Assembly: GCA_023248995.1 (NCBI GenBank)
Contig: JAHFDN010000002.1
Span: 62,001 to 126,000, forward strand
Origin: Candidatus Rokuibacteriota bacterium
Lineage (GTDB): Bacteria > Methylomirabilota > Methylomirabilia > Rokubacteriales > CSP1-6
DNA length: 64,000 nucleotides
Direction of reading: 5' to 3'
Shown here: in pieces, positions 1-64,000 of the stretch
How the letters are laid out: every line of letters begins with the position of its first letter
Numbering within the stretch: the stretch's first letter is position 1
Position numbers and translations under genes: made by a program
Notes under the pieces: generated by a model
Database searches by the model: none
Seen by the model: only the letters and a program-made list of their open reading frames with translations
What the model was told of the DNA's origin: nothing

Positions 1-1
1 G

Positions 2-253
2 GCCCTCTGCCTCTACCGGTCCTTGACCTACGCCGAAGGGCGCGTTCGAGCGGGCGAGCGTGACGCGAAGGCGCTCCTCGACGGCGTGCGGACGATCATC
101 GAGCGGGAGCCCCTCGCCCGCGCGGATTACATCGCGTGCTGCCATCCCGAAACCCTGGACCCCCTCGACCGGATTGAAGGGGCAGTCCTCTTCGCCCTCG
201 CCGTGTGGATCGGCAGGACCCGGCTCATCGACAACGTCCTGGTCACGGGCTGA
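2..253 (+). CDS. panC: Pantothenate synthetase, C-terminal fragment
   Basis: This is the 3' end of pantoate-beta-alanine ligase, the last step of pantothenate (CoA precursor) synthesis. Only about 83 residues are present because the gene runs off the left edge, so the true start is not visible. The tail shows the conserved PanC C-terminus: a DYI segment, a 'P-x-TL-x-PL' stretch and a final 'GRTRLIDN' motif just before the stop. The ATP- and pantoate-binding parts lie outside the window. It is followed by a separately transcribed tRNA gene. Confidence 0.9.
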   Translation, partial: ALCLYRSLTYAEGRVRAGERDAKALLDGVRTIIEREPLARADYIACCHPETLDPLDRIEGAVLFALAVWIGRTRLIDNVLVTG

Positions 254-268
254 ACCCGCCGCGCCGGG

Positions 269-298
269 TGGACAAAAATCCGCTGGCCGGTGTATCGT
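269..298 (+). promoter_or_regulatory. Sigma-70-type promoter of the tRNA-Ala gene
   Basis: A -35 box TGGACA (269-274) and a -10 box TATCGT (293-298) are separated by 18 bases, and the mature tRNA starts 13 bases after the -10. The placement fits a dedicated tRNA promoter. The -10 is only 4/6 to consensus. Confidence 0.55.
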
Positions 299-311
299 AG
301 GTATCTGTCGC

Positions 312-387
312 GGGGGGTTAGCTCAGTTGGGAGAGCGCGGCGTTCGCAACGCCGAGGTCGAGGGTTCGAATCCCTTACCCTCCACCA
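312..387 (+). tRNA. tRNA-Ala, anticodon CGC
   Basis: A full cloverleaf can be drawn. The acceptor stem GGGGGGT pairs with ACCCTCC (one G-U). The D arm is GCTC/GAGC. The anticodon stem is CGGCG/CGCCG around loop TTCGCAA, giving anticodon CGC, which reads the alanine codon GCG. The T arm is GAGGG-TTCGAAT-CCCTT. The CCA end is encoded. GCG is a heavily used codon in such a GC-rich genome, so a dedicated CGC isoacceptor makes sense. Confidence 0.96.
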
Positions 388-405
388 TCTGACATCGCGC
401 GCATC

Positions 406-430
406 AAGGGGCGGGCCCTGGCCGCCCCTT
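406..430 (+). terminator. Hairpin terminator after tRNA-Ala
   Basis: A perfect 9-bp stem AAGGGGCGG / CCGCCCCTT with a 7-base loop lies 18 bases after the tRNA CCA end and ahead of the next promoter. The downstream T content is weak (CACGCTGTTCT), so this is a probable rather than textbook intrinsic terminator. Confidence 0.55.
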
Positions 431-464
431 CACGCTGTTCTGAGGTAGAGCCCCCGCCATTTTC

Positions 465-494
465 TTGACGCTTTCCCCCCGGGCTCGTTATCAT
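465..494 (+). promoter_or_regulatory. Sigma-70-type promoter for lemA/DUF2207
   Basis: TTGACG (465-470) and TATCAT (489-494), each 5/6 to consensus, are 18 bases apart. The predicted transcript starts about 38 bases before the LemA ATG, which has a strong GGAGG ribosome site. This is one of the best promoter matches in the window. Confidence 0.65.
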
Positions 495-538
495 AGCGAA
501 ACGGTGGTCTGTCCTCGGGCCGCGCGTGGAGGAAAGCG

Positions 539-1102
539 ATGACCCTCGGCGGGTGGATGTTCCTGGTCGTCCTCGCCCTCCTGGTCTGGTTTGCCATCGC
601 GACCTACAACCGGCTGGTGGGCCTCCGCCAGCGGTCGGGAGAGGCGTGGTCGGATATTGAGGTCCAGCTGAAGCGGCGCGCGGACCTCGTCCCGAACCTC
701 GTCGAGACGGTCAAAGGGTACGCGTCCCACGAGAGGAAGACCTTCGAGGAGGTGACCCGCTGGCGGGGCGCGGCGCTGGCGGCCGGGTCGCCGGAGGCCC
801 GGGCGCAGGCTGAAAACCAGCTCACGCAGGCCCTCCGCAGCCTGTTCGCGGTGGCGGAGGCGTATCCGGAGCTGAAGGCCAACCAGAACTTCCAGCAGCT
901 TCAGTCGGACCTGGCCGAGATCGAGGAGGCCGTCCAGAACGCCCGCCGGTACTACAATGCGGTCGTGCGCGACCTGAACACGGCCGTCGAGAGCTTCCCC
1001 TCGAACTTCGTGGCGACCGCTTTCCAGTTCAAGAGGCGTGAGTTCTTCGAGCTGGAGCGACCGGAGGAGCGTCAGGTTCCGCGAGTCTCCTTCGGCACGT
1101 AG
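539..1102 (+). CDS. LemA family membrane protein
   Basis: A 187-residue protein of the LemA family, whose biochemical role is unsettled; members are inner-membrane proteins with one N-terminal helix and a long helical outer domain. Residues 5-22 form the single membrane segment. It is followed by the family-typical 'YNRLVGLRQRSGEAWSDIE' region and 'RRADLVPNLVETVKGYA', then a helical bundle ending near 'RREFFE'. The length is normal for the family. The start has a GGAGGAAA ribosome site. It sits 10 bases ahead of a DUF2207 gene, a very common pairing, so the two products probably act together at the membrane. Family assignment is firm; function is not. Confidence 0.92.
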   Translation: MTLGGWMFLVVLALLVWFAIATYNRLVGLRQRSGEAWSDIEVQLKRRADLVPNLVETVKGYASHERKTFEEVTRWRGAALAAGSPEARAQAENQLTQALRSLFAVAEAYPELKANQNFQQLQSDLAEIEEAVQNARRYYNAVVRDLNTAVESFPSNFVATAFQFKRREFFELERPEERQVPRVSFGT

Positions 1103-1112
1103 TCCCCGCCCC

Positions 1113-2843
1113 ATGGGCCGGTGCGCGCTCTCGGTCCTGCTGGCCCTCGTCGTGGTCGCGTCCGCGGGAGCCCAGGCGCGCTCCTTCTCGATCGAGTCGT
1201 TCGCCGCCTCCATCCAGGTCAACCCGGATGCCAGCCTGCTGGTCCGGGAGACCATCGCCTTCGCCTTCAGGGGAAGCCATCAGGGGGTTTACCGCACCAT
1301 CCCGGTCCGCTACGAGCGGCACGGATTCGGCTATGACCTCCGGGTTGAGGGCATCCAGGTCCTGGACCAGGGGGGGAGTCCGCTGACGACGGAGGTTTCC
1401 TACCCGGGCCGCGTCGTGAAGATCAAGGCGTGGGTCCCGGGTGCGCAGGACACCACGCGGGCCGTGACCATCGTCTACCGCGTGCGCCGCGGTCTCCTCA
1501 GGCTCGATGACCACGACGAACTCTACTGGAACGCCGTCGGAAGCGAGTGGGCCGCCCCGATCCGTACCGCCGAGGCGGTCGTGGGGTTGCCGGGGAGCGT
1601 CCCCATGGAGTCCGTACGCGCGCTGGCTTTTACGGGGCCGTTCGGCGCCGCGGGCAGGGACTACACGGTGGAAAAGGCGGAAAATTTCCTGATCTTCAGA
1701 GCGTCGCGACCGCTCGGGATCGGCGAGGGACTGACGGTGGTGGTGGGCTGGCCGCCCGGGCACGTCGCCTTCCCCTCGCGAGCGCGGGAGCTCGCCTGGT
1801 TTCTCCTGGATCAACGCTGGTTCGCGCTCCCCCTCGTCGTGCTCGCCGGGTGCTTCGTCGCCTGGCGCCGCTTCGGCCGTGACCCCGTGGATGCGCAGTC
1901 GGTGAAGCCCGAGTACGAGCCCCCGCCCGGACTCACGCCCGGCGAAGCCGGGACCCTCGTGGACGAGACGGTTCACCCCCGGGACGTCGTGGCGACCGTC
2001 GTGGACCTCGCAGTCCGCGGGCACATCCACATCAAGCAGCTCGCCCCCGCCGCGCTGTTCGGGGAGTCCGAGTACGTCTTCACGCTCCCCAAGCCGTGGC
2101 TGGGAGATCCCGATATCGCGCCCTTCGAGGTGATCGTGCTCGCGCAGGTCTTCGGCGCGGGCGGCGTCACGAAAACGCGCCTCCTCTCCGAGCTCAGGCG
2201 GGACTCCAAGGCCATCTTCCCGCCGATCCGCGAGCAGTTGTACCGGGACCTGGTGGACAAGAAGTACTTCGTCGGCTCGCCCGAGTCGGTCCGGCGCCGC
2301 TGGCGCGTCATCGGCGGCCTGTCCCTCGTGCTTCCCCTGATCCTCTTCCACGTGGTGCTCGGCGGCTGGGAGGAGTCGCCCTTCTCCCTGTCCATCCTCC
2401 TGGCACTCGCCGCCTCGGGCCTGATCGTCCTGGCCTTCGCCCGGATCATGCCGCGAAAGACGGTGCGCGGGGCGCGGGCCAAGCTTCAGGTGCTGGGGTT
2501 CCAGGAGTTCCTGGAGCGGGCCGAGAAGGATCGCCTGGGGCGTCTACCGCCGGACACCCTTCACAAGTGGCTGCCGTACGCGATCGCCTTGGGGGTGGAG
2601 GAAGCCTGGATCTGGAACTTCAAAGGGATGGCCGTCGCGGAGCCGACCTGGTACGAGTCGAGCACGCCCTTCTCGATCTCGAACTACTCGGGCGGCGTGC
2701 GGAGCTTCGGCCGCGACGCCCAGCAGGCGTGGCTCAGCGGCGCGCGCGGGAGCGGCGGCTCGACCTGGGCGGGCGGCGGGAGCGGATTCTCGGGCGGCTC
2801 CTCGGGGGGCGGTGGAGGTGGCGGTGGCGGCGGGACCTTCTAG
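1113..2843 (+). CDS. DUF2207 (YciQ-like) membrane protein
   Basis: A predicted DUF2207 membrane protein of 576 residues. I chose the ATG at 1113 because it begins a clean signal peptide (MGRCALSVLLALVVVASAGA); the frame is open further upstream but only within lemA. After the signal comes a beta-rich extracytoplasmic domain containing 'GVYRTIPVRY', then a membrane segment near residues 225-245, a cytoplasmic region, two more membrane helices around residues 395-445, and a Gly/Ser tail ending in a run of glycines and TF. The glycine-rich tail is typical of DUF2207 proteins found beside LemA. The role is unknown; an envelope function with LemA is inferred from context. Confidence 0.88.
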   Translation: MGRCALSVLLALVVVASAGAQARSFSIESFAASIQVNPDASLLVRETIAFAFRGSHQGVYRTIPVRYERHGFGYDLRVEGIQVLDQGGSPLTTEVSYPGRVVKIKAWVPGAQDTTRAVTIVYRVRRGLLRLDDHDELYWNAVGSEWAAPIRTAEAVVGLPGSVPMESVRALAFTGPFGAAGRDYTVEKAENFLIFRASRPLGIGEGLTVVVGWPPGHVAFPSRARELAWFLLDQRWFALPLVVLAGCFVAWRRFGRDPVDAQSVKPEYEPPPGLTPGEAGTLVDETVHPRDVVATVVDLAVRGHIHIKQLAPAALFGESEYVFTLPKPWLGDPDIAPFEVIVLAQVFGAGGVTKTRLLSELRRDSKAIFPPIREQLYRDLVDKKYFVGSPESVRRRWRVIGGLSLVLPLILFHVVLGGWEESPFSLSILLALAASGLIVLAFARIMPRKTVRGARAKLQVLGFQEFLERAEKDRLGRLPPDTLHKWLPYAIALGVEEAWIWNFKGMAVAEPTWYESSTPFSISNYSGGVRSFGRDAQQAWLSGARGSGGSTWAGGGSGFSGGSSGGGGGGGGGGTF

Positions 2844-2956
2844 GTCTGGGCCTTCTTGGGGCCGGGGGGACAGACCTTGTGGTACCAGGTCTTGCCGAGC
2901 TTGACGTGGTTACCGTTCCGGCGAAGCCTTTGCCTGCACTTGGGGCACGTGCCCAT
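2840..2956 (-). CDS. Small (38 aa) zinc-ribbon-like protein
   Basis: The minus strand encodes a 38-residue protein starting MGTCPKCRQRL and ending in KKAQT. It has a CPxC pair near the N-terminus and a 'WYHKVCP' segment, giving Cys-x2-Cys plus His and Cys as plausible zinc ligands. A strong ribosome site (GGAGGG, 5 bases before the ATG) supports translation from 2956. An upstream in-frame ATG at 3136 would run through the divergent HIT gene and is less likely. The stop overlaps the DUF2207 stop by four bases, so the two genes converge. A TATACT sequence (3001-2996 on this strand) could be its -10. Function unknown. Confidence 0.6.
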   Translation of the reverse strand: MGTCPKCRQRLRRNGNHVKLGKTWYHKVCPPGPKKAQT

Positions 2957-3019
2957 GAAGACCCTCCGGCCGCGAGAGAATCGGACTACCCGTGTAGTAT
3001 ACGCTAGAGGCCACCGACG

Positions 3020-3370
3020 ATGAGCGAACCCTGCGTCTTTTGCCGGATCGTGGCGCGGCAGACCCCCGCCGACATCGAGTACGAGGACGACGAGATCCTG
3101 GCCTTCCGGGACCTCTACCCGAAGGCGCCGATCCACATTCTAATCATCCCCAAGCGCCACATCGCGTCGGTGGCGACGCTGACGCCGGCCGACGCCGCGC
3201 TCGTCGGCAAGTGCTTTCTCGTGGCCCGGGGGCTCGGCGAGGCCAAGGGCATGGCGGAGCGAGGCTACCGCGTGAACTGCCACTCTGGGCCCGAGGGGGG
3301 CCAGGTCGTCTACCATCTCCACCTCCACTTCCTGGCGGGGAGGCGGGGGGAGGCCGTTCAGCGGGCGTGA
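3020..3370 (+). CDS. HIT family (Hint-like) nucleotide hydrolase
   Basis: A 116-residue histidine-triad protein. The family hydrolyses or transfers AMP from nucleoside phosphoramidates and related adenylates in the cytoplasm. The N-terminal 'CVFCRIV' with a Cys pair, the central 'HILIIPKRHI' and the active-site triad HLHLH (His99, 101, 103) are all present, and the length matches Hint proteins. The start has an AGAGG ribosome site about nine bases upstream. It converges with the selenoprotein gene, with only 22 bases between the two stops. The physiological substrate cannot be told from sequence. Confidence 0.93.
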   Translation: MSEPCVFCRIVARQTPADIEYEDDEILAFRDLYPKAPIHILIIPKRHIASVATLTPADAALVGKCFLVARGLGEAKGMAERGYRVNCHSGPEGGQVVYHLHLHFLAGRRGEAVQRA

Positions 3371-3392
3371 GCGCCGCCGGACGCACGCCCTT

Positions 3393-5036
3393 TCAGGCGG
3401 TGCCGCCGAGCATGCTCTTGTACAGCTCGAGCCCGATCGTCGGCAGGCCGGCCTTGGCCTCGAGGGGCAGGCCGGTGTTGGCCCAGGCTCCCAGCCCCCC
3501 CTTGAGAATCTTCACGTCCTTGTATCCGAGCTTCCTCAACCTGTGCGCCACACGGGCGCTCGTCGCTTCTTCGGGTCAGGTGCAGTAGGCGATCACGGCC
3601 CGATTCGCTTCCACCTCGAGGTCGAATTTGCCCGCGTCGAGGTCGTCGGGAGACACGTAGAGGGCGCCCGGAATCTTGAGCGGGCTCGTCTCGAAGGCCG
3701 ATGGCTTTCTCACGTCGAGGATGAGCGGGTTCTTGCCTTCCTCGAGGAGTCGGACAACGGCCGAGGGAGCGACCCGGAAACGATTCCGCCACCAGCGGCG
3801 GCCCCACATGACCCCGTAGCTCCCGAGGCTCAGGAGCGTGACGCCGACGGTGGCCCACGCCCAGGGGAACGGACGGGGCGGCGGGTTTTTGATCTTGTCC
3901 TGAGCCTCGGCGAGCATGCGCTTGACGTCAATGAGGCTCGGGACCAGCGCGTTCGCCTCGTTGAAGCGACGCTCGGCTGCCCTGAAGCTGCCGTCGAACT
4001 CTTCCTCGAGTCCCGCCCACCAGGCCTTGTTGAACCGGCTTTCGGCGTTGAGCTTGACCTCCGTCCCCTGCACGAAATCGCGGACGGCGTTCGACGGGAT
4101 GACGAAGTTGAATCCCTGGACGATTCCGCCCTCCGGCCCCGGCGCCAGCGACACGAACGTCAACACGCCGACGACCTCGCCTCTGGCGGTCACCGCAGGC
4201 CCGCCGCTGTTTCCCCACGCGGCGGAAGCGTCCGTCTGGATCACCGGCTGGTTGGCCTTGTCCTGCTTGAACCCCGAGACGGCGCCGTTGGTGACGGAGG
4301 CCTCGACGGTGGCGGATTGGTTCAGGAGTTCGTGGCTCAGCACCACGCCGGGAAAGCCCAGGATGTGGATCGGGTCGCCGATCTTGGCGGCCTTGGAGTC
4401 CGCGAGCGGAAGGACGGGGAAGTCCTTGCCCGGGATCCTGAGCAGCGCCAGGTCCCTGCCGGACATCTTGCCCTCCGCATCGCCGTCGCCCACCGAGAGC
4501 GGCGGGCTGAACTTCTTGACGTCGGCCCGCAGACGCACCCCGCTGGAGAGGACCACGAAGATGGAAGGGTCGAGCTTTACCTTGGAGTGCGGCAGGACGG
4601 CGTCCAGGGCCTGTCGCTTGATCTGATCCTCCAGATCGGGCCGCTGGCCGGGGGCGATTCCCATCCGGCGAAGCGTGGCGGGAACGCAGGCCATCTCGAC
4701 GGCCCGCCGGGCGAAAGAGTTGACCATCCACCGCGGCGGGGTGTGAGCCGGCTGCACCACATGGCCGTTGGTGATGAGGAGGCCGCTGTCGTCGATGAAC
4801 CACCCCGTCCCCGTCTCCCTGAAGGGGGGAGGAGTCACGCGGGTCTCGCCCCCCCCGCAGTTCAGGCTGACCTCCGCGGCGACCTCGGCGATGACCAGCG
4901 CGACGGCCGGCTTGGCGCGGAGGATCGCCTCCTGCACCGAGAGGACCCGTTCGGCCCGAACGCCTTCAGCGCTACCCAGGAGGAGCGCCAGCCCGACGCC
5001 GACACCGAAGGCTGTCCCCCGCCGTCCGACACCCAT
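3393..5036 (-). CDS. Candidate selenoprotein: periplasmic trypsin-like protease-TM-rhodanese fusion (in-frame TGA at 3578-3576)
   Basis: A signal peptide (residues 1-28) leads into a trypsin/HtrA-like protease domain with a complete triad: His92 in 'TNGHVV', Asp195 in 'GRDLALLRI', Ser277 in 'GNSGGP'. No PDZ domain is evident. A linker (about 330-388), one membrane helix (about 390-411) and a basic 'GRRWWRNR' stop-transfer follow, so the C-terminal rhodanese domain (about 422-545) should be cytoplasmic. At codon 487 the frame reads Tyr-Cys-Thr-TGA-Pro-Glu-Glu, then continues for 60 residues ('ATSARVAHRLRKLGY', 'ILKGGLGAW') to a normal stop at 3393. Related rhodaneses, as I recall, have Cys at the TGA position (YC-x-CP-x-E-x-TSAR). 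With a SECIS-like hairpin downstream, I read the TGA as selenocysteine. Without readthrough the product would be 486 residues and lack half the rhodanese fold. A point mutation or sequencing error is the alternative. Confidence 0.8.
3545..3578 (-). promoter_or_regulatory. Candidate bacterial SECIS element after the in-frame TGA
   Basis: On the coding (minus) strand the TGA at 3578-3576 is followed, after 16 bases, by a perfect GCGCC/GGCGC stem (3559-3555 with 3549-3545) closing a 5-base loop CGTGT. The loop begins 22 bases after the TGA and has G at its second position. Both features agree with the general rules for bacterial SECIS hairpins. A lower helix CCTG/CAGG that includes the TGA can also form. 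Recognition by SelB is inferred, not shown. Confidence 0.65.
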
Positions 5037-5065
5037 GGGGGGGATTCTATACCCCTTGGCCTTCG

Positions 5066-5103
5066 GAAAAAAGAAGGCCCCAGGGATTGCGCCCTGGGGC
5101 CTT
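5066..5103 (-). terminator. Rho-independent terminator after the octapeptide-repeat gene
   Basis: A perfect 12-bp stem (5074-5085 with 5092-5103) with loop ATTGCG is followed on the minus strand by TTCTTTTTTCC. It lies just after the stop of the repeat-protein gene and only 30 bases before the protease-rhodanese start. It should end most repeat-gene transcripts, and any readthrough would feed the selenoprotein gene. Confidence 0.85.
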
Positions 5104-5127
5104 GGGGGGGGATAAACGGTTCTAGTC

Positions 5128-6009
5128 TTACTTCATCAGCTCCATGGCGGCCTTGGCTTTTGCGGTCGCCTTGGTCATGTCACCGGCCTGGCAAGCAGCC
5201 TCCGCTTCGTTCACGAGGGCCCGAGCCTTGGAGATCTGCGGGCCACCGACGGTCCGCGAAGCCTGGTCGTCCTTGCTACGCGAGGCTGAATCGATCTTTG
5301 TCCGCGAGGCTTGGTCGTCCTTGCTACGCGAAGCTGAATCAATCTTCGTCCGGGAGGCCTGGTCGTCCTTGCTACGCGAAGCTGAATCGATCTTCGTCCG
5401 CGAAGCCTGGTCATCCTTGCTGCGGGAGGCCTGGTCCTCTTTGGACCGCGAAGCCTGGTCATCCTTACTACGCGAGGCTGAATCAATCTTCGTCCGGGAG
5501 GCCTGGTCGTCCTTGCTGCGGGAGGCCTGGTCCTCTTTGGACCGCGAAGCCTGGTCATCCTTACTACGCGAGGCTGAATCGATCTTCGTCCGGGAGGCCT
5601 GGTCGTCCTTGGACCGCGAGGCCTGGTCGTCCTTGCTGCGAGACGCCTGGTCCGCTAGCGTGCGCAGTCCCCGCGAAGCCTGGTCGTCCTTGCTGCGGGA
5701 GGCCTGGTCCTCTTTGGACCGGGAAGCCTGGTCGTCCTTGCTGCGGGAGGCCGAATCGATCTTCGTCCGGGAGGCCTGGTCGTCCTTGGACCGCGAGGCC
5801 TGGTCGTCCTTGCTACGAGACGCCTGATCCACCTGGCTGCGGGCACCCGCAAGGGTACGCGGAGCCTGGATCTGATCACCCTGAGCGGTCTGCTTCTTCA
5901 GCATGTCCTTGGCCGCCTGCACGTCGGCCGGGCAACTCGCGGCTGCCTCGGCGACGATGGGGGCGACGAAGACAAGCAAGGTCGTCAGCGCTGTCAGCAA
6001 CTTTCTCAT
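5128..6009 (-). CDS. Secreted octapeptide-repeat protein of unknown function
   Basis: A 293-residue protein with a clear signal peptide (residues 1-23, ending AEAAA), a short N-terminal region with one Cys ('SCPADVQAAKDMLKKQT'), then 24 near-identical units of the form DQASRSKD (residues 61-252) and a C-terminal helical hairpin ('ARALVNEAEAACQAGD...') with a second Cys. Units vary as DQASRSKD, DQASRTKI, DSASRSKD and DQASRSKE; one unit is expanded to 11 residues (DQASRGLRTLA). The very hydrophilic repeats are likely disordered or rod-like in the periplasm or outside the cell. I do not recognise the family. It has its own terminator and a probable sigma-54 promoter. The complementary strand is also open through the repeats, but only this reading has the promoter, terminator and signal in register. 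Confidence 0.82.
   Translation of the reverse strand: MRKLLTALTTLLVFVAPIVAEAAASCPADVQAAKDMLKKQTAQGDQIQAPRTLAGARSQVDQASRSKDDQASRSKDDQASRTKIDSASRSKDDQASRSKEDQASRSKDDQASRGLRTLADQASRSKDDQASRSKDDQASRTKIDSASRSKDDQASRSKEDQASRSKDDQASRTKIDSASRSKDDQASRSKEDQASRSKDDQASRTKIDSASRSKDDQASRTKIDSASRSKDDQASRTKIDSASRSKDDQASRTVGGPQISKARALVNEAEAACQAGDMTKATAKAKAAMELMK
5254..5829 (-). repeat. Tandem 24-bp coding repeats (24 units)
   Basis: The repeat block encodes 24 octapeptides read on the minus strand. Units 3-6 (ending TKI, SKD, SKE, SKD) recur as a 96-bp higher-order block at units 10-13 and 14-17, and a simpler 48-bp TKI/SKD pair repeats at units 18-23. This pattern points to growth by unequal recombination or slippage. 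There are no spacers, so it is not a CRISPR array. Confidence 0.93.
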
Positions 6010-6069
6010 GTGTCTTTTGTCCCTTTCTCCTGCACTAGTTTGGATGGTTTCTTTGAAATCTTTCCTTCT

Positions 6070-6088
6070 GGCCGGGTCAGCCCCGGCC
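6070..6088 (-). other. Leader hairpin of the repeat-protein mRNA
   Basis: GGCCGGG (6070-6076) and CCCGGCC (6082-6088) form a 7-bp GC stem with a 5-base loop, inside the predicted 5' leader of the repeat-protein transcript. No T run follows on either strand, so a terminator is unlikely; a role in mRNA stability or translation is possible. Confidence 0.4.
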
Positions 6089-6164
6089 TCCCCCCCGTTG
6101 ACCTCCCACCCCCTTTTCCTTCGTGTCGAACCGTTCTATGGGTCCGCTACCGTGCAGGAGGTAT

Positions 6165-6180
6165 CGCAAGGGGAATGCCA
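6165..6180 (-). promoter_or_regulatory. Sigma-54 (RpoN) type -24/-12 promoter
   Basis: The minus strand reads T-TGGCAT-TCCCC-TTGC (6180 down to 6166). It has the GG and GC elements at exactly the spacing of the consensus YTGGCAC-N5-TTGCW, with C-to-T at the last base of the -24 box and G instead of A/T after TTGC. The start point would be near 6154, about 145 bases before the repeat-protein ATG. No activator site was identified. Confidence 0.6.
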
Positions 6181-6314
6181 AGAACTGAGGCTGTCCGTTG
6201 TGGTTTATTTTCATGAGGTTAGTCGTCACCACCACCGGGGTCCCGGGTGGAGACAGCGGCGTTCTGCCCGACCCCGGACGGCAATCTGCCCGAGCCGCGT
6301 GCCGTCCGCCGGCC

Positions 6315-7532
6315 TTACGTGCGGCCGAACATCTCCGTGCGATTTCGTCCGCGGCGCTTGGCCGTGTAGAGCGCCGCGTCCGCGGCCTGGATGAGGCCGG
6401 TGGGGTTTGAAGCGTCCTCCGGGTAGGCGGCCAGTCCGAGGCTGATGGTCAGTCGTCCCCCCGGCAGTACCTCTTCGCCGGGGACCTTTGTTTCCTCCAC
6501 CGAACGGCGAAGCTTCTCGGCGACCAGACGCGCGTGGGTCTTGCTGGTCATGGGGAGGATCACGACGAACTCCTCGCCGCCGTAGCGGGCGACGATGTCC
6601 ACCTGACGGGTGTTCTCGGTGATGCGGGCGGCGACTTCCTTGAGAACGTTGTCGCCCTGATGGTGCCCGTTGGTGTCGTTGTAGATCTTGAAATGGTCAA
6701 TGTCTACCATGAGCAGCGAGAGCGGCAGGTTGTAACGGACCGCGCGGCGCACCTCCCGCTCCAGGGCCTCCTCGAAATACCGTCGGTTGAAGAGCTCGGT
6801 CACCGCGTCGCGGTAGGTGAGCTCCTTCGTCTTGAGGAAGAGCTGGGCGTTCTCCACCGCTACGGCCAGCTGCTTGGCCACCGCCGTGAAGTACGCGGTT
6901 TGCCGCTCGCTGAAGGCCCCGGGGGTCTCGGAGTACAGCAGGAGGACGCCGATGGTTTTCTCGGACGACGTCAGGGGGAGCGTCATGACGGAGCGGGCCT
7001 GGGGAGGAACGTCCGGCCAAGGGAGCGAGCTGCGGCCGGAGTGGGCTTCCGGAGTCCGGCTCTGGAAGGCCCGTCCCGCCAGCCCTTCCTCCAGGGAGAA
7101 CTGTCGGTCCTGGAGGAACTCGGTCCCGGTACCGCTCAATGTTCGCGCCACGAGGCGGTTGGCCGACTCGTCGTGGAGAAAGAGGGCGTAGCTTTCCACG
7201 CCGCTGACCGCCGCGACCTGCTTGACCGTCGTCGTGAAGAGCTGGTCGAGGTCGAGGGAAGCGCTGATCGTGCGGCTCAACTCGACCAGCGAGTAGAGGT
7301 CGAGCATGCCTTCCTGGAAGGCCGTGACCGTCGCCTCGAGGCCTTCGGTGTCCACGGGGCCCGCGGAGGAGCCGCTCCGCCAGAGCCGGGGGGCCAGCGC
7401 GAGGCCGGAGAGGCCACCGCCCAGCGCCAGCAGGAGCGCTGCGGCGGGCCTCGGGAGCAGCTCCCAGCCGATGACAGCGAAGAGCCCGCCGCTCGCCGCA
7501 AACAGGATCTGCCATCGGGTCGCCCGGGTCAT
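6315..7532 (-). CDS. Diguanylate cyclase with GAF domain (membrane-anchored)
   Basis: A 405-residue signalling enzyme that should make cyclic di-GMP from two GTP. Residues 7-50 hold two hydrophobic membrane segments, residues about 80-230 a GAF sensor domain, and residues about 240-405 the GGDEF domain. The active site reads GGEEF (318-322), an accepted active variant. The product-inhibition I-site RxxD (Arg309-Asp312) lies five residues upstream, so feedback control looks intact. Other conserved marks are 'DAVTELFNRR' and 'MVDIDHFKIYND'. The GAF ligand is unknown. It is divergent from the M16 peptidase gene across a 174-base spacer and upstream of the repeat-protein gene on the same strand, which allows but does not prove a link to surface-protein control. 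Confidence 0.92.
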   Translation of the reverse strand: MTRATRWQILFAASGGLFAVIGWELLPRPAAALLLALGGGLSGLALAPRLWRSGSSAGPVDTEGLEATVTAFQEGMLDLYSLVELSRTISASLDLDQLFTTTVKQVAAVSGVESYALFLHDESANRLVARTLSGTGTEFLQDRQFSLEEGLAGRAFQSRTPEAHSGRSSLPWPDVPPQARSVMTLPLTSSEKTIGVLLLYSETPGAFSERQTAYFTAVAKQLAVAVENAQLFLKTKELTYRDAVTELFNRRYFEEALEREVRRAVRYNLPLSLLMVDIDHFKIYNDTNGHHQGDNVLKEVAARITENTRQVDIVARYGGEEFVVILPMTSKTHARLVAEKLRRSVEETKVPGEEVLPGGRLTISLGLAAYPEDASNPTGLIQAADAALYTAKRRGRNRTEMFGRT

Positions 7533-7598
7533 TCCACGCTCCTGTCCTGGCTTGTCTTCATACTACACTACATGCAAGGCATCGTTCGCACACCATCC

Positions 7599-7621
7599 GT
7601 CGCCGATGCGCCGTCGGCGAC
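7599..7621. other. Palindrome in the divergent intergenic region
   Basis: GTCGCCGA (7599-7606) and TCGGCGAC (7614-7621) form a perfect 8-bp inverted repeat around a 7-base loop, between the divergent GGDEF and M16 genes. It could be an operator or a transcript hairpin. Nothing else supports either reading. Confidence 0.35.
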
Positions 7622-7641
7622 CCGATCCGGGGTCGGTTTGC

Positions 7642-7670
7642 TTGTGAGGCTCGGGAAAGTCTGATACGCT
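7642..7670 (+). promoter_or_regulatory. Possible promoter of the M16 peptidase operon
   Basis: TTGTGA (7642-7647) and TACGCT (7665-7670) are 17 bases apart, upstream of the M16 start at 7707. The -10 is weak (3/6), so confidence is low. Confidence 0.3.
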
Positions 7671-7706
7671 TGACCGCGACACCCAGAACTGTTCTCGCTG
7701 GAGCCC

Positions 7707-9065
7707 ATGCATTCCCCTGCGTGCCGGAGCCGCTGGTTGTGTCGATGGGGATGCTCCGTCGTGCTCCTGCTCTTCGGATGCAGCGCACCCGCCGCTAGGG
7801 CTCCGTCCTCTCTGGCTCGGCCTGATCCGCTCACGCGCCTCGTCCTCGACAACGGGCTCCGACTGATCGTCCAGGATCACTGGGCGAGCGACGTCGTCGC
7901 GCTCCATCTTTGGGTCGGCGTGGGAGGGCGCGATGAAGGAGCCGCCGAGCTCGGGTTCTCCCACTTCGTGGAGCACATGCTCTTCAAAGGGACGGAGCGC
8001 CGGGGTCCCCTCTTCGTCGAACGGGAGGTCGAAAGCGTGGGCGGCAGGACTAATGCTGGCACATCGCTCGATTATACCTTCTATTACATCCTCCTGCCGG
8101 CACGCCGGGCGACCGCAGGCATCGAAGTCCTGGCCGACGTTGCGTTCAACTCGGTCTTCGACCCGGCGGAACTCGATCGCGAGCGGCAGGTCGTCTTCGA
8201 AGAAGCCCGGCTCGGCGAGGACAATCCCCGGTCCTCCCTCGTCCGGCGGCTCTACGCCCAGGTGTTCGCCGGGCATCCGTACGGACGCCCGGTCCTGGGC
8301 GATGAGCCTCCGTTGAAGGCGGCCACCCAAGAGACGCTTCGCGGCTACTACAGGCGTCACTACGCGCCGGAGAACATGACGCTGGTGGTGGTCGGTGCCG
8401 TGGATCCGGAGGAGGTCCGCGCCGCGGCCGCTCGGGCGTTCGGCGCTGTCCCGGCGACCGGATATCGGCGGCAGCCCGTTCCTCCGCCGCCGTCGCTTGC
8501 TGGCGTGCGACGACAGGAGGTGTCGCGCAGCGAAAAGCAGGCCTACCTGGCGCTCGGGTGGACTGCCCCGGGACTGCTCGATCCGGACGTGTACGCTGTG
8601 GACCTTCTCGTCTCCATCCTCGGCGGCTCGCGGAGCTCCAGGCTCAACCAGGCCCTCCGGGAGCGGCAGCGACTGGTTTCCACGATTCGCGCCGGCTACA
8701 GCGCGCTCCAGACGGGGGGCATCGTGAGCGTGACCGCGCAACTGGAGCCGGCCAACGTCGCGACGGTCGAGGCGGCGGTCCTGGAAGAGATTCGGCGTCT
8801 CCAGGCCGACGGCGTCACCGAGGTCGAGCTCCAGCGCGCGATCACGAGGGCGGAAGCCGATCATGCGTTCGCCACCGAGACGGCCGAGGGGCTGGCCTCG
8901 GCGTACGGGAGGGCCGAGACGGTGTGGCGCCTGGAGGGCGAGCTCCGGTACCTGGATCGCCTGCGCGGGGTGAGCCGGGAGGAGATCGGTGAGGCGGCGC
9001 GCCGCCATCTCCGGGCCGACCGCTACGCGGCGATCGTGTTCGCGCCGGGCCGAGGCGGGCGATGA
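7707..9065 (+). CDS. M16 family zinc peptidase (active subunit), lipoprotein
   Basis: A 452-residue pitrilysin-type metallopeptidase. Residues 1-25 look like a lipoprotein signal ending in 'LLFGC', so the mature protein is probably anchored by Cys25 at the membrane. The inverted zinc motif HFVEH (residues 86-90) supplies two His ligands and the catalytic Glu; the downstream 'RQVVFEEARLGED' region carries the third ligand. A C-terminal M16 half domain with 'LGWTAPG' and 'LGGSRSSRL' follows. It overlaps the next M16 gene by four bases (ATGA), giving the usual active/inactive pair that forms a clam-shaped chamber for degrading peptides. The substrate is unknown. Confidence 0.93.
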   Translation: MHSPACRSRWLCRWGCSVVLLLFGCSAPAARAPSSLARPDPLTRLVLDNGLRLIVQDHWASDVVALHLWVGVGGRDEGAAELGFSHFVEHMLFKGTERRGPLFVEREVESVGGRTNAGTSLDYTFYYILLPARRATAGIEVLADVAFNSVFDPAELDRERQVVFEEARLGEDNPRSSLVRRLYAQVFAGHPYGRPVLGDEPPLKAATQETLRGYYRRHYAPENMTLVVVGAVDPEEVRAAAARAFGAVPATGYRRQPVPPPPSLAGVRRQEVSRSEKQAYLALGWTAPGLLDPDVYAVDLLVSILGGSRSSRLNQALRERQRLVSTIRAGYSALQTGGIVSVTAQLEPANVATVEAAVLEEIRRLQADGVTEVELQRAITRAEADHAFATETAEGLASAYGRAETVWRLEGELRYLDRLRGVSREEIGEAARRHLRADRYAAIVFAPGRGGR

Positions 9066-10378
9066 AGCGAATGCCCCGCGCGTTTCCGCCGATCGTTCTC
9101 CTCGGGCTCCTGCTGGTGCCGGTCGTGTCCGGGGCCGGGCCGGCGCCCCCGCCGGTGCTCCGTCATCGGTATGCCAACGGCCTCACGCTCCTGGTCCGGG
9201 AGAGTCCGGCCGCCCCGGTCGTGGCGGTCTCGCTCCAGGTTCGGATGGGGGCCCGCTGGGAGCGGGCGGAGACGGCCGGCATCTCGAATCTCTTGCAGCA
9301 GACGATCGTCAAAGGGACCGCTCGCCGGACCGCCGCCGAAATCGCCGAGACCGCCGAGGAGATCGGTGGCGCGCTGAGCGCGGCGAGCGATACGGACTCG
9401 TCCGAAATCCGCGGGACCGCGCTTGCCCGGCACTGGAAGGCGCTCCTGAACCTGGTCGCCGACGTAGCGCTCCGGCCGAGCCTGCCGTCGGAGGAGATCG
9501 AAAAGGAGCGCGGCGCGATCCTGAGCCGGATTCGCAGCCGCGGGGACCTGCCGTTTTCGCTCGCGTTCGATGGTCTCTTGGCCTCTCTCTACGGCCCGCA
9601 CCCTTACGGGCTCCCGGCCCTCGGCCGGCAGGAGGCGCTGGAGCGGCTCGATCGGGCCTCGCTCCTGGAGCATTATCGACGCTTCTACCTGGCCGATCGG
9701 ATGGTCCTCGCGGTCAGCGGGCAGATCCCGACGGCCGCCGTGGTGGACGAGGTGGCCCGCCTCTTCACCGGCCTGCCGGCGGGCTCCGGGGCGGCCCCTG
9801 ACGCCCCGCCCGCGCCCGCGCCGACCTACGGCCGCGGCGTCCTGGAGCGGCCGGCGGCGCAGGCGCAGATCCTCGTCGGGTATCTGACCCCGCCGCTCTC
9901 GCATCCCGACTATCCCGCCGTCAAAGTGCTGAGCGCGCTCCTGGGAGGCGGCATGTCGAGTCGGCTCTTCGCGGAACTTCGGAACCGGCAGGGGCTGGCC
10001 TACTCGTTGGGGTCCTTGTATCCGTCACGCGTGGACACCAGCTCCCTGGTGATTCACATGGGGACGGCGCCCGACAATCTCGACCGGGCGGAGGCCGGGA
10101 TCGGGCACGAGACGGCGCGCGTCCGCCAAGAGCGGGTGAGCGAAGCGGAACTGGAGCGGGCCAAGGCGTACCTCCTGGGGAGCCTCTCCATGGATCGCCG
10201 GACCAACACCCGCCAGGCCTGGTATCTGGCGTTCTTTGAGCTGGCGGGCGTCGGCTATGAGTTTGTCGAGCGTTACGCGGCCGCCGTGGAAGCGGTCGGC
10301 GTGGACGACGTTCAGCGGGTCGCCCGCAAGTACCTGGCCCGGCCCACCATCGTCATCGTCAGGCCCGTTCCGAAGTAG
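9062..10378 (+). CDS. M16 family peptidase-like protein (inactive subunit)
   Basis: A 438-residue M16 paralogue with an N-terminal signal peptide (hydrophobic to about residue 23). At the place of the HxxEH zinc motif it reads 'ISNLLQQTIVKGT', so the metal site is lost. The rest of the fold is recognisable ('SDTDSSEIRGTAL', 'LLGGGMSSRLFAELRNRQGLAYS'). Known M16 pairs combine one catalytic and one non-catalytic partner, so this is likely the substrate-binding beta-type subunit of the enzyme encoded just upstream. The 4-base overlap supports a 1:1 complex in the periplasm. Confidence 0.92.
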   Translation: MKRMPRAFPPIVLLGLLLVPVVSGAGPAPPPVLRHRYANGLTLLVRESPAAPVVAVSLQVRMGARWERAETAGISNLLQQTIVKGTARRTAAEIAETAEEIGGALSAASDTDSSEIRGTALARHWKALLNLVADVALRPSLPSEEIEKERGAILSRIRSRGDLPFSLAFDGLLASLYGPHPYGLPALGRQEALERLDRASLLEHYRRFYLADRMVLAVSGQIPTAAVVDEVARLFTGLPAGSGAAPDAPPAPAPTYGRGVLERPAAQAQILVGYLTPPLSHPDYPAVKVLSALLGGGMSSRLFAELRNRQGLAYSLGSLYPSRVDTSSLVIHMGTAPDNLDRAEAGIGHETARVRQERVSEAELERAKAYLLGSLSMDRRTNTRQAWYLAFFELAGVGYEFVERYAAAVEAVGVDDVQRVARKYLARPTIVIVRPVPK

Positions 10379-10386
10379 GGGGGCGA

Positions 10387-11106
10387 ATGCTGCCGCTCAA
10401 GGACGATGTTCCCACCCGCACCGTGCCGTTCGTGACGGTGGGCATCATCGCCCTGAACGTCCTCGTCTTCCTCTACCAGGCATCGCTGGAGCTCGGGGCC
10501 GAACCGGGGGCGGCGCGCGCTGCCCAGGGGTTCGTGTTCGAGTTCGGGCTGATCCCGTGCCGGCTGACCGGCGCGTGCCAGGTGGCGGGAGAGTTTCCGA
10601 GTCCGGTGGTCACGATCTTCACCTCGATGTTTCTGCACGGCGGCCTCCTTCACATCTTCGGCAACATGCTCTACCTGTGGATCTTCGGCAACAACGTGGA
10701 AGACACGCTCGGGCACGGGCGGTTCGTCGGCTTTTACCTGGCCTCCGGCGTGGCCGCGGCGCTGACCCAGACCTTGATGGGCCCCGCCTCGGGTGTGCCC
10801 ATGATCGGCGCCAGCGGCGCCGTGTCGGGCGTTCTGGGCGCCTACCTGGTTCTCTTCCCGCATGCGAGCGTCCTGACCCTGGTCGTCTTCGGCTTCTTCA
10901 TCCGCATCGTGAGGATCCCGGCCCTCATCGTTCTGGGCTTCTGGATCGTGCTCCAGTTTCTCAACGGCATCGTCACCTTCGGGGCTGCCGCGGCGGGTCG
11001 AGCGCCGGAGGGCGGGGTGGCCTGGTTCGCCCACATCGGCGGGTTCCTCGCCGGGCTCGCGCTCCTCTACGTGCTCAGACCCCGAGGCCCGCTTCGCTAT
11101 CCGTAA
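10387..11106 (+). CDS. Rhomboid family intramembrane serine protease
   Basis: A 239-residue polytopic membrane protein. It has six or so hydrophobic segments, the 'HGGLLHIFGNMLYLWIFG' segment typical of rhomboids, the catalytic serine in 'GASGAVSG' and the catalytic histidine in 'HIGG' in the last helix. The family cleaves transmembrane substrates within the bilayer. It starts eight bases after the inactive M16 gene, so the three protease genes probably form one operon and may take part in membrane-protein turnover. The substrate is not predictable. Confidence 0.93.
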   Translation: MLPLKDDVPTRTVPFVTVGIIALNVLVFLYQASLELGAEPGAARAAQGFVFEFGLIPCRLTGACQVAGEFPSPVVTIFTSMFLHGGLLHIFGNMLYLWIFGNNVEDTLGHGRFVGFYLASGVAAALTQTLMGPASGVPMIGASGAVSGVLGAYLVLFPHASVLTLVVFGFFIRIVRIPALIVLGFWIVLQFLNGIVTFGAAAAGRAPEGGVAWFAHIGGFLAGLALLYVLRPRGPLRYP

Positions 11107-11119
11107 CGACGCGGTCGCT

Positions 11120-11149
11120 TTGCCGTGGTGTCCGTGCCTCCTGTATAAT
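11120..11149 (+). promoter_or_regulatory. Sigma-70-type promoter for the nucleotidyltransferase/phosphomutase gene
   Basis: TTGCCG (11120-11125) and a perfect TATAAT (11144-11149) are 18 bases apart. The predicted start is about 26 bases before the ATG, which has a GAGGAG ribosome site. Confidence 0.6.
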
Positions 11150-11181
11150 CAGTCTGTTTCGTCTTCCTCCGAGGAGCGCGC

Positions 11182-13689
11182 ATGAAGGCTCTCATCATGG
11201 CGGGCGGGTTCGGCACCCGGCTCCGACCCCTCACGACGCACGTCCCCAAGCCGATGGTTCCGGTGGGGAACGTCCCCATCATGGAGCACACTGTCCGGCT
11301 GCTCCGGCGCCACGGTTTCACCGACCTCCAGGCATTGCTCTACTTCCTGCCCGAGGTGATCACGGGCCACTTCGGCGACGGCAGCCGGTTCGGTGTCTCG
11401 CTCTCCTACGTGACCCCGACGGCGGACCTCGGCACTGCCGGCGCCGTCAAGTTCGCGGTCGGCCCGCTGCGCGAGCCCATCCTGGTCATTTCGGGAGATG
11501 TGCTGACCGACTTCGATCTCGGAGCGGCGACCGCGTTCCATCGCGAGCGACGGGCGGAGGCGACCATGGTGCTCACCCGCGTGGAACAGCCGCTCGCGTA
11601 CGGCATCGTGATCACCGATGAGATGGGTCGCGTCACTCGATTTCTGGAAAAGCCCTCGTGGGGCGAAGTCTTCAGCGATACGATCAACACCGGCATCTAT
11701 ATTCTGGAGCCGGCCGTGCTCGACCTGATCCCCGCCCAGCGGGAATACGACTTCGGCAAGGAGCTCTTTCCCGCGCTTTTGGCCGCGGGGCGCGCCCTCC
11801 ATGGGTACGTCGCGGAGGGCTACTGGCGCGATGTGGGTGACCTGGTCGAATACCGCGTGGCCCAGCTCGACGTCCTTCAAGGAAGGCTTCGCGTCGAGAT
11901 TCCGGGCACGAAGTTGACCGGCACTGCCCACACTGTCTGGCTCGACGAGGGGGCCGGCGTCGACCCCGCGGCAAAGCTCACCGGCGCGGTCATCGTCGGC
12001 CGCGGAGGGCGCATCGAGGCCGGGGCCCGCGTGGCGGATTCGGTGATCGGCCCCGGCGCCGTGGTCGGGGAAGGGGCGGACGTGACGGGGAGCGTGCTCT
12101 GGGAGGGCGCGGTGGTAGGGCCCGGCGCCGTGCTGAAGGAGGCCATCGTCGGGCAGCGCGCCGTGGTCCGGGCCAAGGCGTTCCTCGCCGAGGGCGTGGA
12201 CATCGGGGACTTCTCCAAGATCGGCGAGGGGAGCGTCCTCAAGGCCAACGTGAAGGTCTGGCCGTACAAGGAAGTGGAGGACGGCGCCACGCTGGCGGTG
12301 AGCCTGGTCTGGGGCGAGCGGTGGACGCGCGCCCTGTTCGGGCGCTACGGGGTCACCGGTCTGGCCAACATCGAAGTCTCCCCGGAGTTCGCCTCGAAGC
12401 TGGGGGCGGCCTTCGGGGCCAGCCTCGGAAAGCGCCGCGCCGTCGTCACCAGCCGCGACCATCACAAGACATCGCGGATGATCAATCGGGCGCTTATGGC
12501 CGGGTTGCTCTCCGTGGGAGTGGATGTCCAGGACCTGGGCGTTGCGCCCATCCCGGTCGTGCGGTACCAGATCCCCGCCCTCGGTTTGGCAGGCGGCAGC
12601 CACGTCAGGAAATCTCCGTACGACCGGGAGGTGCTGGACATCAAGCTCTTCGACGCGCGCGGCCTGGATCTGGCGCCCGCTCGCGAGAAAACCGTCGAGC
12701 GCCTCTTTTTCCGGGAGGATTTCTACCGCGCGCCGATGGAGGAGACCGGGGTCCTCTCCTTCCCCCACGCTGGGACCGATCGGTACCGGGACGGCCTCCT
12801 CCGGACCCTGGACCGGGAGGTCGTGCGACGGGCCCAGCTCAAGATCGTGCTCGACTATGCTTTCGGCGCGGCCTCCGCCATCTTCCCTTCGATCCTCGGT
12901 GAGCTGGGGGTCGAGGTGATCTCCCTCAACGCGTACCTGGACGAAGCCCGCATCGCCAAGACCAAGGAGGAATTCCGGCACTCGCTGGATCAGCTGTCCA
13001 ACATCGTCCGGACCCTGGGGGCGGACCTCGGAGTGCTCCTCGACACGGGCGGTGAGAAGGTATTTCTGGTGGACGAGAAGGGGGAGATCGTACCGGGCGA
13101 CCTCGCCCTGGCCCTCATGGCGCTCCTCGCCGTGCGCACGCATCCCGGCGGAACGGTGGTCGTACCCGTGATGGCTTCCCAGGTGGTGGATCGGCTGGTG
13201 GCGGAGCACGGCTTTACGCTGTGCCGTTCCCGCGGGAGCCCGCAGGCGCTCGCCGAAGCCGCCATGAGCCCCGGAGTCGTGCTGGTTGGCGAGGAGCTGG
13301 GTGGGTTCATCTTCCCGGCCTTCCAGCCGGCCTTCGACGCGATGGCGGCCGTGGTCAAGCTCCTCGAGATGATGGCGAGGCTCGAGGTACGCCTCAATGC
13401 GTTCGTCCGCCTCGTGCCCGAGACCCACGTGGCGCGCGGCGAAGTGCCGTGCCCCAACGAAAAGAAGGGTGTCGTCATGCGCCGCCTGATCGAGCACACG
13501 AAGGGACAGACGGTCGAGCTGGTGGAAGGCGTCCGCCTCCGGCTGGGGGAGGAGTGGGTCGCGGCGCTTCCCGACCCGGATCGAGCCTGCTTCCACGTCG
13601 TTGGCGAGTCGGCGGATCGGGAACGGGCGCGGGCCCTGGTGGAGGACTGGAAGGCGCGCATCGCCGGCTGGCGGCGCGAGGGGTCGTGA
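11182..13689 (+). CDS. Sugar-phosphate nucleotidyltransferase / phosphohexomutase-like fusion
   Basis: An 835-residue three-part protein. Residues 1-235 are an NTP-transferase domain with the nucleotide loop 'AGGFGTRLRPLT' and 'EKPSWGEVFSDTINTGIY', resembling mannose-1-phosphate guanylyltransferases. Residues about 250-350 are left-handed beta-helix repeats. Residues about 375-835 are an alpha-D-phosphohexomutase fold. In the mutase part the usual active-site TASHNP reads 'GGSHVRKSPYD', and the DGDGDR metal loop reads 'LDTGGEKVF', so mutase activity is doubtful even though the phosphoserine position is kept. It would supply an activated hexose (GDP-mannose or a glucose nucleotide) for surface polysaccharide. 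The exact sugar is uncertain. It has its own promoter and precedes tlyA by ten bases. Confidence 0.85.
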   Translation: MKALIMAGGFGTRLRPLTTHVPKPMVPVGNVPIMEHTVRLLRRHGFTDLQALLYFLPEVITGHFGDGSRFGVSLSYVTPTADLGTAGAVKFAVGPLREPILVISGDVLTDFDLGAATAFHRERRAEATMVLTRVEQPLAYGIVITDEMGRVTRFLEKPSWGEVFSDTINTGIYILEPAVLDLIPAQREYDFGKELFPALLAAGRALHGYVAEGYWRDVGDLVEYRVAQLDVLQGRLRVEIPGTKLTGTAHTVWLDEGAGVDPAAKLTGAVIVGRGGRIEAGARVADSVIGPGAVVGEGADVTGSVLWEGAVVGPGAVLKEAIVGQRAVVRAKAFLAEGVDIGDFSKIGEGSVLKANVKVWPYKEVEDGATLAVSLVWGERWTRALFGRYGVTGLANIEVSPEFASKLGAAFGASLGKRRAVVTSRDHHKTSRMINRALMAGLLSVGVDVQDLGVAPIPVVRYQIPALGLAGGSHVRKSPYDREVLDIKLFDARGLDLAPAREKTVERLFFREDFYRAPMEETGVLSFPHAGTDRYRDGLLRTLDREVVRRAQLKIVLDYAFGAASAIFPSILGELGVEVISLNAYLDEARIAKTKEEFRHSLDQLSNIVRTLGADLGVLLDTGGEKVFLVDEKGEIVPGDLALALMALLAVRTHPGGTVVVPVMASQVVDRLVAEHGFTLCRSRGSPQALAEAAMSPGVVLVGEELGGFIFPAFQPAFDAMAAVVKLLEMMARLEVRLNAFVRLVPETHVARGEVPCPNEKKGVVMRRLIEHTKGQTVELVEGVRLRLGEEWVAALPDPDRACFHVVGESADRERARALVEDWKARIAGWRREGS

Positions 13690-13699
13690 GGATGAGGCG

Positions 13700-14542
13700 A
13701 TGGGTCCACTGACGCGGGCGCCGGGGACGCGATCGCGGGAGCGATTGGATGGTCTCCTGGTCTCGCGGGGCCTGGTCGAGAGCCGGGAGCAGGCGGCGCG
13801 CCTCATCCTCGCCGGGTCGGTCCTCGTGGACGGCAGGCAGGCGGACAAGGCCGGGCGGCTCGTGGATCGCCGGGCCTCGGTGGAGATCAAGCAGCGGCCG
13901 CCGTTCGTCAGCCGGGGCGGCGAGAAGCTCGCCGGCGCGCTCGAGACGTTCGGCGTCGCCGTGGCGGGGAGAACCTGTCTGGACATCGGGGCCTCCACTG
14001 GCGGCTTTACGCACTGCCTTCTCTCCCGCGGCGCGGCGCGGGTGTACGCCGTGGACGTCGGGGCCGGCCAGCTGGACGCACGGCTCCGGACCGACCCGCG
14101 CGTGGTGGTCATGGAGCGGACCAACGCCCGGCACCTGACCGCTGCGGCCTTCGCCACACTGCCTGAGCTTGCCACGGTGGACGTCTCCTTCATCTCGCTG
14201 GAGAAGGTGCTCCCGGCGGTCATGGGGGCGTTGGGCGACCCTGCCGACGCTGTTGTGCTCGTCAAGCCCCAGTTCGAGGTCGGCAAGGGCAAGGTGGGCA
14301 AGGGCGGCGTCGTCCGGGATCCGGCCCAGCACCGGGCGGTGCTCGGGCGGCTGGCCCGCTTCGCCGTCCTTCACGGGTGGCACGTCCTCGGCCTCACCCC
14401 GTCCCCGCTCACGGGGCCCAAGGGGAACCGCGAGTTCTTCTTCCACCTCTCGCGCCACGGACGCACGGTGGCCGACTTGGAGGTGATGATCGCGCGCGTG
14501 GCCGAGCGGGCAGAACGGCCCGGTGGAGGGGATCCCGAATGA
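13700..14542 (+). CDS. tlyA: TlyA family rRNA 2'-O-methyltransferase/hemolysin-like protein
   Basis: A 280-residue protein with an N-terminal S4 RNA-binding domain ('RLDGLLVSRGLVESREQA', then 'AGSVLVDG') and a C-terminal SAM-dependent FtsJ-like methyltransferase domain ('CLDIGASTGGFTHCLL', 'DVSFISLEKVLP', 'VKPQFE'). Family members methylate ribose on 16S/23S rRNA; some were first described as haemolysins. I chose the ATG at 13700, preceded by GAGG, rather than the longer open frame that runs into the previous gene. It overlaps nadK by an ATGA, the common tlyA-nadK-recN order. Confidence 0.93.
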   Translation: MGPLTRAPGTRSRERLDGLLVSRGLVESREQAARLILAGSVLVDGRQADKAGRLVDRRASVEIKQRPPFVSRGGEKLAGALETFGVAVAGRTCLDIGASTGGFTHCLLSRGAARVYAVDVGAGQLDARLRTDPRVVVMERTNARHLTAAAFATLPELATVDVSFISLEKVLPAVMGALGDPADAVVLVKPQFEVGKGKVGKGGVVRDPAQHRAVLGRLARFAVLHGWHVLGLTPSPLTGPKGNREFFFHLSRHGRTVADLEVMIARVAERAERPGGGDPE

Positions 14543-15396
14543 ACCGCATAGGCATTTTCGCGAAGGTGGATCGTCCCGAAGCCCGGGAGGTCGTTCCCCG
14601 ACTGGTGGAGTGGCTCATCGCCCGCGGGAGGCAGGTGCTGCTCGAGAAGGAGACGGCGGGGCTCGTGGAGCAGGCGCCGAGCGCGGTCCGGAAGGCGGAT
14701 CTCCCGGCTCAAGTGGATCTCATCATCGTGCTCGGGGGCGACGGCACGCTCCTGTCCATGGCCCGCCTGGTGGGGGAGCTCGCAGTGCCGATCCTGGGGG
14801 TGAATCTTGGCGGTTTGGGATTTCTCACCGCGACGACCCAGGAGGATCTCTTCCCGGCCCTCGACGCCCTTTTCCGCGGGGAGATGCTGGTGGAAGAGCG
14901 GATGATGCTCGCGGCCCAGGTCACCCGCGGACAGGATAGGCTCACGGGGTATGTGGCGCTGAACGACGTCGTCATCACCAAGTCGGCGATGAGCCGGATC
15001 ATCACGCTTGCCGTGTCCGTGGAGGGGCAGTTTGCCACCGGCTATCGCGCGGACGGACTGATCGTCTCCACCCCGACCGGCTCCACCGCGTACAGCCTGT
15101 CGGCGGGCGGTCCCATCGTCTACCCGACGATGGACGCGGTGGTCCTCACGCCCATCTGCTCCCACACGCTCACGAACCGCCCCATCGTGCTTCCCGCTAA
15201 CCTCCCGATCGAGATCACGTTGCTCACCGGCGAGCAGGAGGTGATGCTGACCCTGGACGGCCAGGTCGGCCTTGCGCTCGAGCAGGGGGACATCGTCGAG
15301 GTGCGCCAGGCTTCCCCCAGGATCCGGCTCGTGCGCGATCCCCGGCGTCACTTCTTCTCCGTCCTGCGGACGAAACTGAAATGGGGGGAACGCTAA
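14539..15396 (+). CDS. nadK: NAD kinase
   Basis: A 285-residue ATP-NAD kinase that phosphorylates NAD+ to NADP+. The diagnostic 'LGGDGTLLSMARL' motif, the 'NLGGLGFLT' stretch, 'NDVVITKSAMSR' and the conserved 'DGLIVSTPTGSTAYSLSAGG' region (quoted only in part: TPTGSTAYSLSAGGP) are all present, and the length is normal. The start overlaps the tlyA stop. A large hairpin follows its stop codon. Confidence 0.96.
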   Translation: MNRIGIFAKVDRPEAREVVPRLVEWLIARGRQVLLEKETAGLVEQAPSAVRKADLPAQVDLIIVLGGDGTLLSMARLVGELAVPILGVNLGGLGFLTATTQEDLFPALDALFRGEMLVEERMMLAAQVTRGQDRLTGYVALNDVVITKSAMSRIITLAVSVEGQFATGYRADGLIVSTPTGSTAYSLSAGGPIVYPTMDAVVLTPICSHTLTNRPIVLPANLPIEITLLTGEQEVMLTLDGQVGLALEQGDIVEVRQASPRIRLVRDPRRHFFSVLRTKLKWGER

Positions 15397-15472
15397 CGTT
15401 CAAGGGACGGCCCGCGGGTGGCGCGGGGAACGGGGTGCCCCGCGCCACCCGCGGGCCGTCCCAGCCCCGTTA
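15394..15472. repeat. Large perfect inverted repeat between nadK and recN
   Basis: The arms 15404-15428 and 15438-15462 are perfectly complementary over 25 bases around a 9-base loop. Beyond symmetric 5x5 internal loops, TAACG (15394-15398) pairs again with CGTTA (15468-15472). There is no T run on either strand. It may end or stabilise the nadK transcript, or be a short palindromic mobile unit. Confidence 0.9.
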
Positions 15473-15502
15473 ACATGACTTTCCGGACGGAATACTAGGA
15501 CC

Positions 15503-17218
15503 ATGCTTCGCGAGCTTCGGGTCAAGCGCTTTGCGGTGATCGAGGACGTCGTCGCCCCCTTCGCACCGGGGCTGAACGTCCTCACCGGCGAGACCGGCGC
15601 CGGCAAATCCCTCCTCATCGATGCCATCCTCCTCCTGCTCGGGGCCCGGGCCCATCCCGACCTGATCCGCTCGGACGCCGAGTCGGCGGTCGTGGAGGCT
15701 GTCTTCGAGGTGGAAGCGGGTGGGGCCGTGAGGCGGCTCCTGGAGGAGGTGGCTCACCCCGCCGAGGAGGGCCAGCTCATCATCCGGCGCGAACTCTTCC
15801 GGACCGGGCGGAGCCGCGCCTTCGTGAACGACGCCCCCGCGACCGTGGGGCTCCTGGAGCGCCTGGGCGAGCACCTCGTGGAGCTCCACGGCCAGCACGA
15901 GCACCAGCGCCTCCTGGAGCCTGCCCGCCAGCTCGAGCTGTTGGATCGCTTCGCGGGAACGGAGGCCCACCGGGGTGAGGTCGCGGCGCTGGTGGGGCGC
16001 TGGGAACGGGAACGGGCGGAGCTGGAGGGGTGGAGCGCCATGGAGCGGGACCGGGCCCAGAAGGAGGACCTCTATCGCTTCCAGCTCTCGGAGATCGACG
16101 GGGCCCGTTTGAAGCCGGGGGAGGAGGAGGATCTACGCGTGGAGCGCCAGCGTCAGCAGCACGCCGAGCGCCTCGGCCAGGGGCTCGGGGAGGTGACGCG
16201 GGTCCTCTACGACGACCCCGACTCCGCCGTGGCGCGGCTGGGGAGGGCCGGGCGGATCCTCGAGGAGCTCGCGCGGATCGATCCGGGGCTCGGGGCTCCC
16301 GGAGAGCCACTGGCCGCCGCTCAGGTGCACCTCGAGGAGGCGGTCGGGGAGGCCCGGCGGCTCCGCGATCGGCTCGTCTTCGACCCGGGACGGCTCGAAG
16401 AGATCGATGCACGGCTGGACGCGCTGCAGAAGCTCAAGCGGAAGTACGGGGAGAGCGTGGAGGCGGTCCTCCAGCACCGGGAGCGGATCGCGGCGGAGCT
16501 GGAGCGCCTGGACCGCCACGACGAGCTGGTGGCGGAGGGGCAGGCGCGCGTGGCCGCCCTGGCCCAGGAGTCGGCCCGGGCGGCGCTGGCGCTGTCGGCC
16601 GCCCGGGAGAAGGGCGCGGCCAGGTTCGAGGGATTGGTCCAGCGCGAGCTCCGGGCCCTCGGCATGGACAAGGCCCAGTGCCGGATCCTGCTGGCGCGGG
16701 AGGCCGCCGGTCCCGGGGAGCTCGCCGCCGGGCCCGACAGGTTCAGGCTGACGGCGCGCGGGTGCGAGGGGACCCAGTTCCTTCTCTCCACCAACCCCGG
16801 GGAGGACCTGAAGCCTCTCGCCCGGATCATCTCGGGGGGCGAGCTCTGCCGGACCATGCTGGGCCTCAAGGTCGTCCTGGCCGCGGCGGACCGGGTCCCC
16901 ACGCTGATCTTCGACGAGGTGGACGCGGGGATCGGAGGGCGGATCGCCGACACGGTGGGCCAGAAGCTCCGCCAGGCCGCGCGAGCGCGCCAGGTGCTGT
17001 GCGTGACCCACCTGGCCCAGATCGCCGCGTACGCCGACCACCACGTGGAGGTCCGGAAGAGCGTGAGCGGCAGGCGGACCCTGACGACGGTCGCCGCGCT
17101 GGATGACGCCGGGTGCGTGTCGGAGCTGGCGCGCATGCTGGGCGGCGAGCGCATCACGGACACGACCCTGCGCCACGCGCGGGAACTCCACCGGAACGCG
17201 AGAGCCGGTGTACAATGA
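15503..17218 (+). CDS. recN: DNA repair protein RecN
   Basis: A 571-residue SMC-like ATPase for recombinational repair of double-strand breaks. The N-terminal Walker A 'GETGAGKS' sits at about residue 34. A long coiled coil (about residues 150-370) follows, then the C-terminal head with the ABC signature 'ISGGELCRTMLGLK' and Walker B 'TLIFDEVDAGIGG'. The 'CVTHLAQIAAYAD' segment is also typical. Size and layout match RecN rather than SbcC or RecF. It follows nadK across the hairpin and is directly upstream of secA. Confidence 0.96.
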   Translation: MLRELRVKRFAVIEDVVAPFAPGLNVLTGETGAGKSLLIDAILLLLGARAHPDLIRSDAESAVVEAVFEVEAGGAVRRLLEEVAHPAEEGQLIIRRELFRTGRSRAFVNDAPATVGLLERLGEHLVELHGQHEHQRLLEPARQLELLDRFAGTEAHRGEVAALVGRWERERAELEGWSAMERDRAQKEDLYRFQLSEIDGARLKPGEEEDLRVERQRQQHAERLGQGLGEVTRVLYDDPDSAVARLGRAGRILEELARIDPGLGAPGEPLAAAQVHLEEAVGEARRLRDRLVFDPGRLEEIDARLDALQKLKRKYGESVEAVLQHRERIAAELERLDRHDELVAEGQARVAALAQESARAALALSAAREKGAARFEGLVQRELRALGMDKAQCRILLAREAAGPGELAAGPDRFRLTARGCEGTQFLLSTNPGEDLKPLARIISGGELCRTMLGLKVVLAAADRVPTLIFDEVDAGIGGRIADTVGQKLRQAARARQVLCVTHLAQIAAYADHHVEVRKSVSGRRTLTTVAALDDAGCVSELARMLGGERITDTTLRHARELHRNARAGVQ

Positions 17219-17227
17219 ACTTCTGAA

Positions 17228-19996
17228 ATGTTCGCGACGATCCTCAAGTCCATCTTCGGCACCAAGCACGAGCGGGACGTCAAGCGGATGGCTCCGACGG
17301 TCCAGGCCATCGGGGCCCTCGAGCCCGGCCTCGGCTCCCTGCCGGATGCCGCCCTCCGGGCGAAGACCGACGAGTTCAGGAAGCGCCTCGCCGACGTCCA
17401 GGATCTGGACGAGCTGCTGCCGGGCGCCTTTGCCGTCTGCCGGGAGGCCGCGCGGCGGACGGTCGGGATGCGCCACTTCGACGTTCAGCTGATGGGCGGG
17501 ATCGTGCTCCACGAGGGGAAGATCGCGGAGATGGCGACGGGCGAAGGCAAGACGCTCGTGGCCACCCTGCCGGCCTACCTCAACGCGCTCACCGGGTTCG
17601 GGGTCCATGTCGTCACGGTCAACGACTACCTGGCCCGGCGCGACGCTCAGTGGATGGGACCCATCTACGCGGCGCTCGGGCTGGCCGTCGGCGTGATCCA
17701 GCACGAGGTGTCTTACCTGTACGACCCGGCCTACGTCTCGTCGGACATCCGGCTGGCGAACCTCCGCCCCTGCTCCCGCCGCGAGGCGTACGGGGCGGAC
17801 ATCACCTACGGCACGAACAACGAGTTCGGGTTCGACTACCTGCGCGACAACATGCGCTTCAGCCTCCCGGAGCTGGTCCAGCGGGAGCTCCACTACGCCA
17901 TCGTGGACGAGGTGGATTCGATCCTGATCGACGAGGCTCGCACTCCGCTGATCATCTCCGGCCCGGCCGAGGAGTCCACCGACAAGTACTTCAAGATCGA
18001 CCGGATCATCCCCAAGCTTCACCGCGCCGCGACGATCGTGGAGGGGAAACTCTCGGAGGTGGAGGCCGCGAGGGCCGGCGACTACATCGTGGACGAGAAG
18101 GCGAAGACGGTTTCCCTCACCGAGCAGGGGATCGCCCGCTGCGAGCAGTTGCTCGGCGTCGAGAACCTCTACGACCCGACCAACATGGAGACCCTCCACC
18201 ACATCCACCAGGGGCTCAGGGCTCACGCGCTCTTCAAGCGGGACGTGGACTACGTGGTCAAGGACGGTCAGGTGGTGATCGTGGACGAGTTTACCGGCCG
18301 CTTGATGCCCGGGCGCAGGTGGTCGGACGGGCTCCACCAGGCCGTGGAGGCCCGGGAGGGTGTCCGCATCGAGCGGGAGAACCAGACCCTCGCCACGGTG
18401 ACCTTCCAGAACTACTTCCGGATGTACGACAAGCTCGCCGGGATGACGGGGACCGCCGAGACCGAAGCCGAAGAGTTCGCCAAGATCTACAAGCTGGACG
18501 TCGTCGTCATCCCGACGAACCGCCGGCTGATCCGGACCAGCTTTCCCGACGTCGTGTACAAAACCGAGCGGGAGAAGTTCGACGCGGTGACGGCGGAGAT
18601 CGCCACCCGCCACGGGGAAGCCCAGCCGGTGCTCGTCGGCACCGTCTCCATCGAGAAGTCCGAGCGCCTCTCCACGCTCCTCAAGAAGCGCGGCATCCCA
18701 CACCAGGTCCTGAACGCCAAGTATCACGAGCGGGAGGCCGAGATCGTCGCGCAGGCCGGGCGGGAAAAGGCCGTGACCATCGCCACCAACATGGCCGGGC
18801 GCGGTACGGACATCCTGCTCGGCGGCCACCCCGACTTCCTCGCGAAGGAGATCCTGGCCAAGAAGGGGATCGACCCGCTCACGGCACCCCCGGAGCAGCG
18901 GCGCGCCGCCCTGGAGGAGGCGCGGCGGATCACGGAACCCGAGCACGAGCGGGTCGTGGCGCTCGGTGGCCTCCACATCGTCGCCACCGAGCGGCACGAG
19001 TCGCGGCGCGTGGACAACCAGCTGCGCGGGCGCTCGGGCCGCCAGGGCGATCCGGGATCGTCACGGTTTTACCTGTCCCTCGAGGACGATCTGCTCAGGA
19101 TCTTCGGCTCGGGACGCATCCAGAAGGTCATGGACCGCCTGGGCATGGAGGAAGGGGAGCCGATCGAGCACAAGCTCGTGACGCGGGCCATCGCGACGGC
19201 CCAGAAGCGGGTCGAGGCCCACAACTTCGAGATCCGCAAGCATCTGCTCGAGTACGACGACGTCATGAACAAGCAGCGTGAAGTCGTCTACGGCATGCGG
19301 CGGGAAATCCTGGACGGAGAGAGCCAGGAGGAGACGATCCGCGAGTGGCTGGAGGAGGTCACGACCGGTCCCCTGGAGCTCTACGCCTCGGCTGACGCGC
19401 ACCCGGAAGACTGGGACCTCGCCGGTTTCAACGAGGCACTCCACCGGCAGTTCGACCTCCGCCTCCCCGCGGAAGCCCAGCACGGGGAGGTGACCTCGCG
19501 CGCGGGGTTGGAGGAAGTCGTCCGGAACGCGGTCGAGGCGCACTACAAGGCCCGGGAAGAGGCGCTGGGGTCGGAGGCGCTTCGCCAGCTCGAGCGGGTG
19601 GTGATGCTGCAGGTTATCGACACGCAGTGGAAGGACCACTTGCTCTCGATGGATCACCTGAAGGAGGGAATCGGCCTCCGCGGCTACGGCCAGCGCGACC
19701 CCCTCACCGAATACAAGCGTGAAGCCTTCGACATTTTCCAGGAGATGGTGGAGCGGATCAAGACCACCGTCGTGGAGTGGCTCTTCAAGGTCGAGCTCGT
19801 GCAGGAGTCGGCGCCCACCCGAGGGCGGAACCCCTGGGCCGACGCCCGGGAGTCCCGGGGCGAGAGGACGGACGACGCCTCTCGGGCTCGCCCGGCGGTC
19901 CGGGACGCCACCGGCCAGAAGGTCGGCCGCAACGATCCCTGCCCGTGCGGGTCCGGGAAGAAGTACAAGAAGTGCTGTCTCCTCAAGGAAGCCTGA
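17228..19996 (+). CDS. secA: Preprotein translocase ATPase SecA
   Basis: A 922-residue ATPase that drives protein export through SecYEG. Walker A 'MATGEGKT' is near residue 100, the DEAD-like '[20 protein letters not shown]' is in NBD1, and '[10 protein letters not shown]' and '[20 protein letters not shown]' are in NBD2. The C-terminus carries the zinc-binding [13 protein letters not shown] motif used for SecB or ribosome contact. Full length. It starts nine bases after recN. Confidence 0.98.
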
Positions 19997-20181
19997 CGAC
20001 CCGGCCGCAAGGGCTGGGTGCCTAGAGAGGTGGCTCGCCTTCGCTCGCGCTTGCCGTGAATGCCCGCGGGCTCAATAGGTAGTGCGGGCCGCCGCCGTGT
20101 TTCCCCAGGCGTGGTGTTTTTTCTTTGGCAGTGGTGTTTCGCCGTGGTATGAATACGTCAATCCCCTCGGGGAGAAGCGCC

Positions 20182-23100
20182 ATGCGGCTCGAGAAGATCG
20201 TCGTCCACGGCTTTAAGTCCTTCGGCGAGAAGACCGAGTTCAAAATCTTCCCCGGCATCACCGCCATCGTCGGGCCGAACGGGACGGGCAAGTCGAACGT
20301 GGCGGACGCCATCCGCTGGGCGCTCGGCGAGCAGAGCCCCAAGTCGCTTCGCGGCCACAGGATGGAGGACGTCATCTTCCACGGCTCCTACTCTCATAAG
20401 CCGCTGGGCCTCGCCGACGTCGAGCTCGTCTTCGCCAACGACGGCTCGGTCGCGGTCCCGTGGAGCGAGGTCAGCGTCAGCCGCCGGCTCTACCGGACGG
20501 GAGAGAGCGAATACCTCCTGAACCGGACCGTTTGCCGCCTCCGGGACATCCTGGACCTCTTCATAGGGACCGGCGTCAACCCCAAGGCCTATGCGCTCAT
20601 GGATCAGGAGCGGCTCAACCACGTCCTGACGGCGAAGCCGTCGGAGCGGCGGGTGTTCATCGAGGAAGCCGCCGGGATCACCCGTTACAAGCAGCAGCGC
20701 GCAGAGACGCTGGGAAAGCTGGAGGCCACCCGGCAGAACCTCGCGCGCGTCCGGGACGTGATGGGCGAGGTCAAGCGGCAGCTCGGCTCGATCGAGCGCC
20801 AGGCGCGGAAGGCTCAGCAGTACAAGGCGCTCCAACAGGAGCGAGAGGGGCTGGCGCTGATCCTTCTGGCCGCCGACTACGTAGTGCTTGCCGTGCGGGA
20901 AGCGGAGTACGGCGATCGGGTTGATGGCCTTCGGCGGGAGCAGGAGGTCGTCCGGGTACGGCTCTCCCACCTGGACGCCCGGCAAGCGACTCAGCGCGCC
21001 CAGATCCAGGCGACCGAGCACCGTCTCTCGGACCTCCACCAGTCGGTCCAGAAGATCCAGGGTGAGGTGGAGCGGCTCCTGGAGCGGCGGGAGCAGATGG
21101 GGTCCCAGATCCGCGAGTTCTCCGACGAGGACCAGCGGCTCCAGGCGGAGGTCGGCCTGCTTGAGGAGCGCTTGGAGGGCCTCCGCGCCGACCGGGCTTC
21201 GAAGGAGCGTCAACTGGCCGAGAGCCTGACCTCGCAGCGCCAGCGCCGCGGCGAGCTCGAAGCGCTGGAGGCCGAGGGCGAGGCCCTCCGGGGCGCGCTC
21301 TCGGCGGACCGCGAGCGACTCGAAGCCCTCCGGCTCGATTCGGTGCGCGCCGCGGGAGAGCGGGCGGAGCTCACCCGCGCGCTGGGCGAGCGCCGGGAGC
21401 GCGAGAGTCAGCTCCTCCGGCGAGGGGAGCGGCTTGCCCAGGAGACGGCCATCGCCCGCGACGAGACCGACCGGCTGGGTGCGACGCGGCAGGCGCTGGA
21501 AGTTTCCCGAGGGCAAGTGCTGGCGGAGCTCGCCGGCCTCGAGGCGCGTCAGGCGGCTCTGGAGCGGGAGTTGGCCGAGCGCGAGACCCTGAGGGATCGG
21601 TGCCGGGCGGAGCTGGCCGAGCGCCGACTGGCGCAGGCGGCGCGGCAGTCGCGGCTCGAGGCGTTCGAGCGGCTTGAGCGCGAGCGAGAGGGCTACGGAG
21701 CCGGCGTCCGCTCGATCTTCGCCAACGGCGACGCTACGAAGATCGGCGGTGTCCTGGGAACGGTCGCGGATTTGCTCGAGGTGCCCTCGGAGCTCGAAAC
21801 TGCGGTGGAGGCGGTGCTAGGCGATCGTCTCCAGTGGGTGGTCGTCGAGCGCTTCGCGGACGCGAAGGCCGGGATCGGGTACCTGGAGAAGACGGGGGCC
21901 GGCTCGGCTACATTCCTGCCGCTCGAGACCCTCCCGTCGGAGGACGGCGTGCCGCGGGACGAGGGGGATCTCCGATGGGCGGCGCGGCTGGTGGGCTCGC
22001 GCCACACGGCGCTCCTCCACTACCTGCTCGGGCGTGTGGCGGTGGTTCAGCACCTGGACCAGGCCGAGGCCATGTGGCGCCGGAACGGGACGGTCGCCAC
22101 GTACGTCACTCGCTCGGGAGAGGTCCTGTCGCCCGCCGGCCGGCTGACCGGCGGACGCCGAAGAGGGAGCGAGGACGAGCACTCGCTCCTCGGTCGCAAG
22201 CGCGCCCTGAAGGACCTCGTGGCCGAGGCCCTGCGGCTGGGCGCGGAGGTGGCGGAGGCGGAGACGCGTTTTTCGACCCTGGAGGGTCTGGTGGCGGCGC
22301 TCAGGTCGGAGCAGACGGGGCTCAGGGAGTCCATCCAGACGCAGGCCGGGCGGCGGCTCGGGGGGGACAAGGACCTCGAGCAAGTCCTCCGGGAGTCGGA
22401 GCGCGTTGCCGCTCATCTGAGGACGCTGGAGAGCGAGGACCGGCAGTGTGTGGAGGAAGCGCGAGCGGCCGCGCGGGAGCGGGTGGGGCTGGAAAGCCAG
22501 GTTGAGGCCGCCCTGGGGGCGGAGGGGCGGCTCGAGCGCACCCTGGGTGAGCTCCGCGCCGTCGTCGAAGTTTCCCAGGAGCGCGAGGCGTCTCTTGTCC
22601 GGGACCTGACCACGTGCCGGGTCGATTGGGCGGCTCTCGGGGAGCGCGTGGAGGCCGTGCGTCGAGAGATGGCTCACCAGGACGAGCTCGCCAGGGACCT
22701 GGCTCAGCGCCGTGCTCAGACCGAGGAACGGCGGACGCAACTGGCCGCACGGTGCGGCGAGCTGTCGCGGGAGCGTGAGCAGGCCGACGAGCGGGCCCGG
22801 CAGGTGGCCGCGGATCGGGAGCGTCTGGAGGGCGAGGAGCGCGGGATTGCGCGCGAGCACGCCGAGCTTGTGTCCCGGCTCCGGGAGATCGAGGCCGAAT
22901 CCCTGGAGAGCGGCCGGATGCTCGAGCAGACCAAGGAGGAGCTGCACAGGATCGAGCTCCGGGCCACCGAGGATCGGGTGCGGCGCCAGGAGTTGGAGCA
23001 GGAGGGATTCCGCCGCTTCGGCGTCGAGCCCGGAGCGCTGGCCGGCCACCATGATCCCGGCCGGGACTTGGCGGCCGCCCGAACGCGGCTCGGGGAGCTC

Positions 23101-23724
23101 ACGGGCAAGCTCGAAGCCATGGGACCGGTCAACCTCGTCGCCGACGAGGAGTACCGGGAGCTCGAGGAGCGCCTGGGGTTTCTCCAGACCCAGCACGACG
23201 ACCTCACGGCGTCGATCAAGGACCTCGAGAAAGCGATCCGGGGAATGACCCGGACCGCCCAGGAGCGGTTCCTTCAGGCCTTCGAAGCCATCAACGCCTA
23301 CTTCGGGGAGATATTCGGCCGCCTGTTCGAAGGGGGGCGGGCTGAGTTGAGGCTGGTGGAGCCCGAGGAAGGGGAAGATTCTCTCGAGGCAGGCATTGAG
23401 CTGATGGCCCAGCCCCGAGGCAAGCGCCTTCAGTCCGTCACGCTCCTGTCGGGCGGGGAGAAGGCCCTGACGGGGCTGGCGCTGCTCTTTGCGATCTTCT
23501 ACTGCAGGCCGAGCCCGTTCTGCGTCCTCGATGAAGTGGATGCGCCCTTAGATGACGCCAACATCCACCGTTTCCTTCGAGTTCTACGTGAACTCTGCCA
23601 GCAGACCCAGTTCGTCGTGATTACCCACAACAGGAAGACCATGGAAGCTGCCGACATTCTCTACGGCGTCACGATGGAAGAGCCCGGCCTGTCGCGCCTC
23701 GTCTCCGTCCGCCTCGCGGACTGA
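20182..23724 (+). CDS. smc: Chromosome segregation ATPase Smc
   Basis: An 1180-residue condensin subunit. The N-terminal head has Walker A 'GPNGTGKSN'. Two long Glu/Arg-rich coiled coils flank a hinge near residues 500-650 that includes 'GVLGTVADLLEVP'. The C-terminal head has the signature 'LLSGGEKALTGLAL' and Walker B 'CVLDEVDAPLDDAN'. I chose the ATG at 20182 with a GGGGAGAAG ribosome site; a start 57 bases upstream is possible but lacks homology. Its partners ScpA and ScpB are encoded at the right end of the window. The 185-base gap after secA shows no gene or clear promoter. Confidence 0.96.
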   Translation: MRLEKIVVHGFKSFGEKTEFKIFPGITAIVGPNGTGKSNVADAIRWALGEQSPKSLRGHRMEDVIFHGSYSHKPLGLADVELVFANDGSVAVPWSEVSVSRRLYRTGESEYLLNRTVCRLRDILDLFIGTGVNPKAYALMDQERLNHVLTAKPSERRVFIEEAAGITRYKQQRAETLGKLEATRQNLARVRDVMGEVKRQLGSIERQARKAQQYKALQQEREGLALILLAADYVVLAVREAEYGDRVDGLRREQEVVRVRLSHLDARQATQRAQIQATEHRLSDLHQSVQKIQGEVERLLERREQMGSQIREFSDEDQRLQAEVGLLEERLEGLRADRASKERQLAESLTSQRQRRGELEALEAEGEALRGALSADRERLEALRLDSVRAAGERAELTRALGERRERESQLLRRGERLAQETAIARDETDRLGATRQALEVSRGQVLAELAGLEARQAALERELAERETLRDRCRAELAERRLAQAARQSRLEAFERLEREREGYGAGVRSIFANGDATKIGGVLGTVADLLEVPSELETAVEAVLGDRLQWVVVERFADAKAGIGYLEKTGAGSATFLPLETLPSEDGVPRDEGDLRWAARLVGSRHTALLHYLLGRVAVVQHLDQAEAMWRRNGTVATYVTRSGEVLSPAGRLTGGRRRGSEDEHSLLGRKRALKDLVAEALRLGAEVAEAETRFSTLEGLVAALRSEQTGLRESIQTQAGRRLGGDKDLEQVLRESERVAAHLRTLESEDRQCVEEARAAARERVGLESQVEAALGAEGRLERTLGELRAVVEVSQEREASLVRDLTTCRVDWAALGERVEAVRREMAHQDELARDLAQRRAQTEERRTQLAARCGELSREREQADERARQVAADRERLEGEERGIAREHAELVSRLREIEAESLESGRMLEQTKEELHRIELRATEDRVRRQELEQEGFRRFGVEPGALAGHHDPGRDLAAARTRLGELTGKLEAMGPVNLVADEEYRELEERLGFLQTQHDDLTASIKDLEKAIRGMTRTAQERFLQAFEAINAYFGEIFGRLFEGGRAELRLVEPEEGEDSLEAGIELMAQPRGKRLQSVTLLSGGEKALTGLALLFAIFYCRPSPFCVLDEVDAPLDDANIHRFLRVLRELCQQTQFVVITHNRKTMEAADILYGVTMEEPGLSRLVSVRLAD

Positions 23725-23743
23725 CGCTAACTCCGTTCGCGCG

Positions 23744-23773
23744 TTGACTTTTCTCGTGGGTCTGGCTTACACT
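23744..23773 (+). promoter_or_regulatory. Sigma-70-type promoter for the rodZ-like/ftsY/rib genes
   Basis: TTGACT (23744-23749, 5/6) and TACACT (23768-23773, 4/6) are 18 bases apart, and the ATG lies 16 bases after the -10. The predicted leader is only about ten bases. It may drive the long run of overlapping genes that follows. Confidence 0.5.
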
Positions 23774-23789
23774 TCAGTGGGGTTTCTTC

Positions 23790-24521
23790 ATGCAGTCCCT
23801 CGGTTCTTACCTTCGCGAACTCCGAGCAGCCCGGGGTATCTCCCTCGAGGAGGTGGCCCGGACCACTCGCGTCGGCCAGCCGTACCTGCAGGCGCTGGAG
23901 GCTGACGCCTTTGATCAGCTGCCGGCTCCGGTCTTCACAAAGGGATTCATCCGGGCGTACTGCGTCGCCATGGGGGAGGCCCCTCACGAGGCACTCGCGC
24001 GCTATCGCGAGTTGGCGGGCGCGACGCCGTCGGAGCCCCCGGTCCAGGTCCCCCTTCCGCCCAGGGCCCGCGGGCACGGGCCGGCGCTCGTAAGTCTCGT
24101 TCTGCTGCTGGTCCTGGGCCTCGGGCTGTTCATGGTCGTCGGGCTCCAGGGGCGCCTCAAGCGGCCGGTCGTCGCCGGCGGCCCGGCCGTCTCGGCGCCG
24201 AAGCGCGTATCCTCCGAGCCCTCGCCCACCGCGAGCCCTCCGTCGAAACGGGAGGAGCCGTCCCGCCACCGCTTGGTCGCCCGGGCCACAGAGCCGACGT
24301 GGGTGCGAGTACAGACGGACGACGGCACCGTGGTCCAAGAGCTCCTTCCGGCCGGTGCGACGCGGGAGTGGGTGTCCGCCAAGCGCTTCATTCTCACCGT
24401 CGGAAACGCGGGGGGGCTCGCCCTCGAGCTCAACGGACAGCCGATCCCGCCGCTGGGTGCCCGGGGCGCGGTCATCCAGAACTTCGTCATCCCGACGGAG
24501 CCCGGGAGCCCGAAACCGTGA
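23790..24521 (+). CDS. RodZ-like helix-turn-helix membrane protein
   Basis: A 243-residue protein with an N-terminal Cro/CI-type HTH (residues about 5-70, 'LRAARGISLEEVARTTRV'), a membrane helix at about residues 97-117, a Pro/Ser-rich linker and a C-terminal DUF4115 beta domain ('WVRVQTDDGTVVQELL', 'GNAGGLALELNGQPIP'). This architecture is that of RodZ, which links MreB to the cell-wall elongation machinery; the HTH there binds MreB rather than DNA. Shorter than E. coli RodZ but normal for the broader family. Its stop overlaps the ftsY GTG by three bases. Confidence 0.87.
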   Translation: MQSLGSYLRELRAARGISLEEVARTTRVGQPYLQALEADAFDQLPAPVFTKGFIRAYCVAMGEAPHEALARYRELAGATPSEPPVQVPLPPRARGHGPALVSLVLLLVLGLGLFMVVGLQGRLKRPVVAGGPAVSAPKRVSSEPSPTASPPSKREEPSRHRLVARATEPTWVRVQTDDGTVVQELLPAGATREWVSAKRFILTVGNAGGLALELNGQPIPPLGARGAVIQNFVIPTEPGSPKP

Positions 24522-25441
24522 AGCTCCTGGTCACGCTGGCGGACCGCGTCAGGCAGAGCCTCGAGCGCTCGAAGGACCTCCTGAGCCACGGGCTCGACTC
24601 GCTTCTGAGTTTGGGACGACCCGTTGACGCGGGGCTTCTCCAGGAAATTGAGGACCTGTTGATATCGGCGGACCTGGGGTCCGCCACCGCCCGCGAGTTC
24701 GTGGACCTCCTTGGCGAAGAAATCCGCCGCGGACGGCTCGGGGCGCCCGAAGACATTCGTGCGACGCTTCGCCGCTTTCTCGAAGAGGCCCTCGCCAGTG
24801 CCGCCGCTCCCCTCGCACTCGACCACCGTCCGACGGTCATCCTGGTGCTGGGGGTCAACGGCAGCGGGAAGACCACCACCTGCGGCAAGCTCGCCGCCGC
24901 CCTCAAGGGGGAAGGCAGGTCTGTCGTGCTGGCCGCGGCCGACACCTTCCGCGCCGCTGCCATCGAACAGCTGGAGGCCTGGGGCCGGCGGGTGGGCGTG
25001 GAGGTCATCCATCAGGCCGGGGGTTCCGACCCGTCGGCGGTGGTCTTCGACGCGGTCAAAGCGGTGACTGCCCGGGGCGTGGACGCGCTGATCGTCGATA
25101 CGGCGGGGCGGCTCCACACCAAGTCCAACCTCATGGAAGAGCTGGCCAAGCTCAAGCGGGTGGTGGGTCGCCAGCTCCCGGGGGCGCCGCACGAGTCGCT
25201 CATGGTGCTCGACGCCACGACCGGCCAGAACGGCCTGGCCCAGGCCGCGACCTTTCACCGGGGCGTGGGCCTGACGGGCGTGATCCTGACCAAGCTCGAC
25301 GGCACCGCCAAGGGCGGGATCGTCGTGCGGATCCACCGGGAGCTGGGCCTGCCGATCAAGCTGGTGGGCACCGGCGAGCGCCCCGACGATCTGCAGCCCT
25401 TCGATCCCAGGGTCTTTGTCTCCGCCCTTCTCCCGGGGTAG
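24518..25441 (+). CDS. ftsY: Signal recognition particle receptor FtsY
   Basis: A 307-residue SRP-family GTPase that docks SRP-ribosome complexes at the membrane. It has the N-domain four-helix bundle (residues 1-100) and the G-domain with 'GVNGSGKTTT' (G1), 'DTFRAAAIEQLEAW', 'DTAGRLHTKSNLMEEL' (G3) and 'TKLDGTAKGG' (G4). The acidic A-domain of E. coli FtsY is absent, as in many bacteria. GTG start at 24518, overlapping the previous stop, chosen because the longer frame upstream lacks FtsY similarity. Confidence 0.96.
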   Translation: MKLLVTLADRVRQSLERSKDLLSHGLDSLLSLGRPVDAGLLQEIEDLLISADLGSATAREFVDLLGEEIRRGRLGAPEDIRATLRRFLEEALASAAAPLALDHRPTVILVLGVNGSGKTTTCGKLAAALKGEGRSVVLAAADTFRAAAIEQLEAWGRRVGVEVIHQAGGSDPSAVVFDAVKAVTARGVDALIVDTAGRLHTKSNLMEELAKLKRVVGRQLPGAPHESLMVLDATTGQNGLAQAATFHRGVGLTGVILTKLDGTAKGGIVVRIHRELGLPIKLVGTGERPDDLQPFDPRVFVSALLPG

Positions 25442-25453
25442 CCGGGGTCTCAC

Positions 25454-26587
25454 ATGTCCTTGCTCGAGCTCGACGCGCGATTCATGGAGCGGGCCCTTGC
25501 GCTGGCCGACAGCGCGCGCGGCCTCACGTCGCCGAACCCGCTGGTGGGCGCCGTCGTCGTCAGGGACGGGCTCGTCGCCGGCGAGGGCTACCACGCCCAG
25601 GCCGGCACGGCGCACGCCGAGCGCCTGGCCCTGGCCGCCGCCGGCCTCCAGGCGCGGGGGGCGACCCTCTACGTCACGCTCGAGCCGTGCGTTCATCAGG
25701 GGCGGACGCCGCCGTGCGTCTCTGCCGTCGTCGAGGCGGGGATCCGTCGGGTGGTAGTGGCGGTCCTGGATCCGAATCCCCGCGTGAGCGGCGGCGGCGT
25801 CGCCGCGCTCAGGCAGGCGGGCATCGCCGTGTCGGTGGGATGTCGCGAAGCCGACGCCCGGCGACTCAACCGGCCGTTCTTCACGTGGATCACCGAGCGG
25901 CGCCCATTCGTGACACTCAAGGCCGCCATGAGTCTCGACGGCAAGATCGCCGGGTGGGACCGCTCGTCCCGGTGGATCACGGGAGAAGCGGCGCGCCGCG
26001 CCGGGCATCGGCTCCGGAGCGAATCCGACGCGGTCGCGGTCGGGATCGGCACCCTTCTCGCCGACGATCCGGAGTTGACCGTCCGGCTCGAGCCCGCGTG
26101 GCCGCGGGAACCGCATCGCGTGGTGGTGGACAGCCGCGCGCGGACCCCCTGCTCGGCACGGGTCCTCTCCGCGGGGTCCCCCGGGCGGACGCTGATCGCG
26201 GTGACCGAGGCGGCGCCCTCGGAGAACGTGGAGGCGCTGGCGGCGCGCGGGGCTCAGGTCGTGCGGCTGCCGGCGCGGGACGAGCGGGTGGACCTGGCCG
26301 CGCTGGCGGCGGAGCTCGCTCGGCGCGACGTGACCGCGCTCCTTCTGGAGGGAGGCGGTGAGCTCAACGCGGCCTTCCTGGAGGCCGGGCTCGTGGATCG
26401 GGTGGTCGTCTTCGTGGCGCCGATGCTGCTCGGCGGCCGAAGCGCTCCCACACCGCTCGAGGGCCCGGGCCGGGGCTTGAAGGAGGCGTTCCGCCTCACG
26501 GCCATGACCGTTCGAAGGGAGGGGGAGGACCTGGTCATCGAGGGGGATATTGATCGGGGGGAGAGCGATGTTCACGGGCCTCGTTGA
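25454..26587 (+). CDS. ribD: Bifunctional riboflavin deaminase/reductase RibD
   Basis: A 377-residue two-domain enzyme for steps 2 and 3 of riboflavin synthesis. Residues 1-145 are the zinc deaminase with 'AHAERLAL' and 'LEPCVHQGRTPPC' (His, Cys, Cys ligands and catalytic Glu). Residues 150-370 are the NADPH-dependent reductase with 'LKAAMSLDGKIAG' and 'LLLEGGGELNAAFL'. It heads the rib gene set and overlaps ribE by 20 bases. No FMN riboswitch precedes it, so control by flavin is not visible here. Confidence 0.96.
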   Translation: MSLLELDARFMERALALADSARGLTSPNPLVGAVVVRDGLVAGEGYHAQAGTAHAERLALAAAGLQARGATLYVTLEPCVHQGRTPPCVSAVVEAGIRRVVVAVLDPNPRVSGGGVAALRQAGIAVSVGCREADARRLNRPFFTWITERRPFVTLKAAMSLDGKIAGWDRSSRWITGEAARRAGHRLRSESDAVAVGIGTLLADDPELTVRLEPAWPREPHRVVVDSRARTPCSARVLSAGSPGRTLIAVTEAAPSENVEALAARGAQVVRLPARDERVDLAALAAELARRDVTALLLEGGGELNAAFLEAGLVDRVVVFVAPMLLGGRSAPTPLEGPGRGLKEAFRLTAMTVRREGEDLVIEGDIDRGESDVHGPR

Positions 26588-27206
26588 GGAGTTGGGCGAG
26601 GTCGTGCGGCTCGCCCAGGCGGAGGGGGCGTGGCGGCTCGTGATCAGTGGCCAGCGCGTCCTCGACGGCAGCGACGTGGGAGCGAGCCTCGCCGTCAACG
26701 GGGTGTGTCTCACCGTTGTGGAGCGGGCGGCTGGGCTTCTCGCCTTCGACGTGAGCCCTGAGACCTTGAAGGCCACGGCGCTGGCGGACCTGGTCGCCGG
26801 CTCTCCTGTGAACCTCGAGCGGCCCCTCTGCCTCGGCGCACCGCTGGGGGGGCACCTGGTGCTGGGCCACGTGGATGGCGTCGGACGGGTGGCCCGGGTG
26901 GACTCGGGTGGTGAGACCGCGAGGATGAAGATTCTGGTCCCGGACTCCGGCCTCCTGCGGTATATGATTCCCAGGGGATCGGTGGCGGTAGACGGGGTCA
27001 GCCTTACCGTCCTGGCCCTGGAGGAGGATGGGTTCGAAGTGATGGTGATCCCTCACACGCTGAAGATCACGACCCTGGGCAGGCGGGCTCCCGGTGCCCG
27101 GGTCAACCTGGAGATGGACGTGATCGGCAAGTATCTCTTCCGCTTCGTGGAGCGGGGGGAAGCGGGGAACGTCTGCCAAGAGCTAGAGCGCGGCGAGGCC
27201 CGATGA
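26568..27206 (+). CDS. ribE: Riboflavin synthase alpha subunit
   Basis: A 212-residue enzyme that dismutates two 6,7-dimethyl-8-ribityllumazine molecules to riboflavin. It shows the internal duplication of the family: 'MFTGLVEELG' with 'VNGVCLTV' in the first lumazine-binding repeat, 'HLVLGHVDGVG' between, and 'VDGVSLTV' in the second. I chose the ATG at 26568 (preceded by GGGGGGAGAG), because MFTGL is the near-invariant N-terminus. It overlaps the end of ribD. Confidence 0.96.
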   Translation: MFTGLVEELGEVVRLAQAEGAWRLVISGQRVLDGSDVGASLAVNGVCLTVVERAAGLLAFDVSPETLKATALADLVAGSPVNLERPLCLGAPLGGHLVLGHVDGVGRVARVDSGGETARMKILVPDSGLLRYMIPRGSVAVDGVSLTVLALEEDGFEVMVIPHTLKITTLGRRAPGARVNLEMDVIGKYLFRFVERGEAGNVCQELERGEAR

Positions 27207-27225
27207 ACTCGCCAGGTGACGCACG

Positions 27226-28464
27226 ATGAGCGCTGCCGAAGACGCCGCCCGCCGGGAGTTTGCCTCCATCGAGGAGGCCATCGAGGAGATCCGGGCCGGC
27301 CGGATCCTCGTGGTGGTGGACGACGAGGATCGCGAGAACGAGGGCGACCTGGTCATGGCCGCCGACCGGGCTACGCCCGCGGCCGTGAACTTCATGGCCA
27401 AGCACGGGCGGGGTCTCATCTGTGTCCCCATGGCGGGCGAGCAGCTCGACGCGCTCCAGATCTGGATGATGGTCTCGGACAACACCGCCCCGATGGGCAC
27501 GGCCTTCACGGTGACGGTGGATGCCCGCCGCGACGTCACCACGGGGACCTCCGCGCACGACCGCGCGGTCACCATCAGGACGCTCGTGGATCCCAAGACC
27601 CGGCCCGAGGACCTGACGCGGCCGGGTCACATCTTGCCGCTCCGCGCGATGCCCGGCGGCGTCCTGCGCAGAGCGGGCCACACGGAGGCGTCGGTGGACC
27701 TGGCCCGCCTGGCGGGGGGCACGCCGGCCGGCGTCATCTGCGAGGTCATGGACGAGGATGGCGGAATGGCGCGGGTCCCGGAGCTTCTGGCGCTGGCACG
27801 CGCCCACGACCTCAAGGTCATCACGATCAAGGATCTCATCGAGTACCGGATCCGCAAGGAGAAGCTGGTTCGTCGCGTTGCGACCACCCGGCTCCCCACC
27901 GAGTTCGGCGACTTCCTGGCGGTGGCCTACGAGACGACCGTGGACAATCGTGTGCCCCTGGCGCTGGTGGTCGGGGACGTCGCCGACGGCCGGCCCGTGC
28001 TGGTCAGGGTGCACTCGGAGTGCCTGACGGGCGACGTGTTCGGCAGCCGGCGCTGCGATTGCGGCCCGCAGCTGGAGAAGGCGCTCGCCATCATCCAGCG
28101 CGAAGGGCGGGGCGTGTTCGTCTACATGCGGCAGGAAGGGCGCGGGATCGGGCTCGTGAACAAGCTGCGGGCCTACGAGCTACAGGATCAGGGCAAGGAC
28201 ACGGTGGAGGCGAACGCGGAGCTCGGCTTCAAGCCCGATCTCCGGGACTACGGCATCGGCGCCCAGATCCTGCTGGATCTCGGCGTGCGGAGCATGAGGC
28301 TTTTGACCAACAACCCCAAGAAGATCGTCGGGCTGGAGGGATACGGGCTCCAGCTGGCGGAGCGGGTGCCCATCGAGATCCCGGCAACCGGAACCAACCT
28401 CCGCTACCTCAAGACCAAGCGCGAGAAGCTCGGGCACCTCTTCTCCTCCCTCCCGTCCGAGTGA
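27226..28464 (+). CDS. ribBA: Bifunctional DHBP synthase / GTP cyclohydrolase II
   Basis: A 412-residue fusion making both precursors of lumazine. Residues about 10-210 form 3,4-dihydroxy-2-butanone-4-phosphate synthase ('[15 protein letters not shown]', '[10 protein letters not shown]', '[14 protein letters not shown]'). Residues about 215-410 form GTP cyclohydrolase II with the three zinc cysteines in '[15 protein letters not shown]' and 'RQEGRGIGL'. Both active sites look intact. It lies between ribE and ribH. Confidence 0.97.
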
Positions 28465-28467
28465 AGG

Positions 28468-28974
28468 ATGGCGGGCAAGGCCCCTCGCGCTCGGGCGACA
28501 GGGACGGTCGGCTCCCGCGCTGGGCGAGGTGCCCCCAGGTTCGGCGTGGTCGCGGCGCGCTTCAACGAAGCGATCTGCAAGCGGCTGCTCGACGGCGCGC
28601 TCGAGGCCTTCCGGAGCCACGGCGTGGAGGCCTCCCGGGTGGAAGTCCACTGGGTGCCCGGCTCCTTCGAGCTGCCCCAGGCGGCGCTCTACCTGGCCCG
28701 CACTGGGAGGTTCCGGGCCATGGTGTGCCTCGGCGTAGTCATCCGCGGGGAGACGCCACACTGGGAACATGTGGCGCGCGAGGCGGCTCAGGGGATCCGG
28801 CAGGTCGCGCTGACCACGGGGGTCCCGGTCGCTTTCGGGGTGGTCACGGCCCTCACCGAGGAGCAGGCCTGGGACCGGGCTGGCGGGAGGGTGGCGAACC
28901 GGGGGGAGGAGGCAGCCCTGGCGGCCCTAGAAATGTCGGAGTTCGTCTCCCGCGTCGGACGTCGCCATGGGTAA
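28468..28974 (+). CDS. ribH: 6,7-dimethyl-8-ribityllumazine synthase
   Basis: A 168-residue lumazine synthase that condenses the RibD and RibBA products. 'VVAARFNEAICKRLLDGA', 'WVPGSFELPQAAL', 'GVVIRGETPHWEHVA' (with the catalytic His) and 'PVAFGVVTALTEEQA' are present. The ATG at 28468 gives about 22 basic, Gly-rich residues before the conserved core, slightly longer than usual; no better internal start is evident. It overlaps nusB by eight bases, a frequent ribH-nusB coupling. Confidence 0.95.
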   Translation: MAGKAPRARATGTVGSRAGRGAPRFGVVAARFNEAICKRLLDGALEAFRSHGVEASRVEVHWVPGSFELPQAALYLARTGRFRAMVCLGVVIRGETPHWEHVAREAAQGIRQVALTTGVPVAFGVVTALTEEQAWDRAGGRVANRGEEAALAALEMSEFVSRVGRRHG

Positions 28975-29380
28975 GCGGCGGAAGGCTCGGGAACTGGCGC
29001 TTCAGTTCCTCTACCAGCTCGACCTCCGGAGCGACGGGGACCCGGCCTCGTGCTCTGAGGAGTTCTGGAGCCGCCACCCGGTGGATCCCGAGGTGCGGAC
29101 CTTTGCCGAGACGCTCGTCCGGGGGACGAAGCTCCATCAGGAGAAAATCGACGAGCTGATCGTCCAGTACGCCCTGAACTGGGACCTCGAGCGGATGGCC
29201 GTGGTGGATCGAAACATCCTCCGGGCGGGGATCTTCGAGCTGCTCTGGACGGCGGACGTCCCCCCGAAGGTGGCGATCAACGAGGCGCTCGAGGTGGCGA
29301 AGAAGTTCAGCACCCAGGAATCCAGCGGCTTCATCAACGGCATTCTTGACCGCATCCATAAAGAGCTCCGACCAGGCTAG
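28967..29380 (+). CDS. nusB: Transcription antitermination factor NusB
   Basis: A 137-residue all-helical protein that binds boxA RNA with NusE/S10 to promote rRNA antitermination. The N-terminal 'RRKARELALQFLYQLDL', the central 'YALNWDLERMAVVDRNILR' and the C-terminal 'INEALEVAKKFSTQES' with 'FINGILDRI' are hallmark NusB segments. Full length. Confidence 0.96.
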   Translation: MGKRRKARELALQFLYQLDLRSDGDPASCSEEFWSRHPVDPEVRTFAETLVRGTKLHQEKIDELIVQYALNWDLERMAVVDRNILRAGIFELLWTADVPPKVAINEALEVAKKFSTQESSGFINGILDRIHKELRPG

Positions 29381-30113
29381 GGCAATCCGTTACGCCGTCC
29401 TCTCCGACATCCACGGAAACCTCGAAGCCCTGACCGCTGTCTTCGATCACCTCGCCGGTGTCGGCGCCGACGCCCTCCTCTGCCTCGGCGACGTGGTGGG
29501 ATACGGGGCGGATCCGATCCCCTGCGTCGAGACCCTCGTCCAGCGGGGAGCCCGCCTGGTCGCGGGCAACCACGAGCACGGGGCCACCGGCCGCCTCGAC
29601 CTCCGCTGGTTCAATCCCCATGCGCGGCAGGCCGCGCTCTGGACGGCGTCCCAGCTGGACGCCGCCCACCGGGCCTTCCTCGCCGACCTGCCGCTGGTGC
29701 TCGAAGTCGAGGACGCCACCCTCGTCCACGCCAGACCCGGGCGTCCGGAGCAGTGGGAATACCTGATCACGGCCGAGGAGGGGTTCGAGGCGTTCGGCGG
29801 CTTCACGACGCGGCTCTGTTTCGTTGGCCACTCGCACCTCCCGCGGGTCTGGGCTCTGGGCTCCTCTGGGCCGGCGTTCGAGCCCGCACCGGAGGCCGTC
29901 CGGCTCGAAGCGGGGCGGCGCTACATCGTCAACGTGGGCAGCGTGGGCCAGCCGAGGGATGGCGACCCCCGGGCGTGCTACGCCCTCTGGGACCTCGGGG
30001 CCGGGGTCGTGAGCCTCCACCGGGTCCCCTACGACGTCGCGCGCGCCCGGGAGAAGATCTTGAGGTCGGGGCTTCCCCGCTATCTCGGTGACCGCCTGGC
30101 CCATGGCCGCTGA
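29346..30113 (+). CDS. Metallophosphoesterase (YfcE/MJ0936-like)
   Basis: A 255-residue calcineurin-like phosphoesterase. Metal-binding motifs are in order: 'LSDIHGNLEAL' (DxH), 'CLGDVVGYG' (GDxxG), 'AGNHEHGA' (GNH[E/D]), 'FVGHSHLPRVW' (GHxH). The start is uncertain: a TTG at 29346 lies inside nusB, giving a 35-base overlap, and no ATG or GTG occurs before the first conserved residues. The substrate is unknown; relatives hydrolyse phosphodiesters or diadenosine compounds. Confidence 0.88.
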   Translation: MTASIKSSDQARAIRYAVLSDIHGNLEALTAVFDHLAGVGADALLCLGDVVGYGADPIPCVETLVQRGARLVAGNHEHGATGRLDLRWFNPHARQAALWTASQLDAAHRAFLADLPLVLEVEDATLVHARPGRPEQWEYLITAEEGFEAFGGFTTRLCFVGHSHLPRVWALGSSGPAFEPAPEAVRLEAGRRYIVNVGSVGQPRDGDPRACYALWDLGAGVVSLHRVPYDVARAREKILRSGLPRYLGDRLAHGR

Positions 30114-31623
30114 CCGCCTGGAAATGCTCCAGGCCGGACGGGTCAGGGTGCCGGCGCTCCTGGTGTCATCTGTCCTCCTGGCGCTCGCGTATCCTACGAC
30201 CGACTGGTCGCTGTTCGCCTGGGTGGCTCTCGTGCCGCTCTTCGCGTCGGCGCTCGTTCGTCCGACCCGCCAGGCGCTTGCCGATGGATGGCTCTTGGGG
30301 ACGGCCTTCTTCCTGGTGCTCCTCCGCTGGCTCGACCACACGTTCCGCCACTTCAGCCAGATCCCGTGGCCGCTGACCTGGCTGCCGATCGTCGGGCTCG
30401 CGGCCTACTGCGGACTCTTCTTTGGCCTCGTCGCCGCGTCGGCGAGCTGGCTGGGGCGGCGCGTCGGCCCGGGCTGGGCGCTGGGCGCGGCGCCGTTCTT
30501 GTGGGTGGCGGGCGAGTGGGTCCGGGGGCGCCTTCTCTCCGGATTTCCCTGGGGGCTCCTCGGCTATTCCCAGTACCGGGAGCTCCCGCTGATCCAGATC
30601 GCCGAGTGGACGGGAGTCTACGGCGTCTCCTTCCTCCTCGTCGTCGTGAACGCGGCTCTGGCGGGCGCCGCCGTCGTCGGGTGGCGAAGGGCGGCGCCGG
30701 CGGCGAGCCTTGCCCTGGCGCTGCTCGTCGGGACGCTGGCCTTCGGGTTCTCCCGGCTCGGCGACCCGAGGCCGTCGCCGACGATCCGCGCCGCGGTCGT
30801 CCAACCCTCCATCGAGCAGTCGCTCAAGTGGGATCCCGCGTATCAGCGGGAAACGCTGAATATCTACACGACCCTGACTCGCCAGGCGGGCGGCGGGAGC
30901 CCGTCGATCATTCTCTGGCCGGAGACGGCGGCGCCCATTTTTCTCAGGCGGGACCCGGCCCTAGTGGCCGAGCTCCGAGCCCTCTCCCGGGAGGTCGGAG
31001 CACCCCTCCTCGTGGGGTCCGTGGACGGTGATGAGCGGGGCCTCTACAACAGCGCGTTTTTGCTGACAGGACAGGGCATTAGCGGCAAGTATGATAAGAT
31101 ACATCTCGTCCCGTTCGGGGAGTACGTGCCGTTGTCCCGGGTCATCGGCTTCGTGAGGCGCTGGGCCGAGTTCATCTCGGAGTTCCAGGCCGGGGAAGTT
31201 CCGAGAGTATTTCGGCAGGTCCAGCCCCCCTTCGGGGTCGTGATCTGCTACGAGGGGATCTTTCCCGACCTGTTCCGGGAGTTCGTCGCGGGGGGAGCCG
31301 AGTACATGATGAACATCACGAACGACGCCTGGTTCGGAACGACCAGCGGGCCATGGCAGCACTTGGCCGTGCTCCCGTTGCGCGCAGTGGAAAACCGCGT
31401 GGCGATCGTGCGAGCCGCCAACACGGGCGTGTCGGCGGCCGTGGAGCCCAGCGGGCGGATCGGCAAGACCCTCGGGCTCTACGAGCGCGGAGTGCTGAGC
31501 GTGACGCTCCCCCTCCGTTCGCGCAGCACGTTCTACGCTCGGTTCGGCGACGTCTTCGCCTACGCATGCATCGCGCTGTCGGCTGTCGCCATGGCGCTGG
31601 GAGCGCTCCGGAGGATTCCCTAA
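30103..31623 (+). CDS. lnt: Apolipoprotein N-acyltransferase
   Basis: A 506-residue inner-membrane enzyme that adds the third acyl chain to the N-terminal Cys of lipoproteins. About eight hydrophobic helices (residues 10-230) precede a nitrilase-like catalytic domain with Glu in 'LWPETAAP', Lys in 'YDKIHLVPFGEYVP' and Cys in 'VICYEGIFPDLFR'. A last helix closes the protein. I chose the ATG at 30103; a GTG five codons earlier is also possible. It fits with the lol genes a little downstream. Confidence 0.95.
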   Translation: MAADRLEMLQAGRVRVPALLVSSVLLALAYPTTDWSLFAWVALVPLFASALVRPTRQALADGWLLGTAFFLVLLRWLDHTFRHFSQIPWPLTWLPIVGLAAYCGLFFGLVAASASWLGRRVGPGWALGAAPFLWVAGEWVRGRLLSGFPWGLLGYSQYRELPLIQIAEWTGVYGVSFLLVVVNAALAGAAVVGWRRAAPAASLALALLVGTLAFGFSRLGDPRPSPTIRAAVVQPSIEQSLKWDPAYQRETLNIYTTLTRQAGGGSPSIILWPETAAPIFLRRDPALVAELRALSREVGAPLLVGSVDGDERGLYNSAFLLTGQGISGKYDKIHLVPFGEYVPLSRVIGFVRRWAEFISEFQAGEVPRVFRQVQPPFGVVICYEGIFPDLFREFVAGGAEYMMNITNDAWFGTTSGPWQHLAVLPLRAVENRVAIVRAANTGVSAAVEPSGRIGKTLGLYERGVLSVTLPLRSRSTFYARFGDVFAYACIALSAVAMALGALRRIP

Positions 31624-31627
31624 CGCC

Positions 31628-32723
31628 ATGCTGAGCGAGCTGAAGCGCGACATCCTTGAGTCCGAGCGGCGTCTCGACGACCTTCGGGGGCACCTTTGAC
31701 CTTCCCGCAAAGGAGGAGCGTCTCCGCCTGATCGAGATCGAGATGGCGTCCCCCGCCTTCTGGGAGGACAGCCGGCGCGCCCAGGGTCTGGTTCAGGAGC
31801 GTGCCGAGCTGGCGCGCCTCGTGGGGCGCTGGCGGGAACTCTCCTCCAAGGCCGAGGAGCTCCGGCTGCTCTGGGAGATGGCGACGGAGGAGGGAGACGA
31901 GAGCGTCGCCGCCGAGATCGAAGACGGGATCCGGAAGCTCCGCCAGTCCCTCACCGAGTTCGAGCTCAAGGTCATCCTCTCGGCTCCCCACGACCGGAAG
32001 AACGCCATCGTGTCCATCCACCCGGGAGCGGGCGGGACCGAGTCCCAGGATTGGGCTCAGATGCTGGTCCGCATGTACCTCCGGTGGGCCGAGCGCCAAG
32101 GGTTCAAAGCCGAGGTGGTGGACCTGCTCCCCGGCGAGGAGGCGGGGATCAAATCCGCCACCATCGAAGTGACCGGCGAGTGCGCGTTCGGGTACCTCAA
32201 GGGGGAGACGGGCGTCCACCGGCTCGTCCGCATCTCCCCCTTCGACGCGTCCCGCCGCCGCCATACATCTTTCGCTTCGGTGTCCGTCATTCCCGAGGTC
32301 GAAGAGGTGGAGGTGGTGGTCAAGGACGAAGATCTGCGGATTGACGTCTTTCGCTCTTCCGGACCCGGCGGGCAAGGGGTGAACACGGCGGATTCGGCTG
32401 TCCGGATCACGCACCTGCCCACCGGGATGGTCGTGCAGTGCCAGAACGAGCGGTCGCAGCTCAGAAACCGCGACACGGCGCTCCGCATTTTGCGGGCCAG
32501 GCTCTATCAGCTCTACGAGAAGAAGCAGCGTGAGGAACTGGCCGAGCTCACCGGGGAAAAGAAGGGAATCGCGTTCGGCAGCCAGATCCGTTCCTACACG
32601 TTCCACCCGTACCAGCTGATCAAAGATCACCGGACCGGGGTCGAAGCGGGAAACGTCGAGGCCGTCATGGACGGCGAGATCGACCCGTTCATCCAGGCCC
32701 ACCTCCTATCGGGCAAATCATGA
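31628..32723 (+). CDS. prfB: Peptide chain release factor 2 (programmed +1 frameshift)
   Basis: RF2 releases proteins at UGA and UAA. Translation starts at ATG 31628 and reaches an in-frame TGA after codon 23 (...LRGHL). The rest (DLPAKEERL onward) lies in the +1 frame, so the product joins 31628-31696 to 31698-32723, about 364 residues. The codon-recognition tripeptide SPF ('RISPFD') and the catalytic GGQ ('[14 protein letters not shown]') are present. The frameshift lets RF2 autoregulate its level. The factor is relevant here because it competes with selenocysteine insertion at TGA codons. Confidence 0.96.
31686..31699 (+). promoter_or_regulatory. prfB programmed frameshift site
   Basis: A GGGGG run (31686-31690), three bases, slippery CTT and TGA-C (31694-31700) reproduce the classic RF2 layout: an internal Shine-Dalgarno-like element three bases upstream of CTT-TGA-C. 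Slow RF2 decoding of the TGA allows a +1 slip to GAC. Confidence 0.93.
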
Positions 32724-34210
32724 ACGCGCCGCACGACGAAAACGAGCTCATCCAGCGCCGTCACGCGAAGCTGGCCGCCCTCCGGGCGCGCGGCGTAGAT
32801 CCCTTCGGGAGCCGCTTCCCGGTGACCCACTGGGCTGGGCGTCTGACCGGGCTGCTCACGACGGCCAGGGAGGAAGAGCTCAAGGAGGTCGGACCTGTCA
32901 GCGTGGCGGGGCGCGTCCTGACGCTCCGTCACCACGGGAAAACCTGCTTTGCCACGCTCCGGGATTACACCGGGACGATCCAGCTCTACGCGCGCGCGGA
33001 CCAGCTGGGGGAGGAATACGGCCTCTTCACGGACCTTGACGCCGGCGACTTCATCGGCGTCACGGGTGAACTGTTCCGGACCCGCACCGGCGAGCTCACG
33101 ATCGCGGTGAAGGCCTGGACCTTCCTGGCGAAGGCCCTGCGCCCGCTCCCGGAAAAGTGGCACGGCCTCAGGGATTTGGAGACGCGCTACCGCCAGCGCT
33201 ACTTGGATCTGGTGGTGAACCCCGAAGTGCGCCAGCTGTTCCGGCTGAGGAGCCGCCTCGTGAAGGAGCTCCGGGAATTTCTGGACGCACGGGGCTTCCT
33301 CGAAGTGGAGACGCCGATGATGCAGCCGATCCCCGGCGGCGCGGCCGCGCGGCCGTTCGTGACCCATCACAACACGCTGGACCTCGACCTCTACCTCCGG
33401 GTGGCCCCGGAGCTCTACCTGAAGCGGCTCGTCGTCGGCGGCCTTGACCGGGTCTACGAGATCAATCGCAACTTCAGGAACGAGGGGATCTCGACGCAGC
33501 ACAACCCGGAGTTCACGATGCTGGAGTTTTACCAGGCCTACGCCGACTACGGCGACCTGATGGAGCTGACCGAGGCGCTGGTCTGTCATCTGGCTCAGAT
33601 CCTCCTGGGCTCGCTGACCCTCGCGTACCAGGGCGAGCAGGTTGATCTCACCCCACCGTGGCGGCGGCTCGGGTTCTTCGACGCCCTGGCCGAGGTTCTC
33701 CAGACGGATGTGTCCCCCCGGACGGAGGCGTCCCGGGTGCGCCAGCTCGCCGCCGCGGCGGGGATTTCCGTCGAGCAGGACGCCCCGTCGGCGAAACTCT
33801 GGAAGGGCCTTTTCGAAAAGCTGGTCGAGCCGACGCTGATCCGGCCCACGTTTGTCGTCGAGTTCCCCATCGAGCTCTCCCCGCTTTCTAAGCGGAACCG
33901 GGACAATCCCGCCCTGGCGGAGCGGTTTGAACTCTTCGTCGCGCGGCTCGAGGTCGCGAACGCCTACACCGAGTTGAACGACCCCGAGGAGCAGCTGGCG
34001 CGGTTCAAGCAGCAGGCCGCGGAGCGCGAGCGCGGCGACGAGGAGGCGCACTGGCTGGACCGAGACTTCGTCCGCTCCCTCGAGTACGGTATGCCGCCGA
34101 CGGCCGGAGAGGGGATCGGGATCGACCGCCTCGTGATGCTCCTCGGCGACCTCCCCTCGATCCGCGACGTGATCCTCTTCCCCCAGCTCCGCCCCGAGAC
34201 CGAGTCATGA
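32720..34210 (+). CDS. lysS: Lysyl-tRNA synthetase (class II)
   Basis: A 496-residue class II synthetase. The N-terminal OB-fold tRNA-anticodon domain covers residues about 50-160 ('[13 protein letters not shown]'). The catalytic domain holds motif 1 ('[15 protein letters not shown]'), motif 2 ('[18 protein letters not shown]') and motif 3 ('[11 protein letters not shown]'). Full length. It overlaps prfB by four bases, the common prfB-lysS arrangement. Confidence 0.97.
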
Positions 34211-35451
34211 GGCGCGGTGGCCTCCCCGTCGAGCTGTTCTTGGGTCTCAGGTATCTCCGGGCCCGCGGTCACCGGACGAACCTGTCCCTGTTCGTCTGGA
34301 CCGGCGTCGGCGGAGTCTTCCTCGGGGTCAGCGCGCTGATCGTGGTGCTGGCGGTGATGACGGGCTTTCAGGACGGCATCCGGGACAAGATCATCGCCTC
34401 CAACCCGCACATCCTGGTCCTCGAAGGCGGTGGGCGGGGGGTGCGCGACCCGGCGGCGCTCACCGACCGGGTGCGGGCCGTCCCCGGGGTCCGGTCCGCG
34501 ACGCCGTTCGTGCTCCAGCAGGCGCTCTTCACCGTTCCGGGGGGAGGTGCCACGGGCGGTCTCCTGCGCGGCGTGGACCTCTCGGTCGAGTCCCTTCGGC
34601 TGGACATCGGCCGGCAGCTGAAAATGGGGAGTCTCGACCCGCTGGCGCGGGGCGGCGGTGACCCCGCCATCATCCTGGGGCGGGAGCTGGCGAGGACGCT
34701 CGGTGTGATTCCCGGCGAGAGCGTGACCGTGATCTCCCCCCAGGGCGCGCTCACGGCGGTTGGCATGGTCCCCAAGATGCGGCGGTTCAGCGTGGCCGGG
34801 ACGTTCGAGGTCGGCATGTACGAGTACGACTCCTCCCTGGCCTATGTGAATCTTCCCACGGCCCAGGAGTTCGCCGGCCTCGGGAGCCGCGTGACCGGGA
34901 TCGAGGTCAAGCTCCAGGATCCCTGGCAGGCCAAGGCGATCGGCCGGCAGATCATCGCGCGCCTCGGCTTCCCCTACCTCGTCCGCGACTGGATGGAGAT
35001 GAACCGGAACCTGTTCAACGCGCTGCAGCTCGAGAAGCTCGCGCTGTTCATCATCGTGACGATCATCGTGCTCGTAGCCGCCTTCGCCATCATCGGCCAC
35101 CTCGTCCTCCTCGTGGCGGAGAAGCGGAAGGAGATCGGCATCCTGAAGGCGATGGGCGCCACGGCCGGCAGCGTGGGGGCCGCGTTCCTCTCGGTGGGCG
35201 TCCTCATCGGGCTGGTGGGGTCCGCGGCGGGCAGCGTGGTGGGACTCGGTCTGATCTGGATCCAGAACACGTACCGGGTCATTCGCCTCGCGGGCGACGT
35301 CTACCAGATCGACTATCTCCCCATGAAGCTCACCTGGAGTGACTTCGGGTTGATCATCGGGGCGACGCTCCTGATCTCGTTCGCGTTCACCCTTCTCCCC
35401 GCCCGCCGGGCGGCCCGGCTCGACCCCGTGGAAGTTCTCCGCTATGAGTGA
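34207..35451 (+). CDS. lolC: Lipoprotein-releasing ABC permease (LolC/LolE family)
   Basis: A 414-residue inner-membrane permease. It has one N-terminal helix (about 20-48), a long periplasmic domain, and three C-terminal helices (about 280-400), the MacB/LolC-E topology. The N-terminal '[12 protein letters not shown]' and the C-terminal '[18 protein letters not shown]' are typical. Only one permease gene is present, so the exporter is probably a homodimer rather than a LolC-LolE pair. Paired with lolD directly downstream (8-base overlap). Confidence 0.92.
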
Positions 35452-36124
35452 GCTCCTGGCGGCGCGCGACCTCGAGAAGGAGTACCGGGGCGGGCCCGAG
35501 GTCGTGCGGGTCCTCAAAGGGGTGTCGCTCGGCGTGTCGCAGGGGGAGGTCGTGGCCCTGGTCGGTGCGTCCGGCGTGGGGAAGTCCACCTTGCTCCATC
35601 TCCTGGGCGCCCTGGATCGCCCGACGGCGGGGGAGGTCCGCTTCGATGGGGAGGACATCTTCTCACGCTCCGACGGCGGGCTCGCCCGCTTCCGCCGGAC
35701 GGAGATCGGGTTCGTGTTCCAGTTCTACAATCTGCTGGGGGAGATGACGGCGCTGGAGAACGCCATGCTGCCCGGGCTCCTGCAGCGGCTGCCCTGGGAG
35801 GACGCCCGCGCCCGAGCGGCCGACGCGCTGCACGAAGTGGGTCTCGGTGACCGGCTCAACCACCGCCCGGGAGAGCTGTCCGGAGGTGAGCAGCAACGCG
35901 TGGCCATTGCGCGCGCCATCGTGCACCGCCCCCGGCTCGTCTTGGCGGACGAGCCGACGGGCAACCTGGACCCGAAGACGAGCGAGGTCATCTTCGATCT
36001 TTTCCTGCGGCTTCAGGCCGAGCGGAGCTTGACCTTCGTCATCGCCACCCACAACCAGGACCTGGCGCGGAAGTGCGACCGCGGCTATCGGCTTCTCGAC
36101 GGGCGAGCGGTCGCCTGGCCCTAG
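35444..36124 (+). CDS. lolD: Lipoprotein-releasing ABC ATPase LolD
   Basis: A 226-residue ABC ATPase that powers release of outer-membrane lipoproteins to LolA. Walker A 'GASGVGKST', signature '[15 protein letters not shown]', Walker B '[12 protein letters not shown]' and the switch His in 'ATHN' are all present. The nearest relatives include MacB and FtsE; the LolC/E-type partner gene makes LolD the best call. Confidence 0.93.
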
Positions 36125-36155
36125 TGCCGGCATCTTCATTCATGCGAGGACGACC

Positions 36156-37223
36156 ATGAACGACGCGATCAGGATCACCCGGGCGGCCACGAAGAAGGCC
36201 AAGCCCAAGGACAGCGAACTCGGGTTCGGCACGGTGTTCACCGATCACATGTTCCTGGCCGACTTCAAGGAGGAGAAGGGCTGGTACGACCCCCGCATCG
36301 AGCCCTACGCCTCGCTCTCCCTCGACCCGGCCGCAGCGGTGCTGCACTACGCCCAGACCGTCTTCGACGGGCTCAAGGCGTTCCGCGGCGTGGACGGGCG
36401 GGTGCGCCTGTTCCGCCCGGCGAAGCACGTTGAGCGGCTCAACAACTCGGCCAGGCGGCTCTGTATTCCCTTGCTCGACCCCGACCTCGCCCTCCGGTCG
36501 CTCGTCGAGCTGGTCGGGCTGGAGCGGGAGTGGGTGCCGGCGAGCGTCGGGACGGCGCTCTACGTTCGCCCGACGATCATCGCCAACGAGCCGTTCTTGG
36601 GCGTCCGCCCGGCGAAGTCCTACATCTACTACGTGATTCTGTCACCCGTCGGTGCCTATTACCTCGAGGGGATGAACCCGGTGAAGATCCTCGTGGTGGA
36701 CAAGTACGTCCGCGCCGTGGAAGGCGGAGTCGGCGCTGCCAAGACCGGCGGGAACTACGCCGCGAGCCTCCTCGCGGCCGAGGAGGCGCACCGGAGCGGC
36801 TTCACCCAGGTTCTTTGGCTCGACGGCGTCCATCGCCAGTACATCGAGGAAGTCGGGACCATGAACATCATGCTGCGGATCGGCGACGAAGTCGTCACGC
36901 CGCCGCTCGGGGGGACGATCCTGCCTGGCGTCACCCGCGACTCGGCGCTCACCCTTCTCCGCGAGTGGGGGGTCGCCGTGTCCGAGCGGCAGATCGGGAT
37001 GCCCGAGGTGGTGGCGGCCGCCCGGAGTGGGACGCTCAGCGAGGCCTGGGGGACCGGGACCGCCGCGGTCATCTCGCCGGTGGGGGAGCTGTCCTACCGG
37101 AGCGAGCGGATCGTCATCAACGGAGGGCGCATCGGCGAACTCACCCGGCGCCTCTACCAGGAGATCGTGAACGTTCAGTACGCCCGGGTGCCGGACGGAC
37201 GTGGCTGGACCTTGGAGGTTTAG
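36156..37223 (+). CDS. ilvE: Branched-chain amino acid aminotransferase
   Basis: A 355-residue PLP enzyme of fold type IV, making Leu, Ile and Val from their keto acids with glutamate. Lys196 in 'AAKTGGNYAAS' is the PLP lysine. 'YAQTVFDGLKAFRG', 'EVGTMNIML' and 'TLSEAWGTGTAAVISPVG' are typical of the longer IlvE subgroup. It follows lolD by 31 bases with a GAGGA ribosome site. It has no obvious functional link to its neighbours. Confidence 0.95.
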   Translation: MNDAIRITRAATKKAKPKDSELGFGTVFTDHMFLADFKEEKGWYDPRIEPYASLSLDPAAAVLHYAQTVFDGLKAFRGVDGRVRLFRPAKHVERLNNSARRLCIPLLDPDLALRSLVELVGLEREWVPASVGTALYVRPTIIANEPFLGVRPAKSYIYYVILSPVGAYYLEGMNPVKILVVDKYVRAVEGGVGAAKTGGNYAASLLAAEEAHRSGFTQVLWLDGVHRQYIEEVGTMNIMLRIGDEVVTPPLGGTILPGVTRDSALTLLREWGVAVSERQIGMPEVVAAARSGTLSEAWGTGTAAVISPVGELSYRSERIVINGGRIGELTRRLYQEIVNVQYARVPDGRGWTLEV

Positions 37224-37304
37224 GGTTGGGACCGTTTGCTCAAGCCTTTCAGGATGTTAGTCCGCCGGAGGGGGGTGCCGCTCTCCGGTCGCGCAAGAAA
37301 AGGC

Positions 37305-37333
37305 TGGAAGGGACTTCCCCCCTGGGATATAAT
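37305..37333 (+). promoter_or_regulatory. Promoter of clpC
   Basis: A perfect TATAAT (37328-37333) lies 57 bases before the clpC GTG. The best -35 at 17 bases' spacing, TGGAAG (37305-37310), is poor, so an activator or alternative sigma factor may help. No CIRCE or CtsR-type inverted repeat was seen in the 167-base gap after ilvE. Confidence 0.45.
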
Positions 37334-37390
37334 CTGGCTAAACCGCTGTCCGGGAAGGAAAAGCCGGGCAAGACCCTGTAGGAGAGACCA

Positions 37391-39838
37391 GTGTTCGAGC
37401 GATTTACGGAAAGGGCGCGGCGAGTCATCATTCTGGCGCGGGAAGAAGCCGGGCGCTTCCGCCACGATTTCGTCGGGACTGAGCACATCCTGCTGGGCCT
37501 CATCCGGGACGGAGAGGGCATCGCCACCGCCGTCCTCCAGCGGCTCGGCCTGCGCCTCGAAACCGTCAAGGCGGAGGTCGAGCGGGCCCTCGCGGGCTTC
37601 CCCAAGACGCTCACCTTCGGCGAGGTTCCCTTCACGCCCCAGGCCAAGCGCGTCCTCGAGCTCTCGATCGAGGAGGCCCGCCAGCTCGGACACAACTACA
37701 TCGGCACGGAACACCTGCTCCTCGGGCTTATGAAGGAGGGGCAGTGCATCGCGGCCAAGATCCTCGAATCGCTCGGCGGCAGGCTGGACGAAGTGCGCCA
37801 GGAGACGCTGGCCCTGTTGGGGGACCAATACTACCCTCGTCCCAAGAAGCGGTCCCAGACCCCGGTGCTCGATGAGTTCGCTCGGGACCTCACGCAGCTC
37901 GCGCGCGAGGGAAAGCTCGATCCGGTGATCGGCCGGGAGATGGAGATCGAGCGGGTCATCCAGGTCCTCTCGCGGCGGACCAAGAACAACCCGGTCCTGA
38001 TCGGCGAGCCGGGGGTGGGCAAGACGGCCATCGTCGAGGGGCTCGCCCAGAAGATCGTCAACCACGACGTGCCTGACGTGCTCGTGAACAAGCGCCTCCT
38101 CCAGCTCGACCTCGGAGCGCTCGTCGCCGGCACCAAGTATCGGGGCCAGTTCGAGGAGCGGCTCAAGGCGGTCATGAAGGAGATCCGCCAGTCGGAGAAC
38201 GTGATCCTGTTCCTGGACGAGTTGCACACGCTGATCGGGGCGGGGGCGGCCGAGGGGGCCATCGACGCCTCGAACATGCTGAAGCCGGCCCTGTCGCGCG
38301 GGGAGATCCAGACGATCGGCGCGACCACGCTCGACGAGTATCGCAAGTACATCGAGAAAGACGGGGCGCTGGAGCGGCGGTTCCAGCCGATCATCGTCCG
38401 CGCGCCCTCGGTGACGGAGGCCATCGAGATCATCCGCGGGCTCCGCCACAAGTACGAGGCGCACCACCGGGTGAAGATCACCGACGAGGCCATTGACGCG
38501 GCCGTGAAACTTGCCGACCGCTACATCACGGAGCGGCAGCTGCCCGACAAGGCGATCGACGTCATCGACGAGGCCTCCTCGCGCACGCGGCTGATGGCCC
38601 TCACCCCGCCGCCGGAGATCAAGGAGCTGGAGAAGGAGATCGAGCGGGTCGTCCGCGAGAAGGACATGTACCTCGAGGCCCAGGAGTTCGAGAAGGCCGC
38701 CTCCCTCCGCGAGAAGGAAAAGCATCTGCGCGGACGCGGCGAAGAGCTGAAGCGCGAGTGGGACAAGCGCAAGGGCAAGGCGCAGTCCAGCGTGGGGGAG
38801 GAGGATATCGAGTTCATCGTGTCCCGGTGGACGGGTATCCCGCTCTCGAAGCTCGAGGAGCGGGAGTCGGAGAAGCTCGCCCGCATGGAGGAGGCGCTTC
38901 ACGGTCGCATCATCGGACAGGACGCCGCCGTCGTGGCGGTGGCCCGTGCCATCCGTCGCTCCCGCGCCGGACTGAAGGACGTCAAGCGCCCGGTCGGGTC
39001 GTTCATCTTCCTGGGCCCCACCGGGGTCGGGAAGACCGAGCTGGCGCGCGCGCTGGCGGAGTACCTGTTCGGGGACGAGAACGCGCTCATCCGGATCGAC
39101 ATGTCCGAGTACATGGAGAAGTTCTCGGTGTCGCGCCTGCTGGGCGCGCCGCCGGGGTATGTGGGTTACGAAGAGGGGGGTGTGCTGACGGAGAAGGTGC
39201 GCCGGCGGCCGTACTCGGTCGTGCTGTTCGACGAGATCGAGAAGGCGCATCCGGACATATTCAACATGCTGCTCCAGGTGCTCGACGACGGACGGCTCAC
39301 CGATTCGCTGGGCCACGTGGTGGACTTCAAGAACACCATCCTCATCATGACGTCCAATCTGGGGACGCAGCTGATCGGCAAACGCACACAGCCCGGGTTC
39401 CTCCAGGAGTCCGAGGGGCAGTCGTACGAGCGGATGAAGGAGCGCGTGATGGAGGAGCTCAAGCGCGCGTTTCGCCCCGAGTTTCTCAACCGGATCGACG
39501 ACATCGTCGTGTTCCACCCGCTCTCCGAGGAGCACATCAAGGACATCATCCGGCTCATGATCAACCGGATCGACAAGCAGCTCTCCGAGAAGGGGATCCA
39601 GATCTTCCTGACGCCGGCCGCGGAAGCGTTGCTGGTGCAGAAGGGGTACGATCCCATCTACGGGGCGCGCCAGTTGCGGCGCACGATCCAGAAACACATC
39701 GAGGATACTCTGGCGGAAGCGATCGTGCGGGGACAGTTTTCCGACGGGATGCGGATCGAGGTTGACAGCGAAGGGGAGTCCTTCGTCTTCCGCGAGCGGG
39801 AGCCGGCGGAGCCGCCCCTGGAGCTTGCTGAGCACTAA
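37391..39838 (+). CDS. clpC: Clp protease ATPase subunit ClpC
   Basis: An 815-residue Hsp100 unfoldase. Two Clp-N repeats cover residues 1-145 ('[12 protein letters not shown]', '[12 protein letters not shown]'). The first AAA+ module has 'GEPGVGKT', a middle region with a UVR motif ('[16 protein letters not shown]') follows, and the second module has '[16 protein letters not shown]' and '[11 protein letters not shown]'. The UVR motif and short middle domain indicate ClpC rather than ClpB. It feeds ClpP, which is not in the window. GTG start with an AGGAGAG ribosome site. Confidence 0.95.
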
Positions 39839-39892
39839 ATCGGAACCCACCTGCCGTTTTCCAACCCAACGGAGACGGACGCGCCTCTACCT

Positions 39893-42148
39893 ATGAACGG
39901 ACTGGGGAGGATGTTTCTCTCCATTTTTTTTGTCCTCCTCATCCTCGTCCCGTCGGGGACCTGGGGACAGCAGCAGCCTGAGATCATCATCAAGGAGATC
40001 GCCGTCGAGGGGAACCGCCGGGTGCAGGAGGCGGTGATCTTCGGCAAGGTTCGCACGACCGTGGGCTCCCCGTTCCGGCCGGCGGCTCTGGCCGAGGATA
40101 TCCGCTCGATCTTCGCCCTCGGCTTCTTCGACGACGTCCGGCTGAAGGTGGACGACTTCGAGGGCGGGGTGAAGGTGACCTTCGTCGTGTCGGAGCGACC
40201 GTTCATGCGGGACATCGAGTTCGCCGGCAACAAGCACGCGGAGACGAAAACCCTCCAGGAGAAGGTGGATCTCCGGCTCGGCGCCGTCTACAACCCGGTG
40301 GACGTGCAGAAGGCGGTGGAAACGCTCAGGGGGTACTACGAAGAGGAAGGCTACTTCGAGGTCCAGATCACGCCCGACGTCGAGAAGTTCCCCGACGGGG
40401 ACGTGAGGGTCGTGTTCCGGATCTCGGAGGGCCGCCAGATCAAGATCGACGAGATCGTCATCGAAGGCGCCAGGGGGCTCAAGGAGAAAGAGATCAAGAG
40501 CGTCATGCAGACCCAGGAGCGCCAGTATTTCATCCTCCGGGGGGTCGTCCACCGTCAGCGCCTGGATCAGGACGTTGATCTGATCGTCCAGCTTTACAAC
40601 GATCACGGCTACATCCAGGCTCGCGTGGAATCCACCGACGTCCAGGTGGATCGCGCGCGGGCCCGGGTGACGATCAAGATCAAGGTGATCGAGGGCCCCC
40701 AGTTCCTCGTCGGGAGCGTGGACGTGACCGGCCCGCACGTCCTGCCGACCGAGGAGGTGCGGCGGCAGATTGCCTTGAAGCCCGGAGAGCCATTCTCGCG
40801 GTCCAAGGTTCGCCAGACGATCAACCAGATCACGCGGCTCTACAGCACGATCGGTCGCGCCTCGGCGGACGTGAACCCCGTCCTGAACCAGGACAACGCC
40901 GCGCGCAAGGTCAACCTCACCCTCGAGATCACGGAGGGCCCCGAGGTGGTCGTCGAGCGGATCAACATCTCCGGAAACACCCGGAGCGACGAGAAGATTC
41001 TCCGGCGCGAGGTTCCCATGGCCGAGGGCGACCTCTTCACGAGCCAGAAGCTGGACCGCGCCAAGCAGAAACTGGTGAACCTCGGCTACTTCGAGACGGT
41101 GGACACGACGACGACGCCCGGCTCGTCCAAGGACAAGATCGTGGTCAACATCGTCGTGAAAGAGCGCGCCACCGGCCTCTTCAGCCTGGGGGGTGGCTTC
41201 AGTTCCACGGATGGCTTGCTGGGAACCCTCGATCTCTCCCAGCAGAACTTCCTGGGCAAGGGCTGGGAGCTGTTCCTTCGCATCCGAGGCGGCGCGAAGA
41301 CCCAGGAGGGAACCATCGGGTTCACGGAGCCGTGGCTCTTCGACCGCCCCCTCGCCGCCGGCTTCGACCTTTTCGATAACCGCCGCATCTTCGTGGAGTA
41401 CACGGTGGAAAGCCTGGGCGGGGACGTCCGGCTGAGCCACCCGTTCCTGGACTTCTCACGCTGGAACTTTACCTACCGCCTCACCCACGACCGGATCTCG
41501 AATTTGATCGATAGCGCCTCCGAGTCGCTGCAGAAGGAGACGGGCAGCAAGGTGACGTCGCTCGTCGAAGGCGCCGTCAGCCGGGATACCCGGGACAACG
41601 TGTTTTCCCCCTCGAAGGGCAGCCTCGCGCGCCTGACCGTCGACGTCGCCGGATTGGGCGGGGACAGCAAGTTCCTCAAGACGGTCGGCAGCGCGGCCTA
41701 CTTCCAGCCCGTGCTCTGGGGCACGGTCCTGGCGGGGCGCCTGGAAGGGGGATACGGCTTCGGCTTCGGCGACAACGAACTGCCCCTCTTCGAGCGCTTC
41801 CGCCTCGGCGGTCCCAATTCCGTCCGGAGCCGGAAGCTCGCGCAGATCTCGCCGGTGGATGAGAACGGGACCCGAATCGGCGGGACCTCGGAGGCGCTCG
41901 TCAACATCGAGTACCTCATCCCGATTCCCCTGGTCCCCGGCCTCCGGTTCGCCACGTTCTTCGACGCGGGCAACGTATATGGATTCAGGACGAAATTCGA
42001 CCTCACCGATTTGCGAAAGGGCGCGGGGGCCGGCTTCCGCTGGCAGTCGCCGTTCGGACCCATTCGCATCGACTGGGCTTACAACCTGGACCGGCGGTCG
42101 GGGGAAAGCTCGAGTCAGGTCCATTTCTCCGTGGGCTCACCGTTTTAG
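39893..42148 (+). CDS. bamA: Outer membrane protein assembly factor BamA
   Basis: A 751-residue Omp85 protein with a signal peptide (about 1-25), five POTRA domains (about 30-400; for example 'IKEIAVEGNRRVQE', 'IEFAGNKHAETKTLQEKV', 'RINISGNTRSDEKILRRE') and a C-terminal 16-strand barrel. The lid motif appears as 'RLGGPNSVRS' (usual form (V/I)RG(F/Y), so altered here), and the last strand ends in 'VHFSVGSPF' with a terminal Phe. It inserts beta-barrel proteins into the outer membrane. Followed directly by skp and lpxD, the standard order. Confidence 0.96.
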   Translation: MNGLGRMFLSIFFVLLILVPSGTWGQQQPEIIIKEIAVEGNRRVQEAVIFGKVRTTVGSPFRPAALAEDIRSIFALGFFDDVRLKVDDFEGGVKVTFVVSERPFMRDIEFAGNKHAETKTLQEKVDLRLGAVYNPVDVQKAVETLRGYYEEEGYFEVQITPDVEKFPDGDVRVVFRISEGRQIKIDEIVIEGARGLKEKEIKSVMQTQERQYFILRGVVHRQRLDQDVDLIVQLYNDHGYIQARVESTDVQVDRARARVTIKIKVIEGPQFLVGSVDVTGPHVLPTEEVRRQIALKPGEPFSRSKVRQTINQITRLYSTIGRASADVNPVLNQDNAARKVNLTLEITEGPEVVVERINISGNTRSDEKILRREVPMAEGDLFTSQKLDRAKQKLVNLGYFETVDTTTTPGSSKDKIVVNIVVKERATGLFSLGGGFSSTDGLLGTLDLSQQNFLGKGWELFLRIRGGAKTQEGTIGFTEPWLFDRPLAAGFDLFDNRRIFVEYTVESLGGDVRLSHPFLDFSRWNFTYRLTHDRISNLIDSASESLQKETGSKVTSLVEGAVSRDTRDNVFSPSKGSLARLTVDVAGLGGDSKFLKTVGSAAYFQPVLWGTVLAGRLEGGYGFGFGDNELPLFERFRLGGPNSVRSRKLAQISPVDENGTRIGGTSEALVNIEYLIPIPLVPGLRFATFFDAGNVYGFRTKFDLTDLRKGAGAGFRWQSPFGPIRIDWAYNLDRRSGESSSQVHFSVGSPF

Positions 42149-42158
42149 GAGGATAAGC

Positions 42159-42713
42159 ATGGCGAAACGACTCGCCCGGGTACGGACGCTCGTCCTGTTG
42201 GCCGTCGTCGCCTGGGGAGCCACGCTTCTGGCTGGCGAGGCTCTCGCCCAGGGCGTGCGGGTCGGCTACGTCGACCTCCAGCGCGTTCTGGTTCGCTCCG
42301 CCGCCGGCGTGGCCGCCCGGGACCAGCTGCAGAAGGACATGGCGGCCCTGCAGAAGGATCTCAACGCGAAAGCCGAGGAGGTCGAGAAACTCAAGGATGA
42401 GCTGGACAAAAAAGGTGCGCTCCTGAGCGTGACGGCGCGGAAGGACAAGCAGGACGCGCTGGAGCGGAAGCTTCGCGACCTGCAACGGCTCAAGGACGAT
42501 TCCGAGCGCGAGCTCGCGAAGAAAGAGCAGGAGCTTCGCAACAAATTCCTCACGGATATCGTCGGGCTCGTCGAGCGCGTGGGCAAGCAACGGGGCTACC
42601 ACATCATCGTGGAGAAACGGGAAGCCGGCGTCCTCTACGGCAACGCCGAGTCCGACCTGACCGACGAGATCATCAAGGTGTTTGATCAGGAAGCGGGGAA
42701 GGGGAAGAAGTAG
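42159..42713 (+). CDS. skp: OmpH/Skp family periplasmic chaperone
   Basis: A 184-residue chaperone that holds unfolded outer-membrane proteins on their way to BamA. A signal peptide (residues 1-30, ending GEALA) precedes '[19 protein letters not shown]', a long charged coiled coil (about 55-140, Lys/Asp/Glu rich), and the end of the fold ('[17 protein letters not shown]'). The start at 42159 has a perfect AGGAGG-type site; the longer frame upstream lies in bamA. Confidence 0.93.
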
Positions 42714-42718
42714 CGCCC

Positions 42719-43798
42719 ATGGGGGACCGCGGGGGATCCTTCACCCTCGGGCAGATCGCCCAGGCGCTGGGGGCCGTGCTCGAAGGCGACGCGCGGCGGG
42801 TGATCACCGGCGTTGCTCCGCTGGATGCGGCAGGCCCGGATCAGATCTCGTTCCTGACCACCCGGAAGTACCTGCGGCTCGCCAGGTCCTCGCGCGCCGG
42901 CGCGCTCCTCGTGCCGGCCGATGTCACGGAGTTGCCGGGCCCGCTGCTCAAAACCTCGTCCCTCCAGACGGCGTTGATCGCGCTCCTCCGACTCTTCTAT
43001 CCCGAGGCACCGCTCTCGCCGGGCGTGCACTCCTCGGCGCTGGTGGCCCCGGACAGCCGCATCCACCCGGAGGCGTTCGTCGGTGCCTTCGCCGTCATCG
43101 AGCCGAGGGCCGTGGTGGGAGCCCGCGCGCGCATCTTCCCGCTCACCTACGTGGGCGAGGGGGCGGAGATCGGAGAGGGCTCGACCCTCTACCCGCGGGT
43201 CGTGGTGAGGGAGGGAGTGCGCATCGGTCGGCGGGTGATCGTCCACTCCGGCGCCGTGCTGGGGGCGGACGGGTTCGGCTTCGCCTTCGACGGGAGCCGA
43301 CACCAGAAGATCCCCCAGGTGGGGGGTGTGGTGATCGAGGACGACGTGGAGATCGGCGCCAACACGACGATCGATCGCGCCACGCTCGGGGATACCGTCG
43401 TTCGTCGCGGGACGAAGATCGACAACCTCGTCCAGATCGGCCACAACGTGGAGATCGGCGAGCATTCGATCATCGCCGCTCAGGCCGGCGTCTCCGGGTC
43501 GTCCCGGCTCGGTCGGGGCGTCGTGCTCGGCGGCCAGGCCGGCATCGGCGACCACGTCACGATTGGCGACGGCGCGATGCTCGGCGCCCAGTCGGGCGTC
43601 ACGCAGGACGTGCCAGCCGGCGAGAAGCTGTTCGGGACGTGGGGACGCCCTATGATGCAGGCCCGGCGGATCTGGCTCGCCGAAGCCCAGCTGCCCGACC
43701 TCGTCCGGACGCTCCGCGCGGTCGAGCGGCGTCTCGAGCGGCTGGAAGCCCGGCTCGGCATCGCCCCGGCGGGGGAGGGGCAGGGTGACGACGCCTGA
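42719..43798 (+). CDS. lpxD: UDP-3-O-acylglucosamine N-acyltransferase LpxD
   Basis: A 359-residue acyltransferase for the third lipid A step. The N-terminal uridine-binding domain (about 1-105, '[13 protein letters not shown]') precedes left-handed beta-helix hexapeptide repeats. The catalytic His is in '[12 protein letters not shown]', and '[13 protein letters not shown]' is a family hallmark. A C-terminal helix follows. It overlaps lpxA by 14 bases; the fabZ gene often found between them is missing. Confidence 0.96.
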
Positions 43799-44621
43799 GA
43801 CGATCCACCCGACGGCCATCGTGGACCCCGGCGCGAAGATCGGTCCGGGGGTCAGGATTGGCGCGTTTTCGATCATCGGGCCGGAGGTGACGCTCGACAC
43901 CGGCGTAGAGATCGGCCATCACGTGGTGCTCGAAGGGCCGGTTCACCTGGGGCCGGGTGCGAACGTGGGGCACGGCGCCGTGCTCGGCGGGCTCCCGCAG
44001 GACCTCAAGTTCAAGCCGGGGACGCCGTCAGGCGTGAGGGTCGGCGCCGAAACCGTGATCCGGGAGTACGTGACCATCCACCGCGCGACGCGCGAGAACG
44101 GGTGGACCGAGATCGGCCAGCGTTGCCTCCTGATGGCGTCGAGCCACGTCGCCCACGATTGCCGGATCGGCAACCACGTCATCATCGTCAACTACGCCGG
44201 CCTCACCGGTCACGTCGAGGTGGACGACGGAGCCACGGTGGGCGGTCTCACGGGGATCGTCCCGTTCGGCCGGATCGGCGCGTTCGCCTATATCGGCGGG
44301 TGCTCGAAGGTGACCCACGACGTCCCGCCCGCGGTGATCGCCGACGGGATTCCGGCGACCGCGCGGGCGGTGAATGTCGTCGGGCTCCGGCGCGCCGGGG
44401 TGGACGCCGGAAGCCGGCGCCAGCTCCAGGCGGCGTTCCGGATCCTGTACCGGTCCGGGCTCACCCCGAGAAGCGCAGTCGAGCGGATCCGAGCGGAGCT
44501 TCCGCCGGCTCCCATGATCACCCGCCTCGTGGAGTTCGTCGAAACCTCCAAGCGCGGGATCGTGGGAGCCGAGCGGGCGGGGAGTGAGCTCCCCGAGGCG
44601 GAGGAAGAAAGGATTTTCTGA
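43785..44621 (+). CDS. lpxA: UDP-GlcNAc acyltransferase LpxA
   Basis: A 278-residue hexapeptide-repeat enzyme for the first lipid A step, transferring a 3-hydroxyacyl chain from ACP. '[14 protein letters not shown]' opens the helix, '[10 protein letters not shown]' and the catalytic His in '[15 protein letters not shown]' are conserved, and a C-terminal helical domain follows. GTG start inside the lpxD end. Its stop shares a base with the next gene, a Gfo/Idh dehydrogenase, which raises the question whether it acts on a 3-amino sugar. Confidence 0.96.
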
Positions 44622-45652
44622 TGGAGCGGCGAGACGAGCGGCGCATCCGGGCGGGCGTGGTCGGCGCGGGCCACATGGGGCAGTATCACATCCTGGTCTT
44701 CGCCGAGCTGTGGGACGTGGACCTCGTGGGCATCGTGGATACCGACCTGGAGAAGGCGCGGCGGCTGGCCGCCCAGTACGACACCCGGGCGTACGGCGAT
44801 CACCGGAACCTCATCGGGAACGTCGACGTGGTGAGCGTGGCGGTCCCGACGGACCAGCACTTGTCGGTGACGCGCGACCTCCTGGAGGCCGGGGTCCACG
44901 TGCTGGTCGAGAAACCCATGACCCTCACGCTGGAGGAGGCCAAGGAACTCTTTCGCCTGGCCCGCCAGCGCGGGGCCGTCCTCCACGTGGGGCACGTGGA
45001 GCGCTTCAACGGCGCCGTCCAGGAGCTTCGGAAGATCGTCGAGCGCCCGATCCTCATCGAGTCGCGCCGCCTCGGCCCGTTCGTTCCGCGAGTCCAGAAC
45101 GACACCGTTATCATGGACCTGATGATCCACGATATCGACATCGTCCTGGGCCTGGTGGACGGCGAGCCCCGGCGCATCAACGCCGTGGGGCGGTCCGTGC
45201 AATCGTCCCTCCCGGACGTGGCCAACGTGCAGATCGCCTTCGATACGGGGACTCTGGCGAGCATCACCGCGAGCCGCGCCACCGAGCAGAAGATCCGTAC
45301 GCTGGCCATCACCCAGCCCGACGCGTACATCACGCTGGACTACACGGACCAGGACATTCAGATCCACCGACGGGCCGCCCAGGAGTACACCCTGAATCGG
45401 GAGTCCATCCGGTACCGGCAGGCCGCGTTCGTCGAGCACCTCTTCGTCCACAAGGACAACCCCCTGAAGCTGGAGATCCTCCACCTGGTCCGGGCCGCGC
45501 GCGGTGCGCGGGCCGGTGAACCGGTCGAGCTCGCCGAGAGCGAGGATCTCCGATCGCTGGCGGTCGCGCTGGAGATCGAGCGGATGATCCGCGAGGGCCG
45601 GGGGGAAACGGCCTGGCCGGAGGATCTTCCGTGGAGCGTTCGCTCGGCCTGA
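44621..45652 (+). CDS. Gfo/Idh/MocA family NAD-dependent oxidoreductase (GnnA-like by position)
   Basis: A 343-residue dehydrogenase with an N-terminal Rossmann fold ('GVVGAGHMGQYH'), 'VSVAVPTDQH', the conserved EKP ('HVLVEKPMTL') and a C-terminal substrate domain ('DLMIHDIDIVL', with the catalytic His). Between lpxA and lpxB, such genes can be gnnA, which oxidises the 3-OH of UDP-GlcNAc before GnnB amination, giving lipid A with amide-linked chains. No GnnB aminotransferase is seen here, so the exact reaction is open. Confidence 0.88.
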   Translation: MERRDERRIRAGVVGAGHMGQYHILVFAELWDVDLVGIVDTDLEKARRLAAQYDTRAYGDHRNLIGNVDVVSVAVPTDQHLSVTRDLLEAGVHVLVEKPMTLTLEEAKELFRLARQRGAVLHVGHVERFNGAVQELRKIVERPILIESRRLGPFVPRVQNDTVIMDLMIHDIDIVLGLVDGEPRRINAVGRSVQSSLPDVANVQIAFDTGTLASITASRATEQKIRTLAITQPDAYITLDYTDQDIQIHRRAAQEYTLNRESIRYRQAAFVEHLFVHKDNPLKLEILHLVRAARGARAGEPVELAESEDLRSLAVALEIERMIREGRGETAWPEDLPWSVRSA

Positions 45653-46446
45653 TCTGCGGGGCCGGCACCCTTCCGGCCCACGTCGCCTCCGAAGCCAGGC
45701 GCCAGGGATGGCGCGTGACCGCGTTTGCCTTCGGCCGGGCCGCCGCGCTCGAGGAGGCCGTCGATCGTGTGATCCCCAGCCGGCTCGCCGACGTCGGCGC
45801 GTTCTGGGACAGCCTCCGTCGCGAGCGCATCTCCGCCGTCGTGTTCGTGGGCAAGATGGGGAAGCGAGAGTTCCTCGAAGGGGCGGAGGTGACGGACGCC
45901 TCGGGGCGAGAGCTCCTGAGGGTCGCGGGCGGGCTTTCCGACGGGGCCCTGGCGGAGGCGGTCGTCGGCGCGCTGGCGGGCCTGGGGATCGAGGTCCTGG
46001 ACCAGCGTGTCTTCCTTGGCTCCCTCCTCGTCCCGCCGGGCCTGCTCACCCCTCGCGCGCCCTCGGAGGCCGAGTGGCGGGATATCCGGCTGGGGCTTCG
46101 CCTGGCCCGGCAGTGTGCCGGGCTCGGGGTGGGGCAGACCGTCGTCGTCAAGCAGGGCGTCGTCATCGCCGTGGAGGGCGCCGAGGGCACCGACGAGACG
46201 ATCGCACGGGGGTGCGGACTGGCGGGCCCGGGCGCGGTCGTCGTCAAGGCCGTGGCGGCCCAGCAGGATTATCGCTTCGACATTCCCGCGGTCGGGGGCG
46301 AGACGCTCGATGCGCTCGCCCTCGGGAAAGCGGGCGCGCTCGCCGTCGAGGGCGGCAAGGTCATGGTTCTCGAGCGGGAGACGGTGCTGGCCGTGGCCGG
46401 CCGCCACGGGATCGCGGTCGTGAGCCTGGAGGCGGACCTCGCGTGA
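45631..46446 (+). CDS. lpxI: UDP-2,3-diacylglucosamine pyrophosphatase LpxI
   Basis: A 271-residue DUF1009/LpxI enzyme that cleaves UDP-2,3-diacyl-GlcN to lipid X and UMP. The N-terminal 'GLICGAGTLPAHVASEARRQG' (partial: LICGAGTLPAHVA), 'VGKMGKREFL' and the C-terminal 'RFDIPAVGGETLDAL' and 'VEGGKVMVLERE' match the family. It replaces LpxH, as in alphaproteobacteria and others. GTG start, with 22 bases of overlap with the dehydrogenase gene and a 3-base overlap with lpxB. Confidence 0.93.
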   Translation: MERSLGLICGAGTLPAHVASEARRQGWRVTAFAFGRAAALEEAVDRVIPSRLADVGAFWDSLRRERISAVVFVGKMGKREFLEGAEVTDASGRELLRVAGGLSDGALAEAVVGALAGLGIEVLDQRVFLGSLLVPPGLLTPRAPSEAEWRDIRLGLRLARQCAGLGVGQTVVVKQGVVIAVEGAEGTDETIARGCGLAGPGAVVVKAVAAQQDYRFDIPAVGGETLDALALGKAGALAVEGGKVMVLERETVLAVAGRHGIAVVSLEADLA

Positions 46447-47627
46447 TGGAGGCGGCAGCGGCTCCGAGCATCATGCTCGTGGCGGGAGAGGCGTCCGGGG
46501 ACCTTCACGGCGCCATGCTTGCGCGCCACCTCCGCCGCCTCGCCCCCTCCGTGCCCCTTGTGGGGATGGGCGGTGCCCGCATGGCCGAAGCCGGGGTCGG
46601 CCTTCTCTCGGACGTGACCCGCCTGGCGGTCGTGGGCGGCACCGGGGTCGCGAGCCGGCTGCCGGCGTTCTACCGCGCCTACCGGGGGCTCGTCCGCCGG
46701 CTCGAGGACGGGCCGCCCCGGGCGGTGGTGCTCATTGACTTCCCCGAGTTCAACCTGCGGTTGGCCAAGCACGCCAAGCGCCTCGGGATTCCGGTCGTCT
46801 ACTTCATGCCGCCTCAGGTCTGGGCGTGGCGGCGGGGGCGCGTCCGCGTCATCGCCCGGCTCACCACGCGCGTTCTGGTCGGATTTCCCTTCGAGGTTCC
46901 GCTCTACGAGGCCGCGGGGGCGCGTGTCCTGTTCGTGGGTCACCCGCTCCTGGACGGGCTCGCTTGTCCCCCGACGCGGCGCGAGTCGCGGGAGCGGCTT
47001 CGGATTCCGGCCGAGGCGACGCTTGTCGGGCTCCTCCCGGGGAGCCGCCAGGAGGAGGTGAAGCGGCTTCTCCCCGAGATGGTCCAGGCCCTGGCGCTCA
47101 TCCGGGCGGCCCGGTCCGACGTTCGCTCCGTGCTGGCGCTGGCGCCCACGGTGGACCGCGCCCTGGTGAACTCCTTTCTGGCGACCGCCCCCGTCGAGAT
47201 CTCCGTGGCCACGGGTGGGACCTACGACGTCATGGCCGCCTCCGACCTGCTCCTCGTCGCGTCCGGGACGGCGACGCTGGAGGCGGCGCTCGTCGGCACG
47301 CCAATGGTGGTCTGCTACCGGGTCTCGCGGCTCTTCCAGGTCGTCGGGCGCCTCTTCATTCGGATCCCCTGGATCAGCCTCGCGAACATCGTGGCCGAGC
47401 GCCCCGTCGTTCCAGAGCTGTTGCAGGACGACGCGGCGGCACCCCGGCTGGCCGGGGAGGCGCTCCGGCTCCTGGGCTCGCCCGCGGCCCTCGCGACCCA
47501 GCGCGCCGCCTTCGCCCTAATCCGGAGCCGGCTCGGGACGGTCGGGGTCGGCGAGCGCGCCGCCAGGAACATCCTCGAGGTGGCGGGAGTGGAAGCCGCC
47601 GCCCCGGTGCCGGGGACGGCGCGGTGA
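46446..47627 (+). CDS. lpxB: Lipid A disaccharide synthase LpxB
   Basis: A 393-residue GT19 enzyme joining lipid X to UDP-diacylglucosamine. 'LVAGEASGDLHGAML', 'VLIDFPEFNLRLA', 'FMPPQVWAWRRGR', 'LLPGSRQEEV' and 'VASGTATLEAALVGTPMVV' are diagnostic. The ATG at 46446 overlaps the lpxI stop; the reading frame is open far upstream but only as an overlap with lpxI. Confidence 0.96.
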   Translation: MEAAAAPSIMLVAGEASGDLHGAMLARHLRRLAPSVPLVGMGGARMAEAGVGLLSDVTRLAVVGGTGVASRLPAFYRAYRGLVRRLEDGPPRAVVLIDFPEFNLRLAKHAKRLGIPVVYFMPPQVWAWRRGRVRVIARLTTRVLVGFPFEVPLYEAAGARVLFVGHPLLDGLACPPTRRESRERLRIPAEATLVGLLPGSRQEEVKRLLPEMVQALALIRAARSDVRSVLALAPTVDRALVNSFLATAPVEISVATGGTYDVMAASDLLLVASGTATLEAALVGTPMVVCYRVSRLFQVVGRLFIRIPWISLANIVAERPVVPELLQDDAAAPRLAGEALRLLGSPAALATQRAAFALIRSRLGTVGVGERAARNILEVAGVEAAAPVPGTAR

Positions 47628-48286
47628 GGGCGTACGATCGGCTCCTCCTGGCGTTCGTTCCCCCGCTGGGGTACTGGGCGGTGCGGCTCTTGGCGGCGAC
47701 GCTCCGACTCCGAGTTGTGGACCAGCAGCACGCGCGCCCCCTGTGGGAGCGGGGCGCGCCGGCGATTTACGCGGTCTGGCACGGCCGGATCCTAATGCTG
47801 CCCGCCATCTTCGGGCGGACGCACGCCGTGCACGTCATGGTCAGCCGCTCGCGGGACGGGGAGGTGGTGGCTCGATTCTCCAGGCACTTCGGGTTCCGGA
47901 CCGTCAGGGGCTCGACGACGCGGGGAGGCCCGGTGGCGCTCAGACGACTCGCCCGGCTCCTTCGCCAGGGTCATGAGGTCGCGATGGTCCCCGATGGGCC
48001 GCTGGGCCCGCGCGGGGTGGTGCAGCCCGGCGTGATCGCGCTCGCCCGGCTCACCGGCGCTCCGATCGTGCCCCTCGCGTTCAGTGCCCATCCGGCCTGG
48101 CGCCTCGGGACATGGGACGAGCTCCTGATCCCCACGCCCTTCGCGCGCGGTGTGGTTGCCTTCGGCTCCCCCTTCTCTGTGCCCGCGGACGCCAATCGCT
48201 CCCGGCAGGAAGCGCTGGGGAAAGAGCTCGAGGCGGCGCTGGCCCAGCTGACCTGGCGCGCCGACGGGCTCGTCCGGGAGCGTTGA
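47624..48286 (+). CDS. DUF374 lysophospholipid acyltransferase family protein
   Basis: A 220-residue membrane-associated protein of the DUF374 family. 'AIYAVWHGRILML' contains the catalytic-type His, and 'RSRDGEVVARFSRHFGF', 'RGSTTRGG' and 'VPDGPLGPRG' are hallmark segments. Family members are predicted acyltransferases. Its place between lpxB and waaA suggests late acylation of lipid A in a cell with no LpxL-type gene in this cluster. GTG start overlapping the lpxB stop. Confidence 0.88.
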   Translation: MRAYDRLLLAFVPPLGYWAVRLLAATLRLRVVDQQHARPLWERGAPAIYAVWHGRILMLPAIFGRTHAVHVMVSRSRDGEVVARFSRHFGFRTVRGSTTRGGPVALRRLARLLRQGHEVAMVPDGPLGPRGVVQPGVIALARLTGAPIVPLAFSAHPAWRLGTWDELLIPTPFARGVVAFGSPFSVPADANRSRQEALGKELEAALAQLTWRADGLVRER

Positions 48287-48287
48287 C

Positions 48288-49598
48288 GTGTACCTCCTCT
48301 ACACGGCCCTCCTCGGGGTCTTCATGCTCGCCTGCGCGCCCGCGTTCCTCCTGAGACGGTTGTTCGCGGGGCGGGGTGGGATGCACCTCCTCGAGCGGCT
48401 CGGCTACCGGCCGGGAGAGCTACCGTCGGAACCCCGCTACTGGATCCACGCGGTCTCGGTCGGTGAGGTCATGGCGGCGATCCCGCTGATCAACGCGCTC
48501 CGACGCCGGTGGCCGGATCTGCACGCCGTCGTCACCACCGTGACGCCCACCGGCGCCCGCGTGGTCCGGGATCGGCTGGGCCCGGCGGTGGCCCATCGCT
48601 ACTTCCCGCTCGATTTCCCCGGCGCGGTGCGCCGGATGCTGGCGTCGGTGCGGCCCGAGTTCTTCGTCGCGCTCGAGACCGAGCTTTGGCCGAACTTTCT
48701 CCGGGCCCTTCAGCCCCGCGGCATCGGCTCGATGATCGCCAACGGACGGATCTCGGACCGCTCGTTTCGCCGGTACCGGCTCGTGCGGCCGCTCATGCGG
48801 CGGATCCTCGACGGGGTCACGGTGTTCGGCATGCAGTCGGCGGAGGATGCGCGACGGATCATCGCGCTCGGGGCGAATCCGGAGCGGGTCATTGTCACGG
48901 GCAACCTGAAGAGCGATGCCCTTGCCGACGAGCCGGGCGGTGACGCCGTGTGGCGGCGGCTCCTGGGGCTGGCCGGTGGCGAGCTCATCTGGATCGCCGG
49001 GAGCACCCACCGGGGCGAAGAGGAGCCGGTCCTGGAGGCCTTCGAGCGCCTCAGGCGGCGGTATCCATCCCTCGTCCTGGTCCTCGCTCCGCGTCATCCC
49101 GAACGCGTCGCGGAAGTCGAGCGCGCGATCCGGGCGCGAGGGCTCGCGTCGGTGCGGCGCACGGCCCTGCCCAGGGATCGGGACGCCAGCGCCGTCATCG
49201 TGCTGGACACGGTGGGCGAGCTGGTAGAGCTCTACCAGCTCGCCGCGGTCGTCTTCCTGGGTGGGAGCCTGGTTCCTGCGGGCGGTCACAACATGCTCGA
49301 GCCGGCGCTCAGGCGAAAGCCGGTCGTGTTCGGTCCCAACAACGGTAACTTCCGCGAGGCGGCCGAGCTGCTGCTGACGGCCGGGGCGGCGCTCGTCGTC
49401 CGGGACGGCCGCGAGCTGGCGCAAACGCTCGACCGGCTCCTGGCCGATTCGGCGCTCCGCGTCCGCATGGGGGAGGCGGCCTTCGACGCCGTGGCCGGGC
49501 GCCAGGGGGCCGTGCGGGAGACGATGGAGCTGATCGAGCGTTTCCTGTTGCCGCCGCCGCGGCGCGCCGTCTGTCCGGACGGCTCGGGGGCCGCGTGA
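48288..49598 (+). CDS. waaA: 3-deoxy-D-manno-octulosonic acid (Kdo) transferase
   Basis: A 436-residue GT30 enzyme adding Kdo to lipid IVA. An N-terminal membrane anchor is followed by 'WIHAVSVGEVMAAIPLI', 'TTVTPTGARVV', 'ALETELWPNFLR', 'ANGRISDRSFRRY' and 'GGSLVPAGGHNMLEPA'. The number of Kdo units added cannot be read from sequence. GTG start one base after the DUF374 stop; the stop overlaps lpxK. Confidence 0.96.
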   Translation: MYLLYTALLGVFMLACAPAFLLRRLFAGRGGMHLLERLGYRPGELPSEPRYWIHAVSVGEVMAAIPLINALRRRWPDLHAVVTTVTPTGARVVRDRLGPAVAHRYFPLDFPGAVRRMLASVRPEFFVALETELWPNFLRALQPRGIGSMIANGRISDRSFRRYRLVRPLMRRILDGVTVFGMQSAEDARRIIALGANPERVIVTGNLKSDALADEPGGDAVWRRLLGLAGGELIWIAGSTHRGEEEPVLEAFERLRRRYPSLVLVLAPRHPERVAEVERAIRARGLASVRRTALPRDRDASAVIVLDTVGELVELYQLAAVVFLGGSLVPAGGHNMLEPALRRKPVVFGPNNGNFREAAELLLTAGAALVVRDGRELAQTLDRLLADSALRVRMGEAAFDAVAGRQGAVRETMELIERFLLPPPRRAVCPDGSGAA

Positions 49599-50692
49599 GG
49601 TCCGTTTCACGCTCGACGCGCCTCAGGATGCGCCGGGCGTGGGAGCAGGGGATGCCCCCCGCGTTGGCCATCGGCCTTTCGGCGGCGACGGCGGGCTACC
49701 GCGGCCTCTTGCGCGTCAGGGAGCGGCTCTACCAGTGGGGCGTGCTCCAGAGCCGGCGGCTCCCATGCCCGATCATCTCCATCGGCAACCTCACCCTCGG
49801 CGGGACAGGAAAGACCCCGGCCGTCGAACTCGCGGTCCGGACGCTCACTGCGCTCGGCGTCCAGCCCGGGGTGGTGAGCCGCGGCTACGGGCGTCGCTCG
49901 ACGGGCGTTCGGGTCGTGGCTGACCGGCAAGGCCTGAGGGCGGACCCGCACGAGGCCGGGGACGAGCCGTTCCTGCTCGCGCGCCGTCTGCCCGGCGTCC
50001 CCGTGGTCGTCGGCGAGAACCGGTACGAGGCCGGGCGCCACTGCCTCGAGAGCTTCGGAGTCCAGGCGCTCGTGCTGGACGACGCCTTTCAGCACCGGAC
50101 CCTCGAGAAGGATCTCGACATCGTCCTCATCGCCGGAGAGTCGCCGTGGGGAAACGGCCGCCTCTTCCCGCGAGGGCCGCTCAGGGAACCGCTGAGCGCC
50201 CTCGGACGGGCCCATCTCGTCGTCCTCGTGGGCGGACAAGCGCGCGGCCAGGCGCTCGTGACGGAGGCCGTGAGCGCGCACGGGAGGAACACGCCGATTG
50301 TCCTGGCGGATTACCAGCCGCTAGAATGCTGGCAGGTGCGGGACCCGACGGCCAGGCCTCCGGAGGCCCTCCGGGGGCGGCGCCTCCTGGCACTTGCCGG
50401 CATCGCGCATCCGGCCGGTTTCCGCCGGACCCTGGAGCAGCTCGGCGTGGTCCTCGCGGGGCTCGTCGAGTTTCCGGACCACCACTGGTACGGGGCCGAC
50501 GATCTGGCGGCGGTCGTCCAGCAGGCCGCGAACGCCGGCGCCGAAGGGCTCGTCACGACCGAGAAGGATTACGTGCGGCTCGCCGCCGTGGCGCTCCGGA
50601 CCCTGCCGATCTGGGTTCTGGCGGTCCGCCTGGAGATCACCGACAGCGAAGCCCGCTGGCGCGAGGCGTTCGAGGGGGTTCTCCGCCGGTGA
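49595..50692 (+). CDS. lpxK: Tetraacyldisaccharide 4'-kinase LpxK
   Basis: A 365-residue membrane-bound kinase adding the 4'-phosphate of lipid A. The Walker A is in 'SIGNLTLGGTGKTP', 'VSRGYGRRS' and 'DEPFLLARRLPGVPVVVG' follow, and 'LVLDDAFQHR' is conserved. The order waaA-lpxK differs from the textbook sequence of reactions but not from many operons. GTG start. Confidence 0.95.
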   Translation: MRSVSRSTRLRMRRAWEQGMPPALAIGLSAATAGYRGLLRVRERLYQWGVLQSRRLPCPIISIGNLTLGGTGKTPAVELAVRTLTALGVQPGVVSRGYGRRSTGVRVVADRQGLRADPHEAGDEPFLLARRLPGVPVVVGENRYEAGRHCLESFGVQALVLDDAFQHRTLEKDLDIVLIAGESPWGNGRLFPRGPLREPLSALGRAHLVVLVGGQARGQALVTEAVSAHGRNTPIVLADYQPLECWQVRDPTARPPEALRGRRLLALAGIAHPAGFRRTLEQLGVVLAGLVEFPDHHWYGADDLAAVVQQAANAGAEGLVTTEKDYVRLAAVALRTLPIWVLAVRLEITDSEARWREAFEGVLRR

Positions 50693-51705
50693 ATTCGCTG
50701 CCGGTCCTCGAGGTCCGCCACCTCGTCGTCAGGCTCCCGAACTGGCTCGGCGACACCGTGATGGCGTTGCCGGCGCTGCGCGCGCTTCGTGCCGGCCTGG
50801 GGGGACGCGAGATCACCCTGCTCGGGCCGTGGGCCCCCCTCCTCCTCGATCAGGGCGTGGCCGATCGCGCCGTCGCCTACCCGAGGCCGTGGCGACAGCG
50901 CCTGGCCCGGACTCGTGAGATCCGCCGGCTTCGCCCCGAGACGGTCCTGCTCTTCCCAAATTCCCTGGAATCGGCGGTGGCCGCCTGGCTCTGGGGCGCG
51001 CGCTGGGTCGTCGGCTACGCCACCGACGGCCGGCGGGGACTCCTCTCGCACGGGCTTCCGCCCCCGGCGCCGCGGCGCCATCAGGTGGACGAGTACCTGG
51101 GACTGCTGGCGCCGTTCGGCCTCGGAGAGGGGGAGGCGACTCCGCGCTGGATCCTGTCGGACGACGCCCACCGGGAGCAGCTCGAAACGCTCCTGCCCTC
51201 GGGGGGCGCGGGACCCCGGATCGGCATCCACCTCGGTGCCGCGTTCGGGCCGTCGAAGCTCTGGCCGTCCGATCGCGTGGCGGTTCTGTGTCGGGAGCTC
51301 CGGGCGCGGGGCGCGAGCCCCGTCCTCCTGGGGGCGCCGTCCGATGCGGCGCTCGCCGACCTGATCGTCGCCGCGGCGGGTGGCGATGTCCTGTCGCTCG
51401 TCGGCAAGGACGCCCCTGAGCTCCTGCCGCACCTCCTGGCGCGCCTCGACTCGCTCGTCAGCATGGATACCGGTGTGGCGCACCTGGCCGCGGCGGTGGG
51501 CGTCCCGGTGGTGACCCTTTTCGGGCCCACCGATCCCGGCCTGACGGTGCCTCGGGGCGCCGACGTCTTTGCGATCTGGAAGCCGCCGCCGTGCGCGCCG
51601 TGCTTCCTCGCCGTCTGCCCCATCGAACATCCCTGTATGCGCTCCATCGGCGTGGACGAGGTCGTGCAAGCTGTGGAGGCTCGCGTCGGAGCCCGGCGCG
51701 GATGA
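50689..51705 (+). CDS. GT9 heptosyltransferase family protein (WaaF-like)
   Basis: A 338-residue glycosyltransferase of the ADP-heptose:LPS family. 'VVRLPNWLGDTVMALPAL' opens the N-domain, 'GIHLGAAFGPSKLWP' and 'SLVSMDTGVAHLAAAVGVPV' form the donor-binding part, and a Cys-rich tail (CAPC...CPIEHPCM) closes it, as in WaaF. It likely adds the second heptose of the inner core. GTG start overlapping lpxK by four bases. Confidence 0.92.
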   Translation: MNSLPVLEVRHLVVRLPNWLGDTVMALPALRALRAGLGGREITLLGPWAPLLLDQGVADRAVAYPRPWRQRLARTREIRRLRPETVLLFPNSLESAVAAWLWGARWVVGYATDGRRGLLSHGLPPPAPRRHQVDEYLGLLAPFGLGEGEATPRWILSDDAHREQLETLLPSGGAGPRIGIHLGAAFGPSKLWPSDRVAVLCRELRARGASPVLLGAPSDAALADLIVAAAGGDVLSLVGKDAPELLPHLLARLDSLVSMDTGVAHLAAAVGVPVVTLFGPTDPGLTVPRGADVFAIWKPPPCAPCFLAVCPIEHPCMRSIGVDEVVQAVEARVGARRG

Positions 51706-52778
51706 GGCTGATCCTTCACACGGAGTCCTCCCTCGGGCTGGGGGGCCAGGAGATGCGCATCATGGCCGAGGCGCGCTGGCTCCTCGACCATGGCTGGGGC
51801 GTCCTGATCGCCTGCCAGCCCGAGAGCCGGCTCCTCGGCAAGGCACGGGAGGCGGCCCTGCCCGTCGTCACGGTGACCATGCGGGGGCCGCTCGACGTCC
51901 GCGCGGGGGCGACCCTCAGGCGGCTCATGAAGGATCGCGGGGCGGCTCTGGTCCATACCCACAGCTCGATCGACAGCTGGCTCGCCACGCTCGCCGCCAA
52001 GACACTGTCCCTGCCGGTGGTGAGAGGTCGGCATGTCTCTATCAGGGTCCCGCGCCGTCGCGCGCTCATCTATCGTCTCGCGGACCGCGTCATCACGAGC
52101 GGTGAGGCGATCAGGCAGGTGGTGAGCGCGGCCGGGGTCCGGCCGGAGCGGATCGTGTCCGTCCCCGCGGGGGTGGACACGCGCCGGTTCCATCCCGGCG
52201 TGTCGGGGACGGCGGTGCGCGAAGAGCTGGGTCTCGCCGGGCCGGTGGTCGGGCTCGTCGCGATGCTGCGCGGCTCGAAGGGCCACCGGTTCTTCCTGGA
52301 GGCGGCCCGCGAGATTCTGCGGGCGCTCCCCGGCGTGCGCTTTCTGATCGTGGGAGACGGCATCGGCTTCGAGGACGTCAGGCGGCGCGTGCGGGAGATG
52401 GGCCTCGAGCAGGCGGTGATCATGACCGGCTTCCGGAGCGACATCCCCGAGGTGATGGCGGCCCTCGACGTCCTCGTGCTCCCGTCCATCAAGTCCGAGG
52501 CGACCTCCCAGGTGATCCCCCAGGCGCTCGCGGTGGGCACGCCGGTGGTGGCCACCGCGACCGGGGGGATCCCCGAGATCGTCCGCGACGGCGAGACTGG
52601 CCGCCTGGTCCCGCCCGCGGATTCCCGCGCCCTGGCCGAGGCGATCATCTCGCTCCTCCAGGACCCCGCTCGGGGGCGCCGGATGGCCGAGGCCGGGCAG
52701 GCGCTGGTGCGCACCGGCTACACGATGGAGCAGATGATGGCGCGCACGACGGCTGTCTACGCGGAGCTCTTCGGGTGA
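51702..52778 (+). CDS. GT4 family glycosyltransferase
   Basis: A 358-residue GT-B enzyme. The N-terminal 'LGLGGQEMRIMAEA' is the acceptor-side loop, 'VPAGVDTRRFHPG' is the linker motif, and 'VLPSIKSEATSQVIPQALAVGTPVV' (partial: SEATSQVIPQALA) carries the donor-binding EX7E. It probably adds a sugar to the LPS core on the inner face of the membrane. Sugar and linkage cannot be predicted. ATG overlaps the previous stop. Confidence 0.9.
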   Translation: MRLILHTESSLGLGGQEMRIMAEARWLLDHGWGVLIACQPESRLLGKAREAALPVVTVTMRGPLDVRAGATLRRLMKDRGAALVHTHSSIDSWLATLAAKTLSLPVVRGRHVSIRVPRRRALIYRLADRVITSGEAIRQVVSAAGVRPERIVSVPAGVDTRRFHPGVSGTAVREELGLAGPVVGLVAMLRGSKGHRFFLEAAREILRALPGVRFLIVGDGIGFEDVRRRVREMGLEQAVIMTGFRSDIPEVMAALDVLVLPSIKSEATSQVIPQALAVGTPVVATATGGIPEIVRDGETGRLVPPADSRALAEAIISLLQDPARGRRMAEAGQALVRTGYTMEQMMARTTAVYAELFG

Positions 52779-53890
52779 TGAGGCCGCTCACGATCCTCCA
52801 CCTGGCCGCCAACCGCTGGTGGACGGGGAGCGCGGATCCGATCATCCGCCTCGCCAAGGGCCTCGAGGCGCGAGGCCACCGCGTGTTGCTCGGGGTCATG
52901 CCGGGCGACCGCTTCGAGGCCAAGGCGCGGGAGGCGGGAATCCCGCCGATCTCCGGGCTCTCCCTGTCGGTCCGCCCGAGCCCCCTGGCGCTCCTCGGCG
53001 ACGTCGCGCGGCTCCGTCGTCTGGTGCGGGACGAGCGCGTGGACCTGATCCACGTCCACCACTCCCACGACCACTGGCTCGCGACCCTGGCGCGCGGGCG
53101 GGCGCCCCTCGTCCGCACCTTTCACAGTAGGCGCGCCGTGAGGCGCGGGTGGCCGTCGTCCGCGCTCTACCGGAGGCTCCACGGGGCGATCGCGGTGAGC
53201 CGCGAGATCGGGGAGCGCTGCCGGGAGGCGGGGATTCCGTCGGAGCGACTCTGGACGATCAGCGGGGCGGTGGACCTCCAGCGCTTCACCCCTGAGGCCG
53301 ATGGCGCCGCGGTCCGCCGCGAGTTCCAGCTGGGAGCGGCCCCCGTGGTGGGGTCGGTGGCGCGCCTGGCGCCCAACCGAGGCCATGAGCTCCTGATCCG
53401 TGGATTCGCCCGGCTCCTGGCGCGGCTCCCCAAGGCGCGCCTGCTCCTCGTCGGCAAGGGCGAGACGCTACCCAGGCTCGAGGCCCTGGTGACGGATCTC
53501 GGGCTCCGGGAGCACATCGTCTTCACCGGGTACCGCGATCGCGATCTCCCCCAGGTGCTCGGCGCGATGGATTGCTTTGCGCTCATGGGTGCGGGATCCG
53601 ACGAGTCCTGCCGCGCGGCGCTCGAAGCGATGGCCGCCGGCAGGCCGGTGGTCGCCCGCCGCGTGGGTGCGCTGCCGGAGACGATCGTGGACGGGGAGAC
53701 CGGGATTCTTCTGGCCGATGATGATCCCGAGACGGTCGCCCGGGCGCTCGTCGAGCTCCTCGGCGACCCGGAGCGCGCGCGTCGCATGGGCAAAGAAGGT
53801 CGCCGGCACGCGGAGGCCGAATTCAACCCCGAGCGTCACGTCCGCCAGGTGGAGGAGGTGTACCTGGCTCTCCTAGGGCGACCTGCATGA
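52778..53890 (+). CDS. GT4 family glycosyltransferase
   Basis: A 370-residue GT-B enzyme with 'LAANRWWTGSADPIIRLAKG', 'VSREIGERCREAGIP', 'VGSVARLAPNRGHELLI', and 'GAGSDESCRAALEAMAAG' as the donor site (EX7E-like, with Glu at both ends). It looks related to its downstream neighbour, consistent with duplication within the core cluster. A GTG one codon earlier (52775) is an alternative start. Confidence 0.9.
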   Translation: MRPLTILHLAANRWWTGSADPIIRLAKGLEARGHRVLLGVMPGDRFEAKAREAGIPPISGLSLSVRPSPLALLGDVARLRRLVRDERVDLIHVHHSHDHWLATLARGRAPLVRTFHSRRAVRRGWPSSALYRRLHGAIAVSREIGERCREAGIPSERLWTISGAVDLQRFTPEADGAAVRREFQLGAAPVVGSVARLAPNRGHELLIRGFARLLARLPKARLLLVGKGETLPRLEALVTDLGLREHIVFTGYRDRDLPQVLGAMDCFALMGAGSDESCRAALEAMAAGRPVVARRVGALPETIVDGETGILLADDDPETVARALVELLGDPERARRMGKEGRRHAEAEFNPERHVRQVEEVYLALLGRPA

Positions 53891-55020
53891 GCGGGCTCCG
53901 GGTGCTTCACCTGATGAGCTGTGGCGGGTGGAGCTCCGACGCCTACTGGGCCGCCCGCGTGGCCGTCGAGCTGGAGCGGGCCGGCCACGAGCCGACCCTC
54001 TGCTGCCGCGCGGGGACCCAGGCGCGCGTCATCGAGCGGGCGCGGGAGCTCGGGGCGAGCCGTATCGAAACTCTCGCCCTCCGGAGCGGCTTCCGGCCGC
54101 GCGACGACCTGTCCGACGTGAGGCGACTCCGGCAGTGGCTGCCGCGCTTCGACGTGCTCCACGTCCACCGCGGCAAGGAACACTGGCTCGCGGCCCTGGC
54201 TAACCGGCTGTCCGAGACGCCGCGCCCTCTGGTCCGTACCCGGCACATCGTCCAGGCGGTCCGGCCGCACGCCCTCAACCGCTGGCTCTACTGGAAGGCG
54301 ACCGACCACGTGGTGACCGTGACGGAGGCCATCAGGCGCCAGTACCTCGCGTCAGGGCTGGTGCCCGCGGAGAGAGTGGTCGCCCTCCCGGGAGGCGTGG
54401 ACGCCGAGCGATTTCATCCTGGCGTCAACGGCGGTGCGTTCCGCCGCTCGCTCAGGATTCCCGGCGACGCGCTGCTGGTCGGGCTCGTGGGCGGGCTTCG
54501 CGTGATGAAAGGCCACGGGGTCGTCCTCGAGGCGGCCCGCCTCCTGGCGCAGGATGGCACCCGACCCCACTTCCTCTTCATCGGCAAGGGGCGGCACGAG
54601 GAGAGCATCCGGCAGATGATCCGGGGCGCCGCGCTCGAAGGACAGGTGACCCTCCTGGGCTTCGTCCCGGACCTCGCGGCCGCTCTGTCGGCGCTGGACA
54701 TCGCGCTCTACGTTCCGCTCGAGTCGGACGGCATGAGCCGGGTCTTGTTCGAATGCCTGGCCATGGGACGCCCGCTCGTGGCAAGCCGCGTCGGCGTCGT
54801 CCCGGAGATCCTCCTGGACGGTCAGGAGGCGCTCGTGGTCCCGGCGGGCGAGCCCGGGCTCGTGGCTCAAGCCATCCGGCGCCTGGCGGGCGATGCCGCG
54901 CTCAGGACCTCTCTCGGCCTCGCCGGGCGCCGCCTCGTCGTGGATCGCTTCTCCGGCGCCCGCGTGGCCGCGCGTCTGGCGGAGCTGTACACGGGCCTGG
55001 GGGCCCGGGACGCGGCGTGA
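53887..55020 (+). CDS. GT4 family glycosyltransferase
   Basis: A 377-residue GT-B enzyme opening with 'LMSCGGWSSDAYWAARVAVE', followed by 'LPGGVDAERFHPGVN', 'VGLVGGLRVMKGHGVVLEAA' and the donor motif in 'ESDGMSRVLFECLAMGRPLV'. Its N-terminal layout resembles the preceding gene, suggesting paralogues. Four-base overlap with the genes on both sides keeps the cluster in one transcript. Confidence 0.9.
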   Translation: MSGLRVLHLMSCGGWSSDAYWAARVAVELERAGHEPTLCCRAGTQARVIERARELGASRIETLALRSGFRPRDDLSDVRRLRQWLPRFDVLHVHRGKEHWLAALANRLSETPRPLVRTRHIVQAVRPHALNRWLYWKATDHVVTVTEAIRRQYLASGLVPAERVVALPGGVDAERFHPGVNGGAFRRSLRIPGDALLVGLVGGLRVMKGHGVVLEAARLLAQDGTRPHFLFIGKGRHEESIRQMIRGAALEGQVTLLGFVPDLAAALSALDIALYVPLESDGMSRVLFECLAMGRPLVASRVGVVPEILLDGQEALVVPAGEPGLVAQAIRRLAGDAALRTSLGLAGRRLVVDRFSGARVAARLAELYTGLGARDAA

Positions 55021-56159
55021 AGATCTCGGTGCTCTGCTTCGACTGCTCGGACAACGCCGCGGGGCGGGCTGATCTCCTGGCGCGGCTCTTGCGCGCCGAG
55101 CACGACGTCGAGGTGGTAGGGCCCTGCTTCGACGGGGAGGTCTGGGCGCCCGTCGGCGACGGGCCGGTGAAGTACCGGACGCTCCGCGGGTCGCGATACC
55201 CGAGATTCCTCCGAAGGCTTCCCGCGCTGGTCAGGCTGGCCGACGGCGACGTCCTCTACGCCTCCAAGGCGCGGGCGACAAGTTACGGCCTGGGATTGCT
55301 CGCGCGCCTGACCCGGCGGCGCCCGCTCCTGCTGGACATTGACGACTGGGAGGTCGGGTTCTTCCATCGGTCGGGGCTCTGGGGGCGGATCGGGCGCTCG
55401 TTCAACATCGGGAACCCCAACGGGCTTCCGTGGACGTGGCTCATGGAGCGACTCGCCGGCGGGGCCCAGGCGATCACGGTGGCCTCGAGGTTCCTCGAAC
55501 AGCGCTTCGGCGGCACGCTGATCACTCACGTCCGCGATACGGACGAATGGAGCCCCGAGCGGCACAGCCCGGGGCCCGGGCGGTCGCGTTTGGGCCTCCG
55601 GGACGAACGGGTCGTCATGTTTCTCGGCACGCCGCGCGAGCACAAGGGAATTGACGACCTCGCCCTAGCCGTCCGCCTCCTGGGACGACCCGACGTGGTG
55701 CTCGCCGTGGTGGGGTGCAACCTCGAGAGTCCCATCGGCCGCCGCCTCTCGGGGCTCGGGCGGAGCGTGAGGCTGGTTCCTCCGATTCCCTTCGGCGAGG
55801 TGCCGCTCTATCTCGCCGCGGCCGACGTGGTGGCGATCCCGCAGCGCTCGGGGCCCGACACCGCCGGCCAGATGCCGGCCAAGGTCTTCGACGCCATGGC
55901 CTTGGCCCGCCCCATCGTGGCGACGCGGGTCTCGATGATCCCGGAGGCCCTGGAAGGCTCTGGGCTCGTGGTCGAGCCCGGGGACCCGGCCGGGCTCGCC
56001 CGGGGCCTGGCCCGCCTCCTCGACGACCCCGCCCTAGCCGCGGCCCTCGGGCGGAAAGCGCGTGAGCGCTGCGTGGCGCGCTACAGTTACGCCGCCGCCC
56101 GCCCCATCCTGTTCCGCCTGATCGAAGAAGTCACCGCGCGAGCTCGAGCCAGCCGTTAA
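55017..56159 (+). CDS. GT4-like glycosyltransferase
   Basis: A 380-residue GT-B enzyme with a less typical N-domain ('VLCFDCSDNAAGRADLLARL'). The linker reads 'HVRDTDEWSPERH' in place of the usual GVD-x-x-x-F. The donor part is recognisable ('MFLGTPREHKGIDDLALAV', 'PAKVFDAMALARPIVAT'). The gene is more distant from the other GT4 genes here and may use another donor sugar. GTG start overlapping the previous stop; 29 bases precede the RidA gene. Confidence 0.86.
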   Translation: MKISVLCFDCSDNAAGRADLLARLLRAEHDVEVVGPCFDGEVWAPVGDGPVKYRTLRGSRYPRFLRRLPALVRLADGDVLYASKARATSYGLGLLARLTRRRPLLLDIDDWEVGFFHRSGLWGRIGRSFNIGNPNGLPWTWLMERLAGGAQAITVASRFLEQRFGGTLITHVRDTDEWSPERHSPGPGRSRLGLRDERVVMFLGTPREHKGIDDLALAVRLLGRPDVVLAVVGCNLESPIGRRLSGLGRSVRLVPPIPFGEVPLYLAAADVVAIPQRSGPDTAGQMPAKVFDAMALARPIVATRVSMIPEALEGSGLVVEPGDPAGLARGLARLLDDPALAAALGRKARERCVARYSYAAARPILFRLIEEVTARARASR

Positions 56160-56188
56160 CGAAGGCGGAGAAGAGAGGAGACACGATC

Positions 56189-56584
56189 GTGGAGCTCGAA
56201 TTCTTGATAGTCCCCGGCGCCCCGCCCCTTCCCCCCACGGCCGCATACAGTCACGCCGTGCGCGCGGGCGACTTCCTGTTCGTCACGGGACAACTCGGCG
56301 CCGATCCCCAAACCGGCGCCATCGTGCCCGGGGGGACGGTCGCCGAGACCCACCAGGCGATGCGGAATCTCCAGGCCGTGCTTCGGGGAGCGGGGACGAG
56401 CCTCGACGGGGCGGTCATGGCGCGCATCTACCTCGTCAACTTCGCCGACTACCCGGCGATGAACGCCGCCTACGCGAGCTACTTCAAGCCTAGCCGCCTG
56501 CCGGCCCGGACGACGGTAGGGGTCACCGCGCTCGCGATGGGTGCGCTCGTCGAGATCGATCTGATCGTCCGCCTCAGGCGGTGA
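56189..56584 (+). CDS. ridA: RidA family (YjgF/YER057c/UK114) protein
   Basis: A 131-residue RidA protein. The family includes enamine/imine deaminases that protect PLP enzymes. 'VTGQLGADPQTG', 'TVAETHQAMRNLQAVL', 'VNFADYPAMNAAYASYF' and the Arg in 'LPARTTVGV' (active-site residue in true RidA) are present. Its place between LPS glycosyltransferases is unusual; no link to sugar transfer is known to me. GTG start. Confidence 0.92.
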   Translation: MELEFLIVPGAPPLPPTAAYSHAVRAGDFLFVTGQLGADPQTGAIVPGGTVAETHQAMRNLQAVLRGAGTSLDGAVMARIYLVNFADYPAMNAAYASYFKPSRLPARTTVGVTALAMGALVEIDLIVRLRR

Positions 56585-56603
56585 TGCTGGAGGTCCCCGG
56601 ATC

Positions 56604-57728
56604 GTGAAGCTGGCGATCATCTGCCGGCCGTTCGTGTTCCACGGCGGCATCGAGACGGCGACGGCGGGCCTCGTCACACAATTCGTCCGCCAGGGGCACG
56701 AGGTCCACCTCTTCTCGACGGCGGGCCAGCAGGAAATGCCGGGGGTGAGGCTCCACCGTCTCAAGGTGCTCGCGGTCCCCTCGCTCGCGCGGATCCTGTC
56801 GTTCGCGCTGGCCGCGCGGGCGGCGCTCTCGCGCGAATCCTTCGACGTCGTCCAGAGCCACGAGCGCACGCTCGGGCAGGACATCTACCGGGCGGGGGAG
56901 GGGTGTCACCGAGCCTACCTCGAGGTCAAGGCCCGGCGGCTCGGGCCGCTCGGGCGAGTCGCCCTCCGGGCCAACCCCTCGCACCGCGCGCTGCTCTGCC
57001 TCGAGCGGAGGATCTTCTCTCCGGCGGGGACCGAGCGGATCGTGGCGATCTCCCGGCTCGGCAAGGCCGAGATCCATCACCTCTACGGGCTCCCCGATTC
57101 CCGGGTGACCGTCGTCTACAACGGGGTGGACCAGACCCGCTTCCACCCGGCCAATCGAGAGATCTACCGCGCCGAAACGCGAGAAGCCCTCGGCCTCGGG
57201 CAGGCCGCCTGGGTGGTGCTGTTCGTGGGCTCCGGCTTCGAGCGCAAAGGCCTCGGGCCGCTCGTCGAAGGCCTGGCGCTCGCCAGGGACGGGGAAAGCC
57301 GTCTCGTCGTCGTGGGCAAAGGGGATAGGACTCCCTACCGGAGGCTGGCGAGCCGTCTTGGCGTAGCGGACCAGGTCGTGTGGCTCGCACCGCGCCCGGA
57401 CGTGGAGCGGTTGTACGCGGCGGCCGACGCCGTGGCGCTCCCGGCGCTCTACGAGCCGTTCGGCAACGTCCACCTGGAGGCGCTGGCCTCGGGGTTGCCG
57501 GTCCTGGCTTCGTCCCGAGCCGGAGGGGCCGAGGTCGTGAGCCACGGGAAGAACGGCTGGATCCTCGACGACCCCGAGAACGCGCGGGAAATCCGGGAGG
57601 GCCTCGAAGGACTCCGCCAGGCGGGCGACCGCTGGCGCGACACCGCCCGAGCCGCGGCGCTGCCATTCACCTACGAAGCTCAGGTGCGGTCGCTCCTCGG
57701 GGTTTTCCGGTCGCTTCGCCCGCGCTGA
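56604..57728 (+). CDS. GT4 family glycosyltransferase (WaaG-like)
   Basis: A 374-residue GT-B enzyme that resembles WaaG-type glucosyltransferases: 'HGGIETATAGLVTQFV' in the N-domain, 'QSHERTLGQDIYRAGEGCHRAY', 'VVYNGVDQTRFHP', 'VGSGFERKGLGPLVEGLA' and donor site 'YEPFGNVHLEALASG'. The 'QSHERTLGQDIYRAGEG' stretch is shared with LPS core alpha-1,3-glucosyltransferases, so an inner-to-outer core hexose transfer is likely. GTG start. Confidence 0.9.
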   Translation: MKLAIICRPFVFHGGIETATAGLVTQFVRQGHEVHLFSTAGQQEMPGVRLHRLKVLAVPSLARILSFALAARAALSRESFDVVQSHERTLGQDIYRAGEGCHRAYLEVKARRLGPLGRVALRANPSHRALLCLERRIFSPAGTERIVAISRLGKAEIHHLYGLPDSRVTVVYNGVDQTRFHPANREIYRAETREALGLGQAAWVVLFVGSGFERKGLGPLVEGLALARDGESRLVVVGKGDRTPYRRLASRLGVADQVVWLAPRPDVERLYAAADAVALPALYEPFGNVHLEALASGLPVLASSRAGGAEVVSHGKNGWILDDPENAREIREGLEGLRQAGDRWRDTARAAALPFTYEAQVRSLLGVFRSLRPR

Positions 57729-57742
57729 AACGGGATTTCTCA

Positions 57743-57771
57743 TTGAAAATTCAGGCCGTTCGGATTACACT
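57743..57771 (+). promoter_or_regulatory. Sigma-70-type promoter for gmhB; probably leaderless
   Basis: TTGAAA (57743-57748, 5/6) and TACACT (57766-57771, 4/6) are exactly 17 bases apart. The gmhB ATG is at 57780, only eight bases after the -10, so the transcript would start at or just before the start codon. Confidence 0.55.
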
Positions 57772-57779
57772 GCCCCACG

Positions 57780-58361
57780 ATGCCAGGCGAGCCGGCTGTC
57801 TTCATCGACCGTGACGGGACCCTGAGCGAGGAGATCGGCTACGTCAATCATCCCCGGCGTCTGCGCCTCCTCCCCCGGAGCGCCGAGGCCATCCGCCGCC
57901 TCAACCGGTCGGGGCTCAAAGCCGTGATGGTGACGAACCAGAGCGGGGTCGCCCGGGGCTACTTCAGCGAGGAGGTCCTCCACGCCGTGAACGAGGCCCT
58001 CGTGAGCCAGCTCAAGACGGAGGGCGCCTACTTGGACGGCCTCTACGTCTGCGTCCATCACCCGACCGAGGGTGAGCCTCCATACCGCGCTTCCTGCGAC
58101 TGCCGGAAGCCCGAGCCGGGCCTCCTCCGGCGCGCCGCCGGGGACCTCGGGCTCGACCTCTCCCGCTCGTGGGTCGTGGGCGATAAGATCTCGGACGTGG
58201 TGACCGGCCGGCGCGTCGGGGCCGGCTCGATCCTGGTGCTCACGGGCTACGGGCTCGGCGAGTGGGAATATCGCCGGTCGCGCTGGCCCACCCAGCCGGA
58301 TCACGTGGCCGGCGATCTCCTGGACGCCGTGGAGTGGATCCTGGCCCGGAGGGAGCGGTGA
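57780..58361 (+). CDS. gmhB: D-glycero-D-manno-heptose 1,7-bisphosphate 7-phosphatase
   Basis: A 193-residue HAD phosphatase in ADP-heptose synthesis. The nucleophile motif DxDGT is 'FIDRDGTLSEE', 'MVTNQSGVARGYF' is motif II, and the zinc loop has Cys/His ligands in 'VCVHHPTEG' and 'CDCRKPEPG'. 'VVGDKISDV' is motif IV. It begins the heptose block and has its own promoter; the stop overlaps the kinase gene. Confidence 0.95.
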   Translation: MPGEPAVFIDRDGTLSEEIGYVNHPRRLRLLPRSAEAIRRLNRSGLKAVMVTNQSGVARGYFSEEVLHAVNEALVSQLKTEGAYLDGLYVCVHHPTEGEPPYRASCDCRKPEPGLLRRAAGDLGLDLSRSWVVGDKISDVVTGRRVGAGSILVLTGYGLGEWEYRRSRWPTQPDHVAGDLLDAVEWILARRER

Positions 58362-59377
58362 TGTTTCCGGCGCAGCGCCTCCGGGCTCTCGTGGATCGGT
58401 TCGGCGGGAAAACGGTCCTGGTCGTCGGCGACCTGATCGCCGACGAGTACATCTACGGGAAGCCCTCGCGCATCTCCCGTGAGGCGCCGGTCCTCATCCT
58501 CCGCTTCTCCTCCCGCGAGGTGAGGCTCGGCGGTGCCGCCAATGCGTCCCACAACGTCCACGCCCTCGGGGCGCGCGTGCTGCCGGTGGGCGTCGTCGGC
58601 TGGGACCCGGCCGGCGAGGAGGTGCTCGCTCTCTGCCGATCGCTGGGGATTCCCACCGACGGCATCGTCCGGACCGGCGAGCGCCCCACGCCGGTGAAGA
58701 CTCGGATCATGGCGGGCGGGTACCGTTCGACCCGCCAGCAGGTCGTGCGGGTGGATCGCGAACCGGCGCCGACCCTCGACCCCGCGACGGAGGCGGCGCT
58801 GATCGAGCGGGTCGCTGCCCTGGGAGCGTCGGCGGACGCGATCCTTCTCTCCGACTACGGCTACGGCCTCCTGACCCCGGCGCTCGTCGAGCAGGTCATG
58901 GACGTCTCGCGCAGGAGCGGAGGGCTCGTGACGGCCGACAGCCGCTACGATCTGCTTCGCTTCCGCGGGGTCACGGCGGCCACGCCCAACGAGCCCGAGG
59001 TCGAGGAACTGGTGGGCGGCCCGCTGGACGACGAGCCCGCGCTCGAGAAGGCCGGCCGCCAGCTCGTGGAGCGCCTCGATTGCCGCTACCTGCTCGTGAC
59101 GCGGGGGAGCCGGGGGATGGCCGTGTTCGAGCGGGAGGGGCCGGCCACCTTTCTGCCGATTTACGGCAGCGACGAGATCGCCGACGTCACGGGGGCCGGG
59201 GACACCGTGATCAGCACCTTCACGCTCGCCCTGGCAGCCGGCACGCCTCCCGTCGAGGCGGCGTGGCTCGCGAACGTGGCGGGCGGCCTCGTGGTCATGA
59301 AGCGGGGAACCGCCCCGATCGTCCGCGCCGAGCTCCTCCAGGCCCTCGCGAGCGATGGCACGCCGCGTGAGTCTTGA
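58361..59377 (+). CDS. rfaE1: D-glycero-beta-D-manno-heptose-7-phosphate kinase (HldE kinase domain)
   Basis: A 338-residue PfkB-family kinase making heptose 1,7-bisphosphate. '[13 protein letters not shown]', '[15 protein letters not shown]' and the signature '[13 protein letters not shown]' with the catalytic Asp are present. In E. coli this is the N-terminal half of HldE; here it is a separate gene, overlapping the adenylyltransferase gene by 23 bases. Confidence 0.95.
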
Positions 59378-59840
59378 GGACGCGGCCCTGATCGCGGGGA
59401 AACTCAGCCGAGAGGGAAAACGTCTCGTCCTCGCCAACGGCTGCTTCGACCTTCTCCACGTCGGGCACGTCCGTTACCTCGAGGGGGCGCGCCGCCTCGG
59501 GGACGCCCTTCTGGTCGCGGTGAATTCCGATGCCTCGGTCAGGCGGCTCAAGGGGCCCGGCCGGCCCATCATGCCGGAGGGCGAGCGGGCCGAGATCCTG
59601 GGGGCGCTCTCGTGCGTGGACTACGTGCTGATCTTCGCCGACGACACGGCGGACGCCCTCGTCGCCCGCCTCCGCCCTGCGGTGCACGCCAAGGGCACCG
59701 ACTACAGGGAGGAGAGCGTGCCGGAGCGTGAGTCGGTCCTGGCCCACGGCGGCCGCGTCGCCATCGCCGGCGATCCGAAGAGCCACTCCACCCGAGATGT
59801 CATCCAGACCATCGTCCGGGCGTTCGGCAAGCAGGGATGA
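59355..59840 (+). CDS. rfaE2: Heptose-1-phosphate adenylyltransferase (HldE C-terminal domain)
   Basis: A 161-residue cytidylyltransferase-like enzyme that makes ADP-heptose from heptose 1-phosphate. '[17 protein letters not shown]' holds the HxGH motif, and '[17 protein letters not shown]' and '[12 protein letters not shown]' are conserved. It corresponds to the second half of HldE. No GmhD epimerase or GmhA isomerase gene is in the window. Confidence 0.95.
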
Positions 59841-60841
59841 AGATCGCCATCGTCAAACTCTCCTCGCTGGGCGATGTCCTGCACGCGCTGCCGGTCGCCC
59901 ACGCCCTCCGTCGCCACTTCTCCCGGGCGCACCTCACCTGGATCGTCGAGGCCCGGGAGTCCGCCGTCCTGAACGGTCACCCGGCGCTCGACGCCGTGGA
60001 ATCGGTGGACACCCGCCTCTGGCGGCGGCTCGTCTGGCGCCCGGCCGGGGTGCCTGAGGTCGCGCGGAAACTCGGGCGGCTGACCGAGCGCATCCGCCGC
60101 GCCCGCTTCGACGTCGCCATTGACCTTCAGGGGCTCATGAAGAGCGGCCTCCTTACGGCGTTCACCGGTGCGCCCGTTCGCATCGGCTTCGCCCTCCGTT
60201 ACTGCTGGGAGCCACTCAACGTGCTCTTCACGAACCGCCGTGTGGCGCCGCCGCCGGCCGCGGTGCACGTCGTGGACCAATGCCTGTCGCTCCTGGAGCC
60301 GCTCGGGGTGAAGCCCGGCGCGCCCGTCTGGGAACTGCCCTCGAATCCGGAGGCCGAGAGGCGGATCGATGAGTTCCTCGCGGAGCAGGGCGTCAAGCCG
60401 CACGACCGCCTGGTCATGCTTAATCCGGGGGCCGGGCATCCGGAGAAGCGGTGGCCGCTCGCGCGCTTTGGACGGCTGGCCGAGCGCCTGGCCGTCGAGG
60501 CCGGGGCGCGGGTGCTGCTCGTGTGGGGCCCTGACGAGGAGACGATGGCCCGGGGCATCGCCGCCGGGATGACCTCCCGGCCGCTCCTGGCACCGGCGAC
60601 GACGATTCCCGAGTTGTCCGCCCTCCTGCGCCGTGCATCCCTCATGGTGGCCGGGGACACAGGGCCGCTGCACCTGGCGGCTGCGCTCGGCGTCCCCTGC
60701 GTCGGCCTCTACGGGCCGACCCGCGCCCTCCGCAACGGCCCGTACGGCGCCCGGTGCCGCGGTCTTCAGAGCTCGAACGGGACGCTCGCGGCGATCACCC
60801 CGGACGAGGTGTTCGGGACCGCGCTGGAGCTCCTCGAATGA
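59837..60841 (+). CDS. waaC: Lipopolysaccharide heptosyltransferase I
   Basis: A 334-residue GT9 enzyme adding the first heptose to Kdo. '[19 protein letters not shown]', '[17 protein letters not shown]', '[18 protein letters not shown]' and '[17 protein letters not shown]' are typical of WaaC. It directly follows the ADP-heptose genes (4-base overlap), giving precursor and transferase in one unit. Confidence 0.94.
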
Positions 60842-60889
60842 CGGGCTCGATGTCGGTCCTGGCCGGGTCCTCATGGAATTGGCACGCCA

Positions 60890-60960
60890 CTCTTCGAGCG
60901 CCGGCTCCGCCGGCGCAACCCTTGGGGGGAGGTATCGGAAGGGGGGCGGAGTCCCCCTCC
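60890..60960. repeat. Two adjacent palindromes between waaC and the GT2 gene
   Basis: GCGCCGGC (60898-60905) pairs with GCCGGCGC (60909-60916) around TCC. About 25 bases on, a G-run (60941-60946) pairs with CCCCC (60953-60957) around a short loop. The 127-base gap has no gene. The unit looks like a compact intergenic repeat, possibly dispersed in the genome, or a processing/termination structure. Confidence 0.6.
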
Positions 60961-60968
60961 GAGCGGCA

Positions 60969-61718
60969 ATGACGCGGCTCTCCGTGGCGGTCATCACCTG
61001 GAACGAGGAGGAGCGGCTCCGCGCCTGCCTGGAGAGCGTGGCCTGGGCGGACGAGATCGTCCTCGTGGACGCCGAGTCCACCGACAAGACGGTGCAGGTG
61101 GCGCGCGACTTCACCGATCGCATCTGGGTCCGGCCGTGGCCGGGCTTCGCGGGGCAGAAGAACTTCGCGCTGGAGCAGGCCGCCGGCGACTGGGTGCTCT
61201 CGCTGGACGCCGATGAGCAGGTCCCGGCGGAGCTCCGGCGGGAAATCGAAGCCGTGCTCGCGCGGGGCGGCCCGGCCGACGGCTATCAGATCCCCCGGAA
61301 GAATTTCTTCTGGGGCGCCTGGGTCCGTCACGGCCGGCTCTACCCCGACTACCAGCGTCGCCTCTTCCGGCGTGGCCGGGGGCGGTTCGTGGAACGGGCG
61401 GTCCACGAGTCCGTCGAGATCCGGGGGTCGGTGGGACGGCTCGAGTCCCCGCTCCTCCACCATTCGTACCGGAGCCTGGAGGAGTTCCTCCAGCGGTCGA
61501 ACCGCTACTCGATGCTGGCCGCCCAGGAGTGGCTCCAGAGCGGGCGCACCGTCCGCGCGACAGACCTGGCCCTGCGCCCGATGGGGCGTTTTCTCTCGAT
61601 GTACCTCCTCCACCTGGGCTTTCTCGACGGCTGGCGGGGGTTTCTCCTGGCCGCGCTCTACGCGCACTACGTCTTCCTCAGGACGGCCAAGGCCTGGGAG
61701 TCGCGCCGCCATGCGTGA
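60969..61718 (+). CDS. GT2 family glycosyltransferase (WaaE/KdtX-like)
   Basis: A 249-residue GT-A enzyme. 'SVAVITWNEEERLRACLESV' opens the nucleotide-sugar domain, 'DEIVLVDAESTDKTV' and the DxD-type 'SLDADEQVP' bind the donor, and 'RKNFFWGAWVRHG' and 'FVERAVHESVE' match the LPS-core beta-glucosyltransferase (WaaE) subgroup. The ATG at 60969 starts the homologous region; the longer frame lies in waaC and the spacer. Confidence 0.91.
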   Translation: MTRLSVAVITWNEEERLRACLESVAWADEIVLVDAESTDKTVQVARDFTDRIWVRPWPGFAGQKNFALEQAAGDWVLSLDADEQVPAELRREIEAVLARGGPADGYQIPRKNFFWGAWVRHGRLYPDYQRRLFRRGRGRFVERAVHESVEIRGSVGRLESPLLHHSYRSLEEFLQRSNRYSMLAAQEWLQSGRTVRATDLALRPMGRFLSMYLLHLGFLDGWRGFLLAALYAHYVFLRTAKAWESRRHA

Positions 61719-62694
61719 GCGGGTCCTCTCGGGGATGCGCCCCACGGGCAAGCTGCACCTGGGCAATTACCTGGGTGCCTTGGACAACTGGGTCGGGCTC
61801 CAGGCGGATTACGACTGCTTCTACTTCATCGCCAACTGGCACGCGCTCACGAGCGACCTTTCCCACGCGGCGGAGATCCCGGACAACACGGTCGAGATGC
61901 TGGCGGACTGGCTCGGCGCCGGCCTCAATCCCGAGCGCTCGACCCTCTTCGTGCAGTCGCTGGTGCCCGAGCACGCCGAGCTCCACCTCCTGTTCTCCAT
62001 GATCGTCCCCGTGTCCTGGCTCGAGCGTGTGCCGACCTACAAGGAGATGATCGAGCAGCTCGGGCTCGAGTCGCCTTCCTACGGGCTCCTGGGCTACCCG
62101 CTCCTCCAGGCGGCGGACATTCTCATGTACAAGCCGCGGTACGTCCCGGTGGGGGTGGACCAGCTCCCGCACATCGAGCTGACCCGGGAGGTCGCCCGCC
62201 GGTTCAACCACGCCTTCGCGCCCATCTTTCCCGAGCCCGACGCCAAGCTCACCCTGATCCCGAAGGTCCCCGGGACCGACGGGAGAAAAATGTCCAAGAG
62301 CTACGGCAACGCCATCTACCTCTCGGACCCGCCGGAGGTGTTCACCCCCAAGATCAAGACGATGATGACCGACCCCGCCCGGAAGCGGCGGAGCGACCCC
62401 GGCAACCCGGCGCTCTGCCCGGTCTTCGACCTCCACAAGATCTTCACCCCGGAGGGGCCGCGCGAGGCGTGCGCTGCCGGGTGCCGCAGCGCGGGGATCG
62501 GCTGTCTCGACTGCAAGGGCGTGCTCCTCGATCACCTCCTCCCCCGGCTCGGGGCGATCAGGGAGCGACGGCAGAAGTTCATCGAAAAACCAAAGGAAAT
62601 CATTGAGATCCTGACCGAAGGCTCAAAGAAAGCTCGAAGCGTCGCCCGGGCCACGATGGAAGAGGTCCGCCGGGCGGTGGGGATGGATCTATGA
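61711..62694 (+). CDS. trpS: Tryptophanyl-tRNA synthetase
   Basis: A 327-residue class I synthetase. The HIGH-type motif reads 'GKLHLGNYLGAL', 'YPLLQAADILMYKP' and 'VGVDQLPHIELTRE' are TrpRS-specific, and the KMSKS loop is intact ('GRKMSKSYGN'). A Cys-rich segment ('CAAGCRSAGIGCLDC') near residue 255 may bind metal, as in some TrpRS. The start overlaps the GT2 gene by eight bases. Confidence 0.96.
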   Translation: MRERVLSGMRPTGKLHLGNYLGALDNWVGLQADYDCFYFIANWHALTSDLSHAAEIPDNTVEMLADWLGAGLNPERSTLFVQSLVPEHAELHLLFSMIVPVSWLERVPTYKEMIEQLGLESPSYGLLGYPLLQAADILMYKPRYVPVGVDQLPHIELTREVARRFNHAFAPIFPEPDAKLTLIPKVPGTDGRKMSKSYGNAIYLSDPPEVFTPKIKTMMTDPARKRRSDPGNPALCPVFDLHKIFTPEGPREACAAGCRSAGIGCLDCKGVLLDHLLPRLGAIRERRQKFIEKPKEIIEILTEGSKKARSVARATMEEVRRAVGMDL

Positions 62695-63449
62695 GCCTGA
62701 CCGGAGAGTCGCCCCTGACCGTGAGGGTCGAGACGTTCGAGGGCCCTCTGGATCTGCTCCTCCACCTCTGCCGGACCAACGAGATGGACCTGAGCCAGCT
62801 GCCGATCCGGATGATCACCGACCAGTATCTGGCCCACCTCGAGTCCATCCAGTTTCGGGATCTCGAGACGGCGGGCGCCTTCATGGTGCTCGCGGCCACC
62901 CTCATCTACCTCAAGTCCAAGCTCCTCCTGCCCCCGGACGAGAGCCAGGACGAAGCCCTGGACGAGGAGGGCCTGCTGCTCCGCGAGGAGCTGGAGGTGC
63001 GCCTCAGGGAGTATGCGCGGGTCAAGGCCCTCGGCCTCTGGCTCGCGGAGCGCGAGGCCGAGCAGACGCTCCTCTTCGGCCGCGCGTGGAGCGAGCTGCC
63101 GCCGGCCGACGAGATCCCTCTCGAAGACCTGAGTGTCCATCTTTTGGACCGGGCGTACCGGCGCGTGCTCGATGAGGGAAGCCGCCAGGTGGCGCGGGAG
63201 GTGGAGCCGAACCCGCTCTCCGTGCTGGAGCGCATGGGAGAGATCCTCTCTCTCCTCCGCCACACCTGGTCGCTCCTCTTCTCGTCCCTGGTCGGCAGCG
63301 CGCGCGCGCGCTCGGAGCTGGTCGTCACGCTTCTGGCGCTGCTCGAGCTCGCCCGGCTCGGGCAGGTCCGGGCCCGGCAGGGCGAGCTGTTCGGCGAGAT
63401 CGTGATCGAGCGGAGCAATGCGGAGGTGACCAATGCCCCAACCCATTGA
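62691..63449 (+). CDS. scpA: Segregation and condensation protein A
   Basis: A 252-residue kleisin that bridges Smc heads. 'VRVETFEGPLDLLLHLCRTNEMD' (partial: FEGPLDLLLHL) is the Smc-neck binding N-terminus, 'TLIYLKSKLLLPPDE' follows, and a C-terminal winged-helix region ('VVTLLALLELARLGQV') contacts the Smc head. It overlaps trpS by four bases and scpB by 17. Confidence 0.95.
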   Translation: MSLTGESPLTVRVETFEGPLDLLLHLCRTNEMDLSQLPIRMITDQYLAHLESIQFRDLETAGAFMVLAATLIYLKSKLLLPPDESQDEALDEEGLLLREELEVRLREYARVKALGLWLAEREAEQTLLFGRAWSELPPADEIPLEDLSVHLLDRAYRRVLDEGSRQVAREVEPNPLSVLERMGEILSLLRHTWSLLFSSLVGSARARSELVVTLLALLELARLGQVRARQGELFGEIVIERSNAEVTNAPTH

Positions 63450-64000
63450 CGTCGTCGAGGCCCTCCTGTTCGCCTCGGACACGCCGGTCGAGGTCGAGCG
63501 GATCCAGGAAGTGCTGGACCTCGGGAGCCCGGCCGAGGCGCGCGCGCTCGTCCTGGAGCTCCGAACCCGCTACGAGGTCGAGGATCGGGGCCTCCAGATC
63601 GTCGAGGTGGGCGGCGGCTTCAGGATGGTCACGCGGCCGGAGGTCGCGCCCTGGCTCGTCCGCCTGGCCAAGAGCCGGACGCGGAGCCGGCTCTCGCGCT
63701 CCGCGCTGGAAACGCTCGCGATCATCGGCTATCGCCAGCCCGTCTCGCGCCCGGAGATCGACATGATGCGCGGGGTGAATTCCGAGGCGGTGCTGGAAGG
63801 GCTCATGGACCGCCGCCTGATCCGGATCGCGGGAAGGAAGGACGCCCCCGGGCGTCCGTTCCTCTACGAGACGACGCGCGAATTCCTGGTGGCCTTCGGC
63901 CTCCGCGAACTCTCCGAGTTGCCCCACGTGGAGGGGGACCTCCCGGCGCCGTCCGCCGGGGAGTCGGGACAAGCGCTCACCGTCGGTGGACAAACGCCTC
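63433..64000 (+). CDS. scpB: Segregation and condensation protein B (3' truncated by window edge)
   Basis: 189 codons of ScpB with no stop before the edge. Two winged-helix domains are visible: 'VEALLFASDTPVEVERIQ' and 'LSRSALETLAIIGYRQPVSRPEI' (partial: SALETLAIIGYRQPV), with 'RGVNSEAVLEGLMDRRLI'. It dimerises and binds ScpA, completing the Smc complex with the Smc gene 40 kb upstream. Confidence 0.94.
   Translation, partial: MPQPIDVVEALLFASDTPVEVERIQEVLDLGSPAEARALVLELRTRYEVEDRGLQIVEVGGGFRMVTRPEVAPWLVRLAKSRTRSRLSRSALETLAIIGYRQPVSRPEIDMMRGVNSEAVLEGLMDRRLIRIAGRKDAPGRPFLYETTREFLVAFGLRELSELPHVEGDLPAPSAGESGQALTVGGQTP

Follow-up and report, generated by a model that had tools for sequence, protein, structure and literature searches.

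The window, a stretch of 64,000 nucleotides from genome G000 (97% complete), belongs to an uncultured bacterium of soil and groundwater (Rokubacteria). Two genes follow one another on its minus strand: one for a secreted repeat protein and, directly downstream, one for a predicted membrane-anchored protease whose frame contains a TGA at codon 487. The features of the locus are as follows.

5128-6009, minus strand: gene for a secreted repeat protein with about 24 short "(D/E)DQASR"-type or "IDSASR" units between two Cys-containing end segments (from the sequence)
5074-5103, minus strand: terminator hairpin in the intergenic stretch that separates the two genes (pattern scan; position and form conserved in syntenic loci)
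5044-5051, minus strand: TATAGAAT, a -10-like element about 7 nt 5' of the protease ATG (by eye, from syntenic intergenic sequences)
3393-5036, minus strand: predicted selenoprotein gene, complete, 547 amino acids with Sec487, ending at the TGA of codon 548 (translation with TGA as U; full-length homologues)
4950-5036, minus strand: signal peptide, residues 1-29, cleaved probably after VRA (hydrophobic residues 8-26; low-confidence AlphaFold2 helix at 6-21; cleavage site by eye)
4017-4949, minus strand: residues 30-340, a trypsin-like protease domain of DegS/HtrA type, presumed to be periplasmic (Pfam, conservation, Foldseek)
3798-3863, minus strand: membrane helix, residues 392-413; the positively charged RRWWRNR behind it would lie on the inner side (AlphaFold2 and conserved segment, orientation inferred)
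3576-3578, minus strand: TGA codon 487, predicted to be read as selenocysteine (translation and homologue comparison)
3545-3559, minus strand: putative SECIS hairpin GCGCC-CGTGT-GGCGC, beginning 16 nt past the TGA (Sec/Ser contrast and synonymous invariance)
3450-3758, minus strand: presumed cytoplasmic rhodanese domain, residues 427-529 (Pfam, NF041203 at 74 bits, Foldseek)

Under translation table 11, the open reading frame of the protease gene stops at residue 486, right after AYCT. With TGA read as selenocysteine (Sec, U), the minus-strand frame (window:3393-5036:-) gives 547 residues, with U487 in the segment AYCTUPEEATSARVAHRLRKLGYKDVKILKGGLGAW. A sequence-only reading of this DNA had reported the in-frame TGA after AYCT without giving a strand; the codon is present, and the strand is minus. 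The frame was also said to go on past the TGA with rhodanese sequence to a clean stop; it does so, and is closed by a second TGA at codon 548. This second TGA bears on the possibility of a reassigned genetic code, in which TGA would stand for Trp, Cys, or some other amino acid. The frame is open across codon 487, as such a code would have it, but TGA terminates this same gene and many of its relatives, and the tRNA with anticodon TCA is tRNA-Sec. Because TGA is also the terminator of the gene, it is not reassigned, and we give this explanation next to no credence.

Pfam placed a Trypsin_2 domain at residues 76 to 291 (2.4e-24) and a Rhodanese domain, which spans the TGA, at residues 427 to 520 (5.5e-12, above the cut-off). 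Foldseek matched the protease domain to DegQ/DegP/DegS and the rhodanese domain to Alr3790, GlpE (1gmx, TMt 0.77), and YgaP (5hbo), and AlphaFold2 gave mean pLDDT values of 83 overall and 84 within the rhodanese domain. The protease triad, H92/D195/S277, had been called intact; it is present, and an alignment of 87 rows retains H92 in 83 and both D195 and S277 in all 87. The protein thus has the His-Asp-Ser triad in a trypsin-like fold that marks DegS/HtrA proteases, but not the PDZ domain that follows the protease there: Pfam gave no PDZ match in the protein, and the "Do family" and DegS models scored far under their cut-offs. The C-terminal domain shows a rhodanese fold with the conserved loop cysteine of the rhodanese superfamily, and its loop reads Y484-C485-T486-U487-P488-E489-E490. 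The most hydrophobic 19-mer of the protein, residues 8 to 26, is the signal peptide. AlphaFold2 predicted a single helix between the domains, at residues 392 to 418, and the aromatic-flanked membrane segment PFPWAW...MWGRRWW is conserved among homologues. Hydrophobicity, AlphaFold2, and conservation agree with the earlier description of a signal peptide and one membrane helix between protease and rhodanese.

The protease would be expected in the periplasm and the rhodanese in the cytoplasm. Cyclic-nucleotide-binding (cNMP-binding) and PilZ domains bind cytoplasmic nucleotides, and since such domains follow the rhodanese in the scanned non-Sec relatives (see below), the rhodanese appears to lie on the cytoplasmic side. 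Within the periplasmic protease domain, Cys60 and Cys117 are each conserved in 84 rows of the 87-row alignment. They are likely to form a disulfide, and the pair may serve as such or as a sensor of redox state outside the membrane.

Next, we looked at the residue at position 487 among homologues. The search covered 119 genomes, in which the protease-rhodanese fusion occurs throughout the host's family and in one related family of the same class; all homologous fusion sequences come from uncultured metagenome-assembled genomes (MAGs), of Candidatus Rokubacteria/Rokuibacteriota and Candidatus Methylomirabilota/NC10. At 100 distinct homologous sites, codon 487 was TGA in 61; the others encoded Ser (32), Thr (3), Cys (2), Glu (1), and Ala (1). 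The 61 TGA sites comprise 50 with a protease and 11 sorted as DedA type, of which at least two (L083 and L163) resemble incomplete protease genes. Of the 87 aligned rows, 85 retain Cys485, the first position of the rhodanese loop. The sequence-only reading had expected Cys at this site in related rhodaneses, which holds for the two family members and for DedA-rhodanese proteins of the cultured Xanthomonas and a Comamonadaceae bacterium ("YCACP" and "YCDCP"), although the usual replacement here is Ser. Its general background, that Sec replaces catalytic Cys in redox and thiol enzymes, does not fit this loop, where the presumed catalytic Cys485 is retained and Sec stands two residues later.

The genome of the window holds a second Sec paralogue (L048, contig 17, 58% identical), and a TGA also occurs in a third rhodanese match of the C-x-U type (L168, contig 25). 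DedA/VTT-rhodanese fusions (L072-L077, L084, and L086) also carry TGA at the same C-x-U position, with the same hairpin in nearly all.

The hairpin downstream of the TGA distinguishes the Sec protease forms from most Ser forms. A perfect five-pair stem was found in 50/50 Sec protease forms versus 2/30 Ser forms (Fisher P value of approximately 1.5e-19, which overstates the contrast because the sequences share kinship). In the Sec protease forms, the hairpin GCGCC-N5-GGCGC has five loop versions, with G as the second loop base in 50/50. The five stem pairs are invariant across these forms, so that compensatory changes cannot be demonstrated; we therefore relied on synonymous invariance together with the contrast between Sec and Ser forms. 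Of 88 conserved degenerate positions in the 50 Sec forms, only two had zero codon entropy, A494 (GCC in 50/50) and A497 (GCG in 50/50), and they sit in the two arms of the hairpin; the median codon entropy over the 88 was 1.25 bits. Among the non-Sec forms, no conserved degenerate position showed zero synonymous variation. An outer stem was predicted in some sequences and is not conserved. The Rfam model SECIS_1 matched nothing in the genome, a result that is uninformative because the model also missed all control genomes.

The hairpin is kept in the Cys form L066 and the Glu form L021, as expected for recent Sec losses, and is lost in the Cys form L035. In the Glu form (L021/L089, Rokubacteria CSP1-6), codon 487 is GAA where close relatives have TGA. 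The change from ACC TGA CCC to ACC GAA CCC amounts to one base lost and one base gained and is possibly an assembly error.

The TGA at codon 487 is not there by chance, since the same codon is TGA and the same hairpin follows in 50 distinct homologues of the protease type, which stem from MAGs assembled independently. Selection past it is much like selection before it: dN/dS against the two nearest relatives was 0.142 and 0.133 for residues 488 to 529 and 0.106 and 0.140 for residues 30 to 486. These values, the shared codon, the frozen synonymous sites of the hairpin, and the full Sec machinery of the genome all argue against a nonsense mutation, in which the TGA would simply end translation and the sequence behind it, for the rhodanese, would be in decay. 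That the frame up to the TGA encodes a complete protease and membrane helix would suit such a mutation, but conservation already refutes it, and we consider it very improbable.

We also searched the genome for the machinery of Sec incorporation. One tRNA-Sec scored above the Rfam threshold (70.9 bits; anticodon TCA by ARAGORN), and selB (380 bits) and selA (593 bits), both above cut-off, lie beside it in one 5-kb stretch of contig 51. With selD, all four genes that had been named for a search (selA, selB, selC, and selD) are thus in the genome, and across the phylum selB was above cut-off in 84/95 genomes. The selD gene (L014, contig 22) likewise contains an in-frame TGA, within the motif AACAGUASK, and is itself a selenoprotein gene, so that the genome depends on Sec for a further gene as well.

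Together, the machinery, the homologues with TGA, and the hairpin bear out the earlier selenoprotein call. The gene has the in-frame UGA, the sense codon or Sec in homologues, and the conservation on both flanks that identify a bacterial selenoprotein, and by comparative evidence it has a SECIS just 3' of the UGA. The decoding of UGA 487 as Sec is strongly supported by these comparisons, and the gene almost certainly encodes a selenoprotein with the domain order given above. Standard gene callers would stop at residue 486 and so miss the rhodanese half of the protein, here and in other Rokubacteria genomes.

A 486-residue product could also have a use of its own. UGA 487 might be a selenium-dependent switch that yields the protease with a truncated rhodanese at low selenium and the full protein when selenium is present, the ratio of the two forms being regulatory. 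The shorter product would retain the signal peptide, protease, and membrane helix, and UGA read-through in bacteria is generally known to be incomplete. However, no observation requires such a dual output, and the same picture would be seen in any gene whose Sec codon comes late; we judge it improbable.

To follow the loss of Sec, we built a tree from 87 proteins after removing alignment column 487. Sec and non-Sec states changed at least seven times on this tree. Sec was lost repeatedly among the relatives, usually to Ser. All 50 Sec protease forms stop shortly past the rhodanese, whereas 32/33 protease forms with Ser or Thr have a C-terminal extension of over 130 residues. In the scanned Rokubacteria L023 and L041 this extension is a cyclic-nucleotide-binding domain, and in L069 (Methylomirabilota) it gave a weak PilZ match. 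These extensions in non-Sec relatives suggest that the proteins regulate something. The family is a natural experiment, with several losses of Sec, to Ser, Thr, Cys, or Glu, and with extra C-terminal domains in nearly all Ser/Thr forms, and the role of Sec can therefore be tested by comparing paralogues.

Taken as a whole, the locus is probably best explained by a Sec rhodanese tethered by one membrane helix to a periplasmic DegS/HtrA-like protease; persulfide or redox chemistry is proposed as the link between them. UGA 487 is very probably decoded as Sec by the cell's own SelA/SelB/SelC/SelD by means of the hairpin 16 nt downstream. Cys485 would either accept sulfane sulfur and become a persulfide or be oxidized to a sulfenic acid, and Sec487, the second member of the C-x-U pair, would then attack Cys485 to form a Cys-Se bond, which thioredoxin- or glutathione-type reductants could reopen. 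On the cytoplasmic side, the pair would thereby act as a fast switch that responds to persulfide or redox state and is coupled to the protease on the other side of the membrane. This chemistry at Cys485 and Sec487 is a tentative proposal. Signaling could run outward, with the redox or sulfur state controlling the protease, or inward, with the state of the protease altering sulfur transfer, and we are less confident of its direction than of the switch itself; the exchange of Sec for nucleotide-binding domains in relatives weakly favors outward control. Since Ser cannot form the proposed Cys-Se bond and most losses led to Ser, the chemistry would be dispensable or different in the Ser relatives.

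Those same substitutions lend themselves to another explanation, in which the rhodanese domain, instead of being a sulfurtransferase or redox switch, would bind or sense a ligand (an oxyanion such as arsenate or phosphate, for example), with Sec adjusting the affinity. Ser, Thr, Glu, and Ala all occur at the Sec position in relatives that retain C485, the cNMP-binding or PilZ ligand domains of the non-Sec forms point to regulation, and some rhodanese folds are known to serve in binding, among them the MKP7 domain (3tg3, a Foldseek match). On the other hand, C485, Y484, and E490 are almost invariant, and Sec is, as general knowledge has it, retained where a reactive selenolate is needed. We regard a pure binding role as rather unlikely.

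We compared the protein with known systems. Its C-x-U rhodanese belongs to a type already catalogued as a predicted selenoprotein subfamily, "form 3", NF041203 (rhodanese_LYCAU) (PMC13188914), which has the same C-x-U loop, with Sec two residues past the catalytic Cys. NF041203 is the best rhodanese family match, but its score (74 bits here and 72 bits for the paralogue) is below the NCBI cut-off of 115 bits, and the domain here is the C-terminal part of a 547-residue membrane protease. The earlier claim of novelty therefore stands only for the fusion of protease, membrane helix, and rhodanese, since the C-x-U rhodanese itself was catalogued before. This fusion is absent from the 2026 table of 119 prokaryotic selenoprotein families (PMC13188914), and our literature search found no paper linking Rokubacteria with such selenoproteins or a rhodanese with a membrane protease. 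If our interpretation is right, the protein adds to that catalogue (PMC13188914) an architecture with a protease outside the membrane and a Sec rhodanese inside. A passage in the same paper, citing Deng et al. 2026, gives 63 predicted selenoprotein genes for one Methylomirabilota MAG (PMC13188914), and the present protein could be among those that the passage leaves unnamed.

Other systems share single parts of the protein. DedA/VTT-rhodanese proteins ("DedA family protein/thiosulfate sulfurtransferase GlpE") are membrane proteins with the same type of rhodanese loop, with Sec in copies from this phylum (L072-L077) and Cys in cultured bacteria (L174 and L175), but their membrane part is a VTT domain without a protease. 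DegS/HtrA proteases share the fold of the protease domain and the catalytic triad, whereas the protein here is without PDZ, has its anchor C-terminal of the protease, and has a cytoplasmic domain. To our knowledge, Escherichia coli YgaP has neither a protease nor Sec. It resembles the present protein as a membrane-bound rhodanese with a cytoplasmic domain (PMC3551814) and is the fold match 5hbo. TsoB (NF045694, a rhodanese/DsbD fusion-like selenoprotein) also has a membrane-linked rhodanese and gave a weak match (15.6 of 805 bits), but its Sec motif is UxxxxU, with two Sec residues (PMC13188914), and its partner domain is another one. The "trypsin-like serine protease" selenoprotein of the GOS survey likewise has a trypsin-like domain in a predicted selenoprotein, but its Sec lies at a conserved Cys position inside the protease domain, of COG5640 (PMC2398784); here, Sec487 lies in the rhodanese domain, which sets the protein apart from that selenoprotein.

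Finally, we examined the neighborhood of the protease gene and found no conserved neighbor related to selenium or sulfur. The repeat protein has no Pfam match; its relatives have "GQDVQAPR"-type octapeptides, a conserved "CPxEV" start, and an "EAEAACKAGDM" end. By a directed search, we found a homologue upstream of 27/45 Sec protease forms, of the Glu form, and of 1/29 long-tailed Ser/Thr forms. Because copies also occur at other places in the genomes, this is an association of repeat protein and protease and not proof of joint function. It is nevertheless conceivable, though we rate the chance as low, that the two form an envelope system, with the repeat protein as substrate or partner of a protease set by a cytoplasmic Cys-x-Sec persulfide/redox switch, which relatives swapped for cNMP-binding or PilZ domains. 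If so, one input was exchanged for another in the relatives.

We also considered the two genes as one operon, against which the intervening terminator and -10-like element argue; with these elements between them, the genes are probably transcribed separately. The position of the -10-like element suggests that the protease transcript is leaderless. A terminator followed by a TATAGAAT-like element is conserved in the intergenic regions of L023, L053, L064, L088-L090, L113, and L143. Two more repeat-protein neighbors were found beside the apparently truncated protease genes L083 and L163.
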